Both the position numbers and the translations under genes were made by a program. The notes below the pieces were generated by a model that ran no database searches, was not told the DNA's origin, and was given only the letters and a program-made list of their open reading frames with translations. 42,436 bases of DNA from a virus: positions 1 through 42,436 of the IMG/VR virus record IMGVR_UViG_3300023284_000379; one strand, given 5' to 3'. Within the stretch, counting starts at the first letter, position 1, and each line of letters starts with the position of its first letter. This document shows positions 1 to 42,436 of this stretch, one piece after another.

Positions 1-144
1 AAAGTTGACGCCGAGAATACGGTGAATCGCGTATCTTCAAAGCGTTCTTTACGCTGCCAAGGTGCAATTGTCACTTCAGTTGACCGGGGGATGCGAATAG
101 ACGTTGGCGTCATCTCAACAAGCAAAACTGATCCGTCGGCTAGA
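1..144. repeat. Left copy of 144-bp terminal direct repeat
   Basis: These bases are identical to 42293-42436. The capsid reading frame runs through the repeat without a break, so this is most simply the overlap of a circular or circularly permuted genome cut at an arbitrary point. It does not look like a biological terminal repeat placed between genes. Confidence 0.95.
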
Positions 145-977
145 AATTGACTGGGCATAACATCCTTGATCGCAGACAAAGCTTTGAGTCGCGCAAGGTT
201 GGTGCCTTGAGTCGTCCTGTCAGTTTCAACAAGTTCCAGTTGAGGCCAAATGTCATTAGCCACAAACATCATAACTGAATCTGGCATTTGCGCTGCGCGA
301 TCCGTGGTGAACATGGTAGCCAGTAAATTGACCGCCTCAGTGTAAACCACGGCCTTGTTGACAGGGCTAGCCCAATCCGTCATAGAGGCAGCTTGTAGCA
401 ACGTGCCAGGCGAGTTAGTCAAACCTGTCAGCGTAGTCAGTACACCATTGACATTGATCGCAATTTTGCTGTTACCCAGAACCAAGGTCTCATCACGCTT
501 CAAGCGCACCGCAATAGTTGCAGCGCTGGCACCATCACCTTGCTTGTAGCTGAAGCCAGTTTGACGCCAAGGAATATGGAAATCTGAATGGTAAATAGGC
601 TGTGGTGTCCAGTTGAAAACATAATCGGTTTGCTGACTTTTGCGATCAGAAACATTCATGCTTACTTGGGCATCAAATTCATTCATGTCCTGAAAGCCGA
701 TCAACGTTTCAAACAAAGAAACGTTGACGCCAACGCCAGGGGCCGCCACAAGAACATCATAAAGAGTGGGGTTATACTGGCGCACCATCTCGACATCTTC
801 CAGCATGCGCCGGTGATCGTCATAGTGAAGCGTGCCGTCAGTGTTATTAAGGACCATGCCATCCTGATTGGTCAGCAACTTCTCAGCCCACGCTGCGTTA
901 CGAATCGCTTGATCTGCATACCGGCCGAGCTGATTATAAAACTGGCCTGGCCCTTCAATAATTGCTTGCATTCCCAT
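1..977 (-). CDS. Major capsid protein, 5' part (gene wraps through the window ends)
   Basis: Reading leftwards from an ATG at 977, the frame stays open to base 1 and continues at 42292 down to a TAA at 42235-42237, giving 344 residues when the circle is closed. The ATG has a GAGG ribosome site six bases upstream. The protein starts MGMQAIIEGPGQFYNQ and ends with a basic VRQDRNGRSGVSFATKA tail. It is the right size for an HK97-fold capsid protein and directly follows the protease and decoration-like genes. I assign it to the DUF2184-type capsid group by gene order and general look, not by a search. Within this window it appears as two fragments, the second at 42235-42436. Confidence 0.85.
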   Translation of the reverse strand, partial: MGMQAIIEGPGQFYNQLGRYADQAIRNAAWAEKLLTNQDGMVLNNTDGTLHYDDHRRMLEDVEMVRQYNPTLYDVLVAAPGVGVNVSLFETLIGFQDMNEFDAQVSMNVSDRKSQQTDYVFNWTPQPIYHSDFHIPWRQTGFSYKQGDGASAATIAVRLKRDETLVLGNSKIAINVNGVLTTLTGLTNSPGTLLQAASMTDWASPVNKAVVYTEAVNLLATMFTTDRAAQMPDSVMMFVANDIWPQLELVETDRTTQGTNLARLKALSAIKDVMPSQFLADGSVLLVEMTPTSIRIPRSTEVTIAPWQRKERFEDTRFTVFSAST

Positions 978-989
978 AACAGACCTCGT

Positions 990-1430
990 TTATAAGATTC
1001 GAATGACGCCGAAACCAGCGCCAGATTTTGCGCCAACACCAGAAGTAACAACTTCCTGGACGTAACCTAGTACGCCGATACCGGCAACGGCAGGCGCTTT
1101 CAGCGTACCGTCGCCAGCGCTAGCGACTTCGGCGCCGACAGTTAACGTAACACCGCCACCAAAGCGAGCTAGAACCAGCGAGCCCTTGGGAGCGTCGCCA
1201 TAATGCACGGTTTCATTGTCAACATAAGCGCGGTTAATGTTGCCAGCTTCACCAATACTGATATCGGCAAACATAGCCCGAACTGGCGCGTCTTCTGCCG
1301 TCGCATTAACGACAACGTCAACGCCGGATTGGATTAGAAGGTGGCCAGGTAAGATGCCAGCAGCACCTGCCAAAGCTTCGCTACGAAGACCAGGCGCATT
1401 TGGTGAAACAAAAATTGCTGAAGCTCCCAT
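990..1430 (-). CDS. Head decoration / structural cement-like protein
   Basis: This 146-residue protein is rich in Gly, Ala and Val, with no Cys and few charged residues, as in beta-rich capsid cement proteins. It begins MGASAIFVSPNAPG and contains a GNINRAYVDNETVHYGDAPK stretch in mid-protein. It lies between the DUF2213 protease (2 bp upstream) and the major capsid gene (12 bp downstream), the usual place for a decoration or cement protein in phages with this protease. The ATG at 1430 has only a weak GAGAG ribosome site. The structural role is inferred from position and composition. Confidence 0.6.
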   Translation of the reverse strand: MGASAIFVSPNAPGLRSEALAGAAGILPGHLLIQSGVDVVVNATAEDAPVRAMFADISIGEAGNINRAYVDNETVHYGDAPKGSLVLARFGGGVTLTVGAEVASAGDGTLKAPAVAGIGVLGYVQEVVTSGVGAKSGAGFGVIRIL

Positions 1431-1432
1431 AA

Positions 1433-2713
1433 TTATGCACTCTCATGTAATTTAAGGACTGTTGCGCCGCCCGCGTTGGTAGTCTGCGCGGCATTCACGC
1501 TGTAATTTTGATCTGGGGAAATCTTGGAAGCCATGCTTTGCAGAGAAACCAAACTCATTTTGTCGGCATCGTCTTGCGTGACGCCGCTATTGACAACCAG
1601 ATCGGAAACAACTTTCCGGGTTGCCGCTTGGGCGTCTTGATATTCTTTGAAGCTGTCGGCATTGGCAACAAAGTCAGCTGCCTGCTCGGCGTTAATGGTG
1701 TTAACAAAACTACCCGCCTTTTCAACTACGATCGTAGCCGCTTCGAGCGTAACCTCTTCGGCGTTAGACAGGATGGCAGCAAGGCCGGTTTCAGACATCG
1801 CGTTAAGCTTGTCCTTATCGGTATTAGTGAAGCTGTTACCAGCATTGGCGATTAGAGCCAAAACGAATTTTTCCAGGTCCATATCATCAACCCCATCTTG
1901 GTTAGTAATTGAGCCGGGACTATCTAACGGTACAAAGCTCACTTTTCGTTCAACTGGTATTGGTTCCCCAGTAAAGACGATTTCTTGACTATCATTATAC
2001 CCAAAAGCGACAGAAAGCAAAGTTTCCTCTGTTCTGACTATAATTCGGTCAGGGTTTAGTAAAATCTCGGATACCCATGAACCTTCGCCAAACCGTTGGC
2101 GAACCGCCATATGGGCCTTTTCTTCGAGCTCACTGACTGATTCGGCCAGGTTGCAAATGGTGATATCTGAATTGATTGTGAAGGTTTCTTTTCCCGCTGG
2201 CGTCGCATTTAGCAGGATGGCAACGTGATCAAACTGAATGTTGCTTAGTGATGAATCAAACTTCTCGCCGTTTAACATGCCCGGCTTATTGTCACGATCT
2301 GCATTTAGTCCAGTGCTGACGCCTATTTTCTCGCCCGCTTCAATGCGACGAATGATTTCTTTGCCTCGGTCATCCTTTTCAGCGATTTCAACGTCAAAAA
2401 TCAGATCATTGATAACCCTGGGGCCATCCATTACGGGATTCGAGACCATGCCGCCAACGCCGAAAGCATTAACCGCCAATGGATGAAACGCGCTTATGTT
2501 TTGACCGTCAACAACAGGATGGGAGGCCGGAGCGTGTAATTCACTGAGCTGCTTGAAAGAATTGAGGATCTGATCAAACGGATACCGAAGCCGATTCATT
2601 ACTGTATCGCCCACGACTGAAACCATGCTGGTCACAATGTGCTCACGGTTGTTGATTTGACGGCGCTCAAACTTACCGGAAGATGTCGAATTAATGGTGA
2701 TCTTTTGTGGCAT
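1433..2713 (-). CDS. DUF2213-family prohead protease with scaffold-like C-terminus
   Basis: The first ~200 of 426 residues resemble the DUF2213 phage family, a prohead-maturation protease type, with the sequences ASHPVVDGQ, a DLIFDVEIAEKDDRGKEIIRRIEAG helix and KIGVSTGLNAD. From about residue 270 the protein is mainly Ala/Asp/Glu-rich helix, as in protease-scaffold fusions; no separate scaffold gene is seen nearby. It would cleave the scaffold during capsid maturation. No Shine-Dalgarno sequence precedes the ATG at 2713. Instead a sigma70-like promoter ends only seven bases upstream, so this may be the first gene of a leaderless head operon. A catalytic residue cannot be assigned by eye. Confidence 0.75.
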   Translation of the reverse strand: MPQKITINSTSSGKFERRQINNREHIVTSMVSVVGDTVMNRLRYPFDQILNSFKQLSELHAPASHPVVDGQNISAFHPLAVNAFGVGGMVSNPVMDGPRVINDLIFDVEIAEKDDRGKEIIRRIEAGEKIGVSTGLNADRDNKPGMLNGEKFDSSLSNIQFDHVAILLNATPAGKETFTINSDITICNLAESVSELEEKAHMAVRQRFGEGSWVSEILLNPDRIIVRTEETLLSVAFGYNDSQEIVFTGEPIPVERKVSFVPLDSPGSITNQDGVDDMDLEKFVLALIANAGNSFTNTDKDKLNAMSETGLAAILSNAEEVTLEAATIVVEKAGSFVNTINAEQAADFVANADSFKEYQDAQAATRKVVSDLVVNSGVTQDDADKMSLVSLQSMASKISPDQNYSVNAAQTTNAGGATVLKLHESA

Positions 2714-2720
2714 AGCGCCA

Positions 2721-2749
2721 ATTCTAAGTCATAAATCCAAATATGGCAA
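2721..2749 (-). promoter_or_regulatory. Promoter for the capsid operon (leaderless)
   Basis: On the minus strand TTGCCA (2749-2744) is followed after exactly 17 bp by TAGAAT (2726-2721). The ATG of the DUF2213 gene starts seven bases after the -10 box, where transcription would normally begin, and no ribosome site is present. Both point to a leaderless mRNA. Confidence 0.6.
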
Positions 2750-2750
2750 T

Positions 2751-2778
2751 TCACACCCAATCACACCCAATCACACCC
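2751..2778. repeat. Tandem 10-bp repeat beside the capsid-operon promoter
   Basis: TCACACCCAA occurs at 2751-2760 and 2761-2770, with a truncated third copy TCACACCC at 2771-2778. The array starts one base from the -35 box of the minus-strand promoter. The 10-bp period places each copy on nearly the same face of the helix, as for a regulator-binding array. Confidence 0.8.
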
Positions 2779-2813
2779 TGGAAATATTATTTCAGTTTAA
2801 TTGATTCTTTTGC

Positions 2814-2841
2814 TTGCGCCTGAGCGCATTATAGTTATACT
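2814..2841 (+). promoter_or_regulatory. Plus-strand promoter of the island (GCTTGCGC type)
   Basis: TTGCGC (2814-2819) is followed after 16 bp by TATACT (2836-2841), 26 bp before the first ATG of the island. The -35 region reads GCTTGCGC, the same octamer as at 26913-26920 (plus) and 24107-24100 (minus). Confidence 0.5.
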
Positions 2842-2867
2842 TCCCCCAGCAACTAAGGAACCAAACA

Positions 2868-3038
2868 ATGCAAAACCAACAAATGCTAGAAGCTTTAGAA
2901 GCCGCAAGACTTGAAATCGAGAGACTTAACAACCAGGTCCATCGCCTCATCAACCGCAACATACTTCTCGAAGCCGAAAACAAAACGCTCAAGGATGCAC
3001 AAAGCTCGATTCCTGAGACTGTGGGTATTGTTAACTGA
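2868..3038 (+). CDS. Small coiled-coil protein (56 aa)
   Basis: The frame starts at an ATG with an AAGGAA ribosome site and encodes 56 residues. Nearly all of it is one amphipathic helix with a leucine heptad pattern (MLEALEAARLEIERLNNQV, then LLEAENKTLK). No enzymatic motif is visible. It is the first gene of the plus-strand island, 26 bp behind a promoter and 9 bp before the next gene. A similar short helical protein is encoded at 21304-21483 in the early region. Function unknown; a small oligomerising or partner-binding protein is plausible. Confidence 0.6.
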   Translation: MQNQQMLEALEAARLEIERLNNQVHRLINRNILLEAENKTLKDAQSSIPETVGIVN

Positions 3039-3047
3039 GAGGTAGAA

Positions 3048-3365
3048 ATGAAACTAACAACAATCACCGTTTTTGAAGACAAAAATTTAGACGAGCCGCC
3101 GAAGGATCCTGTTGAGTTTATGAGCTTTTGGCAGCAAAAAATAGATCTCATTCCGCAAGAGTATGCTGGCAGCGGAAAGATAAATCTTGAAGTTACAGAG
3201 AGGTGGGAATGCGGCTATCTTGAGTTAAGCGTCACCTACGAGCGACATGAAACAGCCGCCGAAGAAGACGCCAGAATATACGGCGAAAATCGTGCAAAGG
3301 CATACACCAAAGAGCGAGAGCTTGAGCAGCTAGCAAGGCTTCAAGAGAAATACAAAGATAACTAA
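3048..3365 (+). CDS. Hypothetical phage protein (105 aa)
   Basis: ATG at 3048 follows a GAGAGGTAGAA ribosome site. The N-terminal half resembles a small alpha/beta domain with the segment EVTERWECGYLELSVTYER. The C-terminal third is a highly charged helix (ARIYGENRAKAYTKERELEQ). I do not recognise the family. It is the second gene of the island and is followed by 74 bp that hold the first copy of the recurring intergenic element. Confidence 0.6.
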   Translation: MKLTTITVFEDKNLDEPPKDPVEFMSFWQQKIDLIPQEYAGSGKINLEVTERWECGYLELSVTYERHETAAEEDARIYGENRAKAYTKERELEQLARLQEKYKDN

Positions 3366-3397
3366 CTAAAGGGCTTTAACGCTGTATAACTAAACCG

Positions 3398-3412
3398 GAT
3401 AAGCGGACATTT
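3398..3412 (+). promoter_or_regulatory. Recurring intergenic element, copy A
   Basis: GATAAGCGGACATTT lies 27 bp before the ATG at 3440. It shares a longer stretch, TAAACCGGA then AGCGGACATTT, with copy B. Confidence 0.6.
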
Positions 3413-3439
3413 AAATTTATATAGATAACGAGGTATAAC

Positions 3440-3754
3440 ATGTTTTTTAAAAAGAAAATGGCAACAATCAAGACCCCAAATCATTTGAATCTATTGGGCC
3501 TTAAAGCTGAAGATGTCGTAACCGGCTTCAAAGGCGTTATTTCTAGTGTGTCGTTCGATTTGTATGGCTGCATTCAAGCGGTACTAACCCCGGAAACAAA
3601 CAAGGACGGCAAGATAGAAAGCGGAAATTGGCTAGATGTAACGCGCCTCCGGCTGCTCAGCAACAAGCCCGTCATGGAATTACCAGACTTTTCCAAAGGA
3701 TATATCGCAGAAGGTCGAAAAGGCTGCGCAGATAAGCCAGCACCTACAGCATAG
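3440..3754 (+). CDS. Conserved phage hypothetical protein (104 aa)
   Basis: ATG at 3440 follows GAGG with a six-base spacer. After a basic start (MFFKKKMATIK) comes LGLKAEDVVTGFKGVISSVS followed by FDLYGCIQAVLTP, a pattern I recall from many phage proteins of unknown function: a small beta-barrel-like domain with a conserved G-F-K/E-G-V turn. The C-terminus is a Pro/Ala/Lys tail with one Cys. No function can be assigned. It sits between intergenic element copies A and B. Confidence 0.65.
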   Translation: MFFKKKMATIKTPNHLNLLGLKAEDVVTGFKGVISSVSFDLYGCIQAVLTPETNKDGKIESGNWLDVTRLRLLSNKPVMELPDFSKGYIAEGRKGCADKPAPTA

Positions 3755-3763
3755 CGGTAAACC

Positions 3764-3780
3764 GGAACAGCGGACATTTT
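3764..3780 (+). promoter_or_regulatory. Recurring intergenic element, copy B
   Basis: GGAACAGCGGACATTTT lies ten bases after a stop codon and runs directly into the GAGGGG ribosome site of the Lar-like gene. Confidence 0.6.
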
Positions 3781-3792
3781 GAGGGGTTGAAA

Positions 3793-4026
3793 ATGGATCT
3801 AAAACCTTGCCCGTTTTGCGGAGAAGTACCTGTTTTGCCTGACGGCAAAGGAACGCAATATGAAATATGGTGCGATTGCGGAATGGCTTGCTCAACTGTT
3901 CAAATACCTGACTTGATGACTATCGAAGAGAGAACGCAGGACGGATTCGCCAAGAATCGATATGGACAGAAGTTTATAGATAGGGCTAAGGACGAGGCTA
4001 TAAACAACTGGAACAACAGAGTTTAA
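3793..4026 (+). CDS. Lar-family restriction-alleviation-like protein
   Basis: The protein (77 aa) starts MDLKPCPFCGEVPVLPDGKG, the signature of the Lar (restriction alleviation) family: a CPFCG zinc knuckle, a second Cys pair (WCDCGMAC), and a C-terminal AINNWNNRV helix. Family members from Rac-type prophages modulate host type I restriction; most relatives are untested zinc-ribbon proteins. ATG at 3793 is preferred over the in-frame TTG at 3787 because it stands six bases after GAGGGG. An anti-restriction role would fit an early-type gene, yet it lies within the structural region. Confidence 0.75.
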   Translation: MDLKPCPFCGEVPVLPDGKGTQYEIWCDCGMACSTVQIPDLMTIEERTQDGFAKNRYGQKFIDRAKDEAINNWNNRV

Positions 4027-4029
4027 GTT

Positions 4030-4044
4030 GAATAGCGGAGATTC
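4030..4044 (+). promoter_or_regulatory. Recurring intergenic element, copy C
   Basis: GAATAGCGGAGATTC starts four bases after a stop codon. Its CGGAG core is the ribosome site of the ATG at 4050, which suggests that the element is at least partly a translation leader. Confidence 0.5.
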
Positions 4045-4049
4045 ATAAA

Positions 4050-4247
4050 ATGGAAGAGTTAATCGATTTATTAATCAGAATGGGTGCAGAAAAAGTGGTA
4101 TTTACTGATGGTCATTCTGGTGGTCATTATGATGACGATTTGCTTTATTTTGAATATAAAGGTAAGGCAGTGAAGATTATTGGCGAATGGCATAACGATG
4201 AAACAGTCGGTATTGCCTGTGATATTTACGATAAAGAAGGGGAATAA
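4050..4247 (+). CDS. Hypothetical acidic protein (65 aa)
   Basis: This small acidic protein begins with a helix (MEELIDLLIRMGAEKVVFTD). A glycine/histidine/aspartate-rich segment GHSGGHYDDD follows, then a beta-hairpin ending EWHNDETVGIACDIYDKEGE. The His/Asp cluster could bind a metal, but no family was recognised. The ribosome site is supplied by the preceding intergenic element. The next gene starts 5 bp downstream, so the two are probably co-translated. Confidence 0.55.
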   Translation: MEELIDLLIRMGAEKVVFTDGHSGGHYDDDLLYFEYKGKAVKIIGEWHNDETVGIACDIYDKEGE

Positions 4248-4252
4248 ACCCA

Positions 4253-4759
4253 ATGGAACAAATCAAGCGAATAAATAGATCGGCGCTATTATCGCATTGC
4301 GAAAAATATCGTTATACATTGTCTAGGTCTTGGAAGGACGAAGGGCTTACGTTTGCATATTTCGGCATTAATCCCTCTACTGCTGACGCGAACATTGACG
4401 ACGCTACAGTCAAAAAGTGGATTGGCTTTACTGAGCGCAATGGAGGCAAAGGCTTTATAGTTGGGAACGCTTTTGCGTATCGAGCTACAGATGTTAAGGA
4501 GCTGGCAAATTGTCAAGACCCTACAGGCGGGTCAGCAAACCTCAAGCATATAAACTCAATTATTGAGAAGGCAGATATCCTAGTTCCCTGTTGGGGTAGC
4601 ACAAACAAAGTACCAGCCAGGCTGAGAGGTCTTGTGAGTGCATTGTTAGGTGTTATTAGGGAATCTGGAAAGCCGATAAAAGTGTTTGGTTGGACTAAAA
4701 GTGACGATCCAAAGCACCCATTAATGCTGCCATATAATACCGAGCTGATTGATTTTTGA
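4253..4759 (+). CDS. DUF1643 family protein
   Basis: The 168-residue protein has the DUF1643 hallmarks: FAYFGINPSTADANIDDATV near residue 35, then GFIVGNAFAYRATDVKEL, and later ILVPCWGSTNK. Members occur in phages and bacteria as stand-alone single-domain proteins whose biochemical activity is not established to my knowledge. It is the last gene of the plus-strand island and converges on the MuF-like head gene with only six bases between the stop codons and no clear terminator. An accessory, host-directed role is likely but unproven. Confidence 0.8.
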   Translation: MEQIKRINRSALLSHCEKYRYTLSRSWKDEGLTFAYFGINPSTADANIDDATVKKWIGFTERNGGKGFIVGNAFAYRATDVKELANCQDPTGGSANLKHINSIIEKADILVPCWGSTNKVPARLRGLVSALLGVIRESGKPIKVFGWTKSDDPKHPLMLPYNTELIDF

Positions 4760-4765
4760 TAGCAG

Positions 4766-5716
4766 CTAAGCCGCCCGTCGCCCAGCCTGCGTAGATTCAA
4801 GCTTTAACAGCGCTTTCCTTTCAGCCTTAAACTTGGCCGTCTTGGCTGGCGTGTTGGCCTCTTCGATCACTGGCGCTTGTGCACACCGGCAATTCCACGG
4901 CGACACGGTTATCCTCTTGGCGTTTTCCTCTGGCGTTGCCAGCGTGCCATGCCAAATGGCGTGTTGATGCCTAACGCGACCATCACGAGCAGTCAGCCAC
5001 CTTAAAAGTATTTCCTCGTCAAGCTCTTCACTTGCCCGTTCGGCTTCCTTGGTTTGCGCCACTTGGAAAGCCTGGATTGTTTCAGTGCGGGCAATCACTT
5101 CTGCTCTAGACTTGCTCACGCCAATTCGGTCACGGATATTGCGCGTAACTTCGGCAATCCCTTGGCCCTGGTTGGCACCGTCAAACAATATTTGCCGGGT
5201 CTCTGCGGCCAAATTATCGGTCCAGCCTTCTAGCTTCTCAAATGATCTTTCAAAGAGAAATTGCAGGGCGTCAGCATGAATTGGCGGAAACGTACCGGCC
5301 GAAGTGGTGGCGAGAGATGGCGCTATACTAAATGGCGTCAATCCGGCTGCCACGGCCTGTTCTGCTGCCGTAGGTACTAGCGTTGCACCTTGAGCTCGTA
5401 GCGCCGAACGGCTGGCTGCCACACTACGCTCATAGCTTTGCAGTTGATACCTTGCTTGCCAATTTATCTCGACACCAATTTGCACACCCAAAAGAATTTC
5501 ATCAATCTGGGCCTGCATAAAAATCATGTAGGTGCGAATTTGAACCGGATTCATGGCAAACGGTTCCGGCGCTCTATTGGTTATCTGCGCGGATTTGTTC
5601 GCCTCTTTCAAGCTTCGAAAAATAACGTCTGAAAACTCACGCCAACGCTTATTAATCTCTCGTAGCCACATTTTTTCAATGGTCAGCGTGCGCGTTGGGT
5701 TTGATAGTCTGGTCAT
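4766..5716 (-). CDS. MuF-like minor head protein (phage Mu gpF / SPP1 gp7 family)
   Basis: The 316-residue protein has a helical N-terminal half and a C-terminal MuF domain. That domain carries KSRAEVIARTETIQAFQVAQ, then LRWLTARDGRVRHQHAIWHG, and ends with SPWNCRCAQAPV, the characteristic P-x-x-C-R-C motif. Such proteins bind the portal inside the prohead and are a few copies per virion. ATG at 5716 is preferred over the TTG at 5731. The start nearly abuts the LamG gene stop at 5721. The normal next genes (protease, capsid) are separated from it by the plus-strand island. Confidence 0.85.
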   Translation of the reverse strand: MTRLSNPTRTLTIEKMWLREINKRWREFSDVIFRSLKEANKSAQITNRAPEPFAMNPVQIRTYMIFMQAQIDEILLGVQIGVEINWQARYQLQSYERSVAASRSALRAQGATLVPTAAEQAVAAGLTPFSIAPSLATTSAGTFPPIHADALQFLFERSFEKLEGWTDNLAAETRQILFDGANQGQGIAEVTRNIRDRIGVSKSRAEVIARTETIQAFQVAQTKEAERASEELDEEILLRWLTARDGRVRHQHAIWHGTLATPEENAKRITVSPWNCRCAQAPVIEEANTPAKTAKFKAERKALLKLESTQAGRRAA

Positions 5717-5720
5717 TGGT

Positions 5721-6383
5721 TTATGGCGCAACTATGCTGTTTGGTATTGGTGGCTCTTCACTTGCAGTTGGACCATTGACTGTTAAATCTAACCCACCAA
5801 CTACATCATATTCAGGATCTTGCCCATTGAGTGGCGCATACATTAATAAGTTGCCACTCTTTATCTTTGGTGGTGAAATCCCAGATGACAATGACTTTAT
5901 CTCACCAGCAGTTAGCCCGATACCCCATATAGCACAATGTCCTATGTCTCCATCAAAGGGTTGTTCAGTTCCTAAGCCGCCTGAACCTGCACCAATTCTA
6001 ACTGGTGCGGTATTGGATGCCATGTTTCCAGTTACTGCCAGGGAGTTTTCCTCTACCCCTTCTAAGTAAACGCGTATAGCCGAACCATCGTAAGTTCCCG
6101 CAACGTGGCACCAAATTCCAGCAACTGAAGTTGTTGTTGCAACCACAACTGATTGACCACCTGCATTGACAGCAAATTGTAATTTATCTGCGGAGGTAAT
6201 TGACAATAGATATTGGAATTTCGACCCGGCATCTGCCCATTTAGCAAGAATCTTCTGTTCGCCATTAAGAGCTTCTATTCTTATCCAGGCTGATAAAGTA
6301 ATCTCATCACCGGTTAGGTCTAGAGCCGGTACATCACCAACTTCTATATAATCATTGTTAGCTTCTTCAAAATTTCTAGCCAT
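5721..6383 (-). CDS. LamG-domain (concanavalin A-like) virion protein
   Basis: Residues 1-160 form a LamG/pentraxin-type jelly roll: ITLSAWIRIEALNGEQKILAK near the start, then WCHVAGTYDGSAIRVYLEG and, at the end, GHCAIWGIGLTAGEIKSL. These are the standard strands of carbohydrate-binding LamG-3 domains. The last 60 residues are Gly/Pro-rich. It has no signal peptide, so surface display would be through the virion. It lies between the MuF-like gene and another beta-rich structural gene. A role as a capsid-surface or neck glycan-binding decoration is inferred from domain and position. Confidence 0.75.
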   Translation of the reverse strand: MARNFEEANNDYIEVGDVPALDLTGDEITLSAWIRIEALNGEQKILAKWADAGSKFQYLLSITSADKLQFAVNAGGQSVVVATTTSVAGIWCHVAGTYDGSAIRVYLEGVEENSLAVTGNMASNTAPVRIGAGSGGLGTEQPFDGDIGHCAIWGIGLTAGEIKSLSSGISPPKIKSGNLLMYAPLNGQDPEYDVVGGLDLTVNGPTASEEPPIPNSIVAP

Positions 6384-6385
6384 GA

Positions 6386-8143
6386 TTACTGCCTCCAGCC
6401 AACTCTAACAACTTGAGCATCCCCCACCATGTCATCGCCCACATCACCGACAACTCTTTGCAGTCTCATTCTGTATGAGTCAAGGGCTTCTATTGCATCG
6501 GCTTGAGCCTGAGTTAAAGTAATGGTTGTCCTCGTGATAACCCCGGAAGCTCCGTTAGTAGTGCTCGTCCCCGTTTGTTGCGCATCAAAGGAATCAGAAT
6601 CAAGATCATTATCACCAGGCGCATTGCGTTCAATTTCGATGCCCCACGTCACCCCGCCAGTTATGGCAGATTCCGCAACCCAATCAATATCTATAAAGCT
6701 GTTTACCTCATTATAATTTGCAGGCATTAGAGCATTAAACAGTACATTTTCAGCAACTGTATCATCGAAAGAGATGATTGGGTGACCGTTTCTAGAATCT
6801 GCTACGGCGGGGTTGCTAGCGGGATAAAGCGCATCGTTTGCATCAAACCCATCCCCATTAAGTGCTCCCCCTCCGCCAATCGGCGTAAACGTAAATGGTG
6901 TAGTGTTCCCAAATCCAACCTCGACAATCGAATCAGTCAATCGTAAAACTGACACGCCTACTTTAGTTATAGTTCCAGTAGATTCTAAGAATATAAACTG
7001 ATTCAATACAGAATCTTCAGTTGTTGGAATTGTACCAACACCTTTGATTGTTAATACATTGCCAATATGACTAGATACCTCATAGAGACCATCGTTACCA
7101 TCGCTATCTAAAAGATCAGTGCCATGCTCTATTGCGATCACATTACCAGCTGCAAATGTAGCTGACCCATCAGTAATTAGCGTCGGATTACTAGTGCTAG
7201 CAACACCCGCTGTAAATGTCGCATTGGTGAAAGTATCAGTTGTGGCAGTTGGTTTAGTGACAACCGCTATCCCACCATTTTTGACAACCGCAGTTTTATG
7301 GCGATGATTCAATAAAACATATTGATCTAAATCATTTTCATTGAGTAAATGTATTGGGTCTATTATGTGAAGTTTAGTTCGTAGAAATGGTTTTGTCTGT
7401 CCGTTGAATAGTCCGCTAGTCTGTAACCCGCCGAATAGATCCACACCATCAAATACCAAAAGTTGCACATCAAGAGGTGTTGCCAGTAGGCCGTTATTAA
7501 ATAGTAATGGAGTCAGGTTACCAATGTCCCCAACACCTATTACAAATTGTTGACTTAGAATGATAGGATCATTGACAGTCGGCCCAGCAAAACCTTTCAC
7601 AGTCAAAGTGCCAGAAGTCGCCGGCTTAACGAAAAATCCCTGTGTATAAGAAGAGATCGTAGCTGTAAATGTAAAATCTTGGGGTGCCGATAGCTGCGTA
7701 TCAAATACATCAGCGGTGTCAAATTCTTGTTCTTTTTCAAATTTAAATTCAACCGGTTTTGTTGAACCTTTCTCAGTAAAAAAGTTTCCAATAGCTAAGG
7801 CTGTGTCACTGTAAGCCGAACTAAAATTAACGGTTTTACCGGCTGAGCTTAAATTGGCGCCATCCAAGCCTAAAAACAATGTACCTGGGCCAGAATTAAG
7901 AGCCTGTTCTATAAATAAACTAGCATCATAGCTAACCGGCTGGTCCACACCTGTCCATACAAAGATAGTGACAGCATTCCCTTGGTTGACCACGACAGGG
8001 AGATCAGTTTCAAGCAGTAGCCGATTCGGATTGGTATTAAAGAAATCATCCCGCTTTTGTATGTTTTTAAAGGTAGGGATATCACCAACCCCGGTGGTGG
8101 GTTCGGTATCCAGGCCCGACCCTGGCCTAACGCCCGAAACCAT
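6386..8143 (-). CDS. Large beta-rich virion protein (585 aa), probable appendage
   Basis: The protein is rich in Thr, Asn, Asp, Gly and Val, has no Cys, and shows successive beta-sandwich-like segments: PVVVNQGNAVTIFVWTG near the start and a C-terminal QADAIEALDSYRMRLQRVVG segment followed by VGWRQ. Part of the middle (ATTDTFTNATFTAGV and GLYEVSSHIGNVLTIKG) resembles short beta modules that also occur in the large tail-tip protein at 31047-34241. Its ATG overlaps the preceding stop (ATGA). No family was recognised; a virion surface protein is inferred from operon position and composition. Confidence 0.6.
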   Translation of the reverse strand: MVSGVRPGSGLDTEPTTGVGDIPTFKNIQKRDDFFNTNPNRLLLETDLPVVVNQGNAVTIFVWTGVDQPVSYDASLFIEQALNSGPGTLFLGLDGANLSSAGKTVNFSSAYSDTALAIGNFFTEKGSTKPVEFKFEKEQEFDTADVFDTQLSAPQDFTFTATISSYTQGFFVKPATSGTLTVKGFAGPTVNDPIILSQQFVIGVGDIGNLTPLLFNNGLLATPLDVQLLVFDGVDLFGGLQTSGLFNGQTKPFLRTKLHIIDPIHLLNENDLDQYVLLNHRHKTAVVKNGGIAVVTKPTATTDTFTNATFTAGVASTSNPTLITDGSATFAAGNVIAIEHGTDLLDSDGNDGLYEVSSHIGNVLTIKGVGTIPTTEDSVLNQFIFLESTGTITKVGVSVLRLTDSIVEVGFGNTTPFTFTPIGGGGALNGDGFDANDALYPASNPAVADSRNGHPIISFDDTVAENVLFNALMPANYNEVNSFIDIDWVAESAITGGVTWGIEIERNAPGDNDLDSDSFDAQQTGTSTTNGASGVITRTTITLTQAQADAIEALDSYRMRLQRVVGDVGDDMVGDAQVVRVGWRQ

Positions 8144-8418
8144 CAGGAATCATCCTGAACAGACAGCGTTGCAGCGCCAGATTTCCCGTGAACCTTGGAC
8201 CAAACAGCGCTTGTTTCACCAGCAGGTACGCCGTAAAACTCGAAAGGGACCATGACTTCACCGATGTCGGATGTTGGTTCTGAGCTCGAAATAGTAATGT
8301 CGACTCTAGTGCCGCCAACATGCTGAATTTTCAGGGCAGTTCCAATTGCTATGCCTGAAGCTGTATTAAGATTAACCCACGCCACTGCTATGGGTATTCG
8401 CGCTATATTGTCAGCCAT
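8143..8418 (-). CDS. Hypothetical structural protein (91 aa)
   Basis: ATG at 8418 is chosen because GGGGA lies seven bases upstream; an upstream in-frame start at 8481 would run back into the portal gene. The protein (MADNIARIPIAVAWVNLNTA...) is a single small beta domain ending in SVWSKV-like and SGAATLSVQDDS strands. It sits directly after the portal gene and overlaps the next gene by an ATGA junction. Small proteins of this look are often trimeric decoration or tail-attachment proteins, but nothing specific identifies it. Confidence 0.6.
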   Translation of the reverse strand: MADNIARIPIAVAWVNLNTASGIAIGTALKIQHVGGTRVDITISSSEPTSDIGEVMVPFEFYGVPAGETSAVWSKVHGKSGAATLSVQDDS

Positions 8419-8461
8419 AATTGTTCCCCTTTTTGGCGACCTTTCTCCATTATAACCTAAA

Positions 8462-9823
8462 TCATTCGTTTTCGTCATCATCCTCCAATGACGGCATGCT
8501 TTTGTCTATTTCTACATCAATGCCAAGGTTCTTTAATGTGCCTACAGGGTCCAGCTCATCGCCGCCAGGCGTGCCAGCGGCCTTATAAACCGCTTCGACT
8601 GTCTTGCCTTTTGTTTCGCCAATCTCGGCGGCTTGAATCTCTGTGACCGCCTGTTGAACTGGAAACCGTATTTCGTATTCTGGCAAAAGCTTAATCATGC
8701 CTGCATTGGCTAAAATGCCAAGCGCCTCACCGGCCCAGCCCGAGCAATCAACACTCTGGCGACCGGCAACAAGAGCATTATAAGCCAGCTGGTCCTCTGA
8801 CCCTGCCATTTGCCCGGAGCCCATGCCGATCAGCAGGCGTATGGGGATGCCCGTATAGCAGGATATTTCCCAATACGCAGCCATAACCGTGTCTTTGGGT
8901 GTGTGATGCGGCGTATCTACGCTTTGAACCTTCGAGCCGACCGCAAAAATATGATCTTTGAACTGATTGGTAAATTCTGTTGCCGCGTCATCGAGCTTTT
9001 GCTTTGCTGCTTCATCGCCAAGCAGATTGGCAGAAAATTTAGGGTCAAGCTCAAAAGCTATTTTTCCTTTAGCGTTGCGAAAATATGCCTCCGCACTGCC
9101 GCCTGTGGTCTTATCCAAATCCAAAATACGATTGAATATTGGCTCAAGCTGGCCCATGCCTTCGACGTCAGAATCCAGCGCCGATTCGTTAAGATGGACG
9201 ATTCTTGTCCAATGCACATTGATTGATTCTAGTACCGTGTCTTTTTGCGTAGTTCCACGGACAGACTTTTGCACCTGGTACATTTCCGGCAGGCCGAAAC
9301 GCGGGTCTTTAGGGTCTTGGACTTGCTCGGATATCTGAATTCCATCATAAGCAAAGGCCTTAAAATACACTTGATCCAATTTGCTTTTGTCGGCTTTTCC
9401 AAGGGGCTGATCAGAGTCTAGACCGTCTGGAATCCCAACGAACAACACGGAGAACCGGCCAATACGGTTAAGCACGTCAGCGCGTTCAAGCTTTTTAATT
9501 AATCCCTGTTTTTTCAGTGTCAAGACATCGTCCACCAAAACGGGCTTGGCGTCTTTTTCTGCGTTTTCGAATATCTCTAACCCGTCGCGCCAACATGATT
9601 TGGCCATGCCGAACGTAATTCTATTGGCAACACCCTGGCGCCGTGCGTAGCGCCACATGGTTTCAAAATCTATTTCTTGCGGATAACCATAAATATTGTA
9701 AATGTCGCGCTTATTGTCATGAGACAGGCCCAGCAATTGGCCCATCTGCAACCTCAGCGTTCCCGCGAGTGTCTGGGCTGCATTTTTCCAGAATCCGACT
9801 TCTTTGGTTATTACATCACCCAT
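8462..9823 (-). CDS. Portal protein (DUF1073-type)
   Basis: The protein (453 aa) has the features of DUF1073-type portals: an N-terminal YGYPQEIDFETMWRYARRQG segment, a central domain with VHWTRIVHLNESALDSDVEG, and a helical GIPIRLLIGMGSGQMAGSED stretch. The C-terminus is acidic (EDDDENE). It forms the dodecameric ring through which DNA enters the capsid. Its start lies two bases after the stop of the preceding small gene. Unusually, five or six small or beta-rich genes separate it from terL. Confidence 0.85.
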   Translation of the reverse strand: MGDVITKEVGFWKNAAQTLAGTLRLQMGQLLGLSHDNKRDIYNIYGYPQEIDFETMWRYARRQGVANRITFGMAKSCWRDGLEIFENAEKDAKPVLVDDVLTLKKQGLIKKLERADVLNRIGRFSVLFVGIPDGLDSDQPLGKADKSKLDQVYFKAFAYDGIQISEQVQDPKDPRFGLPEMYQVQKSVRGTTQKDTVLESINVHWTRIVHLNESALDSDVEGMGQLEPIFNRILDLDKTTGGSAEAYFRNAKGKIAFELDPKFSANLLGDEAAKQKLDDAATEFTNQFKDHIFAVGSKVQSVDTPHHTPKDTVMAAYWEISCYTGIPIRLLIGMGSGQMAGSEDQLAYNALVAGRQSVDCSGWAGEALGILANAGMIKLLPEYEIRFPVQQAVTEIQAAEIGETKGKTVEAVYKAAGTPGGDELDPVGTLKNLGIDVEIDKSMPSLEDDDENE

Positions 9824-9825
9824 AA

Positions 9826-10185
9826 TTAACCACCTTTGCAGACTTTGAAGCGACCAGGATATTTACCGCTTATTCTAAGATTCGGTGTAACGTTGTCCTT
9901 GACATAAGTCAGCAACACAAACCACGGAAACCCTAACTCAAACGGGAACGGCGTTTGAATGATGTATTCAACATATTGATTTGCAAGCAGTGTTTCTTTT
10001 ATGTTTTCATCAAACACTTGAACGGTGCCAAGTGTTACTTCTGCGCCATCTTCGCTTTTAGTGAATATGGCGCCATCATTAGGATTGGTAAAGGTCAATA
10101 TTAGATCAGTTCGCGGTGACATATCAAAATCACCAGGCACCCTGATTATATTTCCCTCGTCGGTAGTGCTTATAGTTTGAGTCAC
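9826..10185 (-). CDS. Hypothetical structural protein (119 aa)
   Basis: The protein starts MTQTISTTDEGNIIRVPGDF and looks like one beta-sandwich domain (TDLILTFTNPNDGAIFTKSE, then IIQTPFPFELGFPWFVLLTY). A short basic tail with one Cys ends in GRFKVCKGG. It lies between the repeat-rich LamG fibre gene and the portal gene, spaced 9 and 2 bp from them. The Gly/Asn/Thr-rich composition resembles small virion or chaperone proteins, but no family was recognised. Confidence 0.55.
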   Translation of the reverse strand: MTQTISTTDEGNIIRVPGDFDMSPRTDLILTFTNPNDGAIFTKSEDGAEVTLGTVQVFDENIKETLLANQYVEYIIQTPFPFELGFPWFVLLTYVKDNVTPNLRISGKYPGRFKVCKGG

Positions 10186-10194
10186 GCGACCACC

Positions 10195-12081
10195 TTATGC
10201 CAATTTACTCTCAACTGTGATTATATCATTGATAGGTGATTTTAGCGTAATCGTGTCATTGATGGGAGATTTTAGAGTGATCGCAACATTTCTAACAACG
10301 TCTTGTGTGACTATTGCAGCGACCGTGGCGTCGCCGGCCTCGTCCTGGTTGGCTGATATATTGGCAAACTGCTGGTGTACTATCGAGGCGCTCTGGGTGT
10401 CGCCAGCTTCCGCTTGAGCGGCTGAAATGATAACAATATTTTCAATGACAGCGACCTGGCTGTCGCCGGCTTCGGCTTGGCTTGCATTGATACTGACAAC
10501 GTTATTTAGCGCTGCCGTTTGAGTGTCGCCGGCCTCTGTTTGATTGGCCGTGATATCGCTGCTAATGGCCGTGGAAATTGCAGCTGCTTGGCCGTCACCA
10601 GCTTCGGTTTGATTGGCCGCTACGCTGACAAGTGCCTGGATTGCCGCGGCTTGGGTATCGCCCGCCTCGGCCTGACTGGCGCTAATGCTGACAATATTGC
10701 TAAGGGTCGCCGATGTCACGTCGCCGGCTTCGGTTTGGCTGGCAGTTACTGATGAGGTTAATACCCCGATCAATGCGGCAACGGTAGAATCACCGGCCTC
10801 TGTTTGCGCAGCCGACACTTGAACAATTGCCGCCAAATTGGCGGCCGTGGTGTCGCCAGCTTCGGTTTGGGCTGCCGTAATTTCAGACGTAACAATACCG
10901 ACAATTGACGCCACCGTCGCGTCGCCGGCTTCGGTCTGCGCGGCACTGACTTGAACAATGGATTTAAGCGCGGCGACGGTCGCATCGCCATCTTCGGCCT
11001 GGCTTGCGGTTATTGCTATAAGGCCGACTATTGCCGCTGCGGTAGTGTCACCCGCTTCGACTTGATTGGCGGTAATGCTGGCGATGTGCTGGATTGCCGC
11101 GGCTTGGGTATCTCCCGCCTCACTTTGGTTGGCCGTTATTATTGCCGGCGCTTGAACGGTTGCAGACTGCGTATCGCCAGCTTCGGTCTGGTTGGCGGTG
11201 ATACTGACAAGAACGTCGAGGTCTGCGGACTGCGTATCACCCGCTTCCGTCTGGTTTGCGGTGATAGTGGGGGGGCCAACTACGGATGGAACACTATATA
11301 TCGGCGAATTCGCTGATATTAAAAACTGATAAGGCCTGGCTGCAACCCCGGTAAGGGCTTGCATTTCAGCATCTGAAAGATACCTGTTAAAGACGTAAAT
11401 GAAATATAGATCAGCTTGCAAAGCTCTATCGACGGCATCTGGATGCCTACCTATACCAATGTCTTGCCCGTCATTCGTAAAAGAGCCTGATTGAGTACTG
11501 CTTTCAACTTCAACGCCGTCAACGTTGATGTTCATACCGTTAGTTAGGCCGGATTTATACCGAAAACAAAGATTATGATATGTTCCTTCGCCAATAACGT
11601 TAGTGGGCGAAGTTATCTGATTCCCTGCGGCTCTAAGTCTTAAACCTCTAGCACCACTGGTGATAATGGCCCCTAATCTATCGCCGGTAGCGCCATCACT
11701 CTTACAGAAATAACGACCACCTGATCCGCCGGCTGGCATTGCTCTAGCCTTCTGACCTATAACAACAGTGGCTTCACTCCCAAAGTTATCCAATGTAGGG
11801 ACTGAGCCCATTGTCCAGGCATCGGTATCACCGGTATCATCAGTTTTATGAAATTGCCCTTCTGCGTCAGCTCCATGAGTTACCGTTGCAGGATCGGTAT
11901 GAGTAGCATTCTGCTTAGACACCAGGTCGGTGATATTCACGCTTCCAGCATCGTTAAACACCCAACAAGCAACAAGCCCTCTTGATAGCGAGTGCTGTGG
12001 GTTTATTTTAACCTGGTGTAATGGTTGCCGATCGTTCGGAAAGCTTGGATGGAAAAGCTTCGGCAACTGATATATAGCCAT
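10195..12081 (-). CDS. LamG protein with a shaft of 15 tandem 21-residue repeats
   Basis: Residues ~35-250 form a LamG-type jelly roll (GLVACWVFNDAGSVNITDLV, then GTYHNLCFRYKSGLTNGMNI, and YFIYVFNRYLSDAEMQALTG). Residues ~273-596 are 15 tandem copies of a 21-23-residue unit with core ITANQTEAGDTQAAAI plus a short hydrophobic tail; about every third or fourth copy has two extra residues. The C-terminus has two ITLKSPIND units. The layout suggests a globular sugar-binding head on a stiff repetitive shaft. It is encoded between terL and portal, not with the tail-tip genes. Related repeats are known from phage structural proteins of unknown role. Confidence 0.75.
   Translation of the reverse strand: MAIYQLPKLFHPSFPNDRQPLHQVKINPQHSLSRGLVACWVFNDAGSVNITDLVSKQNATHTDPATVTHGADAEGQFHKTDDTGDTDAWTMGSVPTLDNFGSEATVVIGQKARAMPAGGSGGRYFCKSDGATGDRLGAIITSGARGLRLRAAGNQITSPTNVIGEGTYHNLCFRYKSGLTNGMNINVDGVEVESSTQSGSFTNDGQDIGIGRHPDAVDRALQADLYFIYVFNRYLSDAEMQALTGVAARPYQFLISANSPIYSVPSVVGPPTITANQTEAGDTQSADLDVLVSITANQTEAGDTQSATVQAPAIITANQSEAGDTQAAAIQHIASITANQVEAGDTTAAAIVGLIAITASQAEDGDATVAALKSIVQVSAAQTEAGDATVASIVGIVTSEITAAQTEAGDTTAANLAAIVQVSAAQTEAGDSTVAALIGVLTSSVTASQTEAGDVTSATLSNIVSISASQAEAGDTQAAAIQALVSVAANQTEAGDGQAAAISTAISSDITANQTEAGDTQTAALNNVVSINASQAEAGDSQVAVIENIVIISAAQAEAGDTQSASIVHQQFANISANQDEAGDATVAAIVTQDVVRNVAITLKSPINDTITLKSPINDIITVESKLA
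10294..11265. repeat. Coding tandem repeat (~63-69 bp unit, 15 copies)
   Basis: The DNA repeats about every 63 bp, sometimes 69 bp, around the conserved core that encodes Q-T-E-A-G-D-T. Copies differ mainly at silent and hydrophobic positions, so the array is old enough to have diverged but could still change in copy number by recombination. Confidence 0.85.
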
Positions 12082-12090
12082 TGCATCTAC

Positions 12091-12573
12091 CTATGCTGGG
12101 TGTGGCCCTTTAGTCGACCCTCTCACTTTCAGCGTCCATCCGCTGGATATCTGCTGACCTGTTTTATTCTCTAAATACGTGTCATAAATTTGCGAGGTCT
12201 GGTGGTTGGGTAGTTCCATCCAATCGGTGACAAGATATGCATCTGTTGCGGTAGCCACATCACCGTCCACCACAAATCTACCAATGAGTTGATCTCGGTT
12301 TATTGCCGTAGGTTTCGGTGAATCATTCGACCCGTCAATAGCCAGCTTCCGTGCAAAGATATTAATCACACTGCCATCAGTTGGTGCAGTACCCCATTGG
12401 CATTTAAGCACCATAGTACACGCAGGGGCGTCATCGGCATTGGTCCAGCTTAGAACATCTGCTGCTTGTACCACGGAAAATGCATCATTCGCAATCGCCC
12501 CAGCGGTAGTAGCGTGGGTGATTAGCTCCTGGGTGCCAAAGAAATCAATGAGGGCGTCTTCTGCTATGGCCAT
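12091..12573 (-). CDS. Hypothetical structural protein (160 aa)
   Basis: The protein starts MAIAEDALIDFFGTQELITH, with an N-terminal helix followed by a beta domain containing CTMVLKCQWGTAPTDGSVIN and a C-terminal WTLKVRGSTKGPHPA. It is the third of four small genes between terL and the LamG fibre, all tightly spaced (3-10 bp). The beta-rich, low-charge composition suggests a virion protein, perhaps attached to the fibre encoded next. I do not recognise the family. Confidence 0.6.
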   Translation of the reverse strand: MAIAEDALIDFFGTQELITHATTAGAIANDAFSVVQAADVLSWTNADDAPACTMVLKCQWGTAPTDGSVINIFARKLAIDGSNDSPKPTAINRDQLIGRFVVDGDVATATDAYLVTDWMELPNHQTSQIYDTYLENKTGQQISSGWTLKVRGSTKGPHPA

Positions 12574-12576
12574 GTT

Positions 12577-12876
12577 TTATGCTCCATGTGCAACAACGAG
12601 TGATGGTACGACGGCATCAACAGCAGTCTGTAATACTATATCTGATGCGGATTTTATTTGTGACACCGTGTTATCTTTGTTGTCTGCTATAACAAACATG
12701 TACGCCTTTTTACCTTCCGCTCTTGGGTTAGCCGCTACCGCTGCTGCCCATTTCTGATCTGCTGTTGTAGGTGTGCCATCAAGTAATGCTTTTGCTGCGA
12801 TAACAATTGCCGCATCCATCCTATTCTTTAAGGTGTCATCGTCGAACAAATTTCTCAATTCGATATATGTGGCCAT
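12577..12876 (-). CDS. Hypothetical protein (99 aa)
   Basis: The Ala-rich helical protein begins MATYIELRNLFDDDTLKNRM and continues AAIVIAAKALLDGTPTTADQ; the middle reads KWAAAVAANPRAEGKKAYMF. The ATG at 12876 follows a GGAGAATTAAA ribosome site. Proteins of this general shape occur near head genes of other phages, but no function is known to me. It is tightly followed by the next gene after 3 bp. Possible assembly or decoration protein; low certainty. Confidence 0.6.
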   Translation of the reverse strand: MATYIELRNLFDDDTLKNRMDAAIVIAAKALLDGTPTTADQKWAAAVAANPRAEGKKAYMFVIADNKDNTVSQIKSASDIVLQTAVDAVVPSLVVAHGA

Positions 12877-12922
12877 TTTAATTCTCCGCTGGTTGCGCTA
12901 TTCCTTTATACGTTGGCCGTGT

Positions 12923-13321
12923 TTACACCCCGTCATCGTAAGCCGCCGTATTAACCCAGTTGCCGGACATCTGCACGGTTTGACCGGCAACAATTGACGT
13001 GTTGTCAATCGTCACGCCATCAGAACCATCAACCAACCCGGTTTCTAAGAACGCCGACGCGCTCGTGTTGTGCTGGTAGTGTCCTGCCGTGCCTGTGGCG
13101 TCCGCACTAGAATCTGCAGTGATGGCGCTAGATGTTAGAACGCCATTGGTGCTGGTGCCCCAGCCGCCGACGTTGCCGGTTAGCTGCGCCAGCACTGTAC
13201 CGCTAGGCGTGATGCCAGATTGCGCACCGGAACGAATTTGTATTTCCGTTGACGCCCCCCGAAGGGAATTCAAGGCGTCCATGAGGTCTTCGCGTAAAGC
13301 ATCAGTCCTGATTTGAGTCAT
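12923..13321 (-). CDS. Hypothetical structural protein (132 aa)
   Basis: After an N-terminal helix (MTQIRTDALREDLMDALNSL) comes a Thr/Ser/Gly-rich beta domain with SGITPSGTVLAQLTGNVGGW and a GHYQHNTSASAFLETGLVDG segment. The composition is typical of a virion protein. The ATG overlaps the preceding gene by four bases. Function unknown; its place in the block leading to the LamG fibre suggests an accessory virion component. Confidence 0.6.
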   Translation of the reverse strand: MTQIRTDALREDLMDALNSLRGASTEIQIRSGAQSGITPSGTVLAQLTGNVGGWGTSTNGVLTSSAITADSSADATGTAGHYQHNTSASAFLETGLVDGSDGVTIDNTSIVAGQTVQMSGNWVNTAAYDDGV

Positions 13322-13860
13322 TGCGCTTCTCCCGTCATGCCGTTAACCATTTTTTGCAGCACTTCATCTGTCGTCAAACCAGACTTTTCTGCGATAAGCT
13401 TCACCTCTTTAATAAAGTTCCAGACTTGTATGGCTTCCACTGGCGTCAACCCTGCTTGAACTTCAGCCAGCTCGGCGTTAATCCGGTTGATCTCGGCGAC
13501 TACCGGTTTCAATTCTTCGATATTTGGCAGTGCGTAATCATCGCGAACGGACTTCAACCATTCGAAGCACACACTTATTTTCTTACGGTCGTGATCATCG
13601 CCCTTTTCGACGGGAATCTTCGTATCGTGGACCTGCAGAGGCTCGGCTGGTGGTGTTTCGGGAACTTTGCGTTCCGTCCCGGGTATCGGCTCCCCGGTCT
13701 CACCGTCGCAATCGCTCACAACGCGCTCGGGGTGGTAGTCGGGCAACGTCTTGCTCCAGATCTCTACAATCCAGGTCTTTTGGCGCATGATACGCACCGT
13801 TGCGGTTGATAGTCGGAAGTCCCAGACCTCCCGCGTGTTAACGCCTATAATTTTGCTCAC
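13318..13860 (-). CDS. Hypothetical protein (180 aa) downstream of terL
   Basis: A GTG start at 13860 is preceded by AGGAGG with a seven-base spacer, a very strong ribosome site. The N-terminal half carries KTWIVEIWSKTLPDYHPERV, a Pro/Glu-rich linker follows, and the C-terminal half is helical (AEINRINAELAEVQAGLTPV, ending DEVLQKMVNGMTGEAQ). No family was recognised. It is the first gene of the small-gene block between terL and the LamG fibre, 113 bp behind terL. Confidence 0.65.
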   Translation of the reverse strand: MSKIIGVNTREVWDFRLSTATVRIMRQKTWIVEIWSKTLPDYHPERVVSDCDGETGEPIPGTERKVPETPPAEPLQVHDTKIPVEKGDDHDRKKISVCFEWLKSVRDDYALPNIEELKPVVAEINRINAELAEVQAGLTPVEAIQVWNFIKEVKLIAEKSGLTTDEVLQKMVNGMTGEAQ

Positions 13861-13973
13861 GAAAAAACCTCCTGAATCACGCCACGGATAATCAAATATC
13901 GACCAAACAATCAGAGTCTAACTGTTCATTTTAAAATCTCCAAACCGAATTTAATAAAATAGTTGAAATGAGT
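13861..13973. other. Intergenic region between terL and the next late gene
   Basis: This 113-bp AT-rich gap is the longest in the late operon after terL. On the minus strand it holds the AGGAGG site of the next gene and a three-codon frame (ATG at 13929, stop 13918-13920) behind a GGAG. No convincing terminator or promoter was seen. Confidence 0.4.
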
Positions 13974-15458
13974 CTACCACAACATTGCAATGAGCGCCGC
14001 TTCACGCCTGGCGCTGGTCATGTGCACAGAGTCGGCCTTATTCGGTGAAGGTAGGCCTGTACGTTTTTCCATATCCTTTTTGCTTTCAACCTTCCTTTTG
14101 CTGTTCGTGTTAGATTTTACCCAAATAGGCGTTTTCAGCTCTCTCGCCAGCTTTCTGAATTCTTCTTCGTCTTCAATATCAAGGGAGAGCAAATCTTCGG
14201 CTGCCATATCCCGTTCGCCAAGAATTATAAATCTGAACGTGTTGTATAATAATTGTGCGGTTATGGCGTGCGCTTGGGCTTTGGCGTTTGAATATTGCTC
14301 ACCCCATGTTTTAGAGGTTCCCGGTATTTCTTGATCTGGATCAACGACAGGGCTGCCAGCATCAAAGGGATGAATCTCTAATTTCTTGGGTTGTTTATTA
14401 TGCTCCTTCTCGAACTCTGCTTTATGCTTAATGACCTCATCTTTAATGAAGACCGAAACGCCATCGCCGAAGCCGCCACACTCATCAAACGAAAAAACAT
14501 CTGCATTGCCTTTGAAGGCAGTACCCATGGCCCGCTTTGTTGCTTCTCTTAGATCATCGGATATTAGCCATTCATCGATATAATTGATTATGTTGCCATC
14601 TTTGACTGTCACAGCATGAGAGTCGCGCCCTTGACCGGCAGGGTCATAGCCCACGCGCTTTTGGGGATCGTCAACCAGAGGCCAATCAGGGCGCTTGCTA
14701 GCAAACCTGGCGGCCTTAATCCACTCCAATTCAATAATCACATCTGGCCCGGCGCCCTTGGGCTTGCCTTCCCAGATATTTTCATATTCTTTCTTTGGCC
14801 TAAGCCTTAAACAATCTTGGCGCTGACGCTCCAGATTGGCTGTGAAGTATTTATTATCCCTCCAGTTGATCAGCTTGGACAGGCACATTGACGGCGGCGA
14901 CTCAACAAAACGCTGGTAAGTGTCGTCTAGCTCATCATCAGGGTTAAAAATTACAATAACAATGGGATCGCCGTTGCGATACTGCTTTTGCTTTGGTCGG
15001 ATCGACGGTAGCAACTTAGTCCAAGAATCCGGATTGATATTCTCAGCCTCTTCGCACAATACGATATCGACATCGGCGATAGATTTTATGTTTGTTATGT
15101 TGTTTTTCAGGCCTTTAAATATAAACTTAGAGCCGTTTCGGCCATTTATTTCTGTTTTTAATACCTGAAAGAAATGTTCAACACCCCGATTAATAATGGC
15201 CGCTTCAATTTCAGCCTTGATAGATTCCTCAATAGAGTTTTGCAGCTCGCGAGTAACTAGAATTCTAACCGGGCGCAATGTCGCCTCAACAACAATAGCA
15301 TCAGTAAAGGTCCAAGTCTTAGCCGAGCCCCGGCCGCCGTATGGCACAAAATAAACAAGATCTTCCCGGAAGACAGAACGCTTTTCAAGTATGGTTTTGG
15401 CGTCAGTATAGAAGTACTCGGCATAAGCTTTTTGGGGCGTCCAGACTAAACCCGCCAT
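13974..15458 (-). CDS. terL: Terminase large subunit
   Basis: This is the DNA-packaging motor: an N-terminal ATPase followed by a C-terminal RNase H-fold nuclease (494 aa). Walker A is GGRGSAKT at residues 41-48 and Walker B is VLCEEA at 133-138, followed by the SWTKLLPSIR motif III region. The nuclease begins at VGYDPAGQGRDSHAV with its first acid at D272. A second acidic cluster lies at SFDECGG. Length and motif set match the PBSX-type (Terminase_3) group. Its ATG overlaps the terS stop (TAATG), so the two are coupled. Confidence 0.95.
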   Translation of the reverse strand: MAGLVWTPQKAYAEYFYTDAKTILEKRSVFREDLVYFVPYGGRGSAKTWTFTDAIVVEATLRPVRILVTRELQNSIEESIKAEIEAAIINRGVEHFFQVLKTEINGRNGSKFIFKGLKNNITNIKSIADVDIVLCEEAENINPDSWTKLLPSIRPKQKQYRNGDPIVIVIFNPDDELDDTYQRFVESPPSMCLSKLINWRDNKYFTANLERQRQDCLRLRPKKEYENIWEGKPKGAGPDVIIELEWIKAARFASKRPDWPLVDDPQKRVGYDPAGQGRDSHAVTVKDGNIINYIDEWLISDDLREATKRAMGTAFKGNADVFSFDECGGFGDGVSVFIKDEVIKHKAEFEKEHNKQPKKLEIHPFDAGSPVVDPDQEIPGTSKTWGEQYSNAKAQAHAITAQLLYNTFRFIILGERDMAAEDLLSLDIEDEEEFRKLARELKTPIWVKSNTNSKRKVESKKDMEKRTGLPSPNKADSVHMTSARREAALIAMLW

Positions 15459-16072
15459 TAACTATCGACACCAGCACTCACGTTATCCCAGGGCGTCAGC
15501 TCCTTATCGTCATCAACCAACTGAAACTTCGCCGCTGCCTCGTAACCCTGCATCAGATTGATTTCCTTCTTCGCCTTCTGCTTGCAGGCCATTTTTATTT
15601 TTACTACACCTTTTGCGCTTACCGAGATTTCAGATATCAAGGCCAGGTCTTCTTTACTGATATCATCCTTGTCTCTGAAATACAGCATCATGCCATGGAT
15701 GGGAGTGTTTTCATCGTCGTCCATAAAGCCGACAATACCTTCACGAAAATTCATTATATTGCCAATGCTGGCCCTGGCTTCGCGAGAGAAACTTTCTAAT
15801 ATTTCATCCCTGGTCATGATGGCATTATTGGCTTCTTTTTCTGTTTGGGGCTTCAAAACAGATTGGATATAAGCTTTTACGGCAGGCTTTGTAATGATTT
15901 GATTGCCTGCTGCGCGACCATTTTTCGCTGGTTTCTTTTTGATCTTTTTACAGGCGGCGGTATAAAATTTCACCGCTGTTTTACCGGCAATAGACCCATT
16001 AGCACAATGCTTTTGCAACGGCGTCAGCTTTTCATAGAGTGCTTTTTGATCTTCCGTTAACTTCCTAGCCAT
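15458..16072 (-). CDS. terS: Terminase small subunit
   Basis: The 204-residue protein has a basic N-terminal DNA-binding region typical of phage small terminases: TPLQKHCANGSIAGKTAVKF, then NQIITKPAVKAYIQSVLKPQ. A long helical oligomerisation segment follows, with a C-terminal EKEINLMQGYEAAAKFQLVD-like tail. It would recognise the packaging site and load TerL. The stop overlaps the TerL start. A small zinc-ribbon gene overlaps its 5' end by 16 bases. Confidence 0.85.
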   Translation of the reverse strand: MARKLTEDQKALYEKLTPLQKHCANGSIAGKTAVKFYTAACKKIKKKPAKNGRAAGNQIITKPAVKAYIQSVLKPQTEKEANNAIMTRDEILESFSREARASIGNIMNFREGIVGFMDDDENTPIHGMMLYFRDKDDISKEDLALISEISVSAKGVVKIKMACKQKAKKEINLMQGYEAAAKFQLVDDDKELTPWDNVSAGVDS

Positions 16073-16224
16073 AACCTATCAACCGTTTGCCCTTGTTTTG
16101 GATCATTCTGATAAAACCGCTTTTGCCCGCAATGTTTGCACTGGTAATAATCGGTAAAGCCATTGGCGAATTGCCACATAAACCGATGTATTGCGCACCT
16201 GAGAGTTGACGTTTTAGATTCCAT
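16057..16224 (-). CDS. Small zinc-ribbon protein (55 aa)
   Basis: The minus-strand frame from ATG 16224 to TAA 16057-16059 encodes MESKTSTLRCAIHRFMWQFA and then a half zinc ribbon, YYQCKHCGQKRFYQ. Cys10 and His13 could complete a metal site with Cys29 and Cys32. The gene overlaps the terS start by 16 bases, a coupled arrangement, and would be the first gene of the late operon. Short Cys-x-x-Cys proteins of this type are common just before terminase genes. Function unknown. Confidence 0.65.
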   Translation of the reverse strand: MESKTSTLRCAIHRFMWQFANGFTDYYQCKHCGQKRFYQNDPKQGQTVDRLWLGS

Positions 16225-16250
16225 AGCTTAAACCTTAGCCTAATTTAAAC

Positions 16251-16278
16251 AATCTACCTGTTGCGCTCTCGACTGCAA
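16251..16278 (-). promoter_or_regulatory. Candidate late promoter upstream of terS
   Basis: On the minus strand TTGCAG (16278-16273) is followed after 16 bp by TAGATT (16256-16251), 27 bp before the small gene at 16224. It lies just after the terminator that closes the left early arm, where a new promoter would be needed. Confidence 0.35.
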
Positions 16279-16318
16279 GGCAATACTATTGTCTTGCGCA
16301 CAAAGTCGGGTCCATTCC

Positions 16319-16347
16319 AAAAGGTAACGTAGGTTTTCTACGTTACC
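16319..16347 (-). terminator. Rho-independent terminator of the left early arm
   Basis: A perfect 10-bp stem (16323-16332 with 16338-16347) encloses a five-base loop, and is followed on the minus strand by TTTT. The amber stop codon of the upstream gene (16338-16340) lies inside the 5' arm of the stem. Confidence 0.8.
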
Positions 16348-16832
16348 GGCCCGTTCCCTGATTCGATTCCAGCTTTCTGCCTTTGATCCCTTTTACTTTC
16401 GAAAACGCCCAGCCGGTCGCAAACATCATTCAGCATTGACCTTAGTTCCTGATCTTGTTCTGCATCTCGCATGCGCCTGAAGTGATTTAGGGATGTATTG
16501 AGTTCCAGCTGATTGAATCGCTTGTAGAGCGAATCTAAACAACGATTCAGCCAAGCGCCTTTGTGAGTGCATGCATTAAAACCATCCTTTCCCTCGACGA
16601 CAACTTTTACACAGAAGCCACTATCAATAAGCCAGTCACGCTCTGATTTAGAGGGGATATCCCCGTCAAACAGAGGCCCCTTACAGTACAGGGCACGTAG
16701 AGTGTCGAGGTTATTAATACTTAAAGCGGTTTCAATGATCCTTAGATTTTCTTTACGCTCCTCTGGTGTGTCCAATTTAAAATTACCGAAAACGTCTTTA
16801 TATATTGTCTTTTTAACTGGATTCGCATTCAT
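16338..16832 (-). CDS. Hypothetical protein (164 aa), last gene of left early arm
   Basis: ATG at 16832 is chosen because it follows GGAGAAAAT; the frame stays open upstream. The protein begins MNANPVKKTIYKDVFGNFKL and contains LRALYCKGPLFDGDIPSKSE followed by RDWLIDSGFCVKVVVEGKDG, suggesting a winged-helix-like segment. It ends in helices with many Arg and Glu. No family was recognised. The stop codon lies inside the terminator hairpin, so translation of the last codons could affect termination. Confidence 0.65.
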   Translation of the reverse strand: MNANPVKKTIYKDVFGNFKLDTPEERKENLRIIETALSINNLDTLRALYCKGPLFDGDIPSKSERDWLIDSGFCVKVVVEGKDGFNACTHKGAWLNRCLDSLYKRFNQLELNTSLNHFRRMRDAEQDQELRSMLNDVCDRLGVFESKRDQRQKAGIESGNGPVT

Positions 16833-16891
16833 ATTTTCTCCATATATCAATTCTTTGAGCATCCGCTATTTACATTCTGGCACGCTCGTTG

Positions 16892-17050
16892 CTACGTGCC
16901 GGCGCCTGAGCGGGTCTGATCATCCAGTCCCGCGCAATACGCCCGTACGGCCCAATCTGGCCAGCCTTTGAACTCTTGATTGAGCCACGGAATGCCAGCG
17001 TCAAGCCGACCGCGCCAATAAAAATAAGCTTTGCCGCGATTAGTTTTCAT
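16892..17050 (-). CDS. Small basic-aromatic protein (52 aa)
   Basis: The start at 17050 overlaps the end of the preceding gene (ATGAAAACTAA). The protein, MKTNRGKAYFYWRGRLDAGI followed by PWLNQEFKGWPDWAVRAYCA, is rich in Trp and Arg. The frame is open further upstream to 17113, but that part is read through the preceding gene and lacks a better start. Function unknown; a conserved small early protein is plausible. The ribosome site is weak, so translation is probably coupled. Confidence 0.5.
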   Translation of the reverse strand: MKTNRGKAYFYWRGRLDAGIPWLNQEFKGWPDWAVRAYCAGLDDQTRSGAGT

Positions 17051-17294
17051 CGGAATCATTAACCGGCGTGAAATCAACATAAAAAACCTGACCGACTTCG
17101 ATTTTTCCAACAAGGCCCGGATTCATAATCACCATTTCCAGGCATGCCGATGGGGTAAATCTGGCAAAGGTATTATCTTCGTCCGAGCCGTCATCGTCAT
17201 AGCCATCTGGCTTGCATACAGCCTGCATTGTGAGGATTTCGGCATTACCCCAAGCATCGACAGAGTTAACTTTCATTTTTGCGCGCATTAGCAT
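17040..17294 (-). CDS. Hypothetical acidic protein (84 aa)
   Basis: ATG at 17294 follows AGGAGAAAATT, a strong ribosome site. The protein starts MLMRAKMKVNSVDAWGNAEI, has an acidic loop GYDDDGSDEDNT, and ends GQVFYVDFTPVNDSDEN. The fold looks like a small beta-barrel. Similar short proteins occur in other phages next to small WW-containing proteins, but none has a function known to me. It overlaps the next gene by 11 bases. Confidence 0.6.
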   Translation of the reverse strand: MLMRAKMKVNSVDAWGNAEILTMQAVCKPDGYDDDGSDEDNTFARFTPSACLEMVIMNPGLVGKIEVGQVFYVDFTPVNDSDEN

Positions 17295-17350
17295 AATTTT
17301 CTCCTATGTTGCCCATGGGGGCCGCTCATGCAGACGCGGCCATAGCAATA

Positions 17351-17530
17351 CTAGACAGCTGATATTGCGGATTCCGTCCACCAATTTTCAACCATGCGAC
17401 CGTCACCAGCCTTGTATCGGATCAAGTATTGATTCTGAGAATATGTATATTCTCCCCGACCAATTATCTCACCTTGCTCCTCGCTCTCGTTTAGTTTTAC
17501 TCTGGATTCAAGATCATATTTAAAACTCAT
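17351..17530 (-). CDS. Conserved small phage protein (59 aa, EYTYSQNQYLIRY type)
   Basis: The minus-strand frame from ATG 17530 to TAG 17351-17353 encodes 59 residues: MSFKYDLESRVKLNESEEQG, then EIIGRGEYTYSQNQYLIRYK and GDGRMVENWWTESAISAV. This pattern (valid-charge strand, IGRAEY, ENxYLVRY, DGRxVExWW) recurs in many phage and prophage genomes as a small SH3-like barrel of unknown function. The start overlaps the previous gene by an ATGA junction, which confirms the frame. Confidence 0.75.
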   Translation of the reverse strand: MSFKYDLESRVKLNESEEQGEIIGRGEYTYSQNQYLIRYKAGDGRMVENWWTESAISAV

Positions 17531-17736
17531 TTGCTTTTCCTCACGCCGTCTAAGGTGGCGCTGTCCTGTAAATTATTTTTGATGCGTCGAGCATGCGAAG
17601 TGAGTAAATTATAGACTTCGTAAGGCTCAAGGATCTTTTGGAGTTGCGATAGTGCAAGCTCAAATTCTGATCGAGTACCGGATTCGATGGCCGGTTTAGG
17701 GAATTGTGTCCGTTTTGGAAAGTAGTAAACGTTCAT
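17527..17736 (-). CDS. Hypothetical protein (69 aa)
   Basis: ATG at 17736 is preferred because AGGA lies eight bases upstream; the ATG at 17745 overlaps that site. The protein starts MNVYYFPKRTQFPKPAIESG and has a C-terminal helix (FELALSQLQKILEPYEVYNL) ending in basic residues. The stop overlaps the next ATG. Function unknown. Confidence 0.6.
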   Translation of the reverse strand: MNVYYFPKRTQFPKPAIESGTRSEFELALSQLQKILEPYEVYNLLTSHARRIKNNLQDSATLDGVRKSK

Positions 17737-17790
17737 GTAAGCCATCCTAAGAGCGTTTCAGCCCTTGCCGGTTGGCAGATTAGCTGTTAG

Positions 17791-18033
17791 CTATTGTAAA
17801 TTGTCTCTGTGCCGGTTTACGGCCTGTATTAGCTGTATTTCGGCTTCCGTCTTGCCGTTATCAATGAGATTTACCGATTTTCCGTGGTTAGCGCCCAAAA
17901 TATCAACAAAATTGGACAGTTTTCGAAACCTAGTAGCCCATTTCGGTTTACCAAACTTTGCGAGCAAGTGCGAAGTCCCGTACAACAAAGTTCCCAGCGT
18001 CGATAATCCCAAATAAATTTCTATTGGCGTCAT
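17791..18033 (-). CDS. Small membrane protein (80 aa), possible lysis-related
   Basis: Residues 2-24 (TPIEIYLGLSTLGTLLYGTS) form one hydrophobic segment without positive charges. A basic stretch KFGKPKWATRFRKL follows, then a polar C-terminal helix. Its ATG overlaps the stop of the other membrane protein at 18030-18356, so the pair is co-translated. Adjacent single-span membrane proteins in phages are often a holin with an antiholin or spanins, but the endolysin here is encoded 5 kb away. The lysis role is a guess. Confidence 0.55.
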   Translation of the reverse strand: MTPIEIYLGLSTLGTLLYGTSHLLAKFGKPKWATRFRKLSNFVDILGANHGKSVNLIDNGKTEAEIQLIQAVNRHRDNLQ

Positions 18034-18356
18034 AGCTTGTCTTGCCTCGTCAAAATTAATTCAAGAAGTTTTTGCATTGAGCGATTATGTTCCTTTGTCG
18101 TTTCGGTCAAGGCGTCAGTCAATCGATCAAGTCTATCGCAGAGCCTTCCCAGCCATTCTGATTTAGACTCATCCTTGGTCTGTATTTCTTCCCTGATCAA
18201 AGCGGCCACCTCGTTAAGTTGCTCCGTGCTGACAGCGCTGCGTAATCTCTCATCAAAAATATCCATACGATTTAGATTGCGCTTTTGAAAAAACGCTATG
18301 ACGCCAAACAGTGCGGTTAGTGCCAGTCCGGCCAGCCATTTCAAAACTTCATCCAT
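18030..18356 (-). CDS. Membrane-anchored coiled-coil protein (108 aa), holin/spanin candidate
   Basis: The protein has one N-terminal transmembrane segment (VLKWLAGLALTALFGVIAFF) followed by a basic junction QKRNLNR. About 75 residues of charged coiled coil follow (SEWLGRLCDRLDRLTDALTE, ending LLELILTRQDKL). This is the architecture of inner-membrane spanins and of some phage anchor proteins. ATG at 18356 is preferred over the GTG at 18368. It overlaps the next membrane gene by four bases. It is transcribed with the replication gene, so an early membrane role is also possible. Confidence 0.55.
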   Translation of the reverse strand: MDEVLKWLAGLALTALFGVIAFFQKRNLNRMDIFDERLRSAVSTEQLNEVAALIREEIQTKDESKSEWLGRLCDRLDRLTDALTETTKEHNRSMQKLLELILTRQDKL

Positions 18357-18399
18357 CCCCAGCCCCACCCGTAAAGATTTCCCCTGGCGGAATCATAAC

Positions 18400-19242
18400 C
18401 TATTCGGTTAAAGGTGCAAAATTGTAAATCAATTCCTGGATCATGGATTCGAAGCCTGATTTAAAATCATTATTGCATTGCTCGTTAATTGTTTTAGTGC
18501 AAATTTCTCCAAGGGTCGGTTGCTTTAAATTTGTTCGGTTTGCGTCTTCGACTTCACCGCGAATTATTTCCATCACAATGTGCATAGGGCAATTAGCGTC
18601 CAACAAAGTCATTACGGCCAGAGACTCATGTCGTGTAAATTCTACGTCGTGGGCAAGGGGTTCGCCATCCGGTCCTAGCTCGTAGCCAGCGGCCTCTAAC
18701 CAGCAATTAAAAACGGCAAACGAGTCATCCCAAAAGTCTTTTTTTAGCAATTCTTCTTTTTGTAAATTTTTTAGAATATGGTTACTGGTTACTGGTTCTT
18801 GGTTACTGGTTACTGGTTTAGGTGACGATTCGTGCACGGTGTGTTCACGCTTCGTGGTATTTTTAGCACGACTCGTGCTTTTTTTACTACGCTTCGTGCC
18901 GGTTCGTGCACGACCCGCCACGCTTCGTTTCTTTTTTTCCCTGTTTGTAGCAGTGACAGAATTAGCCATGCAGACGCCTTTGTAACGCTGTAAATCTTCG
19001 AAAATATGTTGCTGGACATAGACGCCATTCACACACTTGAAGAACTTGCCTAGCACGAATTGAAGGGCCTCAATTTCGGCTTCTGTGCTCGCCCAAGTCC
19101 AGTCAATTGCCTCGTTCATGGTCGGGAATTTTTCACGGTCATAGCACGAATCAATTAGAACGTTGTAAACCCCATGCTGAAGCAAAGAGAGCTTCCCGGC
19201 CTTGCGGTTATAATCACCAATATTTTTCTTGTACCAGTGCAT
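18400..19242 (-). CDS. DUF1376-type replication protein
   Basis: Residues 1-90 match the DUF1376 pattern of phage replication proteins: MHWYKKNIGDYNRKAGKLSL, then LLQHGVYNVLIDSCYDREKF, and a later VQQHIFEDLQRYKGVC-like segment. Residues ~100-150 are a low-complexity Lys/Arg/Thr/Ser linker encoded by DNA repeats. The C-terminal domain (~150-280) is helical. Such proteins take the place of lambda O in phage replication modules and often carry the origin in their gene. ATG at 19242 follows GGGG. It is the second gene of the left early arm. Confidence 0.75.
   Translation of the reverse strand: MHWYKKNIGDYNRKAGKLSLLQHGVYNVLIDSCYDREKFPTMNEAIDWTWASTEAEIEALQFVLGKFFKCVNGVYVQQHIFEDLQRYKGVCMANSVTATNREKKKRSVAGRARTGTKRSKKSTSRAKNTTKREHTVHESSPKPVTSNQEPVTSNHILKNLQKEELLKKDFWDDSFAVFNCWLEAAGYELGPDGEPLAHDVEFTRHESLAVMTLLDANCPMHIVMEIIRGEVEDANRTNLKQPTLGEICTKTINEQCNNDFKSGFESMIQELIYNFAPLTE
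18732..18930. other. Origin-like region: AT-rich stretch, 7-bp repeats and phased iterons
   Basis: Three parts lie side by side inside the replication gene. An AT-rich stretch spans 18732-18779. Six tandem 7-bp units (GGTTACT and variants) span 18780-18821. Six copies of TTCGTG-like sites start at 18829, 18851, 18872, 18893, 18903 and 18924, spaced 22, 21, 21, 10 and 21 bp. The 10-mer ACGCTTCGTG/T recurs at 18847, 18889 and 18920. This matches the lambda-type layout of iterons next to an AT-rich unwinding element. Confidence 0.6.
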
Positions 19243-19257
19243 AAACACCCCAGCAAT

Positions 19258-19446
19258 CTAGCTTGTGATTGATGTAGATTTGAGCAACTTTTTAGCCTCA
19301 ACTTTCTCCTGTAGCAGCGAGCGTAAAACAGTCGAATAACCGGCGCCAGTTCGCAATCGCTCATTTTCTACCCACTCCATTTGTTCCGCGGTTGGCCTTG
19401 TTGGTGGGAACATTCGCTTAGCCATTATTGGTTTATTTGATTGCAT
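19258..19446 (-). CDS. Small possible ribbon-helix-helix DNA-binding protein (62 aa)
   Basis: The ATG follows GAGG with a five-base spacer. A basic start (MQSNKPIMAKRMFPPTRPTA) leads into two predicted helices (EQMEWVENERLRTG and YSTVLRSLLQEKVEAKK). The strand-helix-helix length and composition resemble CopG/Arc-type dimeric repressors, although the beta-strand pattern is weak. It is the first gene of the left early arm, directly next to the divergent promoters, where phages usually place an early regulator. Function inferred from position. Confidence 0.5.
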   Translation of the reverse strand: MQSNKPIMAKRMFPPTRPTAEQMEWVENERLRTGAGYSTVLRSLLQEKVEAKKLLKSTSITS

Positions 19447-19484
19447 TTTAACCTCTACATTAGTTACAAGTAATATTTTTAGTA

Positions 19485-19512
19485 GTTATAGCAAATAAAA
19501 TTTAATTAACAA
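19485..19512 (-). promoter_or_regulatory. Left early promoter
   Basis: On the minus strand TTGTTA (19512-19507) is followed after 16 bp by TATAAC (19490-19485), about 40 bp before the ATG at 19446. Confidence 0.5.
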
Positions 19513-19519
19513 AACATTA

Positions 19520-19548
19520 TTGACAATTTAATTTTTTGTTAATATATT
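19520..19548 (+). promoter_or_regulatory. Right early promoter (near-consensus sigma70)
   Basis: TTGACA (19520-19525) is followed after exactly 17 bp of AT-rich spacer by TATATT (19543-19548). It is the best sigma70 match in the window and drives the right early arm beginning at 19610. Its -35 box lies 8 bp from the -35 box of the divergent left promoter. Confidence 0.8.
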
Positions 19549-19565
19549 TACGGTAACTTTATTGA

Positions 19566-19587
19566 TGCGCACGAATGCGCTATAGCG
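19566..19587. promoter_or_regulatory. Candidate operator just downstream of the right early promoter
   Basis: Two TGCGC half-sites (19566-19570 and 19576-19580) are spaced 10 bp apart and overlap a perfect 10-bp palindrome CGCTATAGCG at 19578-19587. The site would lie in the first 35 bases of the transcript. TGCGC pairs at 10-bp spacing recur at 26916 and, partly, at 24104. Confidence 0.45.
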
Positions 19588-19609
19588 ATGAACTGACACC
19601 GGAGAGAAT

Positions 19610-20161
19610 ATGGAAGCAATAACAATTGAAGCATCGTTTGTACGCGCAGCGTCAGCCTGCAGGGCTCGATCGGATGTACGGACCTATCTTAACGGCATAT
19701 TCCTTGATAGCGACGGGGCGATCGTTGGAACCAACGGCCACGTTTTATTTGTTACTAAAGGAGATCATAAGCCACCAAAAAATGGCGTAATAATCGACCT
19801 TAAGGGCAAGATACCAGCCAAAGCAACCCGTATAGACCTAATGCCTTTAAGCGATGGAGTGTACGGCTTGGCTAAGTGCTACTCTGAGAATTTGCACAAA
19901 TCGGCGAACAAGCTTATTCCGTTTGAAATTATAGAGGGCAACTACGCTGACTACAAAATAGCAATGCCGGATGGGCCACCACAGGAGGCTAGTGAAATCG
20001 GTTTTAATCCTAAATACTTCTCCCTGGCTGAAAAAGTCTTTGGTGCAAATGGCTGCCGGATGACATTCAGGGGGAAAAATTCTGCTGTCGTTTTACGGCC
20101 GGCCAAAAAGGATAACTGGCCGGCGGATACACTGATGTTGATTATGCCTGTGAAGCTTTAG
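19610..20161 (+). CDS. Short DNA polymerase III beta-clamp-like protein
   Basis: The N-terminal part of this 183-residue protein has the sliding-clamp pattern RTYLNGIFLDSDGAIVGTNG followed by HVLFV: conserved strands and a T-N/D-G-H turn as in DnaN. A later FNPKYFSLAEKVF and a terminal TLMLIMPVKL match the strand ending clamp domains. It is half the length of DnaN (about 366 residues), so it would need a different oligomer to close a ring, or act as a decoy. ATG follows GGAGAG. It is the first gene of the right early arm. Confidence 0.7.
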   Translation: MEAITIEASFVRAASACRARSDVRTYLNGIFLDSDGAIVGTNGHVLFVTKGDHKPPKNGVIIDLKGKIPAKATRIDLMPLSDGVYGLAKCYSENLHKSANKLIPFEIIEGNYADYKIAMPDGPPQEASEIGFNPKYFSLAEKVFGANGCRMTFRGKNSAVVLRPAKKDNWPADTLMLIMPVKL

Positions 20162-20167
20162 AATTAA

Positions 20168-20422
20168 ATGCGAACTGAAAAATGGCCAAGGGAATACGCG
20201 GCCGAAGCGAGAGCCCTGGCCACTCATCAAGAGCGTAAGCAATACGTCGAATCGGTAGTTCCCGAAAAGTTTAGGGATATCGTCATAACATATTTGAAAA
20301 TCAATTTAATGTGGGACCGGCACAATGCAAGAATCAAGCAACAAAAAGCCAAGAAAAAACCCGTTCGCAAAGTGTCGAGAGCACGCCAAGGAAGCCGTGG
20401 AAAATCGCGCTGGCATATGTAG
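20168..20422 (+). CDS. Conserved small phage protein (84 aa)
   Basis: The protein begins MRTEKWPREYAAEARALATH, then QERKQYVESVVPEKFRDIVI. This matches a recurring small phage family with core WPREYA..I.AL..REER...L..VPE..R..V, of unknown function. The tail is strongly basic (KKKPVRKVSRARQGSRGKSR) and may bind nucleic acid. It starts six bases after the clamp-like gene and its last 98 bases overlap the RMF-like gene in another frame. Confidence 0.65.
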   Translation: MRTEKWPREYAAEARALATHQERKQYVESVVPEKFRDIVITYLKINLMWDRHNARIKQQKAKKKPVRKVSRARQGSRGKSRWHM

Positions 20423-20510
20423 TTGCCCTTACAGAAATTCACCATATCGGGCGGTATGGATAAAGGCTTTCAGCTTCTACTCACAACAAGACTGGATAGG
20501 ATTTACATAA
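20325..20510 (+). CDS. rmf-like: Ribosome modulation factor-like protein (61 aa)
   Basis: The C-terminal 45 residues follow the RMF pattern: NPFAKCREHAKEAVENRAG, then CSCPYRNSPYRAVWIKAFSF. E. coli RMF (55 aa) has a helix with A/G repeats, a CPYQ motif and an R..W..GW end; here CPY and R..W are kept. RMF pairs 70S ribosomes into inactive dimers. The gene overlaps the basic tail of the previous gene by 98 bases and has a weak ribosome site, so the exact start is uncertain. The stop is followed by intergenic element copy D. Confidence 0.5.
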   Translation: MQESSNKKPRKNPFAKCREHAKEAVENRAGICSCPYRNSPYRAVWIKAFSFYSQQDWIGFT

Positions 20511-20520
20511 GCGTACATTG
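20505..20520 (+). promoter_or_regulatory. Recurring intergenic element, copy D
   Basis: ACATAAGCGTACATTG overlaps the stop of the RMF-like gene and lies 17 bp before the ATG at 20537. Confidence 0.5.
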
Positions 20521-20536
20521 AATGGTAGAGGAAATA

Positions 20537-20953
20537 ATGAGCGAAACAATATTTTATAAGAAGCGTTTAGAGGCCGATGAAAGCGGTTTAATTGTAATTA
20601 CTGACCGATACATGTCAATCCATGAAACACCTTGCTTTCATTATTGTATTCCCGAGCATTTAAAACGCTGGCCTCAAATCAGCAAAAAAAAGGACGAAAC
20701 TGAGCTGCAATGGGCCAGGCGTAGCAAAATTTTGAAACGCATTCATAAGGGGTCAAGCCGTATAGCGTTTCCAACAGAAGACGAAGCTTTGCAGAATTTG
20801 AAATTCTTAAAAATGCGTCAAATCACTCACCTGGAAAGACAAATTGCATTTAATAAATACTTTTTGGATGCCGGAGAACTTGAAAAAGTAGGCCGCTATT
20901 CTGTCGTTCCTGAATCCAGAGACCTTGTTCATGAGCACTTGTGCTTTGATTAA
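20537..20953 (+). CDS. Hypothetical protein (138 aa)
   Basis: ATG at 20537 is preferred because AGAGGA precedes it by six bases; an in-frame ATG at 20522 has no ribosome site. The protein starts MSETIFYKKRLEADESGLIV and contains ETPCFHYCIPEHLKRWPQIS, with a possible Cys-His-Cys metal site. The second half is helical and basic (SRIAFPTEDEALQNLKFLKM). Family unknown. It is flanked by intergenic element copies D and E. Confidence 0.65.
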   Translation: MSETIFYKKRLEADESGLIVITDRYMSIHETPCFHYCIPEHLKRWPQISKKKDETELQWARRSKILKRIHKGSSRIAFPTEDEALQNLKFLKMRQITHLERQIAFNKYFLDAGELEKVGRYSVVPESRDLVHEHLCFD

Positions 20954-20957
20954 TTGG

Positions 20958-20973
20958 CGAATAGCGTACATTT
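20958..20973 (+). promoter_or_regulatory. Recurring intergenic element, copy E
   Basis: GCGAATAGCGTACATT starts five bases after a stop codon and leads into the AGGA ribosome site of the ATG at 20986. Confidence 0.6.
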
Positions 20974-20985
20974 CAGGAATTTGGC

Positions 20986-21174
20986 ATGAGCGGAAAATAC
21001 CCCAGAATAGAACGAGTGAATAAGCGGCATAGGAATACTTGCGCTCGCTGTAAATGCGGAAAATTAGCCAAGTTCAAGTCAGAAATACAGCTTAACTATA
21101 TGCGTGGCGATGACTTGGTTTTTTGGGCTTGTGACGCGCACAAGAAGGACTTTGAATTTTTAATGGCTGAATAG
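20986..21174 (+). CDS. Small zinc-ribbon protein (62 aa)
   Basis: The protein has a Cys-x2-Cys-x-Cys cluster (TCARCKCGKLAKF) and a later CDAHKKDFEF with Cys and His, which together form a probable zinc site. The N-terminus is basic (MSGKYPRIERVNKRHRNT). It is one of several small zinc-binding proteins in the right early arm. ATG follows AGGA. Function unknown; such proteins may bind nucleic acid or host proteins. Confidence 0.65.
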   Translation: MSGKYPRIERVNKRHRNTCARCKCGKLAKFKSEIQLNYMRGDDLVFWACDAHKKDFEFLMAE

Positions 21175-21191
21175 CAAAAACTGGATTACAC

Positions 21192-21371
21192 GTGGCATTA
21201 GCAGTAGAAGTTGACGAGCTTGACCCTGAATACAATCACTTCAAGAATATTGTCGATACGGCATATAGGATTAAACATAAGCAATCAAAACAGCGCAAAA
21301 CCGATGCATCTGAAAATAGTAGACAGATTGAACCTGCGCGAGCAGGAAGCTCCAAGCGCAGCCGAGAATGA
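21192..21371 (+). CDS. Hypothetical charged protein (59 aa, GTG start)
   Basis: The GTG frame encodes MALAVEVDELDPEYNHFKNI and continues VDTAYRIKHKQSKQRKTDAS to a TGA at 21369-21371. The acid-rich start and helix (DPEYNHFKNIVDTAYRIK) look protein-like, unlike the other frame over the same bases. It fills the gap between the zinc-ribbon gene and the next coiled coil. There is no clear ribosome site, so confidence is limited. Confidence 0.4.
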   Translation: MALAVEVDELDPEYNHFKNIVDTAYRIKHKQSKQRKTDASENSRQIEPARAGSSKRSRE

Positions 21372-21483
21372 AGATGAAAACTTCAAAGAACTCTGTGACG
21401 AAATCAGAGGGATGCAAGTTGAAATAAACCATCTTCGCAGTGAAAACGCGATTCTTAGGGCTGGCATGAATCATGGCAATTAA
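21304..21483 (+). CDS. Small coiled-coil protein (59 aa)
   Basis: From the internal ATG at 21304 the frame reads MHLKIVDRLNLREQEAPSAA, then ENFKELCDEIRGMQVEINHL and RSENAILRAG. The second half is an amphipathic helix similar in style to the coiled-coil protein at 2868. The frame is open upstream to 21211, but that part looks like a shadow of the GTG gene. It overlaps the next gene by 11 bases. Start uncertain. Confidence 0.5.
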   Translation: MHLKIVDRLNLREQEAPSAAENEDENFKELCDEIRGMQVEINHLRSENAILRAGMNHGN

Positions 21484-21832
21484 AGAAATCGAAGCGGCGC
21501 CAATCAAAAACCTGATCGCCAAGTTTTTTGATATGAACCCCGGCGGGACTCAATCGAATTCTATATTTGATACGATTAAAACTTATCCCGACGTGGGCTC
21601 AATGACGATCGCTAGTTTTAAAGCGGCCCTTAACAGAATGAAGGACAGCGAGCACGTTGCCATCGTATCAAGAAAGAATCGTCGCAACGGGGGCTATACG
21701 TACGCCCGTACCGACAAGCATTTTGAGCTGATTAAAAAACCAGGGTGGCGACTCGGTGATGAAAAACCGATATACGAAAGCGATATACTTAGCCCGTTGG
21801 CGCAAGGGCTCATGCGAAACGCTTGGTTTTAG
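21473..21832 (+). CDS. Hypothetical protein (119 aa), possible winged-helix
   Basis: The protein starts MAIKEIEAAPIKNLIAKFFD and has MTIASFKAALNRMKDSEHVA followed by IVSRKNRRNGGYTYARTDKH, resembling a recognition helix plus a basic wing hairpin. A winged-helix DNA-binding domain is therefore possible. No family was recognised. It overlaps the preceding coiled-coil gene by 11 bases and is followed at once by the next gene. Confidence 0.6.
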   Translation: MAIKEIEAAPIKNLIAKFFDMNPGGTQSNSIFDTIKTYPDVGSMTIASFKAALNRMKDSEHVAIVSRKNRRNGGYTYARTDKHFELIKKPGWRLGDEKPIYESDILSPLAQGLMRNAWF

Positions 21833-21834
21833 AA

Positions 21835-22068
21835 ATGACAGATTACAACGCATTGATCAGCATAAAATGTGCGGGAACTATTAAAACCCACATTATCGAC
21901 TCTACAGATAATTATGCAACGTTGTGCGGGATGGATGGCGATGACCCCCACCCTGGCGTTGATCAACGAATTATGCCAGCAACAGGAGTGCAGGTTGATT
22001 GTCCTCAGTGTGTCGGCATATGGAAGATGGCCCACAAAATTCACCGAGAACAGATAGCGAAGATATAG
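21835..22068 (+). CDS. Hypothetical protein (77 aa) with a Cys pair
   Basis: ATG at 21835 follows the preceding stop by two bases. The protein reads MTDYNALISIKCAGTIKTHI and later TLCGMDGDDPHPGVDQR, ending VDCPQCVGIWKMAHKIHREQ. The last part is a CPQC motif followed by a helix. The pattern (an ordinary beta strand with a C-terminal CxxCxxIW helix) is typical of small phage zinc proteins. Element copy F follows the stop. Confidence 0.6.
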   Translation: MTDYNALISIKCAGTIKTHIIDSTDNYATLCGMDGDDPHPGVDQRIMPATGVQVDCPQCVGIWKMAHKIHREQIAKI

Positions 22069-22082
22069 ATAATCTGACATTT
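22068..22082 (+). promoter_or_regulatory. Recurring intergenic element, copy F
   Basis: GATAATCTGACATTT overlaps the stop codon of the upstream gene and joins directly to the AAGGAG ribosome site of the next gene. Confidence 0.5.
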
Positions 22083-22096
22083 AAGGAGCAAAGAAA

Positions 22097-22276
22097 ATGG
22101 CGAAAAAGTACGTTGTGAAGAATGCAGATTATGATGGCTATAATCAAGCGTTTTGTGAAATCGGCGGCTGGGAAAAGGTACTTAGATGGGCGAAGGATGG
22201 CAGCCTCGAAAAAGGCGATATCATTTATGAATTAGTAGAATGTAAGCAGCCCAAGATTGTAGACATTAATGAATAA
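22097..22276 (+). CDS. Hypothetical protein (59 aa)
   Basis: ATG at 22097 follows AAGGAG at a good distance. The frame encodes MAKKYVVKNADYDGYNQAFC, then EIGGWEKVLRWAKDGSLEKG and DIIYELVECKQPKIVDINE. It looks like a small alpha/beta protein ending in a beta hairpin. No family was recognised. The stop overlaps the start of the next possible frame and is followed by element copy G. Confidence 0.65.
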   Translation: MAKKYVVKNADYDGYNQAFCEIGGWEKVLRWAKDGSLEKGDIIYELVECKQPKIVDINE

Positions 22277-22280
22277 TGGT

Positions 22281-22297
22281 GATAAGCGGACATTTGG
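22281..22297 (+). promoter_or_regulatory. Recurring intergenic element, copy G
   Basis: GATAAGCGGACATTTGG begins four bases after a stop and merges into the GGAGGG ribosome site of the ATG at 22305. The first 15 bases are identical to copy A, 19 kb away. Confidence 0.65.
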
Positions 22298-22304
22298 AGG
22301 GACT

Positions 22305-22691
22305 ATGGGATTACTAGACAAACAGACTTCAGTGGTAGTTATTAAGACCAGACCGGAATTTAACTACATGATTGCTTGGTGCGATGATAGAAACAAAAGC
22401 GTTAGTTCAAGCGTGCTGAATCTCGATTTACCTGTGTGTTTACGTGTTGCTGGCGACATAGTTGGATGGACACACAGAATGGACAGAGCGTTGGACTACA
22501 TATCATTCAACAGGTTTTTAAGTGAAGAGCAGCGGGTTGACGATTCGCCTGTGTATCAAGAAACTAAAGACGACATCAACGATGCTATCAACACTGCGGT
22601 GAATATTTGCAACATGTCGGACAATGAACATATTGTGGAAATGGCACGCCATATAGCGGATAAACTTGCCCCTTTGGTAGCATTGCCATGA
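22305..22691 (+). CDS. Hypothetical protein (128 aa)
   Basis: ATG at 22305 is chosen because GGAGGG lies just upstream. The protein starts MGLLDKQTSVVVIKTRPEFN and has a Trp- and Asp-rich middle (YMIAWCDDRNKSVSSSVLNL, then VGWTHRMDRALDYISFNRFL). A helical C-terminus follows (DDINDAINTAVNICNMSDNE). No family recognised. It overlaps the next gene by four bases (ATGA). Confidence 0.6.
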   Translation: MGLLDKQTSVVVIKTRPEFNYMIAWCDDRNKSVSSSVLNLDLPVCLRVAGDIVGWTHRMDRALDYISFNRFLSEEQRVDDSPVYQETKDDINDAINTAVNICNMSDNEHIVEMARHIADKLAPLVALP

Positions 22692-23071
22692 AAATATATT
22701 GTTGCGGCTGCGAAAAGGACGTAAGACCAAAACTTACCAATGGGCTTGACGTTTACCCGCACAGAAGCGACCTGTTCGAGCTGCCTTTCTGGAAGTGCCA
22801 GGAGTGCGGCAACTTCGTCGGCTGCCACCATAAGACGGATAAACCAACTAGACCGCTTGGCTGCATTGCTACGATTGAAATCAAGAAGGCAAGGCGATTA
22901 ATTCACTCGGTATTTGATCCAATATGGCAGAGCGGGCAGATTAGCAGGCAAGGTCTTTACAGTTATTTAAGTCAGAAGACTGGGCGCAAGTATCACACGG
23001 CGGATCTTCGCAGTATGGACGAAGTGCGGCAAGTATTGGCGATTCTTGAAGATTTTAGGGGTGTAAAATAA
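22688..23071 (+). CDS. DUF3268-like zinc-finger protein
   Basis: The N-terminal 65 residues match the DUF3268 zinc-finger pattern: YCCGCEKDVRP, GLDVYPHRSDLFELPFWKCQ, then ECGNFVGCHHKTDKPTRPLG. Two Cys pairs and nearby His residues give the metal site, and YPHR.DL...FW.C..CG..VGCH is the family core. The C-terminal half is a basic helical region (ARRLIHSVFDPIWQSGQISR). Proteins of this family are common in phages; their role is unknown. It begins within the end of the previous gene. Confidence 0.8.
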   Translation: MKIYCCGCEKDVRPKLTNGLDVYPHRSDLFELPFWKCQECGNFVGCHHKTDKPTRPLGCIATIEIKKARRLIHSVFDPIWQSGQISRQGLYSYLSQKTGRKYHTADLRSMDEVRQVLAILEDFRGVK

Positions 23072-23080
23072 CGTACATCA
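23066..23080 (+). promoter_or_regulatory. Recurring intergenic element, copy H
   Basis: AAATAACGTACATCA overlaps the stop of the DUF3268-like gene and lies 27 bp before the ATG at 23107. It is the most divergent copy, but has the same placement. Confidence 0.4.
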
Positions 23081-23106
23081 AGCATAACCAACATAGGAGT
23101 TTAACA

Positions 23107-23292
23107 ATGCGCAATGATAAAGAAGAATCAGCCGATAAAGCTGAAAAACTTATTGAGGAACTTAAAGAGATTTACCTTTCTGGCAATTGGAGGGCAGACC
23201 CTGAGAAGGTCGTGAAAGTTGATCAAATACGCGACGATATTAGTAAACTGTTGTCTGATGCAAGCCTGCCTCTTCAAACCACTCATTCATAA
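23107..23292 (+). CDS. Small acidic helical protein (61 aa)
   Basis: ATG follows AGGAG. The protein is almost wholly helical and charged (MRNDKEESADKAEKLIEELK, then VDQIRDDISKLLSDASLPLQ). Function unknown. Its stop lies six bases from the stop of the endolysin on the opposite strand, with no terminator between. Confidence 0.55.
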   Translation: MRNDKEESADKAEKLIEELKEIYLSGNWRADPEKVVKVDQIRDDISKLLSDASLPLQTTHS

Positions 23293-23298
23293 TGGCAC

Positions 23299-23841
23299 CT
23301 AATCAATCCGCTTATTAATCCAGCCATAAAAAAACCGTTCTTGCGTCTTGTTGTGCTCGGAAAGTTCCATAAACCTGGAGACCTGCAAGCCGTTCAGAAT
23401 CTTTAGCATGATACCAATGCCTTCGCGGCCTCTTAAGGTAACAAACCGGCTCACGCGATCCAGAGTTCTTGAGCCGATAATGCCATCAACCTTGATATCG
23501 AGATAATATTTTTCTTCATTGTTGAGCGAGTTTAACGCCCGCTGCAATGAGTGACTGGCAAAGTAAACGCCACAAATGACGCCCATATCAAAAAGCTTCG
23601 CGCCAATCTTTTCACTATGAAGAGCCGCAAGATGAAATTTGGGCAACTGCCAATAGTCTGACTTAAATATAGCTTTGGCGAAAATTAAACTCAAGTCGCA
23701 CATCGGCCCTTTGTATCCGTGCTTCCTGGCCTTTTTCTCAGTTATGCCGTATCTCGTTTCCCCGCCTCGATCACTTGGATCGTTGACGTAACCTTGCTCT
23801 CTGATTGAAATCAGGGCGATTATTTCTTTGTCAATATCCAT
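23299..23841 (-). CDS. Endolysin, GH108 family muramidase
   Basis: The protein (180 aa) starts MDIDKEIIALISIREQGYVN, then DPSDRGGETRYGIT, the GH108 signature; the general acid is Glu15. The usual E-G-G-Y is E-Q-G-Y here. The remainder follows the family (LIFAKAIFKSDYWQLPKF, then KLFDMGVICGVYFASHSLQR and IKVDGIIGSRT, a peptidoglycan-binding-3 type segment). It would cleave the glycan backbone of the host wall at lysis. No signal peptide is seen, so a holin is needed. A longer frame to 23940 is unlikely because it runs through the HTH gene. Confidence 0.9.
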   Translation of the reverse strand: MDIDKEIIALISIREQGYVNDPSDRGGETRYGITEKKARKHGYKGPMCDLSLIFAKAIFKSDYWQLPKFHLAALHSEKIGAKLFDMGVICGVYFASHSLQRALNSLNNEEKYYLDIKVDGIIGSRTLDRVSRFVTLRGREGIGIMLKILNGLQVSRFMELSEHNKTQERFFYGWINKRID

Positions 23842-23845
23842 AGAA

Positions 23846-24046
23846 TTAGTTCGCCATAATGAATTTAGCGTGCGTTTTTTTAACCTGCTTAGCAAAAGCA
23901 GAATCCCATCGAATCCAGTAGTGAACTGTTCGCTCGCCAATGCCTATAATCTTAGCTGCGGCTTTTTTCTGACCTGTTTCCAGAAACGCGTCAAGGAAAT
24001 CTTTTTTTAGATCTTTGATTTGTACGGGCGTAAATTGCCTAGACAT
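23846..24046 (-). CDS. Small HTH protein upstream of the endolysin
   Basis: The 66-residue protein MSRQFTPVQIKDLKKDFLDA has a helix-turn-helix around residues 18-45 (LETGQKKAAAKIIGIGERTV followed by HYWIRWD), of the kind found in terminase-small-like or transposase-like HTH proteins. ATG follows GGAG with eight bases between. It lies five bases upstream of the endolysin, so the two share a transcript. It may regulate the pair, or be a relic of a small-terminase type HTH; both are inference. Confidence 0.65.
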   Translation of the reverse strand: MSRQFTPVQIKDLKKDFLDAFLETGQKKAAAKIIGIGERTVHYWIRWDSAFAKQVKKTHAKFIMAN

Positions 24047-24076
24047 AATTTTAACTCCAGTGAATGAACTATTTTC

Positions 24077-24105
24077 AATATATATTACAATGCAGTGTTG
24101 CGCAA
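24077..24105 (-). promoter_or_regulatory. Minus-strand promoter of the HTH-endolysin pair (GCTTGCGC type)
   Basis: TTGCGC (24105-24100) is followed after 17 bp by TATATT (24082-24077), 30 bp before the ATG at 24046. The -35 region reads GCTTGCGC as at 2812 and 26913. Confidence 0.55.
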
Positions 24106-24199
24106 GCGTAATTTATGGTTTAGTCTATGCAATGTACCGCAACGAGAGAATTAAAGATGGATGATTTTGAACTAGACGACTTTGAAGAGGAATGTAGCT

Positions 24200-24469
24200 A
24201 TGCAGAACAATCGCTTAATATCCAAGCAAAACCAGAGAACGAAGCCAATGGCGACGAAGACAAACAGCAAGCTGGATGCGGGGACCAGATTACATCTGGA
24301 GCGCATGGAGCAGTTCGAAAGGAGAGCGAAGAAGGAAAAATGGTACTCGGTCTTCACGAGGGCATTAGTAATTATGACTATCACCGTGGCCCTGGCGTTA
24401 GCTCTACCGAACTTAAGCACGAGCTCGTTTGTCCAGAGCTTTACCACGCTTACGACACCGGCGAAGTAG
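24200..24469 (+). CDS. Small membrane protein overlapping the RecE-like gene (89 aa)
   Basis: ATG at 24200 follows AGAGG with a nine-base spacer. The frame reads MQNNRLISKQNQRTKPMATK, then a charged helix (DAGTRLHLERMEQFERRAKK), then a transmembrane segment (FTRALVIMTITVALALALPN) and a Ser/Thr tail. The last 130 bases overlap the RecE-like gene in another frame. The alternative is that 24157-24340 is instead the N-terminus of the RecE-like protein (MDDFELDDFEEECSYAEQSL). The transmembrane segment and the ribosome site favour a real gene. Confidence 0.5.
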   Translation: MQNNRLISKQNQRTKPMATKTNSKLDAGTRLHLERMEQFERRAKKEKWYSVFTRALVIMTITVALALALPNLSTSSFVQSFTTLTTPAK

Positions 24470-25191
24470 TCTTCGAAGGAACAAGGCAAACGGCTATCGG
24501 TACGGCTGTCCATGCGCTGACGCTGGAGCCGTTCGACTTTGACAAGCTTATAGCCTTTATTCCTAAAAATTGCCAAGGCAACGCTAAAAATGCCAAGGAG
24601 AATAAAAAAGAATTCAAGCTTGAACATCGCGGCAAAGATTTTGTGAATATCCAAGAATACGATCACATCAAATTTATGCGTGATGCGCTTATGCGACACC
24701 CTGAAGCCGGAGAGCTGTTACGGGCTGAAAACCGGCAAAATGAAATATCCGGTTATTATTTGGATTGGGACGAAGAAACTAAGATCGGCACCCACATGTT
24801 GTGTAAATACCGGCCAGACTTGCGTTTGCCCTGGTGTCTTGGTGATGTAAAGTCAACCAATGACGCGAGTAAAGTGAAGTTTAGAAATACCATTGGGGAG
24901 TTTCGCTACGACGTTTCAGGCGTTCATTATTTGGAGGGCGAGCGAATATTGACGGCCGCCGATCATAACCGTTTTTTCTTTTTAGCGGTTGAGTCAAAAA
25001 AACCCTACCTAGTTGCAGTCTATTGGCTCGATGATATGGGCCTAAAAACTGGCCACTACGGTAGGCGTAAGGCGCTTAAAAGCATCCAGGCTTGTCGCAA
25101 AGCGCAAAAGTGGCCTGGTTATAACAACGATCTGGCCGAGGCCATCGGGCCGCCTGGATATCTTATTTATGAAATGGAGGAAGGACTTTGA
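24340..25191 (+). CDS. recE-like: RecE-like exonuclease (DUF3799-type PD-(D/E)XK)
   Basis: From ATG 24340 (283 aa) the sequence starts MVLGLHEGISNYDYHRGPGV, then SSTELK, the usual start of the DUF3799/RecE C-terminal nuclease family. The core has GTAVHALTLEP, then KYRPDLRLPWCLGDVKSTND, with the Asp and the D-x-K of the PD-(D/E)XK site. It would resect double-strand ends for RecT annealing, encoded 0.7 kb downstream. An AAGGAAAA ribosome site precedes this ATG. The frame is open to 24127, so a longer form with an acidic 60-71-residue extension is possible. Confidence 0.85.
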   Translation: MVLGLHEGISNYDYHRGPGVSSTELKHELVCPELYHAYDTGEVVFEGTRQTAIGTAVHALTLEPFDFDKLIAFIPKNCQGNAKNAKENKKEFKLEHRGKDFVNIQEYDHIKFMRDALMRHPEAGELLRAENRQNEISGYYLDWDEETKIGTHMLCKYRPDLRLPWCLGDVKSTNDASKVKFRNTIGEFRYDVSGVHYLEGERILTAADHNRFFFLAVESKKPYLVAVYWLDDMGLKTGHYGRRKALKSIQACRKAQKWPGYNNDLAEAIGPPGYLIYEMEEGL

Positions 25192-25541
25192 AAATACTAG
25201 AATCGCAAGTGCAAAAGATGGAAATAACTGATTTGGTCGAAGATTTCAAACTGGATGCTGTTGCCGTTATCATAGAAGATTTGTCGGAAGGCGCAGGAAG
25301 GATAACTATTACTTGCTTTGGTCAAGCCTGGACGGCATACTTTGGCGCAATGGGCGGCAAGCATATATCTGAATTCTTTTGTTCTTGTGATGAAGATTAT
25401 TTGGTTGATGCGCTTTCCTTTCGAGGTGAAGACAGGGAGTGCCAGCCGACTTACCTTTATCGTATCATTGCAGCCGTGCAAAAAGCGCTGAATGATACCA
25501 GGAGCCTGAACGAAGCGTTAGGCAAGGACGGCAACGGATAA
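25188..25541 (+). CDS. Conserved RecE/RecT-associated protein (117 aa)
   Basis: The middle reads GAGRITITCFGQAWTAYFGA, then MGGKHISEFFCSCDEDYLVD. This pattern (I.I.C.G.AWTAYWG.MG...EFF.S...DYL...L) recurs as a small protein within phage recombination clusters. Its function is unknown. It overlaps the RecE-like stop by four bases and its own stop overlaps the next start, so the cluster is tightly coupled. Confidence 0.75.
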   Translation: MKILESQVQKMEITDLVEDFKLDAVAVIIEDLSEGAGRITITCFGQAWTAYFGAMGGKHISEFFCSCDEDYLVDALSFRGEDRECQPTYLYRIIAAVQKALNDTRSLNEALGKDGNG

Positions 25542-25897
25542 TGTGCGAAACGCCCAAAGCCTTCACGTCGATCACGCGCAAAGCCCGGAAGTTGCACACT
25601 TGCTGCGAGTGCCGAACTCAAATCAACCCGGGCGATCAGTATCAATACTCGTCTGGCGTCTGGGACGAGCCTGCCAGCTTCAAGCAATGCCTCTTTTGTC
25701 ATATGCTAATGAGCAAAGCTATTATTTTTGATCAAGGCTACATTGTAGGCTTCGGCGGCCTGTCAGAATGGGTTTATGGCCACATGAGCATCCACTTTAA
25801 AGGCCGTGAATTTCTTAACGGTATGGCCGAAATGCTTGACGTAACGGCGGAAGAATTGAACGTACTATTAAAAATGAAACTGGAGACATTGCAATGA
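25541..25897 (+). CDS. Zinc-binding hypothetical protein (118 aa)
   Basis: The N-terminal third has two Cys pairs (HTCCECRTQINPGDQYQYSS, then KQCLFCHMLM), a plausible zinc ribbon. The rest is helical, ending MLDVTAEELNVLLKMKLETL. Start and stop overlap its neighbours (TAATG and ATGA), so it belongs to the recombination cluster between recE-like and recT-like. No family was recognised. Confidence 0.65.
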   Translation: MCETPKAFTSITRKARKLHTCCECRTQINPGDQYQYSSGVWDEPASFKQCLFCHMLMSKAIIFDQGYIVGFGGLSEWVYGHMSIHFKGREFLNGMAEMLDVTAEELNVLLKMKLETLQ

Positions 25898-26907
25898 CAA
25901 AAGAACTTTCCACCGAATCGGTTGCTAGCACGATTGAATCAACTGCGCTGACATCAAATGATCTTATTTTTGCGCCGAATTCTATGCGAGACATGGATGC
26001 CATAGCGCAATTGATGGCGCAAGGTGTTGCGACCGTACCAGAGCATCTTAGACAAAAGCCAGCTGATTGCCTAGCTATCGTCATGCAAGCAGCGGCGTGG
26101 AATATGTCGCCCTATCAGGTGGCCGCAAAGACTCACCTTGTTAGCGGCACATTGGGATATGAGGCCCAGCTAATTAATGCCGTTGTAAGCTCGTCAACGG
26201 CGATTCAAGGAAGGTTTCACTACGAGTTTAGCGAAGGCTGGGAGCGTCTCGCCGGAAAGTCAAGAATTGGCCCGGTCCAGAAAATAAACTTTAAAACAAA
26301 ACAACCATATACCGTCGAACAACCTATAGCAGATTGGACGGCTGAAGATGAAGCAGGGTTGTGGGTCAAAGTTGGCGCCGTAATTGCCGGAGAACAGGAT
26401 ATAACGTGGGGTGAAAAGCTTTTCTTATCCGGCATCCTTGTTCGGAATAGCCCGCTATGGGTAACAAAGCCAGACCAGCAAATTAGCTACTTGGCCTTAA
26501 AATACTGGTCAAGGCTTTATACCCCAGCCGTGATCATGGGCGTTTACACACCAGAAGAGATTCAAGCATTCCCAGATCGAGAACCAGAAAAAGAAGTCAA
26601 AGGCGAACGCGTTGCCGACATGAAACCACAATCCGAGACCGAAGCCGTGCTAGATGATTTTGATGACAGCCCAGCAGCAGAAGAAGGAGAAAAAAAGCAC
26701 GTCTTTGAAGATGTCGATACAATACTACAGGAAATTGCCGGGGCCGAAGAGCTGGACGATCTGGAAGCACTAAAGGACAAAGCGGGGAACGTAGAAGGCA
26801 AATATCTTGACGCCGTGCGTGAGGCTTACAACGCCAGAGGTAAAGCTATCATTCAGAGCTATGGCCCGAAAGATGTTCAAACTGAAAGTAACGACCAGGA
26901 AGAATAA
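25894..26907 (+). CDS. recT-like: RecT-family single-strand annealing protein
   Basis: The 337-residue protein carries the RecT core: MQAAAWNMSPYQVAAKTHLV, then GTLGYEAQLINAVVSSSTAI and later PLWVTKPDQQISYLALKYWS, ending RLYTPAVIMGVYTPEEI. The last 110 residues are acidic and probably disordered. RecT proteins anneal complementary single strands during phage recombination and work with a RecE or Exo nuclease, here encoded upstream. It is the last gene of the tightly packed cluster; a promoter follows. Confidence 0.9.
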   Translation: MTKELSTESVASTIESTALTSNDLIFAPNSMRDMDAIAQLMAQGVATVPEHLRQKPADCLAIVMQAAAWNMSPYQVAAKTHLVSGTLGYEAQLINAVVSSSTAIQGRFHYEFSEGWERLAGKSRIGPVQKINFKTKQPYTVEQPIADWTAEDEAGLWVKVGAVIAGEQDITWGEKLFLSGILVRNSPLWVTKPDQQISYLALKYWSRLYTPAVIMGVYTPEEIQAFPDREPEKEVKGERVADMKPQSETEAVLDDFDDSPAAEEGEKKHVFEDVDTILQEIAGAEELDDLEALKDKAGNVEGKYLDAVREAYNARGKAIIQSYGPKDVQTESNDQEE

Positions 26908-26914
26908 TTGATGC

Positions 26915-26942
26915 TTGCGCTTAGCTGCGCTTGTGTTATGCT
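26915..26942 (+). promoter_or_regulatory. Promoter downstream of recT-like gene (GCTTGCGC type)
   Basis: TTGCGC (26915-26920) is followed after 16 bp by TATGCT (26937-26942), 34 bp before the ATG at 26976. The -35 region is GCTTGCGC, and a second TGCGC follows 10 bp later (26926-26930). Confidence 0.55.
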
Positions 26943-26975
26943 TTCAGCAACATCACAAACAACAAGGAATAGACC

Positions 26976-28175
26976 ATGAAATCATCGGCGTCAAAGAGCC
27001 TCACAAAAGCCAACAGTAAAGAACTTGCAACACCCGAAGATCGCGCCAAAGTGGTGTCGGTCCAGCTCGATACCAAGCTGATCATCTTCACTGCCAAGCC
27101 TGGGACCGCCGTTGAATTGACGGAAAAGTATGGCCATCTGAAAAATCTGCCCATTGATGACGCAAAAAGCTATGACGATTTGGTCAAAGCAATTGCCGAC
27201 GTTCGCGTGAATCGCACAACAACAGCAAAGGAAAAGGCAGTACACAAGGCTCCAGCGCTGGCCTGGAATGCCGAAGCGGAAAAGAAAGCCAAGGCTATCA
27301 TTGAACCATTGCAGGCGCTTGAGGACACCCTTAAGGAAGAAAAAGAACGCATTGACGCGATCAAGGCCGAAAATAAACGTCGCATTGCCGAAGCGGCTTT
27401 GAGGGCGAAGCAAAAGCAGGCCGATAATCTTAACGAGTTGCGCAATCTTTATGCTGACACTTCGGACATGAGCATTGATGATCTAAAGGACGGGTTGGCC
27501 CATTTGCAGGCGCCCGAAGAGCTGAACGAAAACGATTACGGCGACTATCTTGAGGACGCGCAGGCCGCTCTGCGTGCCGTGCGCATTCGGCTTAACTCTG
27601 CCATTGCTCAGCTCGAAAAAGCCGCCGAACTAGAACAGCAACAACTTGACGCCCAAAAGAAACTGGATGACATAGCAGCCCAAGAAAGGATCGACAAAAC
27701 CGATCGCGAAGAAGCAGCCAAAAATCTCCAGGCCATTCAGGACAAAAAAGACAAGGATACCGCCGACGCCGATGCCGCCAAACAGAAAATTATTGACGAC
27801 CAAGCGGCAACAATTAAAGCTATGAAAGAGGCAGCCGAGCCAAAAGATGAAAGCAATTTAAGCGGAATGAGCGACGCCGTATTTTCTAGCATTCTTGAAG
27901 GCGAAATGCCAAACGCCAAGATTCCGACATCGGGCAATATTAAAATTGCAGACACACAAGAGCCAGAAGAAAAACCAGCAGTCAATGCAAGCCTGATATT
28001 AGATGCTGCCATGATGACGCGCTTCATTCGAGAACTTAATGAAGCGGCAACAAAAGCACCAGAATTTAGCAATAAAGAATTTACCATTGCCTCTGATAGA
28101 GTTGTGGACAATCTAGTAAACGCCTGCAAATTTCTTCTTGGCACCATTAATAAAGTTATGGAGACCGGCAAATGA
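26976..28175 (+). CDS. Long coiled-coil phage protein (DUF1351-like region)
   Basis: The protein (399 aa) has a small N-terminal domain (KVVSVQLDTKLIIFTAKPGT, then KNLPIDDAKSYDDLVKAIAD). A very long, Lys/Glu/Ala-rich coiled coil follows from ~90 to 290 (PLQALEDTLKEEKERIDAIK), then a Pro-rich linker and a helical C-terminal domain (ASLILDAAMMTRFIRELNEA). Proteins of this shape lie next to recT or ssb genes in other phages and some are called DUF1351; the role is unclear. ATG follows AAGGAA. It overlaps the DnaQ-like gene by four bases. Confidence 0.65.
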   Translation: MKSSASKSLTKANSKELATPEDRAKVVSVQLDTKLIIFTAKPGTAVELTEKYGHLKNLPIDDAKSYDDLVKAIADVRVNRTTTAKEKAVHKAPALAWNAEAEKKAKAIIEPLQALEDTLKEEKERIDAIKAENKRRIAEAALRAKQKQADNLNELRNLYADTSDMSIDDLKDGLAHLQAPEELNENDYGDYLEDAQAALRAVRIRLNSAIAQLEKAAELEQQQLDAQKKLDDIAAQERIDKTDREEAAKNLQAIQDKKDKDTADADAAKQKIIDDQAATIKAMKEAAEPKDESNLSGMSDAVFSSILEGEMPNAKIPTSGNIKIADTQEPEEKPAVNASLILDAAMMTRFIRELNEAATKAPEFSNKEFTIASDRVVDNLVNACKFLLGTINKVMETGK

Positions 28176-28750
28176 ATAATTTAGTGTTTATAAAAGTAGA
28201 ATCATCAGATTTGATTGATTGGGGCAATCCATCCGAAGGCGAAAACCAGCCGCATATTGTCCAGATTGGCGCTGTCAAGTGCGATTATGGCGGCAATGTC
28301 GCCGAAGCCTTTGAAATGATCGTCAAGCCTGAAGGTTGGGTCATTTCAGAAGGCTCGATTGTCGCCCACGGAATTTTACAGTCCGTTGCAGAACAGGTAG
28401 GCAGTCCAGAAAGGCAGGTTGTTCAGGATTTTCTAGACTTCTGCGGTGATGCCGATCGTGCCTCATTCAATCGGAACTTTGACCAGCGGCTAATCCGAAT
28501 TGCTCTTAAACGATATTTCGGTGAAGCTGAACAAGACAAATGGGCGTGTAAAGACAATTACATCAATGTCGCTGCAACCGCCAAGTCTATAGTTAACGCC
28601 AAAAGCGCGAAAACCGGTAAGACAGTAAACCCGACGCTCGATCAGGCTTACAGGTATTTTATGCGTAAAGATATCGAAATAGTTCACAGCGCACTTGCCG
28701 CCGCAAGCTGCTGCATGGATGTCTATTTTCCAGTGAAAGCGAGCGCCTAG
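28172..28750 (+). CDS. DnaQ-fold (DEDDh-type) exonuclease-like protein lacking two catalytic acids
   Basis: The 192-residue protein has the DnaQ/RNase T fold pattern: NLVFIKVESSDLIDW at the start, PHIVQIGAVKCDYGG, the SFNRNFDQRLIRIALKRY segment (Asp104) and HSALAAASCCMDVYF near the end. In active DEDDh enzymes the first motif is D-x-E; here Lys8 replaces the Asp while Glu10 is kept. In the last motif (H-x-A-x-x-D-A) the Asp is Ala177 while His172 is kept. It is therefore probably inactive, or altered in metal use. It overlaps the coiled-coil gene and is followed by a terminator. Confidence 0.75.
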   Translation: MNNLVFIKVESSDLIDWGNPSEGENQPHIVQIGAVKCDYGGNVAEAFEMIVKPEGWVISEGSIVAHGILQSVAEQVGSPERQVVQDFLDFCGDADRASFNRNFDQRLIRIALKRYFGEAEQDKWACKDNYINVAATAKSIVNAKSAKTGKTVNPTLDQAYRYFMRKDIEIVHSALAAASCCMDVYFPVKASA

Positions 28751-28763
28751 GTCGCGCTGCCCT

Positions 28764-28791
28764 GGCCCAGCTATGTGTTCGGGCCTTTTTT
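28764..28791 (+). terminator. Rho-independent terminator after the DnaQ-like gene
   Basis: GGCCC (28764-28768) pairs with GGGCC (28781-28785) across a 12-base loop and is followed by six T. The stem is short but GC-rich. Confidence 0.6.
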
Positions 28792-28852
28792 ATTTGGTCG
28801 CTTTTAATGAGAAGCAGACGCCCAGTTAATTTAAACACAAGAGGAAAATAGT

Positions 28853-29146
28853 ATGAAAATCGCGTTTGATTCAGTAGAAAACAAAGAACTTTTAGTAATC
28901 CACGTTGATTTTGAAGTGCCAGGAATTTCATGGATAAGCTCAGAGCCTGACACAATAGAGGCGCGTGAATTAAAAGCGTTGTTGCTGGAGATTAATGGTA
29001 TCTATGAAGTTACTTCTCATGATTACACCATCCGAGTAAAGCGCGGTGGAGTCTTTTCATGGACAGAATTAAAGCCATTAGTCAGGGATGCTATTCTTAA
29101 TTTCGCCAAAGCCGACGAGTGCGAGGAAGTGAAATCTTACTCGTAA
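28853..29146 (+). CDS. Nfu N-terminal-domain-like protein (97 aa)
   Basis: The C-terminal half (LLLEINGIYEVTSHDYTIRV, then KRGGVFSWTELKPLVRDAIL) follows the pattern of the Nfu_N domain of iron-sulfur scaffold proteins: LF.I.GV..V....FITVTK....W..LKP.V...I. The N-terminal half (MKIAFDSVENKELLVIHVDF) would supply the matching first strands. No Cys of the Nfu scaffold (CxxC) domain is present, so it cannot itself carry a cluster. ATG follows AGAGGA. Assignment by pattern only. Confidence 0.5.
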   Translation: MKIAFDSVENKELLVIHVDFEVPGISWISSEPDTIEARELKALLLEINGIYEVTSHDYTIRVKRGGVFSWTELKPLVRDAILNFAKADECEEVKSYS

Positions 29147-29203
29147 TCTGAGAAGAAGACACCCACTAAGGTGAAATTTTAAATCGACATTGGGATTTTA
29201 ACT

Positions 29204-29374
29204 ATGAACCCTTACACTCTTTATGTTGGAAGTCTTGTTTTGCTCGCTGTCGCCGTAGTGCGTCCAAAAACAAGCCCTGCGTTTGTCGCATCCATAACCT
29301 TGTATTGGGTGGCTGTGTCTGTTTTAGGAATTTCAGAGCTGATGCAAGGGTTTTCCGACTTATCATTCTTCTAG
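29204..29374 (+). CDS. Two-span membrane protein (56 aa), holin candidate
   Basis: The frame encodes MNPYTLYVGSLVLLAVAVVR, then PKTSPAFVASITLYWVAVSV and LGISELMQGFSDLSFF. Two hydrophobic segments are separated by a short RPKTSPA turn. Small two-span proteins of this size can be holins (class II), but nothing specific confirms it. The leader just before the ATG (GGGATTTTAACTATGAA) is nearly repeated before the next gene. It lies 54 bp after the Nfu-like gene. Confidence 0.55.
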   Translation: MNPYTLYVGSLVLLAVAVVRPKTSPAFVASITLYWVAVSVLGISELMQGFSDLSFF

Positions 29375-29383
29375 GATTTAACT

Positions 29384-29662
29384 ATGAAAAAATCGTTCTT
29401 AAAAGACTGGGATTTATCACCGATGGCGCTAGCGTACGCCCTTCTTGGCTTTAGACCGCCAGTCCAAGGCGATAGCGGCAAGTATTGGCGGAAGCTGGAA
29501 AAGCCCACCAAGGAGCAACAGGCGGCGACGATTTCGGCTTGTGAGGTGAAGCAATACCGGAAAGCATCGAAGCGGCTGGATTGTTATTCCTACGGTATTA
29601 AGTGCCAGCCGATCAAGCATAAATATTTTCGTGAACGGTATAGCGAGCTTATGCCATTTTAG
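29384..29662 (+). CDS. Hypothetical basic protein (92 aa)
   Basis: The protein starts MKKSFLKDWDLSPMALAYAL and has many Lys and Tyr residues (KYWRKLEKPTKEQQAATISA, then QYRKASKRLDCYSYGIKCQP). The leader GGATTTAACTATGAAA repeats that of the preceding gene with one base missing. No family was recognised. It is followed 13 bp later by the VRR-NUC gene. Confidence 0.55.
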   Translation: MKKSFLKDWDLSPMALAYALLGFRPPVQGDSGKYWRKLEKPTKEQQAATISACEVKQYRKASKRLDCYSYGIKCQPIKHKYFRERYSELMPF

Positions 29663-29675
29663 GGCTACCAATGAA

Positions 29676-30050
29676 ATGAGTGAATACGACCAGCAAGTAA
29701 CAACCGTGTCTTGGTACAAAAGACAATACCCGAAATATAAGAAATGCATCTGGGCAACCGTCAACGAACGTCAGCTTTATGGCACAAAAGGTCAAAGAAT
29801 GGGTCAAATGGTCAAATTAAAGAAGTTAGGCTTTAAATCCGGCGTCAGCGATTTGACTATCTGTGTTCCACGTGGAACATACCATGGCATGTTTTTGGAA
29901 ATGAAGGATGTCGGCAAAACTTGTGCTGACGTTACTGGGTCTCAACGCGATCACTTGGATATTATGCGCGAGATGGGCTACTTCACCGGCTGGGCTGCTG
30001 GCGCCGACATTGCAATTAAAATGATCAATGACTACATGGGGCTTGAATGA
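29676..30050 (+). CDS. VRR-NUC domain nuclease
   Basis: From ATG 29676 (124 aa) the protein has the VRR-NUC core: LKKLGFKSGVSDLTICVPRG, then GMFLEMKDVGK and SQRDHLDIMREMGYFTGWAA. The active-site acids and lysine are Asp59 (G-V-S-D), Glu75 and Lys77 (E-M-K), with Gln90 as the conserved Q. Small stand-alone VRR-NUC proteins are structure-specific or Holliday-junction-like nucleases in phages. An open frame to 29631 is less likely because its first residues overlap the previous gene. It overlaps the next start by four bases. Confidence 0.85.
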   Translation: MSEYDQQVTTVSWYKRQYPKYKKCIWATVNERQLYGTKGQRMGQMVKLKKLGFKSGVSDLTICVPRGTYHGMFLEMKDVGKTCADVTGSQRDHLDIMREMGYFTGWAAGADIAIKMINDYMGLE

Positions 30051-30262
30051 CAATAGCAATTGAAAGCAAAGTAAAGCGCTGCAAGCTTTGCGGAAGAAAA
30101 ACTAAGCATGTAAGGAATACAAAGACAACTGACCCATTGTCGTTTTTATTTCATTTAGTATTAACGATATTTACCAGCGGCTTATGGCTTTTAGTTATTA
30201 TGATATGGGCATTAGGCTCTATCCGGATTGGTGGCTGGTCCTGCGAAACATGCGGGATGTAG
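30047..30262 (+). CDS. Membrane-spanning zinc-ribbon protein (71 aa)
   Basis: A CKLCGRKTKH knuckle near residue 12 and a second CETCGM at the C-terminus flank one or two transmembrane helices (SFLFHLVLTIFTSGLWLLVI, then MIWALGSIRIGGW). The two Cys pairs could meet to make a single zinc ribbon with the membrane hairpin between. Similar small membrane zinc-ribbon proteins are found in phages and bacteria, function unknown. It is the last gene of the right early arm. Confidence 0.65.
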   Translation: MTIAIESKVKRCKLCGRKTKHVRNTKTTDPLSFLFHLVLTIFTSGLWLLVIMIWALGSIRIGGWSCETCGM

Positions 30263-30270
30263 TAATGCTG

Positions 30271-30304
30271 GCGCCGCCGGGTTTTTTGTGACGGCAGCGC
30301 TTTT
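30271..30304 (+). terminator. Terminator closing the right early arm
   Basis: GCGCCGCC (30271-30278) pairs with GGCAGCGC (30293-30300) with one mismatch, around a T-rich loop, and is followed by TTTT. It lies between the convergent early and late ends. Confidence 0.55.
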
Positions 30305-30314
30305 ATTAAATTGC

Positions 30315-31034
30315 TTAGACGTTCGAAATCTCGGCACCAATTATCAAATTAGAGTAAATCAATCTGGCGTTAGTGCCACCCAGATCAGCGCTCAATTTCG
30401 CCGTAACATTGACTGTATTAAGGCCGTTTTGCGCATCGAAGCTGCCTATGAATGTTGCACTTTGGAAAAACGAGGCGGCATCCTTTGAGCTTACAATTAG
30501 CGACGTATCAACCGGAGTCGTTGTATGGGTAGGCGTCATCAAAAATTGAAGCGTATAATCGGCGCTATTGACCGTTCCAGTATTAACAAAATGACAACTG
30601 AATATGCAAATCAACCGTGACCCTGAAACGATCGGACTACCGCTTACACCCACGCTGCCCACATTTTGAAAGCTTGTTGTAAGGTCAGTATTGAACTTTT
30701 CATCGAAATCACTTATGGGCCGATATCCCGTTGCCAGGCGCATATTCGCGGACGGAAAAGCGCCAGTGCCGGAGAAAGGCAAAGCCGACTCGATCGGTGA
30801 AAATGTTAGCCCACCATCGCTATACAATTGCAAAGCATCGGTAACCGTCCCACCTGGCGGCCACGCAATGACCGGGCCTTTGTAAATCTGGCCGTCAGCT
30901 ATGGCCTTCGATGGGCTTGGCACCTGACGCCCATTGGAGAATGTAGCAATGAAACTAGAATCGCCCTCCATCCATTCATTAAGTGCCTTAATATTGACGA
31001 TAACGTCGTCGACGTCGGATTGTGATAAAGCCAT
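30315..31034 (-). CDS. Tail-tip or fibre-like protein (239 aa)
   Basis: The protein begins MALSQSDVDDVIVNIKALNE, a short coiled-coil-like helix, and continues with beta-rich, Thr/Ser/Asn-rich sequence (AWPPGGTVTDALQLYSDGGL, then TGTVNSADYTLQFLMTPTHT). It is the last gene of the late operon, behind the large tail-tip gene, the usual place of a receptor-binding or fibre protein. No enzymatic motif or family was recognised. It converges on the right early arm. Confidence 0.6.
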   Translation of the reverse strand: MALSQSDVDDVIVNIKALNEWMEGDSSFIATFSNGRQVPSPSKAIADGQIYKGPVIAWPPGGTVTDALQLYSDGGLTFSPIESALPFSGTGAFPSANMRLATGYRPISDFDEKFNTDLTTSFQNVGSVGVSGSPIVSGSRLICIFSCHFVNTGTVNSADYTLQFLMTPTHTTTPVDTSLIVSSKDAASFFQSATFIGSFDAQNGLNTVNVTAKLSADLGGTNARLIYSNLIIGAEISNV

Positions 31035-31046
31035 AATAAAGCCCTC

Positions 31047-34000
31047 TTATGGTTCCGCCGTTGGCGTTGTGGTATCCGGATCGTATACGGCCGGGTCATA
31101 GTTTACTAATTTTAGTGCTACGTAGCCGTCATTCTGCGGCGCGATTTCTTGTACCAGGTAATCGTCTCGTGTGTGGTCGGTATCCTGCGCAAAGCTGTAA
31201 ATCGCACCAATTTGGTATATCCCGTCACTGTCTTCAAAGCCCCTGGTTCGTATTGTAAAGGGTGCGGCTAGAACCAACTGAAAACCGTTAACGCCGTCGC
31301 CTCGCGCTATGCAATCAAGCGGATCGCTCACACTACCGTCGACGTCGCGAATAATTACGGTAGCAGTTGGAAATGCGATGGCGAAGTCAATCGGGTCCTT
31401 AGTTTCGGCCTTTTTGGTCGCGGCATCATATGACAATATTTCGCCATCCTGAGTTGCTAGCGTTGTGCTGTCAACGTTGCCGACGCGATCATTGGGAGAG
31501 ACTAGCATACCATCCCTTAAAACCGTTGTACTAACGACCGTGCGCCGCCGTATAATCTTTTCAAACTCCACAGCCGCCATATTCCAGGCCTGTTCATAAT
31601 TCTTGACGCCAGCGGCATTGATGCGACTCGGATTAACCGGGCTTCCACCCTCGGGAAATAGAATAGTTTCACTTTCGCCTGATTCTTCGCCCGTCCAATC
31701 CAAAGTCACGCCATCAAAATCACCGGGAATAAACCGCTTAGTTGATTTAGTTTCGCTATCGGCCTTTTTCACACGGCGCATAAACGTGGTAGTTCGTATC
31801 AGGTTTACCTGATCACGACCGAATTTTATTAGATTTCCCTCTTGATATTTAAACATTCGGCAGGCTCTTAGCGCAGTTTCAAGCTCGTCATTGACAGACG
31901 TTGACCGATTAGAAAAGCTATAACAAAACCGGCCTAACTTATCGCCATAAATAACGTCAACATCAAGCGCATCCTGAATATCGTACAGGCTTACCAGGTC
32001 AATCTCAGACAGCGGCTTGTTGCCTGAAAAAGTATTTGTCAGCATTTCGACAGCGGCGTCAGCTACCCTAGCTGTTGGAGCGTAAATATCATATTTGTCG
32101 CCGTTTTCAAACTGGTTATCAGTGCCACCTTTCAATGAAGCGACAGTGATGGTTGTCGCCGTGTTAGATACAACAACGCCCTGACTACCGTCAGGCGTGT
32201 TGTGAATGATCTCGTCGACAAATTCATTCACAGTGAACGACGCTGTTGAATCCTCCATTACTGTCGCGCTAGTGGCCGCATCATGGGTGCCTGTGGCGAC
32301 TTCACCTGACATTGTGTCGTTAACGCTATCGTAAGTCGGTAGCTTCCTGGTTGCGATCGCATTAAATATGCGTTCTTGAATCTTAACGGCTTGCTCTGTG
32401 GCCTTGGTGATTACCTGCCACGTCGTCACGTCGCCAAAATCAGAAACGGAAACATCTGAGACGCTCGCTAATCGAGTCCAAATAGTTTTGTCGCCAATAG
32501 TGGCGTCATTGTCTGTGTTTGAGTCTGTAACGCGCTTGATACTTATTTCGTAAAATCCGCCAGGGTTGTCAGGTATAATTTTTAAAGTAAAAAATCTTGG
32601 ATCTCTGTTATTGTCAGCCAAGGTTATACTTGATTCTTTTGGTGATCCAGTCGGGGCGCCGCCGCTTGTTAATTCTTGCACTACAAAGGTGAATTTTATA
32701 GGCAACACAGCGGCAACACTAAACAAGCCACGCGGGGCTTGAATGTCAACCCATATCTGTTCCGGGTTTCCTGGTACATTAAACGGCCCTGTCGTGTTAT
32801 CTAAAAATACATTTGACGTCTCCATTCTGTGAGCGTATTCGGCAGTGCCGAACGTAGAAAATGGCGAGTTACTTAAATTTATCGTACGCTCTAAAACGCC
32901 GCTGCCAAGGTCGACTGTTGATAATGATTCAAAAGTGCCGAAACTAATGCCATGCGGATTATCAACTGTAATGTTGCTTGTATCGTTGACTTGCGTGGTA
33001 AATGTTGATGGCGAGCCTGTTGCTAGGTCGATGCATATAATTTCATTAGGCGACACGTTTACTGCCACATAATCCCCAAGATTATTCCCGCTCGTCGTGC
33101 TAGTTATATCTAAAAAGTCGCCCGCTATCATAAAATCAAAAACACCGCCCGTGCCGGTTATGGTGTCGCCAGAATAAGACAAGGAAGCGGAGGAAATTGT
33201 GCCGGTGTTTGAATCGTTAACCTCAAAAATATCGCCATTTATTAAATATGAATCCCCATTTTCCCATTGGTTGTCAGAACCTCCAGTAAGGGCCGCGACT
33301 ATTATTTCAGTGGCCGAATTGGAAGTAACGACGCCACTGCTTGAATCAGTTGTATTAAAGATAGTTTTGCCAACATATAAATCAATTTCAAAATCTTCGC
33401 CCGAGTCAGTCATCACCGTGGCATTCGTTCCCGCATCATGTGTACCACTTATAGTGCCGGTCATTTCTTCAAAAACAGCCATTTGGCTATCAGTGCTTTT
33501 TATTACCGACGCCGACGGAATGCTAGCTAGAACTCTTGCCAACTCAATCTTTTCTATGTTGGGGCCAAATAAATCCTGTCCGTTTACTTCATTTGACTCT
33601 GTTACGTCCAGTAATTCGCCTGGGGCTGTGAATGGCTCGAATACTTCGTTAATGGTTCCTGCGATGCCGCTCAATAAGGTGTCACCTGTTTTTTTGTCCT
33701 CAACAAGAAACTCTCCTCGGCCGATGCACATATATTCAAATTGAGTTTTTACGTGATTGATAAACTCAAAGTAAGGCTTCAATATCAGGTCAGGATAAAC
33801 TAAGTTTTTTCCAAAAATATCCGGTATTCTTTGCAGCGGCCTAACGATATTCGTTTGACCGGATAAGGAGTTATTTGGCGATTCTGTCGCCTGCCTGTTC
33901 TCTGGCGCGATTGGCGTTGGCACCAACTGAACAGATGGTATATCAATTATAGCGATGGTCACGGCGGCAATAATCAGCGTCGCAATAAAAAACCCGCCGC

Positions 34001-34241
34001 CTTGCGGTCGATGAACAATTATGACATTTTCATGCGCCGAAATCGGATAACCGTCCTCAACGATGGTTGATAAATCCAGCTCGCATTCAGGCGCGACCCT
34101 GTCTATGAAAACCATCGTTGGCACTTCAAAGCCATCTGGCCCGTAATTCGCCAAAATCCAATCGCGTAGCAGTGTCCCGTCCGAAACGGGAATCGCCTCC
34201 TTTTTCGCGGCGCCAGCCGGGTCAAATAGGATTGTGATCAT
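31047..34241 (-). CDS. Large tail-tip protein (J/TipJ-type host-specificity protein)
   Basis: The protein (1064 aa) starts MITILFDPAGAAKKEAIPVS and has a ubiquitin-like N-terminal segment followed by a hydrophobic hairpin (FFIATLIIAAVTIAIIDIPS), typical of tail-tip J proteins. It then has a large beta-rich region, a TipJ-like block with LVSLYDIQDALDVDVIYGDK, and a C-terminal region with RNA-like LGAPFTIRTRGF-type strands. Two related ~75-residue beta modules (GTHDAGTNATVMTDSG and GTHDAATSATVMEDST) are inserted 380 residues apart. It would form the tip and contact the host. It overlaps the NlpC/P60 gene by 20 bases. Confidence 0.8.
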   Translation of the reverse strand: MITILFDPAGAAKKEAIPVSDGTLLRDWILANYGPDGFEVPTMVFIDRVAPECELDLSTIVEDGYPISAHENVIIVHRPQGGGFFIATLIIAAVTIAIIDIPSVQLVPTPIAPENRQATESPNNSLSGQTNIVRPLQRIPDIFGKNLVYPDLILKPYFEFINHVKTQFEYMCIGRGEFLVEDKKTGDTLLSGIAGTINEVFEPFTAPGELLDVTESNEVNGQDLFGPNIEKIELARVLASIPSASVIKSTDSQMAVFEEMTGTISGTHDAGTNATVMTDSGEDFEIDLYVGKTIFNTTDSSSGVVTSNSATEIIVAALTGGSDNQWENGDSYLINGDIFEVNDSNTGTISSASLSYSGDTITGTGGVFDFMIAGDFLDITSTTSGNNLGDYVAVNVSPNEIICIDLATGSPSTFTTQVNDTSNITVDNPHGISFGTFESLSTVDLGSGVLERTINLSNSPFSTFGTAEYAHRMETSNVFLDNTTGPFNVPGNPEQIWVDIQAPRGLFSVAAVLPIKFTFVVQELTSGGAPTGSPKESSITLADNNRDPRFFTLKIIPDNPGGFYEISIKRVTDSNTDNDATIGDKTIWTRLASVSDVSVSDFGDVTTWQVITKATEQAVKIQERIFNAIATRKLPTYDSVNDTMSGEVATGTHDAATSATVMEDSTASFTVNEFVDEIIHNTPDGSQGVVVSNTATTITVASLKGGTDNQFENGDKYDIYAPTARVADAAVEMLTNTFSGNKPLSEIDLVSLYDIQDALDVDVIYGDKLGRFCYSFSNRSTSVNDELETALRACRMFKYQEGNLIKFGRDQVNLIRTTTFMRRVKKADSETKSTKRFIPGDFDGVTLDWTGEESGESETILFPEGGSPVNPSRINAAGVKNYEQAWNMAAVEFEKIIRRRTVVSTTVLRDGMLVSPNDRVGNVDSTTLATQDGEILSYDAATKKAETKDPIDFAIAFPTATVIIRDVDGSVSDPLDCIARGDGVNGFQLVLAAPFTIRTRGFEDSDGIYQIGAIYSFAQDTDHTRDDYLVQEIAPQNDGYVALKLVNYDPAVYDPDTTTPTAEP

Positions 34242-34695
34242 AGCGATAATACTCTAGCTTCATAAATGCCCGGTTTAATATTCTGACCGGATGAATTTGC
34301 GACACCGTGGCACTGTCAGGTTTCGACGGCTCGGGCGAGTGTAGCACCATGCCGTCGCCAATAAATACACCCATATGGCTAGGCAAGCCGCTGGCCTTAT
34401 TGTACATCATGCACATGTCGCCGGGCTGCGGTAGCGATGGCGGGCGCCAATAGTCCTTGGCTAATTCTTCGGTAATAATGGCCGTCAGTACGTCGCCACT
34501 GGCCTTAGAGCCGTTGTATTCTTTGATATCCACACCATACACTTCGCGCATGACGAGCACCGTCAGCCCCCAGCAATCAGCGCCGGCGCAATCGTTGCCG
34601 CCCCGCACCCACGGGATACCGACGAAATCGTTAAAGGTCGCGGAGCGTCGGGAATCTTGACAGTGTGTATAATTCTCCACTTGGTTTAATTGCAA
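34222..34695 (-). CDS. NlpC/P60 tail-tip peptidase
   Basis: The 157-residue protein has the NlpC/P60 catalytic pattern: WVRGGNDCAGADCWGLTVLV with the nucleophile in D-C-W-G, and SHMGVFIGDGMVLHS with the catalytic His. Phage members sit in the tail tip and help DNA entry by cutting peptidoglycan crosslinks. The start is a TTG at 34695, chosen because GGAGG lies nine bases upstream; no ATG precedes the domain. It overlaps the DUF1833-like gene by 65 bases and the large tip gene by 20. Confidence 0.85.
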   Translation of the reverse strand: MQLNQVENYTHCQDSRRSATFNDFVGIPWVRGGNDCAGADCWGLTVLVMREVYGVDIKEYNGSKASGDVLTAIITEELAKDYWRPPSLPQPGDMCMMYNKASGLPSHMGVFIGDGMVLHSPEPSKPDSATVSQIHPVRILNRAFMKLEYYRYDHNPI

Positions 34696-35149
34696 GGTCG
34701 ATATCCTCCGCAGTAATTAAGTTTTTGTTATAGCCTTCAAGATTAACGTTACTCACTGACAAATTGCGCACAAAAACCGGCTCATTCAAATCGCTAGAAT
34801 AGAACTTTCGATAAATACACTCGATCGGTTCGAATACGTTGGTCGGTTGTATTTTGTTTAGCTCGGTTTGCAGCTCATCATTGGTAGCGCCGATACTGAC
34901 CTGTAATATTTGCACGGCCTCTTGATTCTCGGCCGGATCGGTTATCTCCATAGCTAAGGCCGTAAATAACACCGCCGTGCTGGCATCGCGCGGCGCCGTG
35001 CTTTCGAGCGTAAAAGTCTGATCAACAAAGTCGAGCACAAAACGCAAAGGCCCGGAAAAATCCGAATGAAAAAATTCCAGCGTTTTAAATTCGATCGCCT
35101 CGGCCGGTTTGCTGGCTAAAAATATGTTGAAATCATCTTGAACCGTCAA
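34631..35149 (-). CDS. DUF1833-like tail-tip protein
   Basis: The protein (172 aa) begins MTVQDDFNIFLASKPAEAIE and continues with FKTLEFFHSDFSGPLRFVLD, the pattern of the DUF1833 phage tail family, which is usually encoded just before the NlpC/P60 tip peptidase. It is probably a distal-tail hub or tip component. The start is TTG at 35149, preceded by GAGG with six bases between. It follows the paralogous pair by three bases. Confidence 0.7.
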   Translation of the reverse strand: MTVQDDFNIFLASKPAEAIEFKTLEFFHSDFSGPLRFVLDFVDQTFTLESTAPRDASTAVLFTALAMEITDPAENQEAVQILQVSIGATNDELQTELNKIQPTNVFEPIECIYRKFYSSDLNEPVFVRNLSVSNVNLEGYNKNLITAEDIDLAIKPSGELYTLSRFPTLRDL

Positions 35150-35152
35150 AAT

Positions 35153-35653
35153 TTACCTCGTTGTACCGTAGTTAGCAGCCGTCGGCAGCGTGTCCGTTAG
35201 GTCCGATAATCTAAGCAATTGGCGGAATTTTTGCCGGTCTTGGAATATGAGATTCAGTAAAAATAGATCGTCGAATTCAGCTTCGGTGTTGAATTGCTTC
35301 GCCAGCGCCCGCAATTGCGCGGTTACTACAATATAGCGATCATTCAATCTATGCGAATACCCGCTTACAAAATTACATTCATGAATTTTGACGCCAGAGC
35401 CGACCGGCAAATTAATATCAAATAACCCAACGCCCTTATCGAGCACGAATTCAAACCAGCCTTCGAAGGCTTCAAACTCCAATTCATCATAAACAAACGT
35501 GACATCGAAGAGCGCAGGCGGATTGCTGGACATCTTTTGCAGCGAAGTCGGGCCTATTTCCGAATCGTTCGAAATATAGGGCGTTTGCTCTTTCGTCGAC
35601 AATGAAGCTAATTCAACGCCGGACATTTGTAATGGGTATTCTAACGATGCCAT
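35153..35653 (-). CDS. Tail protein, paralog of the next gene (166 aa)
   Basis: This protein and the N-terminal 170 residues of the 35670-36620 protein share one fold pattern: EFEAFEGWFEFVLDKGVGLF against YQVFEGWYNYTLNQGVDPF, INLPVGSGVKIHECNF against LLPVGSGPKTHLCIF, NDRYIVVTAQL against QGRYMIVTALL, and RQKFRQLLRLSDL against RQKWRQLLRLANL. Small tail-tip-proximal proteins of this kind lie between tape measure and DUF1833 genes. It is a tandem duplicate of the next gene. Function unknown; distal-tail component likely. Confidence 0.7.
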   Translation of the reverse strand: MASLEYPLQMSGVELASLSTKEQTPYISNDSEIGPTSLQKMSSNPPALFDVTFVYDELEFEAFEGWFEFVLDKGVGLFDINLPVGSGVKIHECNFVSGYSHRLNDRYIVVTAQLRALAKQFNTEAEFDDLFLLNLIFQDRQKFRQLLRLSDLTDTLPTAANYGTTR

Positions 35654-35669
35654 TATTTACGCCTCCGTC

Positions 35670-36620
35670 CTAAATAGCCGAATTGTTGACTTGGACAATA
35701 ATATTTGGGCTCGAAATATCACTTTCCGTTGCTCCTGCAACCATCAAAAGAAAATCAGTGTTTTGTTCTGCCGGATTGACTTCGAATATTTGAGTCCCTG
35801 TAATTGTTGGCATTGGTATTCCCAGCGTGCTAAATAGTAGCCGTCCAGTATCAAGATTGAACAAAAAGAAATCATATAAACCCGTCGTCAGCGCCGCTGT
35901 ATCCCACACTCTATAGCTTAGTTTTCTACCGCTAAGGCTCATTGTTCCAGCAAAGGTCAATCCTGCTATTCCACTGATTGTCAACTGAATATGAGTTAAG
36001 TTTCCGACGGGATAATTGCCCTCAACGAAATCATAGGGCGGGGGCGGCGCTGTCGGTGGTGGCTCTCCCGTCCCGTAGATTATATCTTCCAGTGCGTCGG
36101 GTATCGCGTTGCGAGCGCCAAAGCGATCGCCGATATAACCGACGAATGTTATTAAGTTGGCCAGTCGCAGCAATTGACGCCATTTTTGACGGCCAGCGAA
36201 AACACCTGTTAAATTAATCAGAGATTGCGCATATCCGGCCGGGTCGGTGTCGTCGTTAAACTGTTTTGAATCGGCGAGCAGCAAGGCCGTGACAATCATA
36301 TAACGCCCCTGGCGCCTTTCTGTGTACCCGTCGTCAAATATACATAAATGGGTTTTAGGACCAGAGCCGACCGGCAGCAAAATGGTAAACGGATCTACGC
36401 CCTGATTTAGCGTGTAGTTGTACCAGCCTTCGAAAACCTGATAATCGAACTCATCAAGAAGCCACGTAACGTTAAAAGCCGTCACCACGGCGTTCGTCAA
36501 TTTACGGAATGCCACAGGGCCGACAGCGCCATTGTTCGACCTATAAGCCACGTCTTCATGAACACTAAACGGAGTCAATGCTGTGCCTGGCAATTCCTCC
36601 GGGTATGTTCTAACAGCCAT
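35670..36620 (-). CDS. Tail protein with extra C-terminal domain (316 aa), paralog of the previous gene
   Basis: Residues 1-170 are homologous to the 35153-35653 protein. The remaining 145 residues, after a proline linker (EPPPTAPPPPYDFVEGNYPV), form a beta-sandwich-like domain (LTHIQLTISGIAGLTFAGTM, then GTQIFEVNPAEQNTDFLLMV) resembling carbohydrate-binding or Ig-type modules. It starts right at the tape-measure stop. A distal-tail protein with an added host-binding domain is inferred. Confidence 0.7.
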   Translation of the reverse strand: MAVRTYPEELPGTALTPFSVHEDVAYRSNNGAVGPVAFRKLTNAVVTAFNVTWLLDEFDYQVFEGWYNYTLNQGVDPFTILLPVGSGPKTHLCIFDDGYTERRQGRYMIVTALLLADSKQFNDDTDPAGYAQSLINLTGVFAGRQKWRQLLRLANLITFVGYIGDRFGARNAIPDALEDIIYGTGEPPPTAPPPPYDFVEGNYPVGNLTHIQLTISGIAGLTFAGTMSLSGRKLSYRVWDTAALTTGLYDFFLFNLDTGRLLFSTLGIPMPTITGTQIFEVNPAEQNTDFLLMVAGATESDISSPNIIVQVNNSAI

Positions 36621-38584
36621 TAGCCTATATTCCTAGTTTGTCTACTGCTGTTTTGCAGTGCCTTAAACGTATCGCCTCGGCCGGAACTTAAACTATTATT
36701 GACCTCCCTGACTGCTTCCTGGCCGGCCTTTCGCGCGATCAATACGACCTCGTCGCGGCTAACTGATTGCACCTCGACGTCAACGCCAGGCATGCTATTG
36801 ATATTGATAACTGGCATGCCGCCAGATCCGCCACCGTTAGCCATTGAAAATAACTTTGATTGCTGGTCTTTGTTTAAGACCATCTCGCCAGAATTAAGTC
36901 TCGCGGGTATGTTGTCACCAGTAAAGCTGCTACCTCCAACAATCCCACCATGCTCAAACGCCTGACCTATTCCAACCCCAGCAGCTATACCGGCCGACGC
37001 ATGGCCTATGAGCCTAATCCCTTGTGAAGAGGCTAGAAACCCACCTAAGCCGCCAATGGTTGAATCCCTTGCGCCTGCCGCTATCGCTGCGGCTTCGGTA
37101 TTAACGATAATGTTGGCAACCTGGATGGCCTGATTGGCTAAAAACAGCGCTTTGCCGGCCGCTGTATTCTTCTTGCCGGACGCCTCAAGAACTGACGTTA
37201 AAGCATCCCCCAAAGTTTGAGCGCTGCTAATGGCTGTTTTCTGTTCGCTTAAAGCAAGCTCTCTAATTTGCCGGTTTCTCAGATTTGCACTTTTTTGCAA
37301 AAGTTCGAATCTTTTATCTTCAGTGATTTTAGTGATAGCAAGGATTTTATTTTCACGGTCAATTAAGGCATTCTCAATCGCTTGCGTTTCATCGCCCATA
37401 GCGGCGAGAAGTTTTTCCTGTTCCGTGATAACGGTTGCCTGGCCTCCGCCTCGCCCTCTGACCACATTTGGTCCGCGGTCAAGGCTCTCTAACGTGCCGG
37501 TGTTCTTTTCAAGCGCTCTGGCGGCCCGGCGCTTTTCCAGCTCGGCGACAAGCCCAGTCGTCACATTCTTGAAAACGTCAAGCTCTGCCTTTTCTCTTGT
37601 TTTTAGATCTTCCAACCTTTTATCTTGCTGAGTGGTCTCCAGGCCAAACAGATTTTTAAAGCCTTTTTCTATTGTGGCTTGAAGGGTCTGAACGCCAAAT
37701 CTTAGCTTTGTTGTAGACGTTGATATAAGACCAAACAGTTGAATGAATCCCGTCCTTATGTGAATTAAGGCATCAGTCCAGTCGGTAGAGGTAATTCGTG
37801 CAATATTCTCGATACTGCTGGCGATCTGTCGGGTTGTACCAAGAATGTCGTCGGCTTCGGTAAGCGCGACAGCGAAATTATTGGCGAGCGTAGCCGTTGC
37901 CCGCTCTATAGTGACAGGGAGTTTGGCAAATTTCGCATCAATGGTTTCAGTTTGCTGTAAGATGGCATTGAAGAACTGCTCAGACGTGACCTGCCCATCA
38001 GTCACCGCCTTTTTAAATGATCCTGGAATAAGATTGAGGCTGCGCTCGACAGCTCTAGCCACCTCTGGCAACTGTTCGTTAATTGAATTTATTTCTTGCG
38101 CTGCCGCTTCGAAATTATTGGCAATAGCCTGGCCAATCTGTATCGATGTTGACGTTATTTCCTGGCCAGTCGCGCCACTAACGATACCCAGCTTTTGAAT
38201 GTTTGCGGTGAACTGAATAACTTGATCGTTTGAGGCGCCAACAATGTCTTTTACCAGGGCAAAACGCTGAAAGGCTTGGGCGACACCTTCAACCCTTATC
38301 CCTACCTCGTTGGCCAGAGCAACAAGGTCTTTGAATAATTTATTTGATTCCTTCTGGCTTTTGGTTAGCGTATCAATGCGGCCTTTAAGGCGCGTCATAT
38401 TGTCGGCAATCATTAATATTCGACGAGCGGATTCAAGGCTAATCGCCGCCGTTATGGCGCTCTGCAAAACACCAAAACTTTTAGTGACTTTTTTATTGGT
38501 GGTGATTATTTCTTTTTGAGCGGTTTTTAGCTTCGACGTTTCAGCGCCAAATTCATAAAAAAGCGAGCCTAATTTTAACGCCAT
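36620..38584 (-). CDS. Tape measure protein
   Basis: The 654-residue protein has the tape-measure domain near residues 60-230: NMTRLKGRIDTLTKSQKESN, then VEGVAQAFQRFALVKDIVGA and EINSINEQLPEVARAVERSL. Coiled coil, a hydrophobic AAAIAAGARDSTIGGLGGF stretch and a C-terminal PARLNSGEMVLNKDQQSKLF segment follow. It sets tail length; at ~0.15 nm per residue a tail near 100 nm is expected, an inference. The ATG overlaps the stop of the GT frame (ATGA). Confidence 0.95.
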   Translation of the reverse strand: MALKLGSLFYEFGAETSKLKTAQKEIITTNKKVTKSFGVLQSAITAAISLESARRILMIADNMTRLKGRIDTLTKSQKESNKLFKDLVALANEVGIRVEGVAQAFQRFALVKDIVGASNDQVIQFTANIQKLGIVSGATGQEITSTSIQIGQAIANNFEAAAQEINSINEQLPEVARAVERSLNLIPGSFKKAVTDGQVTSEQFFNAILQQTETIDAKFAKLPVTIERATATLANNFAVALTEADDILGTTRQIASSIENIARITSTDWTDALIHIRTGFIQLFGLISTSTTKLRFGVQTLQATIEKGFKNLFGLETTQQDKRLEDLKTREKAELDVFKNVTTGLVAELEKRRAARALEKNTGTLESLDRGPNVVRGRGGGQATVITEQEKLLAAMGDETQAIENALIDRENKILAITKITEDKRFELLQKSANLRNRQIRELALSEQKTAISSAQTLGDALTSVLEASGKKNTAAGKALFLANQAIQVANIIVNTEAAAIAAGARDSTIGGLGGFLASSQGIRLIGHASAGIAAGVGIGQAFEHGGIVGGSSFTGDNIPARLNSGEMVLNKDQQSKLFSMANGGGSGGMPVININSMPGVDVEVQSVSRDEVVLIARKAGQEAVREVNNSLSSGRGDTFKALQNSSRQTRNIG

Positions 38585-39173
38585 CAGGTAGCCTCCAGCG
38601 ACTCATAGAGCCGATCAAGGTCATCGAAAGTCATCTGATCCGGGTCGTCGCCCTCTTCAGTCAAACCTAATTTAAGGCAATAAGCGGCATGTAAAGCTTG
38701 GAACTCGCGCATACAAAGATCCCAGAAATCGCGGCTATGTACACCCATAATAATGCATGATTTTTGAAATTCTTCCAACGGGAAAACAGTAACCCGCTTA
38801 TCATCGACCCGATTGTTTGATTTTGATCTATTCGCTTTTTTTTTATTGTGCCTATCATGGCGTAACTGAGCATGTGCTGAGCTAAAATAGAGCATTCTTG
38901 CAGGCCGTGTTTTGTTATAAAGCCCTCGATTATTTCACGCTTGGCGTCGCTGGATAAGCTATCGGCGTCGCAATCTGCCTCGCTAACAAATGACGTGACC
39001 AGGACGTTACGTATTGATTCAGGGTCGTTTTCATAGACCTTTTCAGCAATCGCTATTGGATCAGTTTGGACAAGCTCTTTTAAGCTTACAAGAAAACCGA
39101 AGTCGCTCTTGAAGACGAAAAGAACGCCATCGCTATCAACCTCCTCATAGCCTAATTCTTTACTGCGCGACAT
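38584..39173 (-). CDS. Tail assembly chaperone GT fusion (via -1 frameshift)
   Basis: Ribosomes that slip -1 on the A-run at 38844-38836 read on in the second frame to 38584, giving a ~196-residue GT fusion. The T part reads KKKANRSKSNNRVDDKRVTV, then FQKSCIIMGVHSRDFWDLCM, and ends TFDDLDRLYESLEAT. As in lambda G/GT, the frameshift domain would connect the chaperone to tape measure and tail tube. It has no ribosome site of its own, and it directly precedes the tape measure gene. Confidence 0.8.
38667..39173 (-). CDS. Tail assembly chaperone G (zero-frame product)
   Basis: The zero-frame product (168 aa) starts MSRSKELGYEEVDSDGVLFV and has FKSDFGFLVSLKELVQTDPI in its folded domain; ATG at 39173 is preferred over the upstream TTG at 39185. 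It coats the tape measure during tail assembly. After the slip site it continues about 50 residues (RIDQNQTIGSMISGLLFSRW...). Its start overlaps the previous stop by 14 bases. Confidence 0.8.
   Translation of the reverse strand: MSRSKELGYEEVDSDGVLFVFKSDFGFLVSLKELVQTDPIAIAEKVYENDPESIRNVLVTSFVSEADCDADSLSSDAKREIIEGFITKHGLQECSILAQHMLSYAMIGTIKKKRIDQNQTIGSMISGLLFSRWKNFKNHALLWVYIAAISGIFVCASSKLYMPLIALN
38835..38841 (-). promoter_or_regulatory. Programmed -1 ribosomal frameshift site
   Basis: On the minus strand nine A followed by G give the heptamer A AAA AAG in the correct phase with the G frame; this is the classic slippery sequence of E. coli dnaX. The -1 frame is open from here to 38584 and encodes the T domain. 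Confidence 0.85.
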
Positions 39174-39507
39174 ATAACACCGCAATTGTTAGGTCAGCTT
39201 CGTCATCATAAGTCATCGTCACAATGCCAGCCTTATCGGTGTGTGTCGCGGGCACCGCAAAAAATCGGTTCCCGTTGGCTGGAATATTAATAACTATTGC
39301 ACTTGTGGTAAAAGCGCCCCCTTTTCGATCAGTTACCGAAGCATCGACGACGGCTATAGTCAACACTCTGGCTGTGGAGCCATTGCCGTTTTTCACATGA
39401 ACAAAAGCGCCGGGGAAGCCCGCAAACGTATCACCGCCAGCGCTAGCTGCAGCGTATGTTTTTGCGACGTTGGACTTATCGACTTTTTGCGAGGTAAGTA
39501 AAGTCAT
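39160..39507 (-). CDS. Hypothetical tail protein (115 aa), paralog of the next gene
   Basis: The protein reads MTLLTSQKVDKSNVAKTYAA, then ASAGGDTFAGFPGAFVHVKN and AGIVTMTYDDEADLTIAVLY. It aligns along its full length with the 39525-39875 protein (SVGGDTLKNFDGVFISAFN, GVVSMTYDDETLLTLATF). The shared signature is an A-S-x-G-G-D-T motif and a terminal M-T-Y-D-D-E. It lies between tail tube and chaperone genes. A tail-tube accessory or decoration protein is plausible. Confidence 0.65.
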   Translation of the reverse strand: MTLLTSQKVDKSNVAKTYAAASAGGDTFAGFPGAFVHVKNGNGSTARVLTIAVVDASVTDRKGGAFTTSAIVINIPANGNRFFAVPATHTDKAGIVTMTYDDEADLTIAVLYVAQ

Positions 39508-39524
39508 TAAAACCTCCGTTTAAA

Positions 39525-39875
39525 TTACAGTCGAACCACAAAAGTGGCTAGGGTTAATAAGGTTTCATCATCATAAGTCATCGACACAACGCCGCCCGCG
39601 GACTGATACGCAGGAGGAACAGAAAATAGTTCATCTCCACCCGCAGGCACAGTTATCACGATGTTAGGTAAGGCTATCTCTCCAGCCAGCGGGTTTTTAA
39701 CAGGGTTTTCGACCGGTGTAATAGTGATCGTCCTAGTCGCGGCGTCAGAATTAAAAGCCGAGATAAAAACACCGTCAAAGTTTTTAAGCGTATCGCCGCC
39801 AACGCTGGCGGCCACGTAAGACGACGTGAAATCAGTGTCGCTCGCGGTAATTTCTAACAGGTCTAAAAGGGCCAT
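39525..39875 (-). CDS. Hypothetical tail protein (116 aa), paralog of the preceding gene
   Basis: The protein starts MALLDLLEITASDTDFTSSY and shares its whole layout with the 39160-39507 product, including G-G-D-T and M-T-Y-D-D-E. Each is one small beta domain. The pair probably arose by tandem duplication and may form a heteromeric structure or decorate the tube. It follows the tail tube gene by 16 bases. Confidence 0.65.
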   Translation of the reverse strand: MALLDLLEITASDTDFTSSYVAASVGGDTLKNFDGVFISAFNSDAATRTITITPVENPVKNPLAGEIALPNIVITVPAGGDELFSVPPAYQSAGGVVSMTYDDETLLTLATFVVRL

Positions 39876-39891
39876 AATAAATTACCTTCGC

Positions 39892-40314
39892 TTATGTATA
39901 GGTTATCTGACCTTCATTCTGGAATGATGCGGAAAAGTTAACCAAATCATTGACATCTGCGTTTTTGCTAAAATTTGAAATAATAAAATTACCGGCCCAC
40001 GACTCTTCTGAGTCCCTAAATCTTAAGTTTGCAACGGGATCGCTGCTTTGGGCGATAGCGGAAAATATCTTATAAGCGATATGACTGGCATCGAATCTTG
40101 TGTCCACAACGCCACTGCCCTCTATTGTGAGGGTGCCAAAGCCAGTGAAGGCGGCCTCTGTTTCATTCGAAGCGTCCGGCGTGCTGGAGCTGGTAACGTC
40201 ACTAACAGGGTTGTCTCTGGTGATCGACTTGGCATTAATGCCGCCTATTTTTTTAAACTCGCCGTTATCGAAGATTTCCAGCAGCAAGTCTCGACCTTTG
40301 ATAGTGTTCGCCAT
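39892..40314 (-). CDS. Major tail tube protein
   Basis: The protein (140 aa) starts MANTIKGRDLLLEIFDNGEF and shows the tail-tube pattern: KSITRDNPVSDVTSSSTPDA (the long loop), GFGTLTIEGSGVVDT, and a final NFIISNFSKNADVNDLVNFS leading to SASFQNEG. It stacks as hexamers to form the tail tube. ATG follows GAGG. It lies where tail tube proteins are expected, after the tail terminator gene. Confidence 0.9.
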   Translation of the reverse strand: MANTIKGRDLLLEIFDNGEFKKIGGINAKSITRDNPVSDVTSSSTPDASNETEAAFTGFGTLTIEGSGVVDTRFDASHIAYKIFSAIAQSSDPVANLRFRDSEESWAGNFIISNFSKNADVNDLVNFSASFQNEGQITYT

Positions 40315-40328
40315 TTTGTAATCCTCGC

Positions 40329-40739
40329 TTATTCAGGGTTTCTAAACGTAAAGTAATTCATGGTAAAAATAAACCTTTCGTTTTCGTCTTTACCGAGCGG
40401 AGCCAAGTTGCCTATTGGCTCAAACCCAAGATAATCAACGCCGTTTATGGTCAACAAATCTGGCTGATTAATCAAAAAAATGTGAACCGCTCTGGCTCTG
40501 TCGTAAACATCTTTTGGCGATTCTCTTTTATCGCCCCTGGTTAAAATCTGGAATCCTGGTTGTTCAAATTCCAGTCTTAGGTTCGAATCAAAACCGGATG
40601 TGTCCATAACCAGTATTTGCTTGTTAATCTGCTGACTTGAATTTGTACCCCACGTCATGGCAAACAAGTCAGTGCCGAGCGACCCAAAACCGTTATCATT
40701 GAGCAAAGTTGCAATATCAACCGATGGCGCATTGCTCAC
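40329..40739 (-). CDS. Tail terminator-like protein
   Basis: The protein (136 aa) begins MSNAPSVDIATLLNDNGFGS and contains QPGFQILTRGDKRESPKDVY followed by DRARAVHIFLINQPD, the usual layout of small tail-completion proteins (gpU-like). It ends FIFTMNYFTFRNPE. The GTG start at 40739 overlaps the stop of the gp10-like gene. It closes the head-proximal end of the tail. Assignment from order and general pattern. Confidence 0.75.
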   Translation of the reverse strand: MSNAPSVDIATLLNDNGFGSLGTDLFAMTWGTNSSQQINKQILVMDTSGFDSNLRLEFEQPGFQILTRGDKRESPKDVYDRARAVHIFLINQPDLLTINGVDYLGFEPIGNLAPLGKDENERFIFTMNYFTFRNPE

Positions 40740-41107
40740 CTTCTAGCCCGCTTGATGACAATAGCCAGAATAGTTCGCGTGTTTCGCACAACGGCATTTT
40801 CCAAAAACTTTGGTCCGGTTCCCGGCTTAGTAAAATTGTTTTCTGCTGGCATCTCATGGACAAAAGGTGCGTAGCTCTGAGTATAACCAACTCTGGCCAG
40901 AAGCATGCCGCCAACACGGCCAACAGAGGCAAAGGCCGAATTAACCAAAGGACCAAATTCAACGGGCGTAGCTTCTTGACTTTCACCTTTGACAAATAAA
41001 GCAGCGGCCCCTAGACCTTTAGTGATATCGCCTTCAATTTTGGCTATTTCTTTGCCGAGATTTTTCATAATCTCGCGCTCGCCAGTCACTTTAAGCTTGC
41101 TAGCCAT
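40736..41107 (-). CDS. HK97 gp10-like head-tail protein
   Basis: The 123-residue protein starts MASKLKVTGEREIMKNLGKE and has the family hallmarks: KGLGAAALFVKGESQEATPV, then GRVGGMLLARVGYTQSYAPF and VHEMPAENNF. The Y-A-P-F-V-H-E motif is typical of this family of head-tail connection proteins. It lies between the head-closure gene and the tail terminator gene, as expected. Confidence 0.85.
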   Translation of the reverse strand: MASKLKVTGEREIMKNLGKEIAKIEGDITKGLGAAALFVKGESQEATPVEFGPLVNSAFASVGRVGGMLLARVGYTQSYAPFVHEMPAENNFTKPGTGPKFLENAVVRNTRTILAIVIKRARR

Positions 41108-41422
41108 TTACGAAAACCACACTTTTTTCAGATTGCTATCGCTTATCGGTATTTCGGTTAAAGCCCTCACATCATTGGCAGCATCGACTGGCTCAAGGGC
41201 CACGGATACACCAAAAAATACCTGGGAGTTAATCGCCAGGGTCGCGCCTTCGCTGTAACAAACTGCCGTTGACATCAATTGATCACCATTTTGATCTGTA
41301 AACTTTTCCTGCCTTATCGCTATCCTGGCGTCAAACGTTACGGGCGCGCTGAAAGTAATCCCGCCAAAGCCATCATTTGATACCTCATTCCAGACCGTTA
41401 TTTTGTCTGGTAAATCAAACAT
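41108..41422 (-). CDS. Head-closure / head-tail joining protein
   Basis: The protein (104 aa) starts MFDLPDKITVWNEVSNDGFG, then GITFSAPVTFDARIAIRQEK and ends in SDSNLKKVWFS. It has the length and pattern of phage head-closure (stopper) proteins of the HK97 gp7 type. The frame is open to a GTG at 41500, but that part would add a hydrophobic N-terminus not expected for this family. The ATG at 41422 sits in ATGTTTGA, sharing bases with the stop of the 39-residue membrane frame, so coupling is likely. Confidence 0.7.
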   Translation of the reverse strand: MFDLPDKITVWNEVSNDGFGGITFSAPVTFDARIAIRQEKFTDQNGDQLMSTAVCYSEGATLAINSQVFFGVSVALEPVDAANDVRALTEIPISDSNLKKVWFS

Positions 41423-41534
41423 AGAAGCATGCAAAAAAAACCACGCCAGCGGCGCAGAGCAACAAAGGCACAATAACAAAATAAATGGCAGCGGTTTCAC
41501 AAAAGCCGCCGAAATTGTCTTTATAAGCTTCCAT
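41415..41534 (-). CDS. Membrane miniprotein (39 aa) between connector genes
   Basis: ATG at 41534 has GGAGGG with a seven-base spacer, a strong ribosome site. The frame encodes MEAYKDNFGGFCETAAIYFV then IVPLLLCAAGVVFFACFYV, nearly one hydrophobic helix after a short charged start, with three Cys. Its TGA (41415-41417) overlaps the head-closure ATG. It starts within the last 14 bases of the DUF4054-like gene. The peptide could be a membrane effector, or the frame may exist mainly to couple translation of the next gene. Confidence 0.6.
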   Translation of the reverse strand: MEAYKDNFGGFCETAAIYFVIVPLLLCAAGVVFFACFYV

Positions 41535-41943
41535 TAGCACGCCCTCCAGCAAAAAACACAACTGCATTTCTCATGTCAGCTTCCTGCAAGCATCCTTTCG
41601 TCAAGCTATTGGCTACTGTTCCGTAGTGGGTCGCCAAAATACCATCACCTCTAGCCACGCCGGTTGCCCATTCAACATCATAATTTTCAAACTTTTCACG
41701 CTTCTTAAGGCTTGTGCCGTCGCTCTGGCCAACCTTTGAAATGGATAGCAAGTGAGCCGTAAGCCAGCACTCAGCAAGCGTTAGCTGTTCCTCGGTTACC
41801 CCGGCAGCTGTGGCGCAATCTGCAACACCGTCAATGATCAACGATGCCGATTGAATGAATGCGTCAATAACGCCAAGGTCAAGCGTCGAGCCGCTTATAA
41901 CCTTAACTGTCGGCGCATCAGTGCGAGGCGTACAGATTGACAT
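41521..41943 (-). CDS. DUF4054-like head-tail adaptor
   Basis: The protein (140 aa) has a helical pattern (IDAFIQSASLIIDGVADCAT, then EEQLTLAECWLTAHLLSISK) followed by a variable region and a C-terminal NSLTKGCLQEADMRNAVVFF helix. This matches the DUF4054 adaptor family that binds the portal and starts the neck. It lies directly after a small gene following the capsid gene and before the head-closure gene, as expected. Confidence 0.75.
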   Translation of the reverse strand: MSICTPRTDAPTVKVISGSTLDLGVIDAFIQSASLIIDGVADCATAAGVTEEQLTLAECWLTAHLLSISKVGQSDGTSLKKREKFENYDVEWATGVARGDGILATHYGTVANSLTKGCLQEADMRNAVVFFAGGRANGSL

Positions 41944-42147
41944 TTATCGGCCTTTGCTTGCCTTGGCTGGCGTTACTTCAACCTCTTCAGGCTCTTTTTT
42001 GGGATGCAATGGAGCAAGCATATGCTCACATATTGCAATGTTTGCCGCTGACAGCTCGACAGTGTCGCCGGGCTGAACTTTACGACGGTTAGAGCCTCCG
42101 CCAATAGTCATATTGCCCTTTGCAAATTTGCGCTTTACCAATTCCAT
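41944..42147 (-). CDS. Small hypothetical protein downstream of the capsid gene (67 aa)
   Basis: ATG at 42147 is preferred because AAAGGTG lies six bases upstream; an in-frame GTG at 42156 is a second option. The sequence MELVKRKFAKGNMTIGGGSN continues RRKVQPGDTVELSAANIAIC, an SH3-like barrel pattern, and ends in an acidic-basic tail. Small proteins of this type between capsid and adaptor genes are common; the role is unknown. Stop and the next ATG are adjacent. Confidence 0.6.
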   Translation of the reverse strand: MELVKRKFAKGNMTIGGGSNRRKVQPGDTVELSAANIAICEHMLAPLHPKKEPEEVEVTPAKASKGR

Positions 42148-42175
42148 ACCTTTCACCTTTACGTTGGTTTAAACT

Positions 42176-42203
42176 AAAACGCCGCGCTCATATGAGGCGG
42201 CGC
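42176..42203 (-). terminator. Terminator after the major capsid gene
   Basis: On the minus strand a stem of CGCCG/CGGCG (42180-42184 with 42198-42202) continues into CTCAT/ATGAG after a one- to two-base bulge, and is followed by TTTT (42179-42176). It lies 32 bp after the capsid stop, where a partial terminator would set high capsid expression. Confidence 0.6.
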
Positions 42204-42234
42204 TTTACTACGGTTTTGCTTTTATGCTGTCAGC

Positions 42235-42436
42235 TTACGCCTTGGTTGCGAAACTCACACCAGATCGGCCGTTGCGATCTTGGCGAACCTGCAAAGTTGA
42301 CGCCGAGAATACGGTGAATCGCGTATCTTCAAAGCGTTCTTTACGCTGCCAAGGTGCAATTGTCACTTCAGTTGACCGGGGGATGCGAATAGACGTTGGC
42401 GTCATCTCAACAAGCAAAACTGATCCGTCGGCTAGA
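42235..42436 (-). CDS. Major capsid protein, 3' part (continues at base 1)
   Basis: This is the C-terminal end of the capsid protein whose 5' part is at 1-977. The frame is open from the window end to TAA at 42235-42237; the last residues are VRQDRNGRSGVSFATKA. Bases 42293-42436 repeat 1-144, so only 42235-42292 (19 codons plus stop) are unique here. Confidence 0.85.
   Translation of the reverse strand, partial: LADGSVLLVEMTPTSIRIPRSTEVTIAPWQRKERFEDTRFTVFSASTLQVRQDRNGRSGVSFATKA
42293..42436. repeat. Right copy of 144-bp terminal direct repeat
   Basis: Identical to 1-144; marks the join of a circular genome of 42,292 bp. Confidence 0.95.

Follow-up and report, generated by a model that had tools for sequence, protein, structure and literature searches.

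A probable replication origin of phased palindromes and an AACCA array inside the DUF1376 initiator gene of a phage

Introduction

In lambda and the Stx phages, the replication origin lies inside gene O, where inverted-repeat iterons (19-bp imperfect repeats) adjoin an AT-rich tract, and gene P comes next (PMC7466680). The Rac prophage is stated to carry an active origin, oriJ (PMC3945230). Its YdaU is a DUF1376 protein, and YdaV, a putative ATP-binding protein, comes next. As the C-terminus of E. coli YdaU is common to the ‘replication protein O’ of Gifsy-1/2, the DUF1376 domain is linked to lambdoid initiators. Other origins, of chromosomes and plasmids, combine duplex boxes with a single-strand motif, including those with the DnaA-trio, the ATCA-type motif of RctB, and plasmid Rep proteins with a DUE (PMC10797057). 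Several PHROGs families with a DUF1376 domain carry the name ‘primosomal protein’; we found no origin described for these families in the open-licence literature. The same literature yielded no paper treating DUF1376 together with ‘replication origin’, allowing for a possible earlier description in a subscription journal, and no functional data on an origin of the DUF1376/AACCA type. Five papers name DUF1376, each a single time. For the AACCA repeat, sought as letters, the 15 papers listed of 48 were all unrelated.

Here we analyze a virus contig whose complete record spans 42,436 bases, hereafter the window. Comparison with relatives indicates that positions 18779-18930 are very probably the core of the phage replication origin, lying in the linker-coding part of the phage's own initiator gene. 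The initial annotation had proposed a lambda-style origin at this place. Relatives support its in-gene layout with iterons; they do not support the AT-rich element as a general component, and the likeness to lambda does not extend to homology with lambda O.

In sequence layout, the locus resembles the lambda/Stx origin in that inverted-repeat iterons lie inside the initiator gene. The initiator gene is followed by gene P in the related Shewanella phage X14. An AT-rich tract stands beside the iterons in the window and not in relatives. The locus differs in its initiator domain, which is DUF1376 and not homologous to lambda O, in its repeats, which are 11-bp palindromes rather than 19-bp imperfect inverted repeats, and in its AACCA array, which is not part of the lambda ori description (PMC7466680). 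In the window, furthermore, the gene directly downstream has no match to the helicase-loader gene P. The Rac ydaU gene differs in turn by lacking an AACCA array and having other repeats in its linker. With the origins that pair duplex boxes and a single-strand motif, the locus shares putative sequence-specific duplex sites that adjoin a short word repeated along one strand. The word itself is different (AACCA, at a step of 6-8 bp), the initiator is unrelated by sequence, and single-strand binding is hypothetical in our case. Whereas the DnaA-trio is a trinucleotide repeat beside a DnaA box, the window repeat is AACCANN with a 6-8 bp step.

Results and Discussion

The initiator gene and its protein

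The gene and its conserved domain are placed as follows:

18400-19242, minus strand: DUF1376 gene (replication initiator or ‘primosomal protein’), with ATG at 19242 and an alternative GTG at 19248
18994-19239, minus strand: DUF1376 domain (Pfam, residues 2-83), presumed to bind the origin, with a winged-helix-like predicted fold

The protein matches Pfam DUF1376 (PF07120) with E=1.4e-19 and 70.6 bits, above the curated cut-off of 30.1, and a PHROGs ‘primosomal protein’ family with E=5e-33. By its N-terminal domain, it thus belongs to the ‘primosomal protein’ families of phages, PHROG 4118 among them. It is not a member of the lambda O family, its only Pfam matches being to DUF1376. Relatives use the equivalent of the ATG at 19242 as their start. 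An AlphaFold2 model of the domain, with pLDDT mostly above 90, consists of helices and a two-strand wing. Searching the PDB with this fold revealed a weak winged-helix likeness (best E about 0.1), the N-terminal domain of DnaD and ORC2 being among the matches; searching solved structures by sequence with the initiator protein gave no match.

The linker of the window initiator, KKKRSVAGRARTGTKRSKKSTSRAKNTTKREHTVHESSPKPVTSNQEPVTSNH, contains both the palindromes and the heptamer array described below. The C-terminal parts of DUF1376 initiators are highly variable. A scan for close relatives with the whole initiator protein found nothing, and a tblastn search against phage records gave 44 matches, in which the aligned part often stops just past the array. 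According to their annotation, most relatives carry a gene for DnaB, replication protein P, a DnaC-like/AAA loader or a primase-helicase after the DUF1376 gene; a P or loader gene was found in Shewanella phage X14, psageK9 and UFJF_PfDIW6. No helicase or loader is annotated beside the initiator in three relatives, and none was found beside the initiator or among the proteins scanned in the window. The gene that follows the initiator in the window (18030-18368, minus strand) encodes a short protein without likeness to P, DnaC or DnaB, unlike most relatives.

Phased palindromes in the linker

Six TTCGTG-like sites had been reported with spacings of 22, 21, 21, 10 and 21 bp. Direct reading confirms both the spacings and the sites: TTCGTG at 18829, 18851, 18893 and 18903, CTCGTG at 18872 and TTCGTT at 18924. 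Every site makes up the right half of an imperfect palindrome of 11 bp, CACG-CTT-CGTG, and the set is better read as six putative palindromic iterons, listed here with the distance of their starts from the array:

18824-18834: iteron 1, GACGATTCGTG, adjoining the array, 16 bp
18846-18856: iteron 2, CACGCTTCGTG, with perfect 4+4 arms, 38 bp
18867-18877: iteron 3, CACGACTCGTG, 59 bp
18888-18898: iteron 4, TACGCTTCGTG, 80 bp
18898-18908: iteron 5, GCCGGTTCGTG, 90 bp
18919-18929: iteron 6, CACGCTTCGTT, 111 bp

These six distances show a 10.5-bp phase concentration of 0.975 (random P about 1e-4), and the cluster is unique within the 42-kb record. When synonymous codons were permuted in the gene with the protein fixed, six CACGA[AG]/AACGAA sites occurred in 0 of 2000 shuffles (mean 1.0). 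A looser count that allowed one mismatch was marginal (P=0.044), and it is therefore the exact sites and the relatives that carry the case for the palindromes.

In the clade that resembles the window, CACGAAGCGTG-like sites number 90 upstream of the array, against 27±4 (maximum 37) when codons were shuffled synonymously. Measured to the array, the distances of these sites peak at 26, 37, 47/48, 58, 69/70 and 79/80 bp, with a best-fitting period of 10.5-10.75 bp, and the window distances fall in the same phase. The commonest site in relatives, 37 bp from the array, is one base off iteron 2 of the window; the counterpart of iteron 1 is CACGAA/AACGAA, located 15 bp before the first AACCA. In the other clade the palindrome is a different one, AACGNNCGTT, found at 15, 26, 48 and 70 bp and phased at about 11 bp. 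Palindromes thus differ between the clades, which have the AACCA word in common.

Phased palindromes are also typical of repressor operators, and in relatives the gene lies in the early region beside regulators. The DUF1376 protein could accordingly bind the sites in its own gene to block or tune its transcription, with no role in an origin. We consider such an autoregulatory operator very unlikely. The sites are about 400 bp inside the gene, past the promoter; the neighbours are helicase and loader genes; and the fixed order of palindromes and array, together with the strand-specific run of AACCA, is more origin-like.

The AACCA array

Six tandem 7-bp units had been placed at 18780-18821. The units are indeed present, with an extent that differs by a few bases:

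18779-18818, minus strand: array of six AACCANN heptamers as read on the coding strand, encoding PVTSNQEPVTSNH

On the coding strand, the units are AACCAGT (twice), AACCAAG, AACCAGT (twice) and a final AACCA, all at 7-bp steps; the top strand reads TGGTTnn six times. The array is unique within the 42-kb record, and six AACCA in a 7-bp run appeared in 0 of 5000 shuffles in which synonymous codons were permuted and the protein was kept. An uninterrupted run of AACCAGT would produce an in-frame TAA stop within 21 bp, and the single odd unit AACCAAG is placed exactly to remove it. This fits a DNA repeat that has apparently been bent by coding need. In the present analysis we define a group of DUF1376 initiators with an AACCA array, in which a charged linker is followed, on the coding strand, by at least three AACCA with a step of 6-8 bp; the window, with its six units, belongs to it. 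AACCA runs also follow the linker in phages of Shewanella, Vibrio, Acinetobacter, Pseudomonas, Thalassomonas and Methylophilaceae. The heptamer array, rather than the TTCGTG set, is the most conserved element.

Selection on DNA rather than protein

Genes were gathered by the N-terminal protein alone to remove selection for the array. Of the resulting 65 non-redundant genes (54 retrieved by protein, 10 from phages, and the window), 61 contain at least three exact 7-bp units. The motif N..P.T.N was then located by its amino acids and its codons were tabulated. Proline is encoded by CCA in 79/79 cases (background 39% in the same genes), threonine by ACC in 76/79 (background 24%) and asparagine by AAC in 139/140 (background 62%). 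The third base is A at both variable positions in 79/79, whichever the amino acid, while the spacer positions vary. Binomial values for this test range from 1e-27 to 1e-43, a calculation that ignores shared ancestry.

The step of the array varies as well. Two loci (L138, L140) have steps of 7, 7, 8, 8 and 7 bp with a changed peptide, and two others (L008, L211) have steps of 8 bp. In Bordetella phage IFTN2 the steps are 6 bp and the peptide is NQNQNQNQ; in P. aeruginosa phPA-G the steps are 7, 6, 8 and 7 bp. The suggestion that DNA function shaped the linker protein is thus supported: an alignment check across relatives, as the initial annotation had advised, came out in favor of DNA-level function, the DNA words and phasing being kept while the residues of the linker, the spacers and the step of the repeat drift.

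These data also bear on two other explanations. The N-Q/H-E/K-P-x-T-x linker recurs across the DUF1376 family and might be a conserved peptide motif, for example a helicase contact, with the DNA repeat as its consequence. This is highly improbable, given that codon fixation far exceeds the amino-acid need, that the third base stays constant even at positions whose residue may vary, and that the 6- and 8-bp versions and the frame-changing mixtures encode other peptides. Alternatively, the array could act through RNA or structure, either as AACCA in a regulatory mRNA element or as a two-layer G-quadruplex of the complementary GGTT run. It would be consistent with this that the array always lies on the coding strand and that most genes have at least four units, hence at least four spaced GG pairs on the other strand. 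However, the flanking A is as fixed as the CC in protein-retrieved genes, which a quadruplex does not need, and the helical-turn phasing of the palindromes points to double-stranded DNA; we regard an RNA or structural role as very unlikely.

Distribution of the array

We also scanned 2.9 million viral contigs for (AACCANN)5 without any protein information, and obtained at least 120 loci. Among the 120 listed, the array fell within a DUF1376 ORF detected by HMM, on its coding strand, in 115, and four more (L038, L065, L075, L127) are contig-edge fragments of the same gene type, raising the count to 119/120; the sole exception (L110) is an unrelated repeat. A scrambled-pattern control in viral contigs gave 69 loci, with 0/69 in DUF1376. 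This difference indicates that the array belongs to the DUF1376 gene family and to one place in the gene.

In bacterial genome contigs, the scan was swamped by ordinary tandem repeats, only 2 of the 120 matches listed being in DUF1376 by HMM. AACCANN repeats of the ordinary tandem kind, mostly with identical spacers and unrelated to DUF1376, occur in genomes of Cyanobacteria, Bacteroidota and others (L283-L402). Such repeats, with identical spacers in 90 of the 120 matches listed, are what neutral slippage of a short tandem repeat could produce. The viral arrays are a different matter: 116 of the 120 listed have two to four different spacers with AACCA intact, and they are restricted to one gene family and position. 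Slippage is therefore an extremely improbable source of the viral arrays.

Some DUF1376 genes have no AACCA array, including those of YdaU, UFJF_PfDIW6, ppBeUSDA76-2 and the divergent Acinetobacter phage RM_A2 (L011). Host does not decide the presence of the array, as the Pseudomonas phages MR13 (with array) and UFJF_PfDIW6 (without) differ. On a tree of the DUF1376 domain, derived from 87 columns only and from a sample partly chosen by array, array type needs 7 changes compared to 31.5 for shuffled labels. Together with the variable C-terminal parts, these observations favor recognition of AACCA by the DUF1376 domain.

Other repeats were observed in the linkers of further DUF1376 genes. Two loci (L407, L408) have a (TCACCT)n repeat, peptide SPSPSP, at the linker position of the AACCA array in window relatives. 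A DNA-only scan for (TCACCT)n placed it inside DUF1376 ORFs in 34 of the 120 loci listed (L414-L533), a result compatible with DNA or protein selection. The linker of Pseudomonas phage UFJF_PfDIW6 (L409) has GAGAA-type 5-bp units, and that of E. coli ydaU (L403, 10120-10977) has AAAGAT/ACAGAT units and GTTCAAAC words.

Flanking regions and other genes

Three features surround the putative origin or its gene:

18732-18778: AT-rich stretch on the 3' side of the array as read along the coding strand, with 24-26% GC over 50 bp, a candidate melting site in the window phage
19258-19446, minus strand: small gene (62 aa) immediately upstream of the initiator, without a family match in Pfam or PHROGs
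19447-19609: very AT-rich divergent intergenic region with 10-24% GC and likely promoters

The AT-rich stretch had been proposed as part of the origin. It is present in the window and is not conserved in relatives; on the basis of 165 genes, with relatives averaging about 50% AT past the first 10 bp, we rejected it as a general origin component. A small ORF often occupies the position upstream of the initiator in relatives. The intergenic region contains TTGACA-17-TATATT on the plus strand at 19520, and its promoter count is not above that of shuffles. Leftward transcription from this region would cross the putative origin. GC skew was uninformative: its minimum in the window (19387) falls at the switch between the divergent genes, and in four relatives it only tracks gene strand.

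Elsewhere in the window, the gene divergent from the initiator (19610-20161, plus strand) encodes a 183-aa protein like the C-terminal part of a DNA polymerase sliding clamp (E=2e-10 to PHROG 947; the Pfam match, DNA_pol3_beta_3, stays below cut-off). The plus strand at 24127-26907 carries genes resembling those for exonuclease VIII and RecT, and a protein with many degenerate repeats of the type ITANQTEAGDTQSA is encoded at 10195-12081 on the minus strand.

Proposed mechanism and implications

The order of palindromes, fixed gap and AACCA array on the coding strand is an origin layout in sequence terms, with presumptive initiator sites followed by a presumptive opening element. The same layout in many DUF1376 phages most likely marks the place where DNA copying starts. 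From these patterns we infer a sequence of binding, opening and helicase recruitment that would give the region origin activity. The DUF1376 domain would bind the 11-bp palindromes, probably as a dimer and, given their spacing in multiples of 10.5 bp, along a single face of the helix; such strict phasing implies duplex binding. The initiator complex would then extend from the palindromes to the AACCA array. As the AACCA word is fixed while its step is 6, 7 or 8 bp, the reading of a single strand, or a flexible filament, fits better here than face-specific duplex binding. The array would open, in the window phage along with the adjoining AT-rich stretch, and the variable C-terminal part of the protein would recruit a helicase or loader.

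AACCA is an apparently undescribed element and possibly an unwinding or single-strand site. More tentatively, and with somewhat less than even expectation, we suggest that the DUF1376 domain reads AACCA strand-specifically on melted DNA. The origin would then have two parts, phased duplex palindromes and a single-strand array, with a logic like that of DnaA boxes and the DnaA-trio, and other clades would use other short repeats, such as TCACCT, at the same place.

These findings give a likely job to DUF1376, which is annotated as of unknown function in many phages. A simple DNA pattern may now serve to locate the origin in DUF1376/AACCA phages. The locus also provides a case of strong DNA selection on a stretch inside a protein-coding gene. 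In addition, the flexible 6-8 bp step of the array, in contrast to palindromes that keep strictly to a 10.5-bp phase, leads to a testable prediction on strand opening in these phages.
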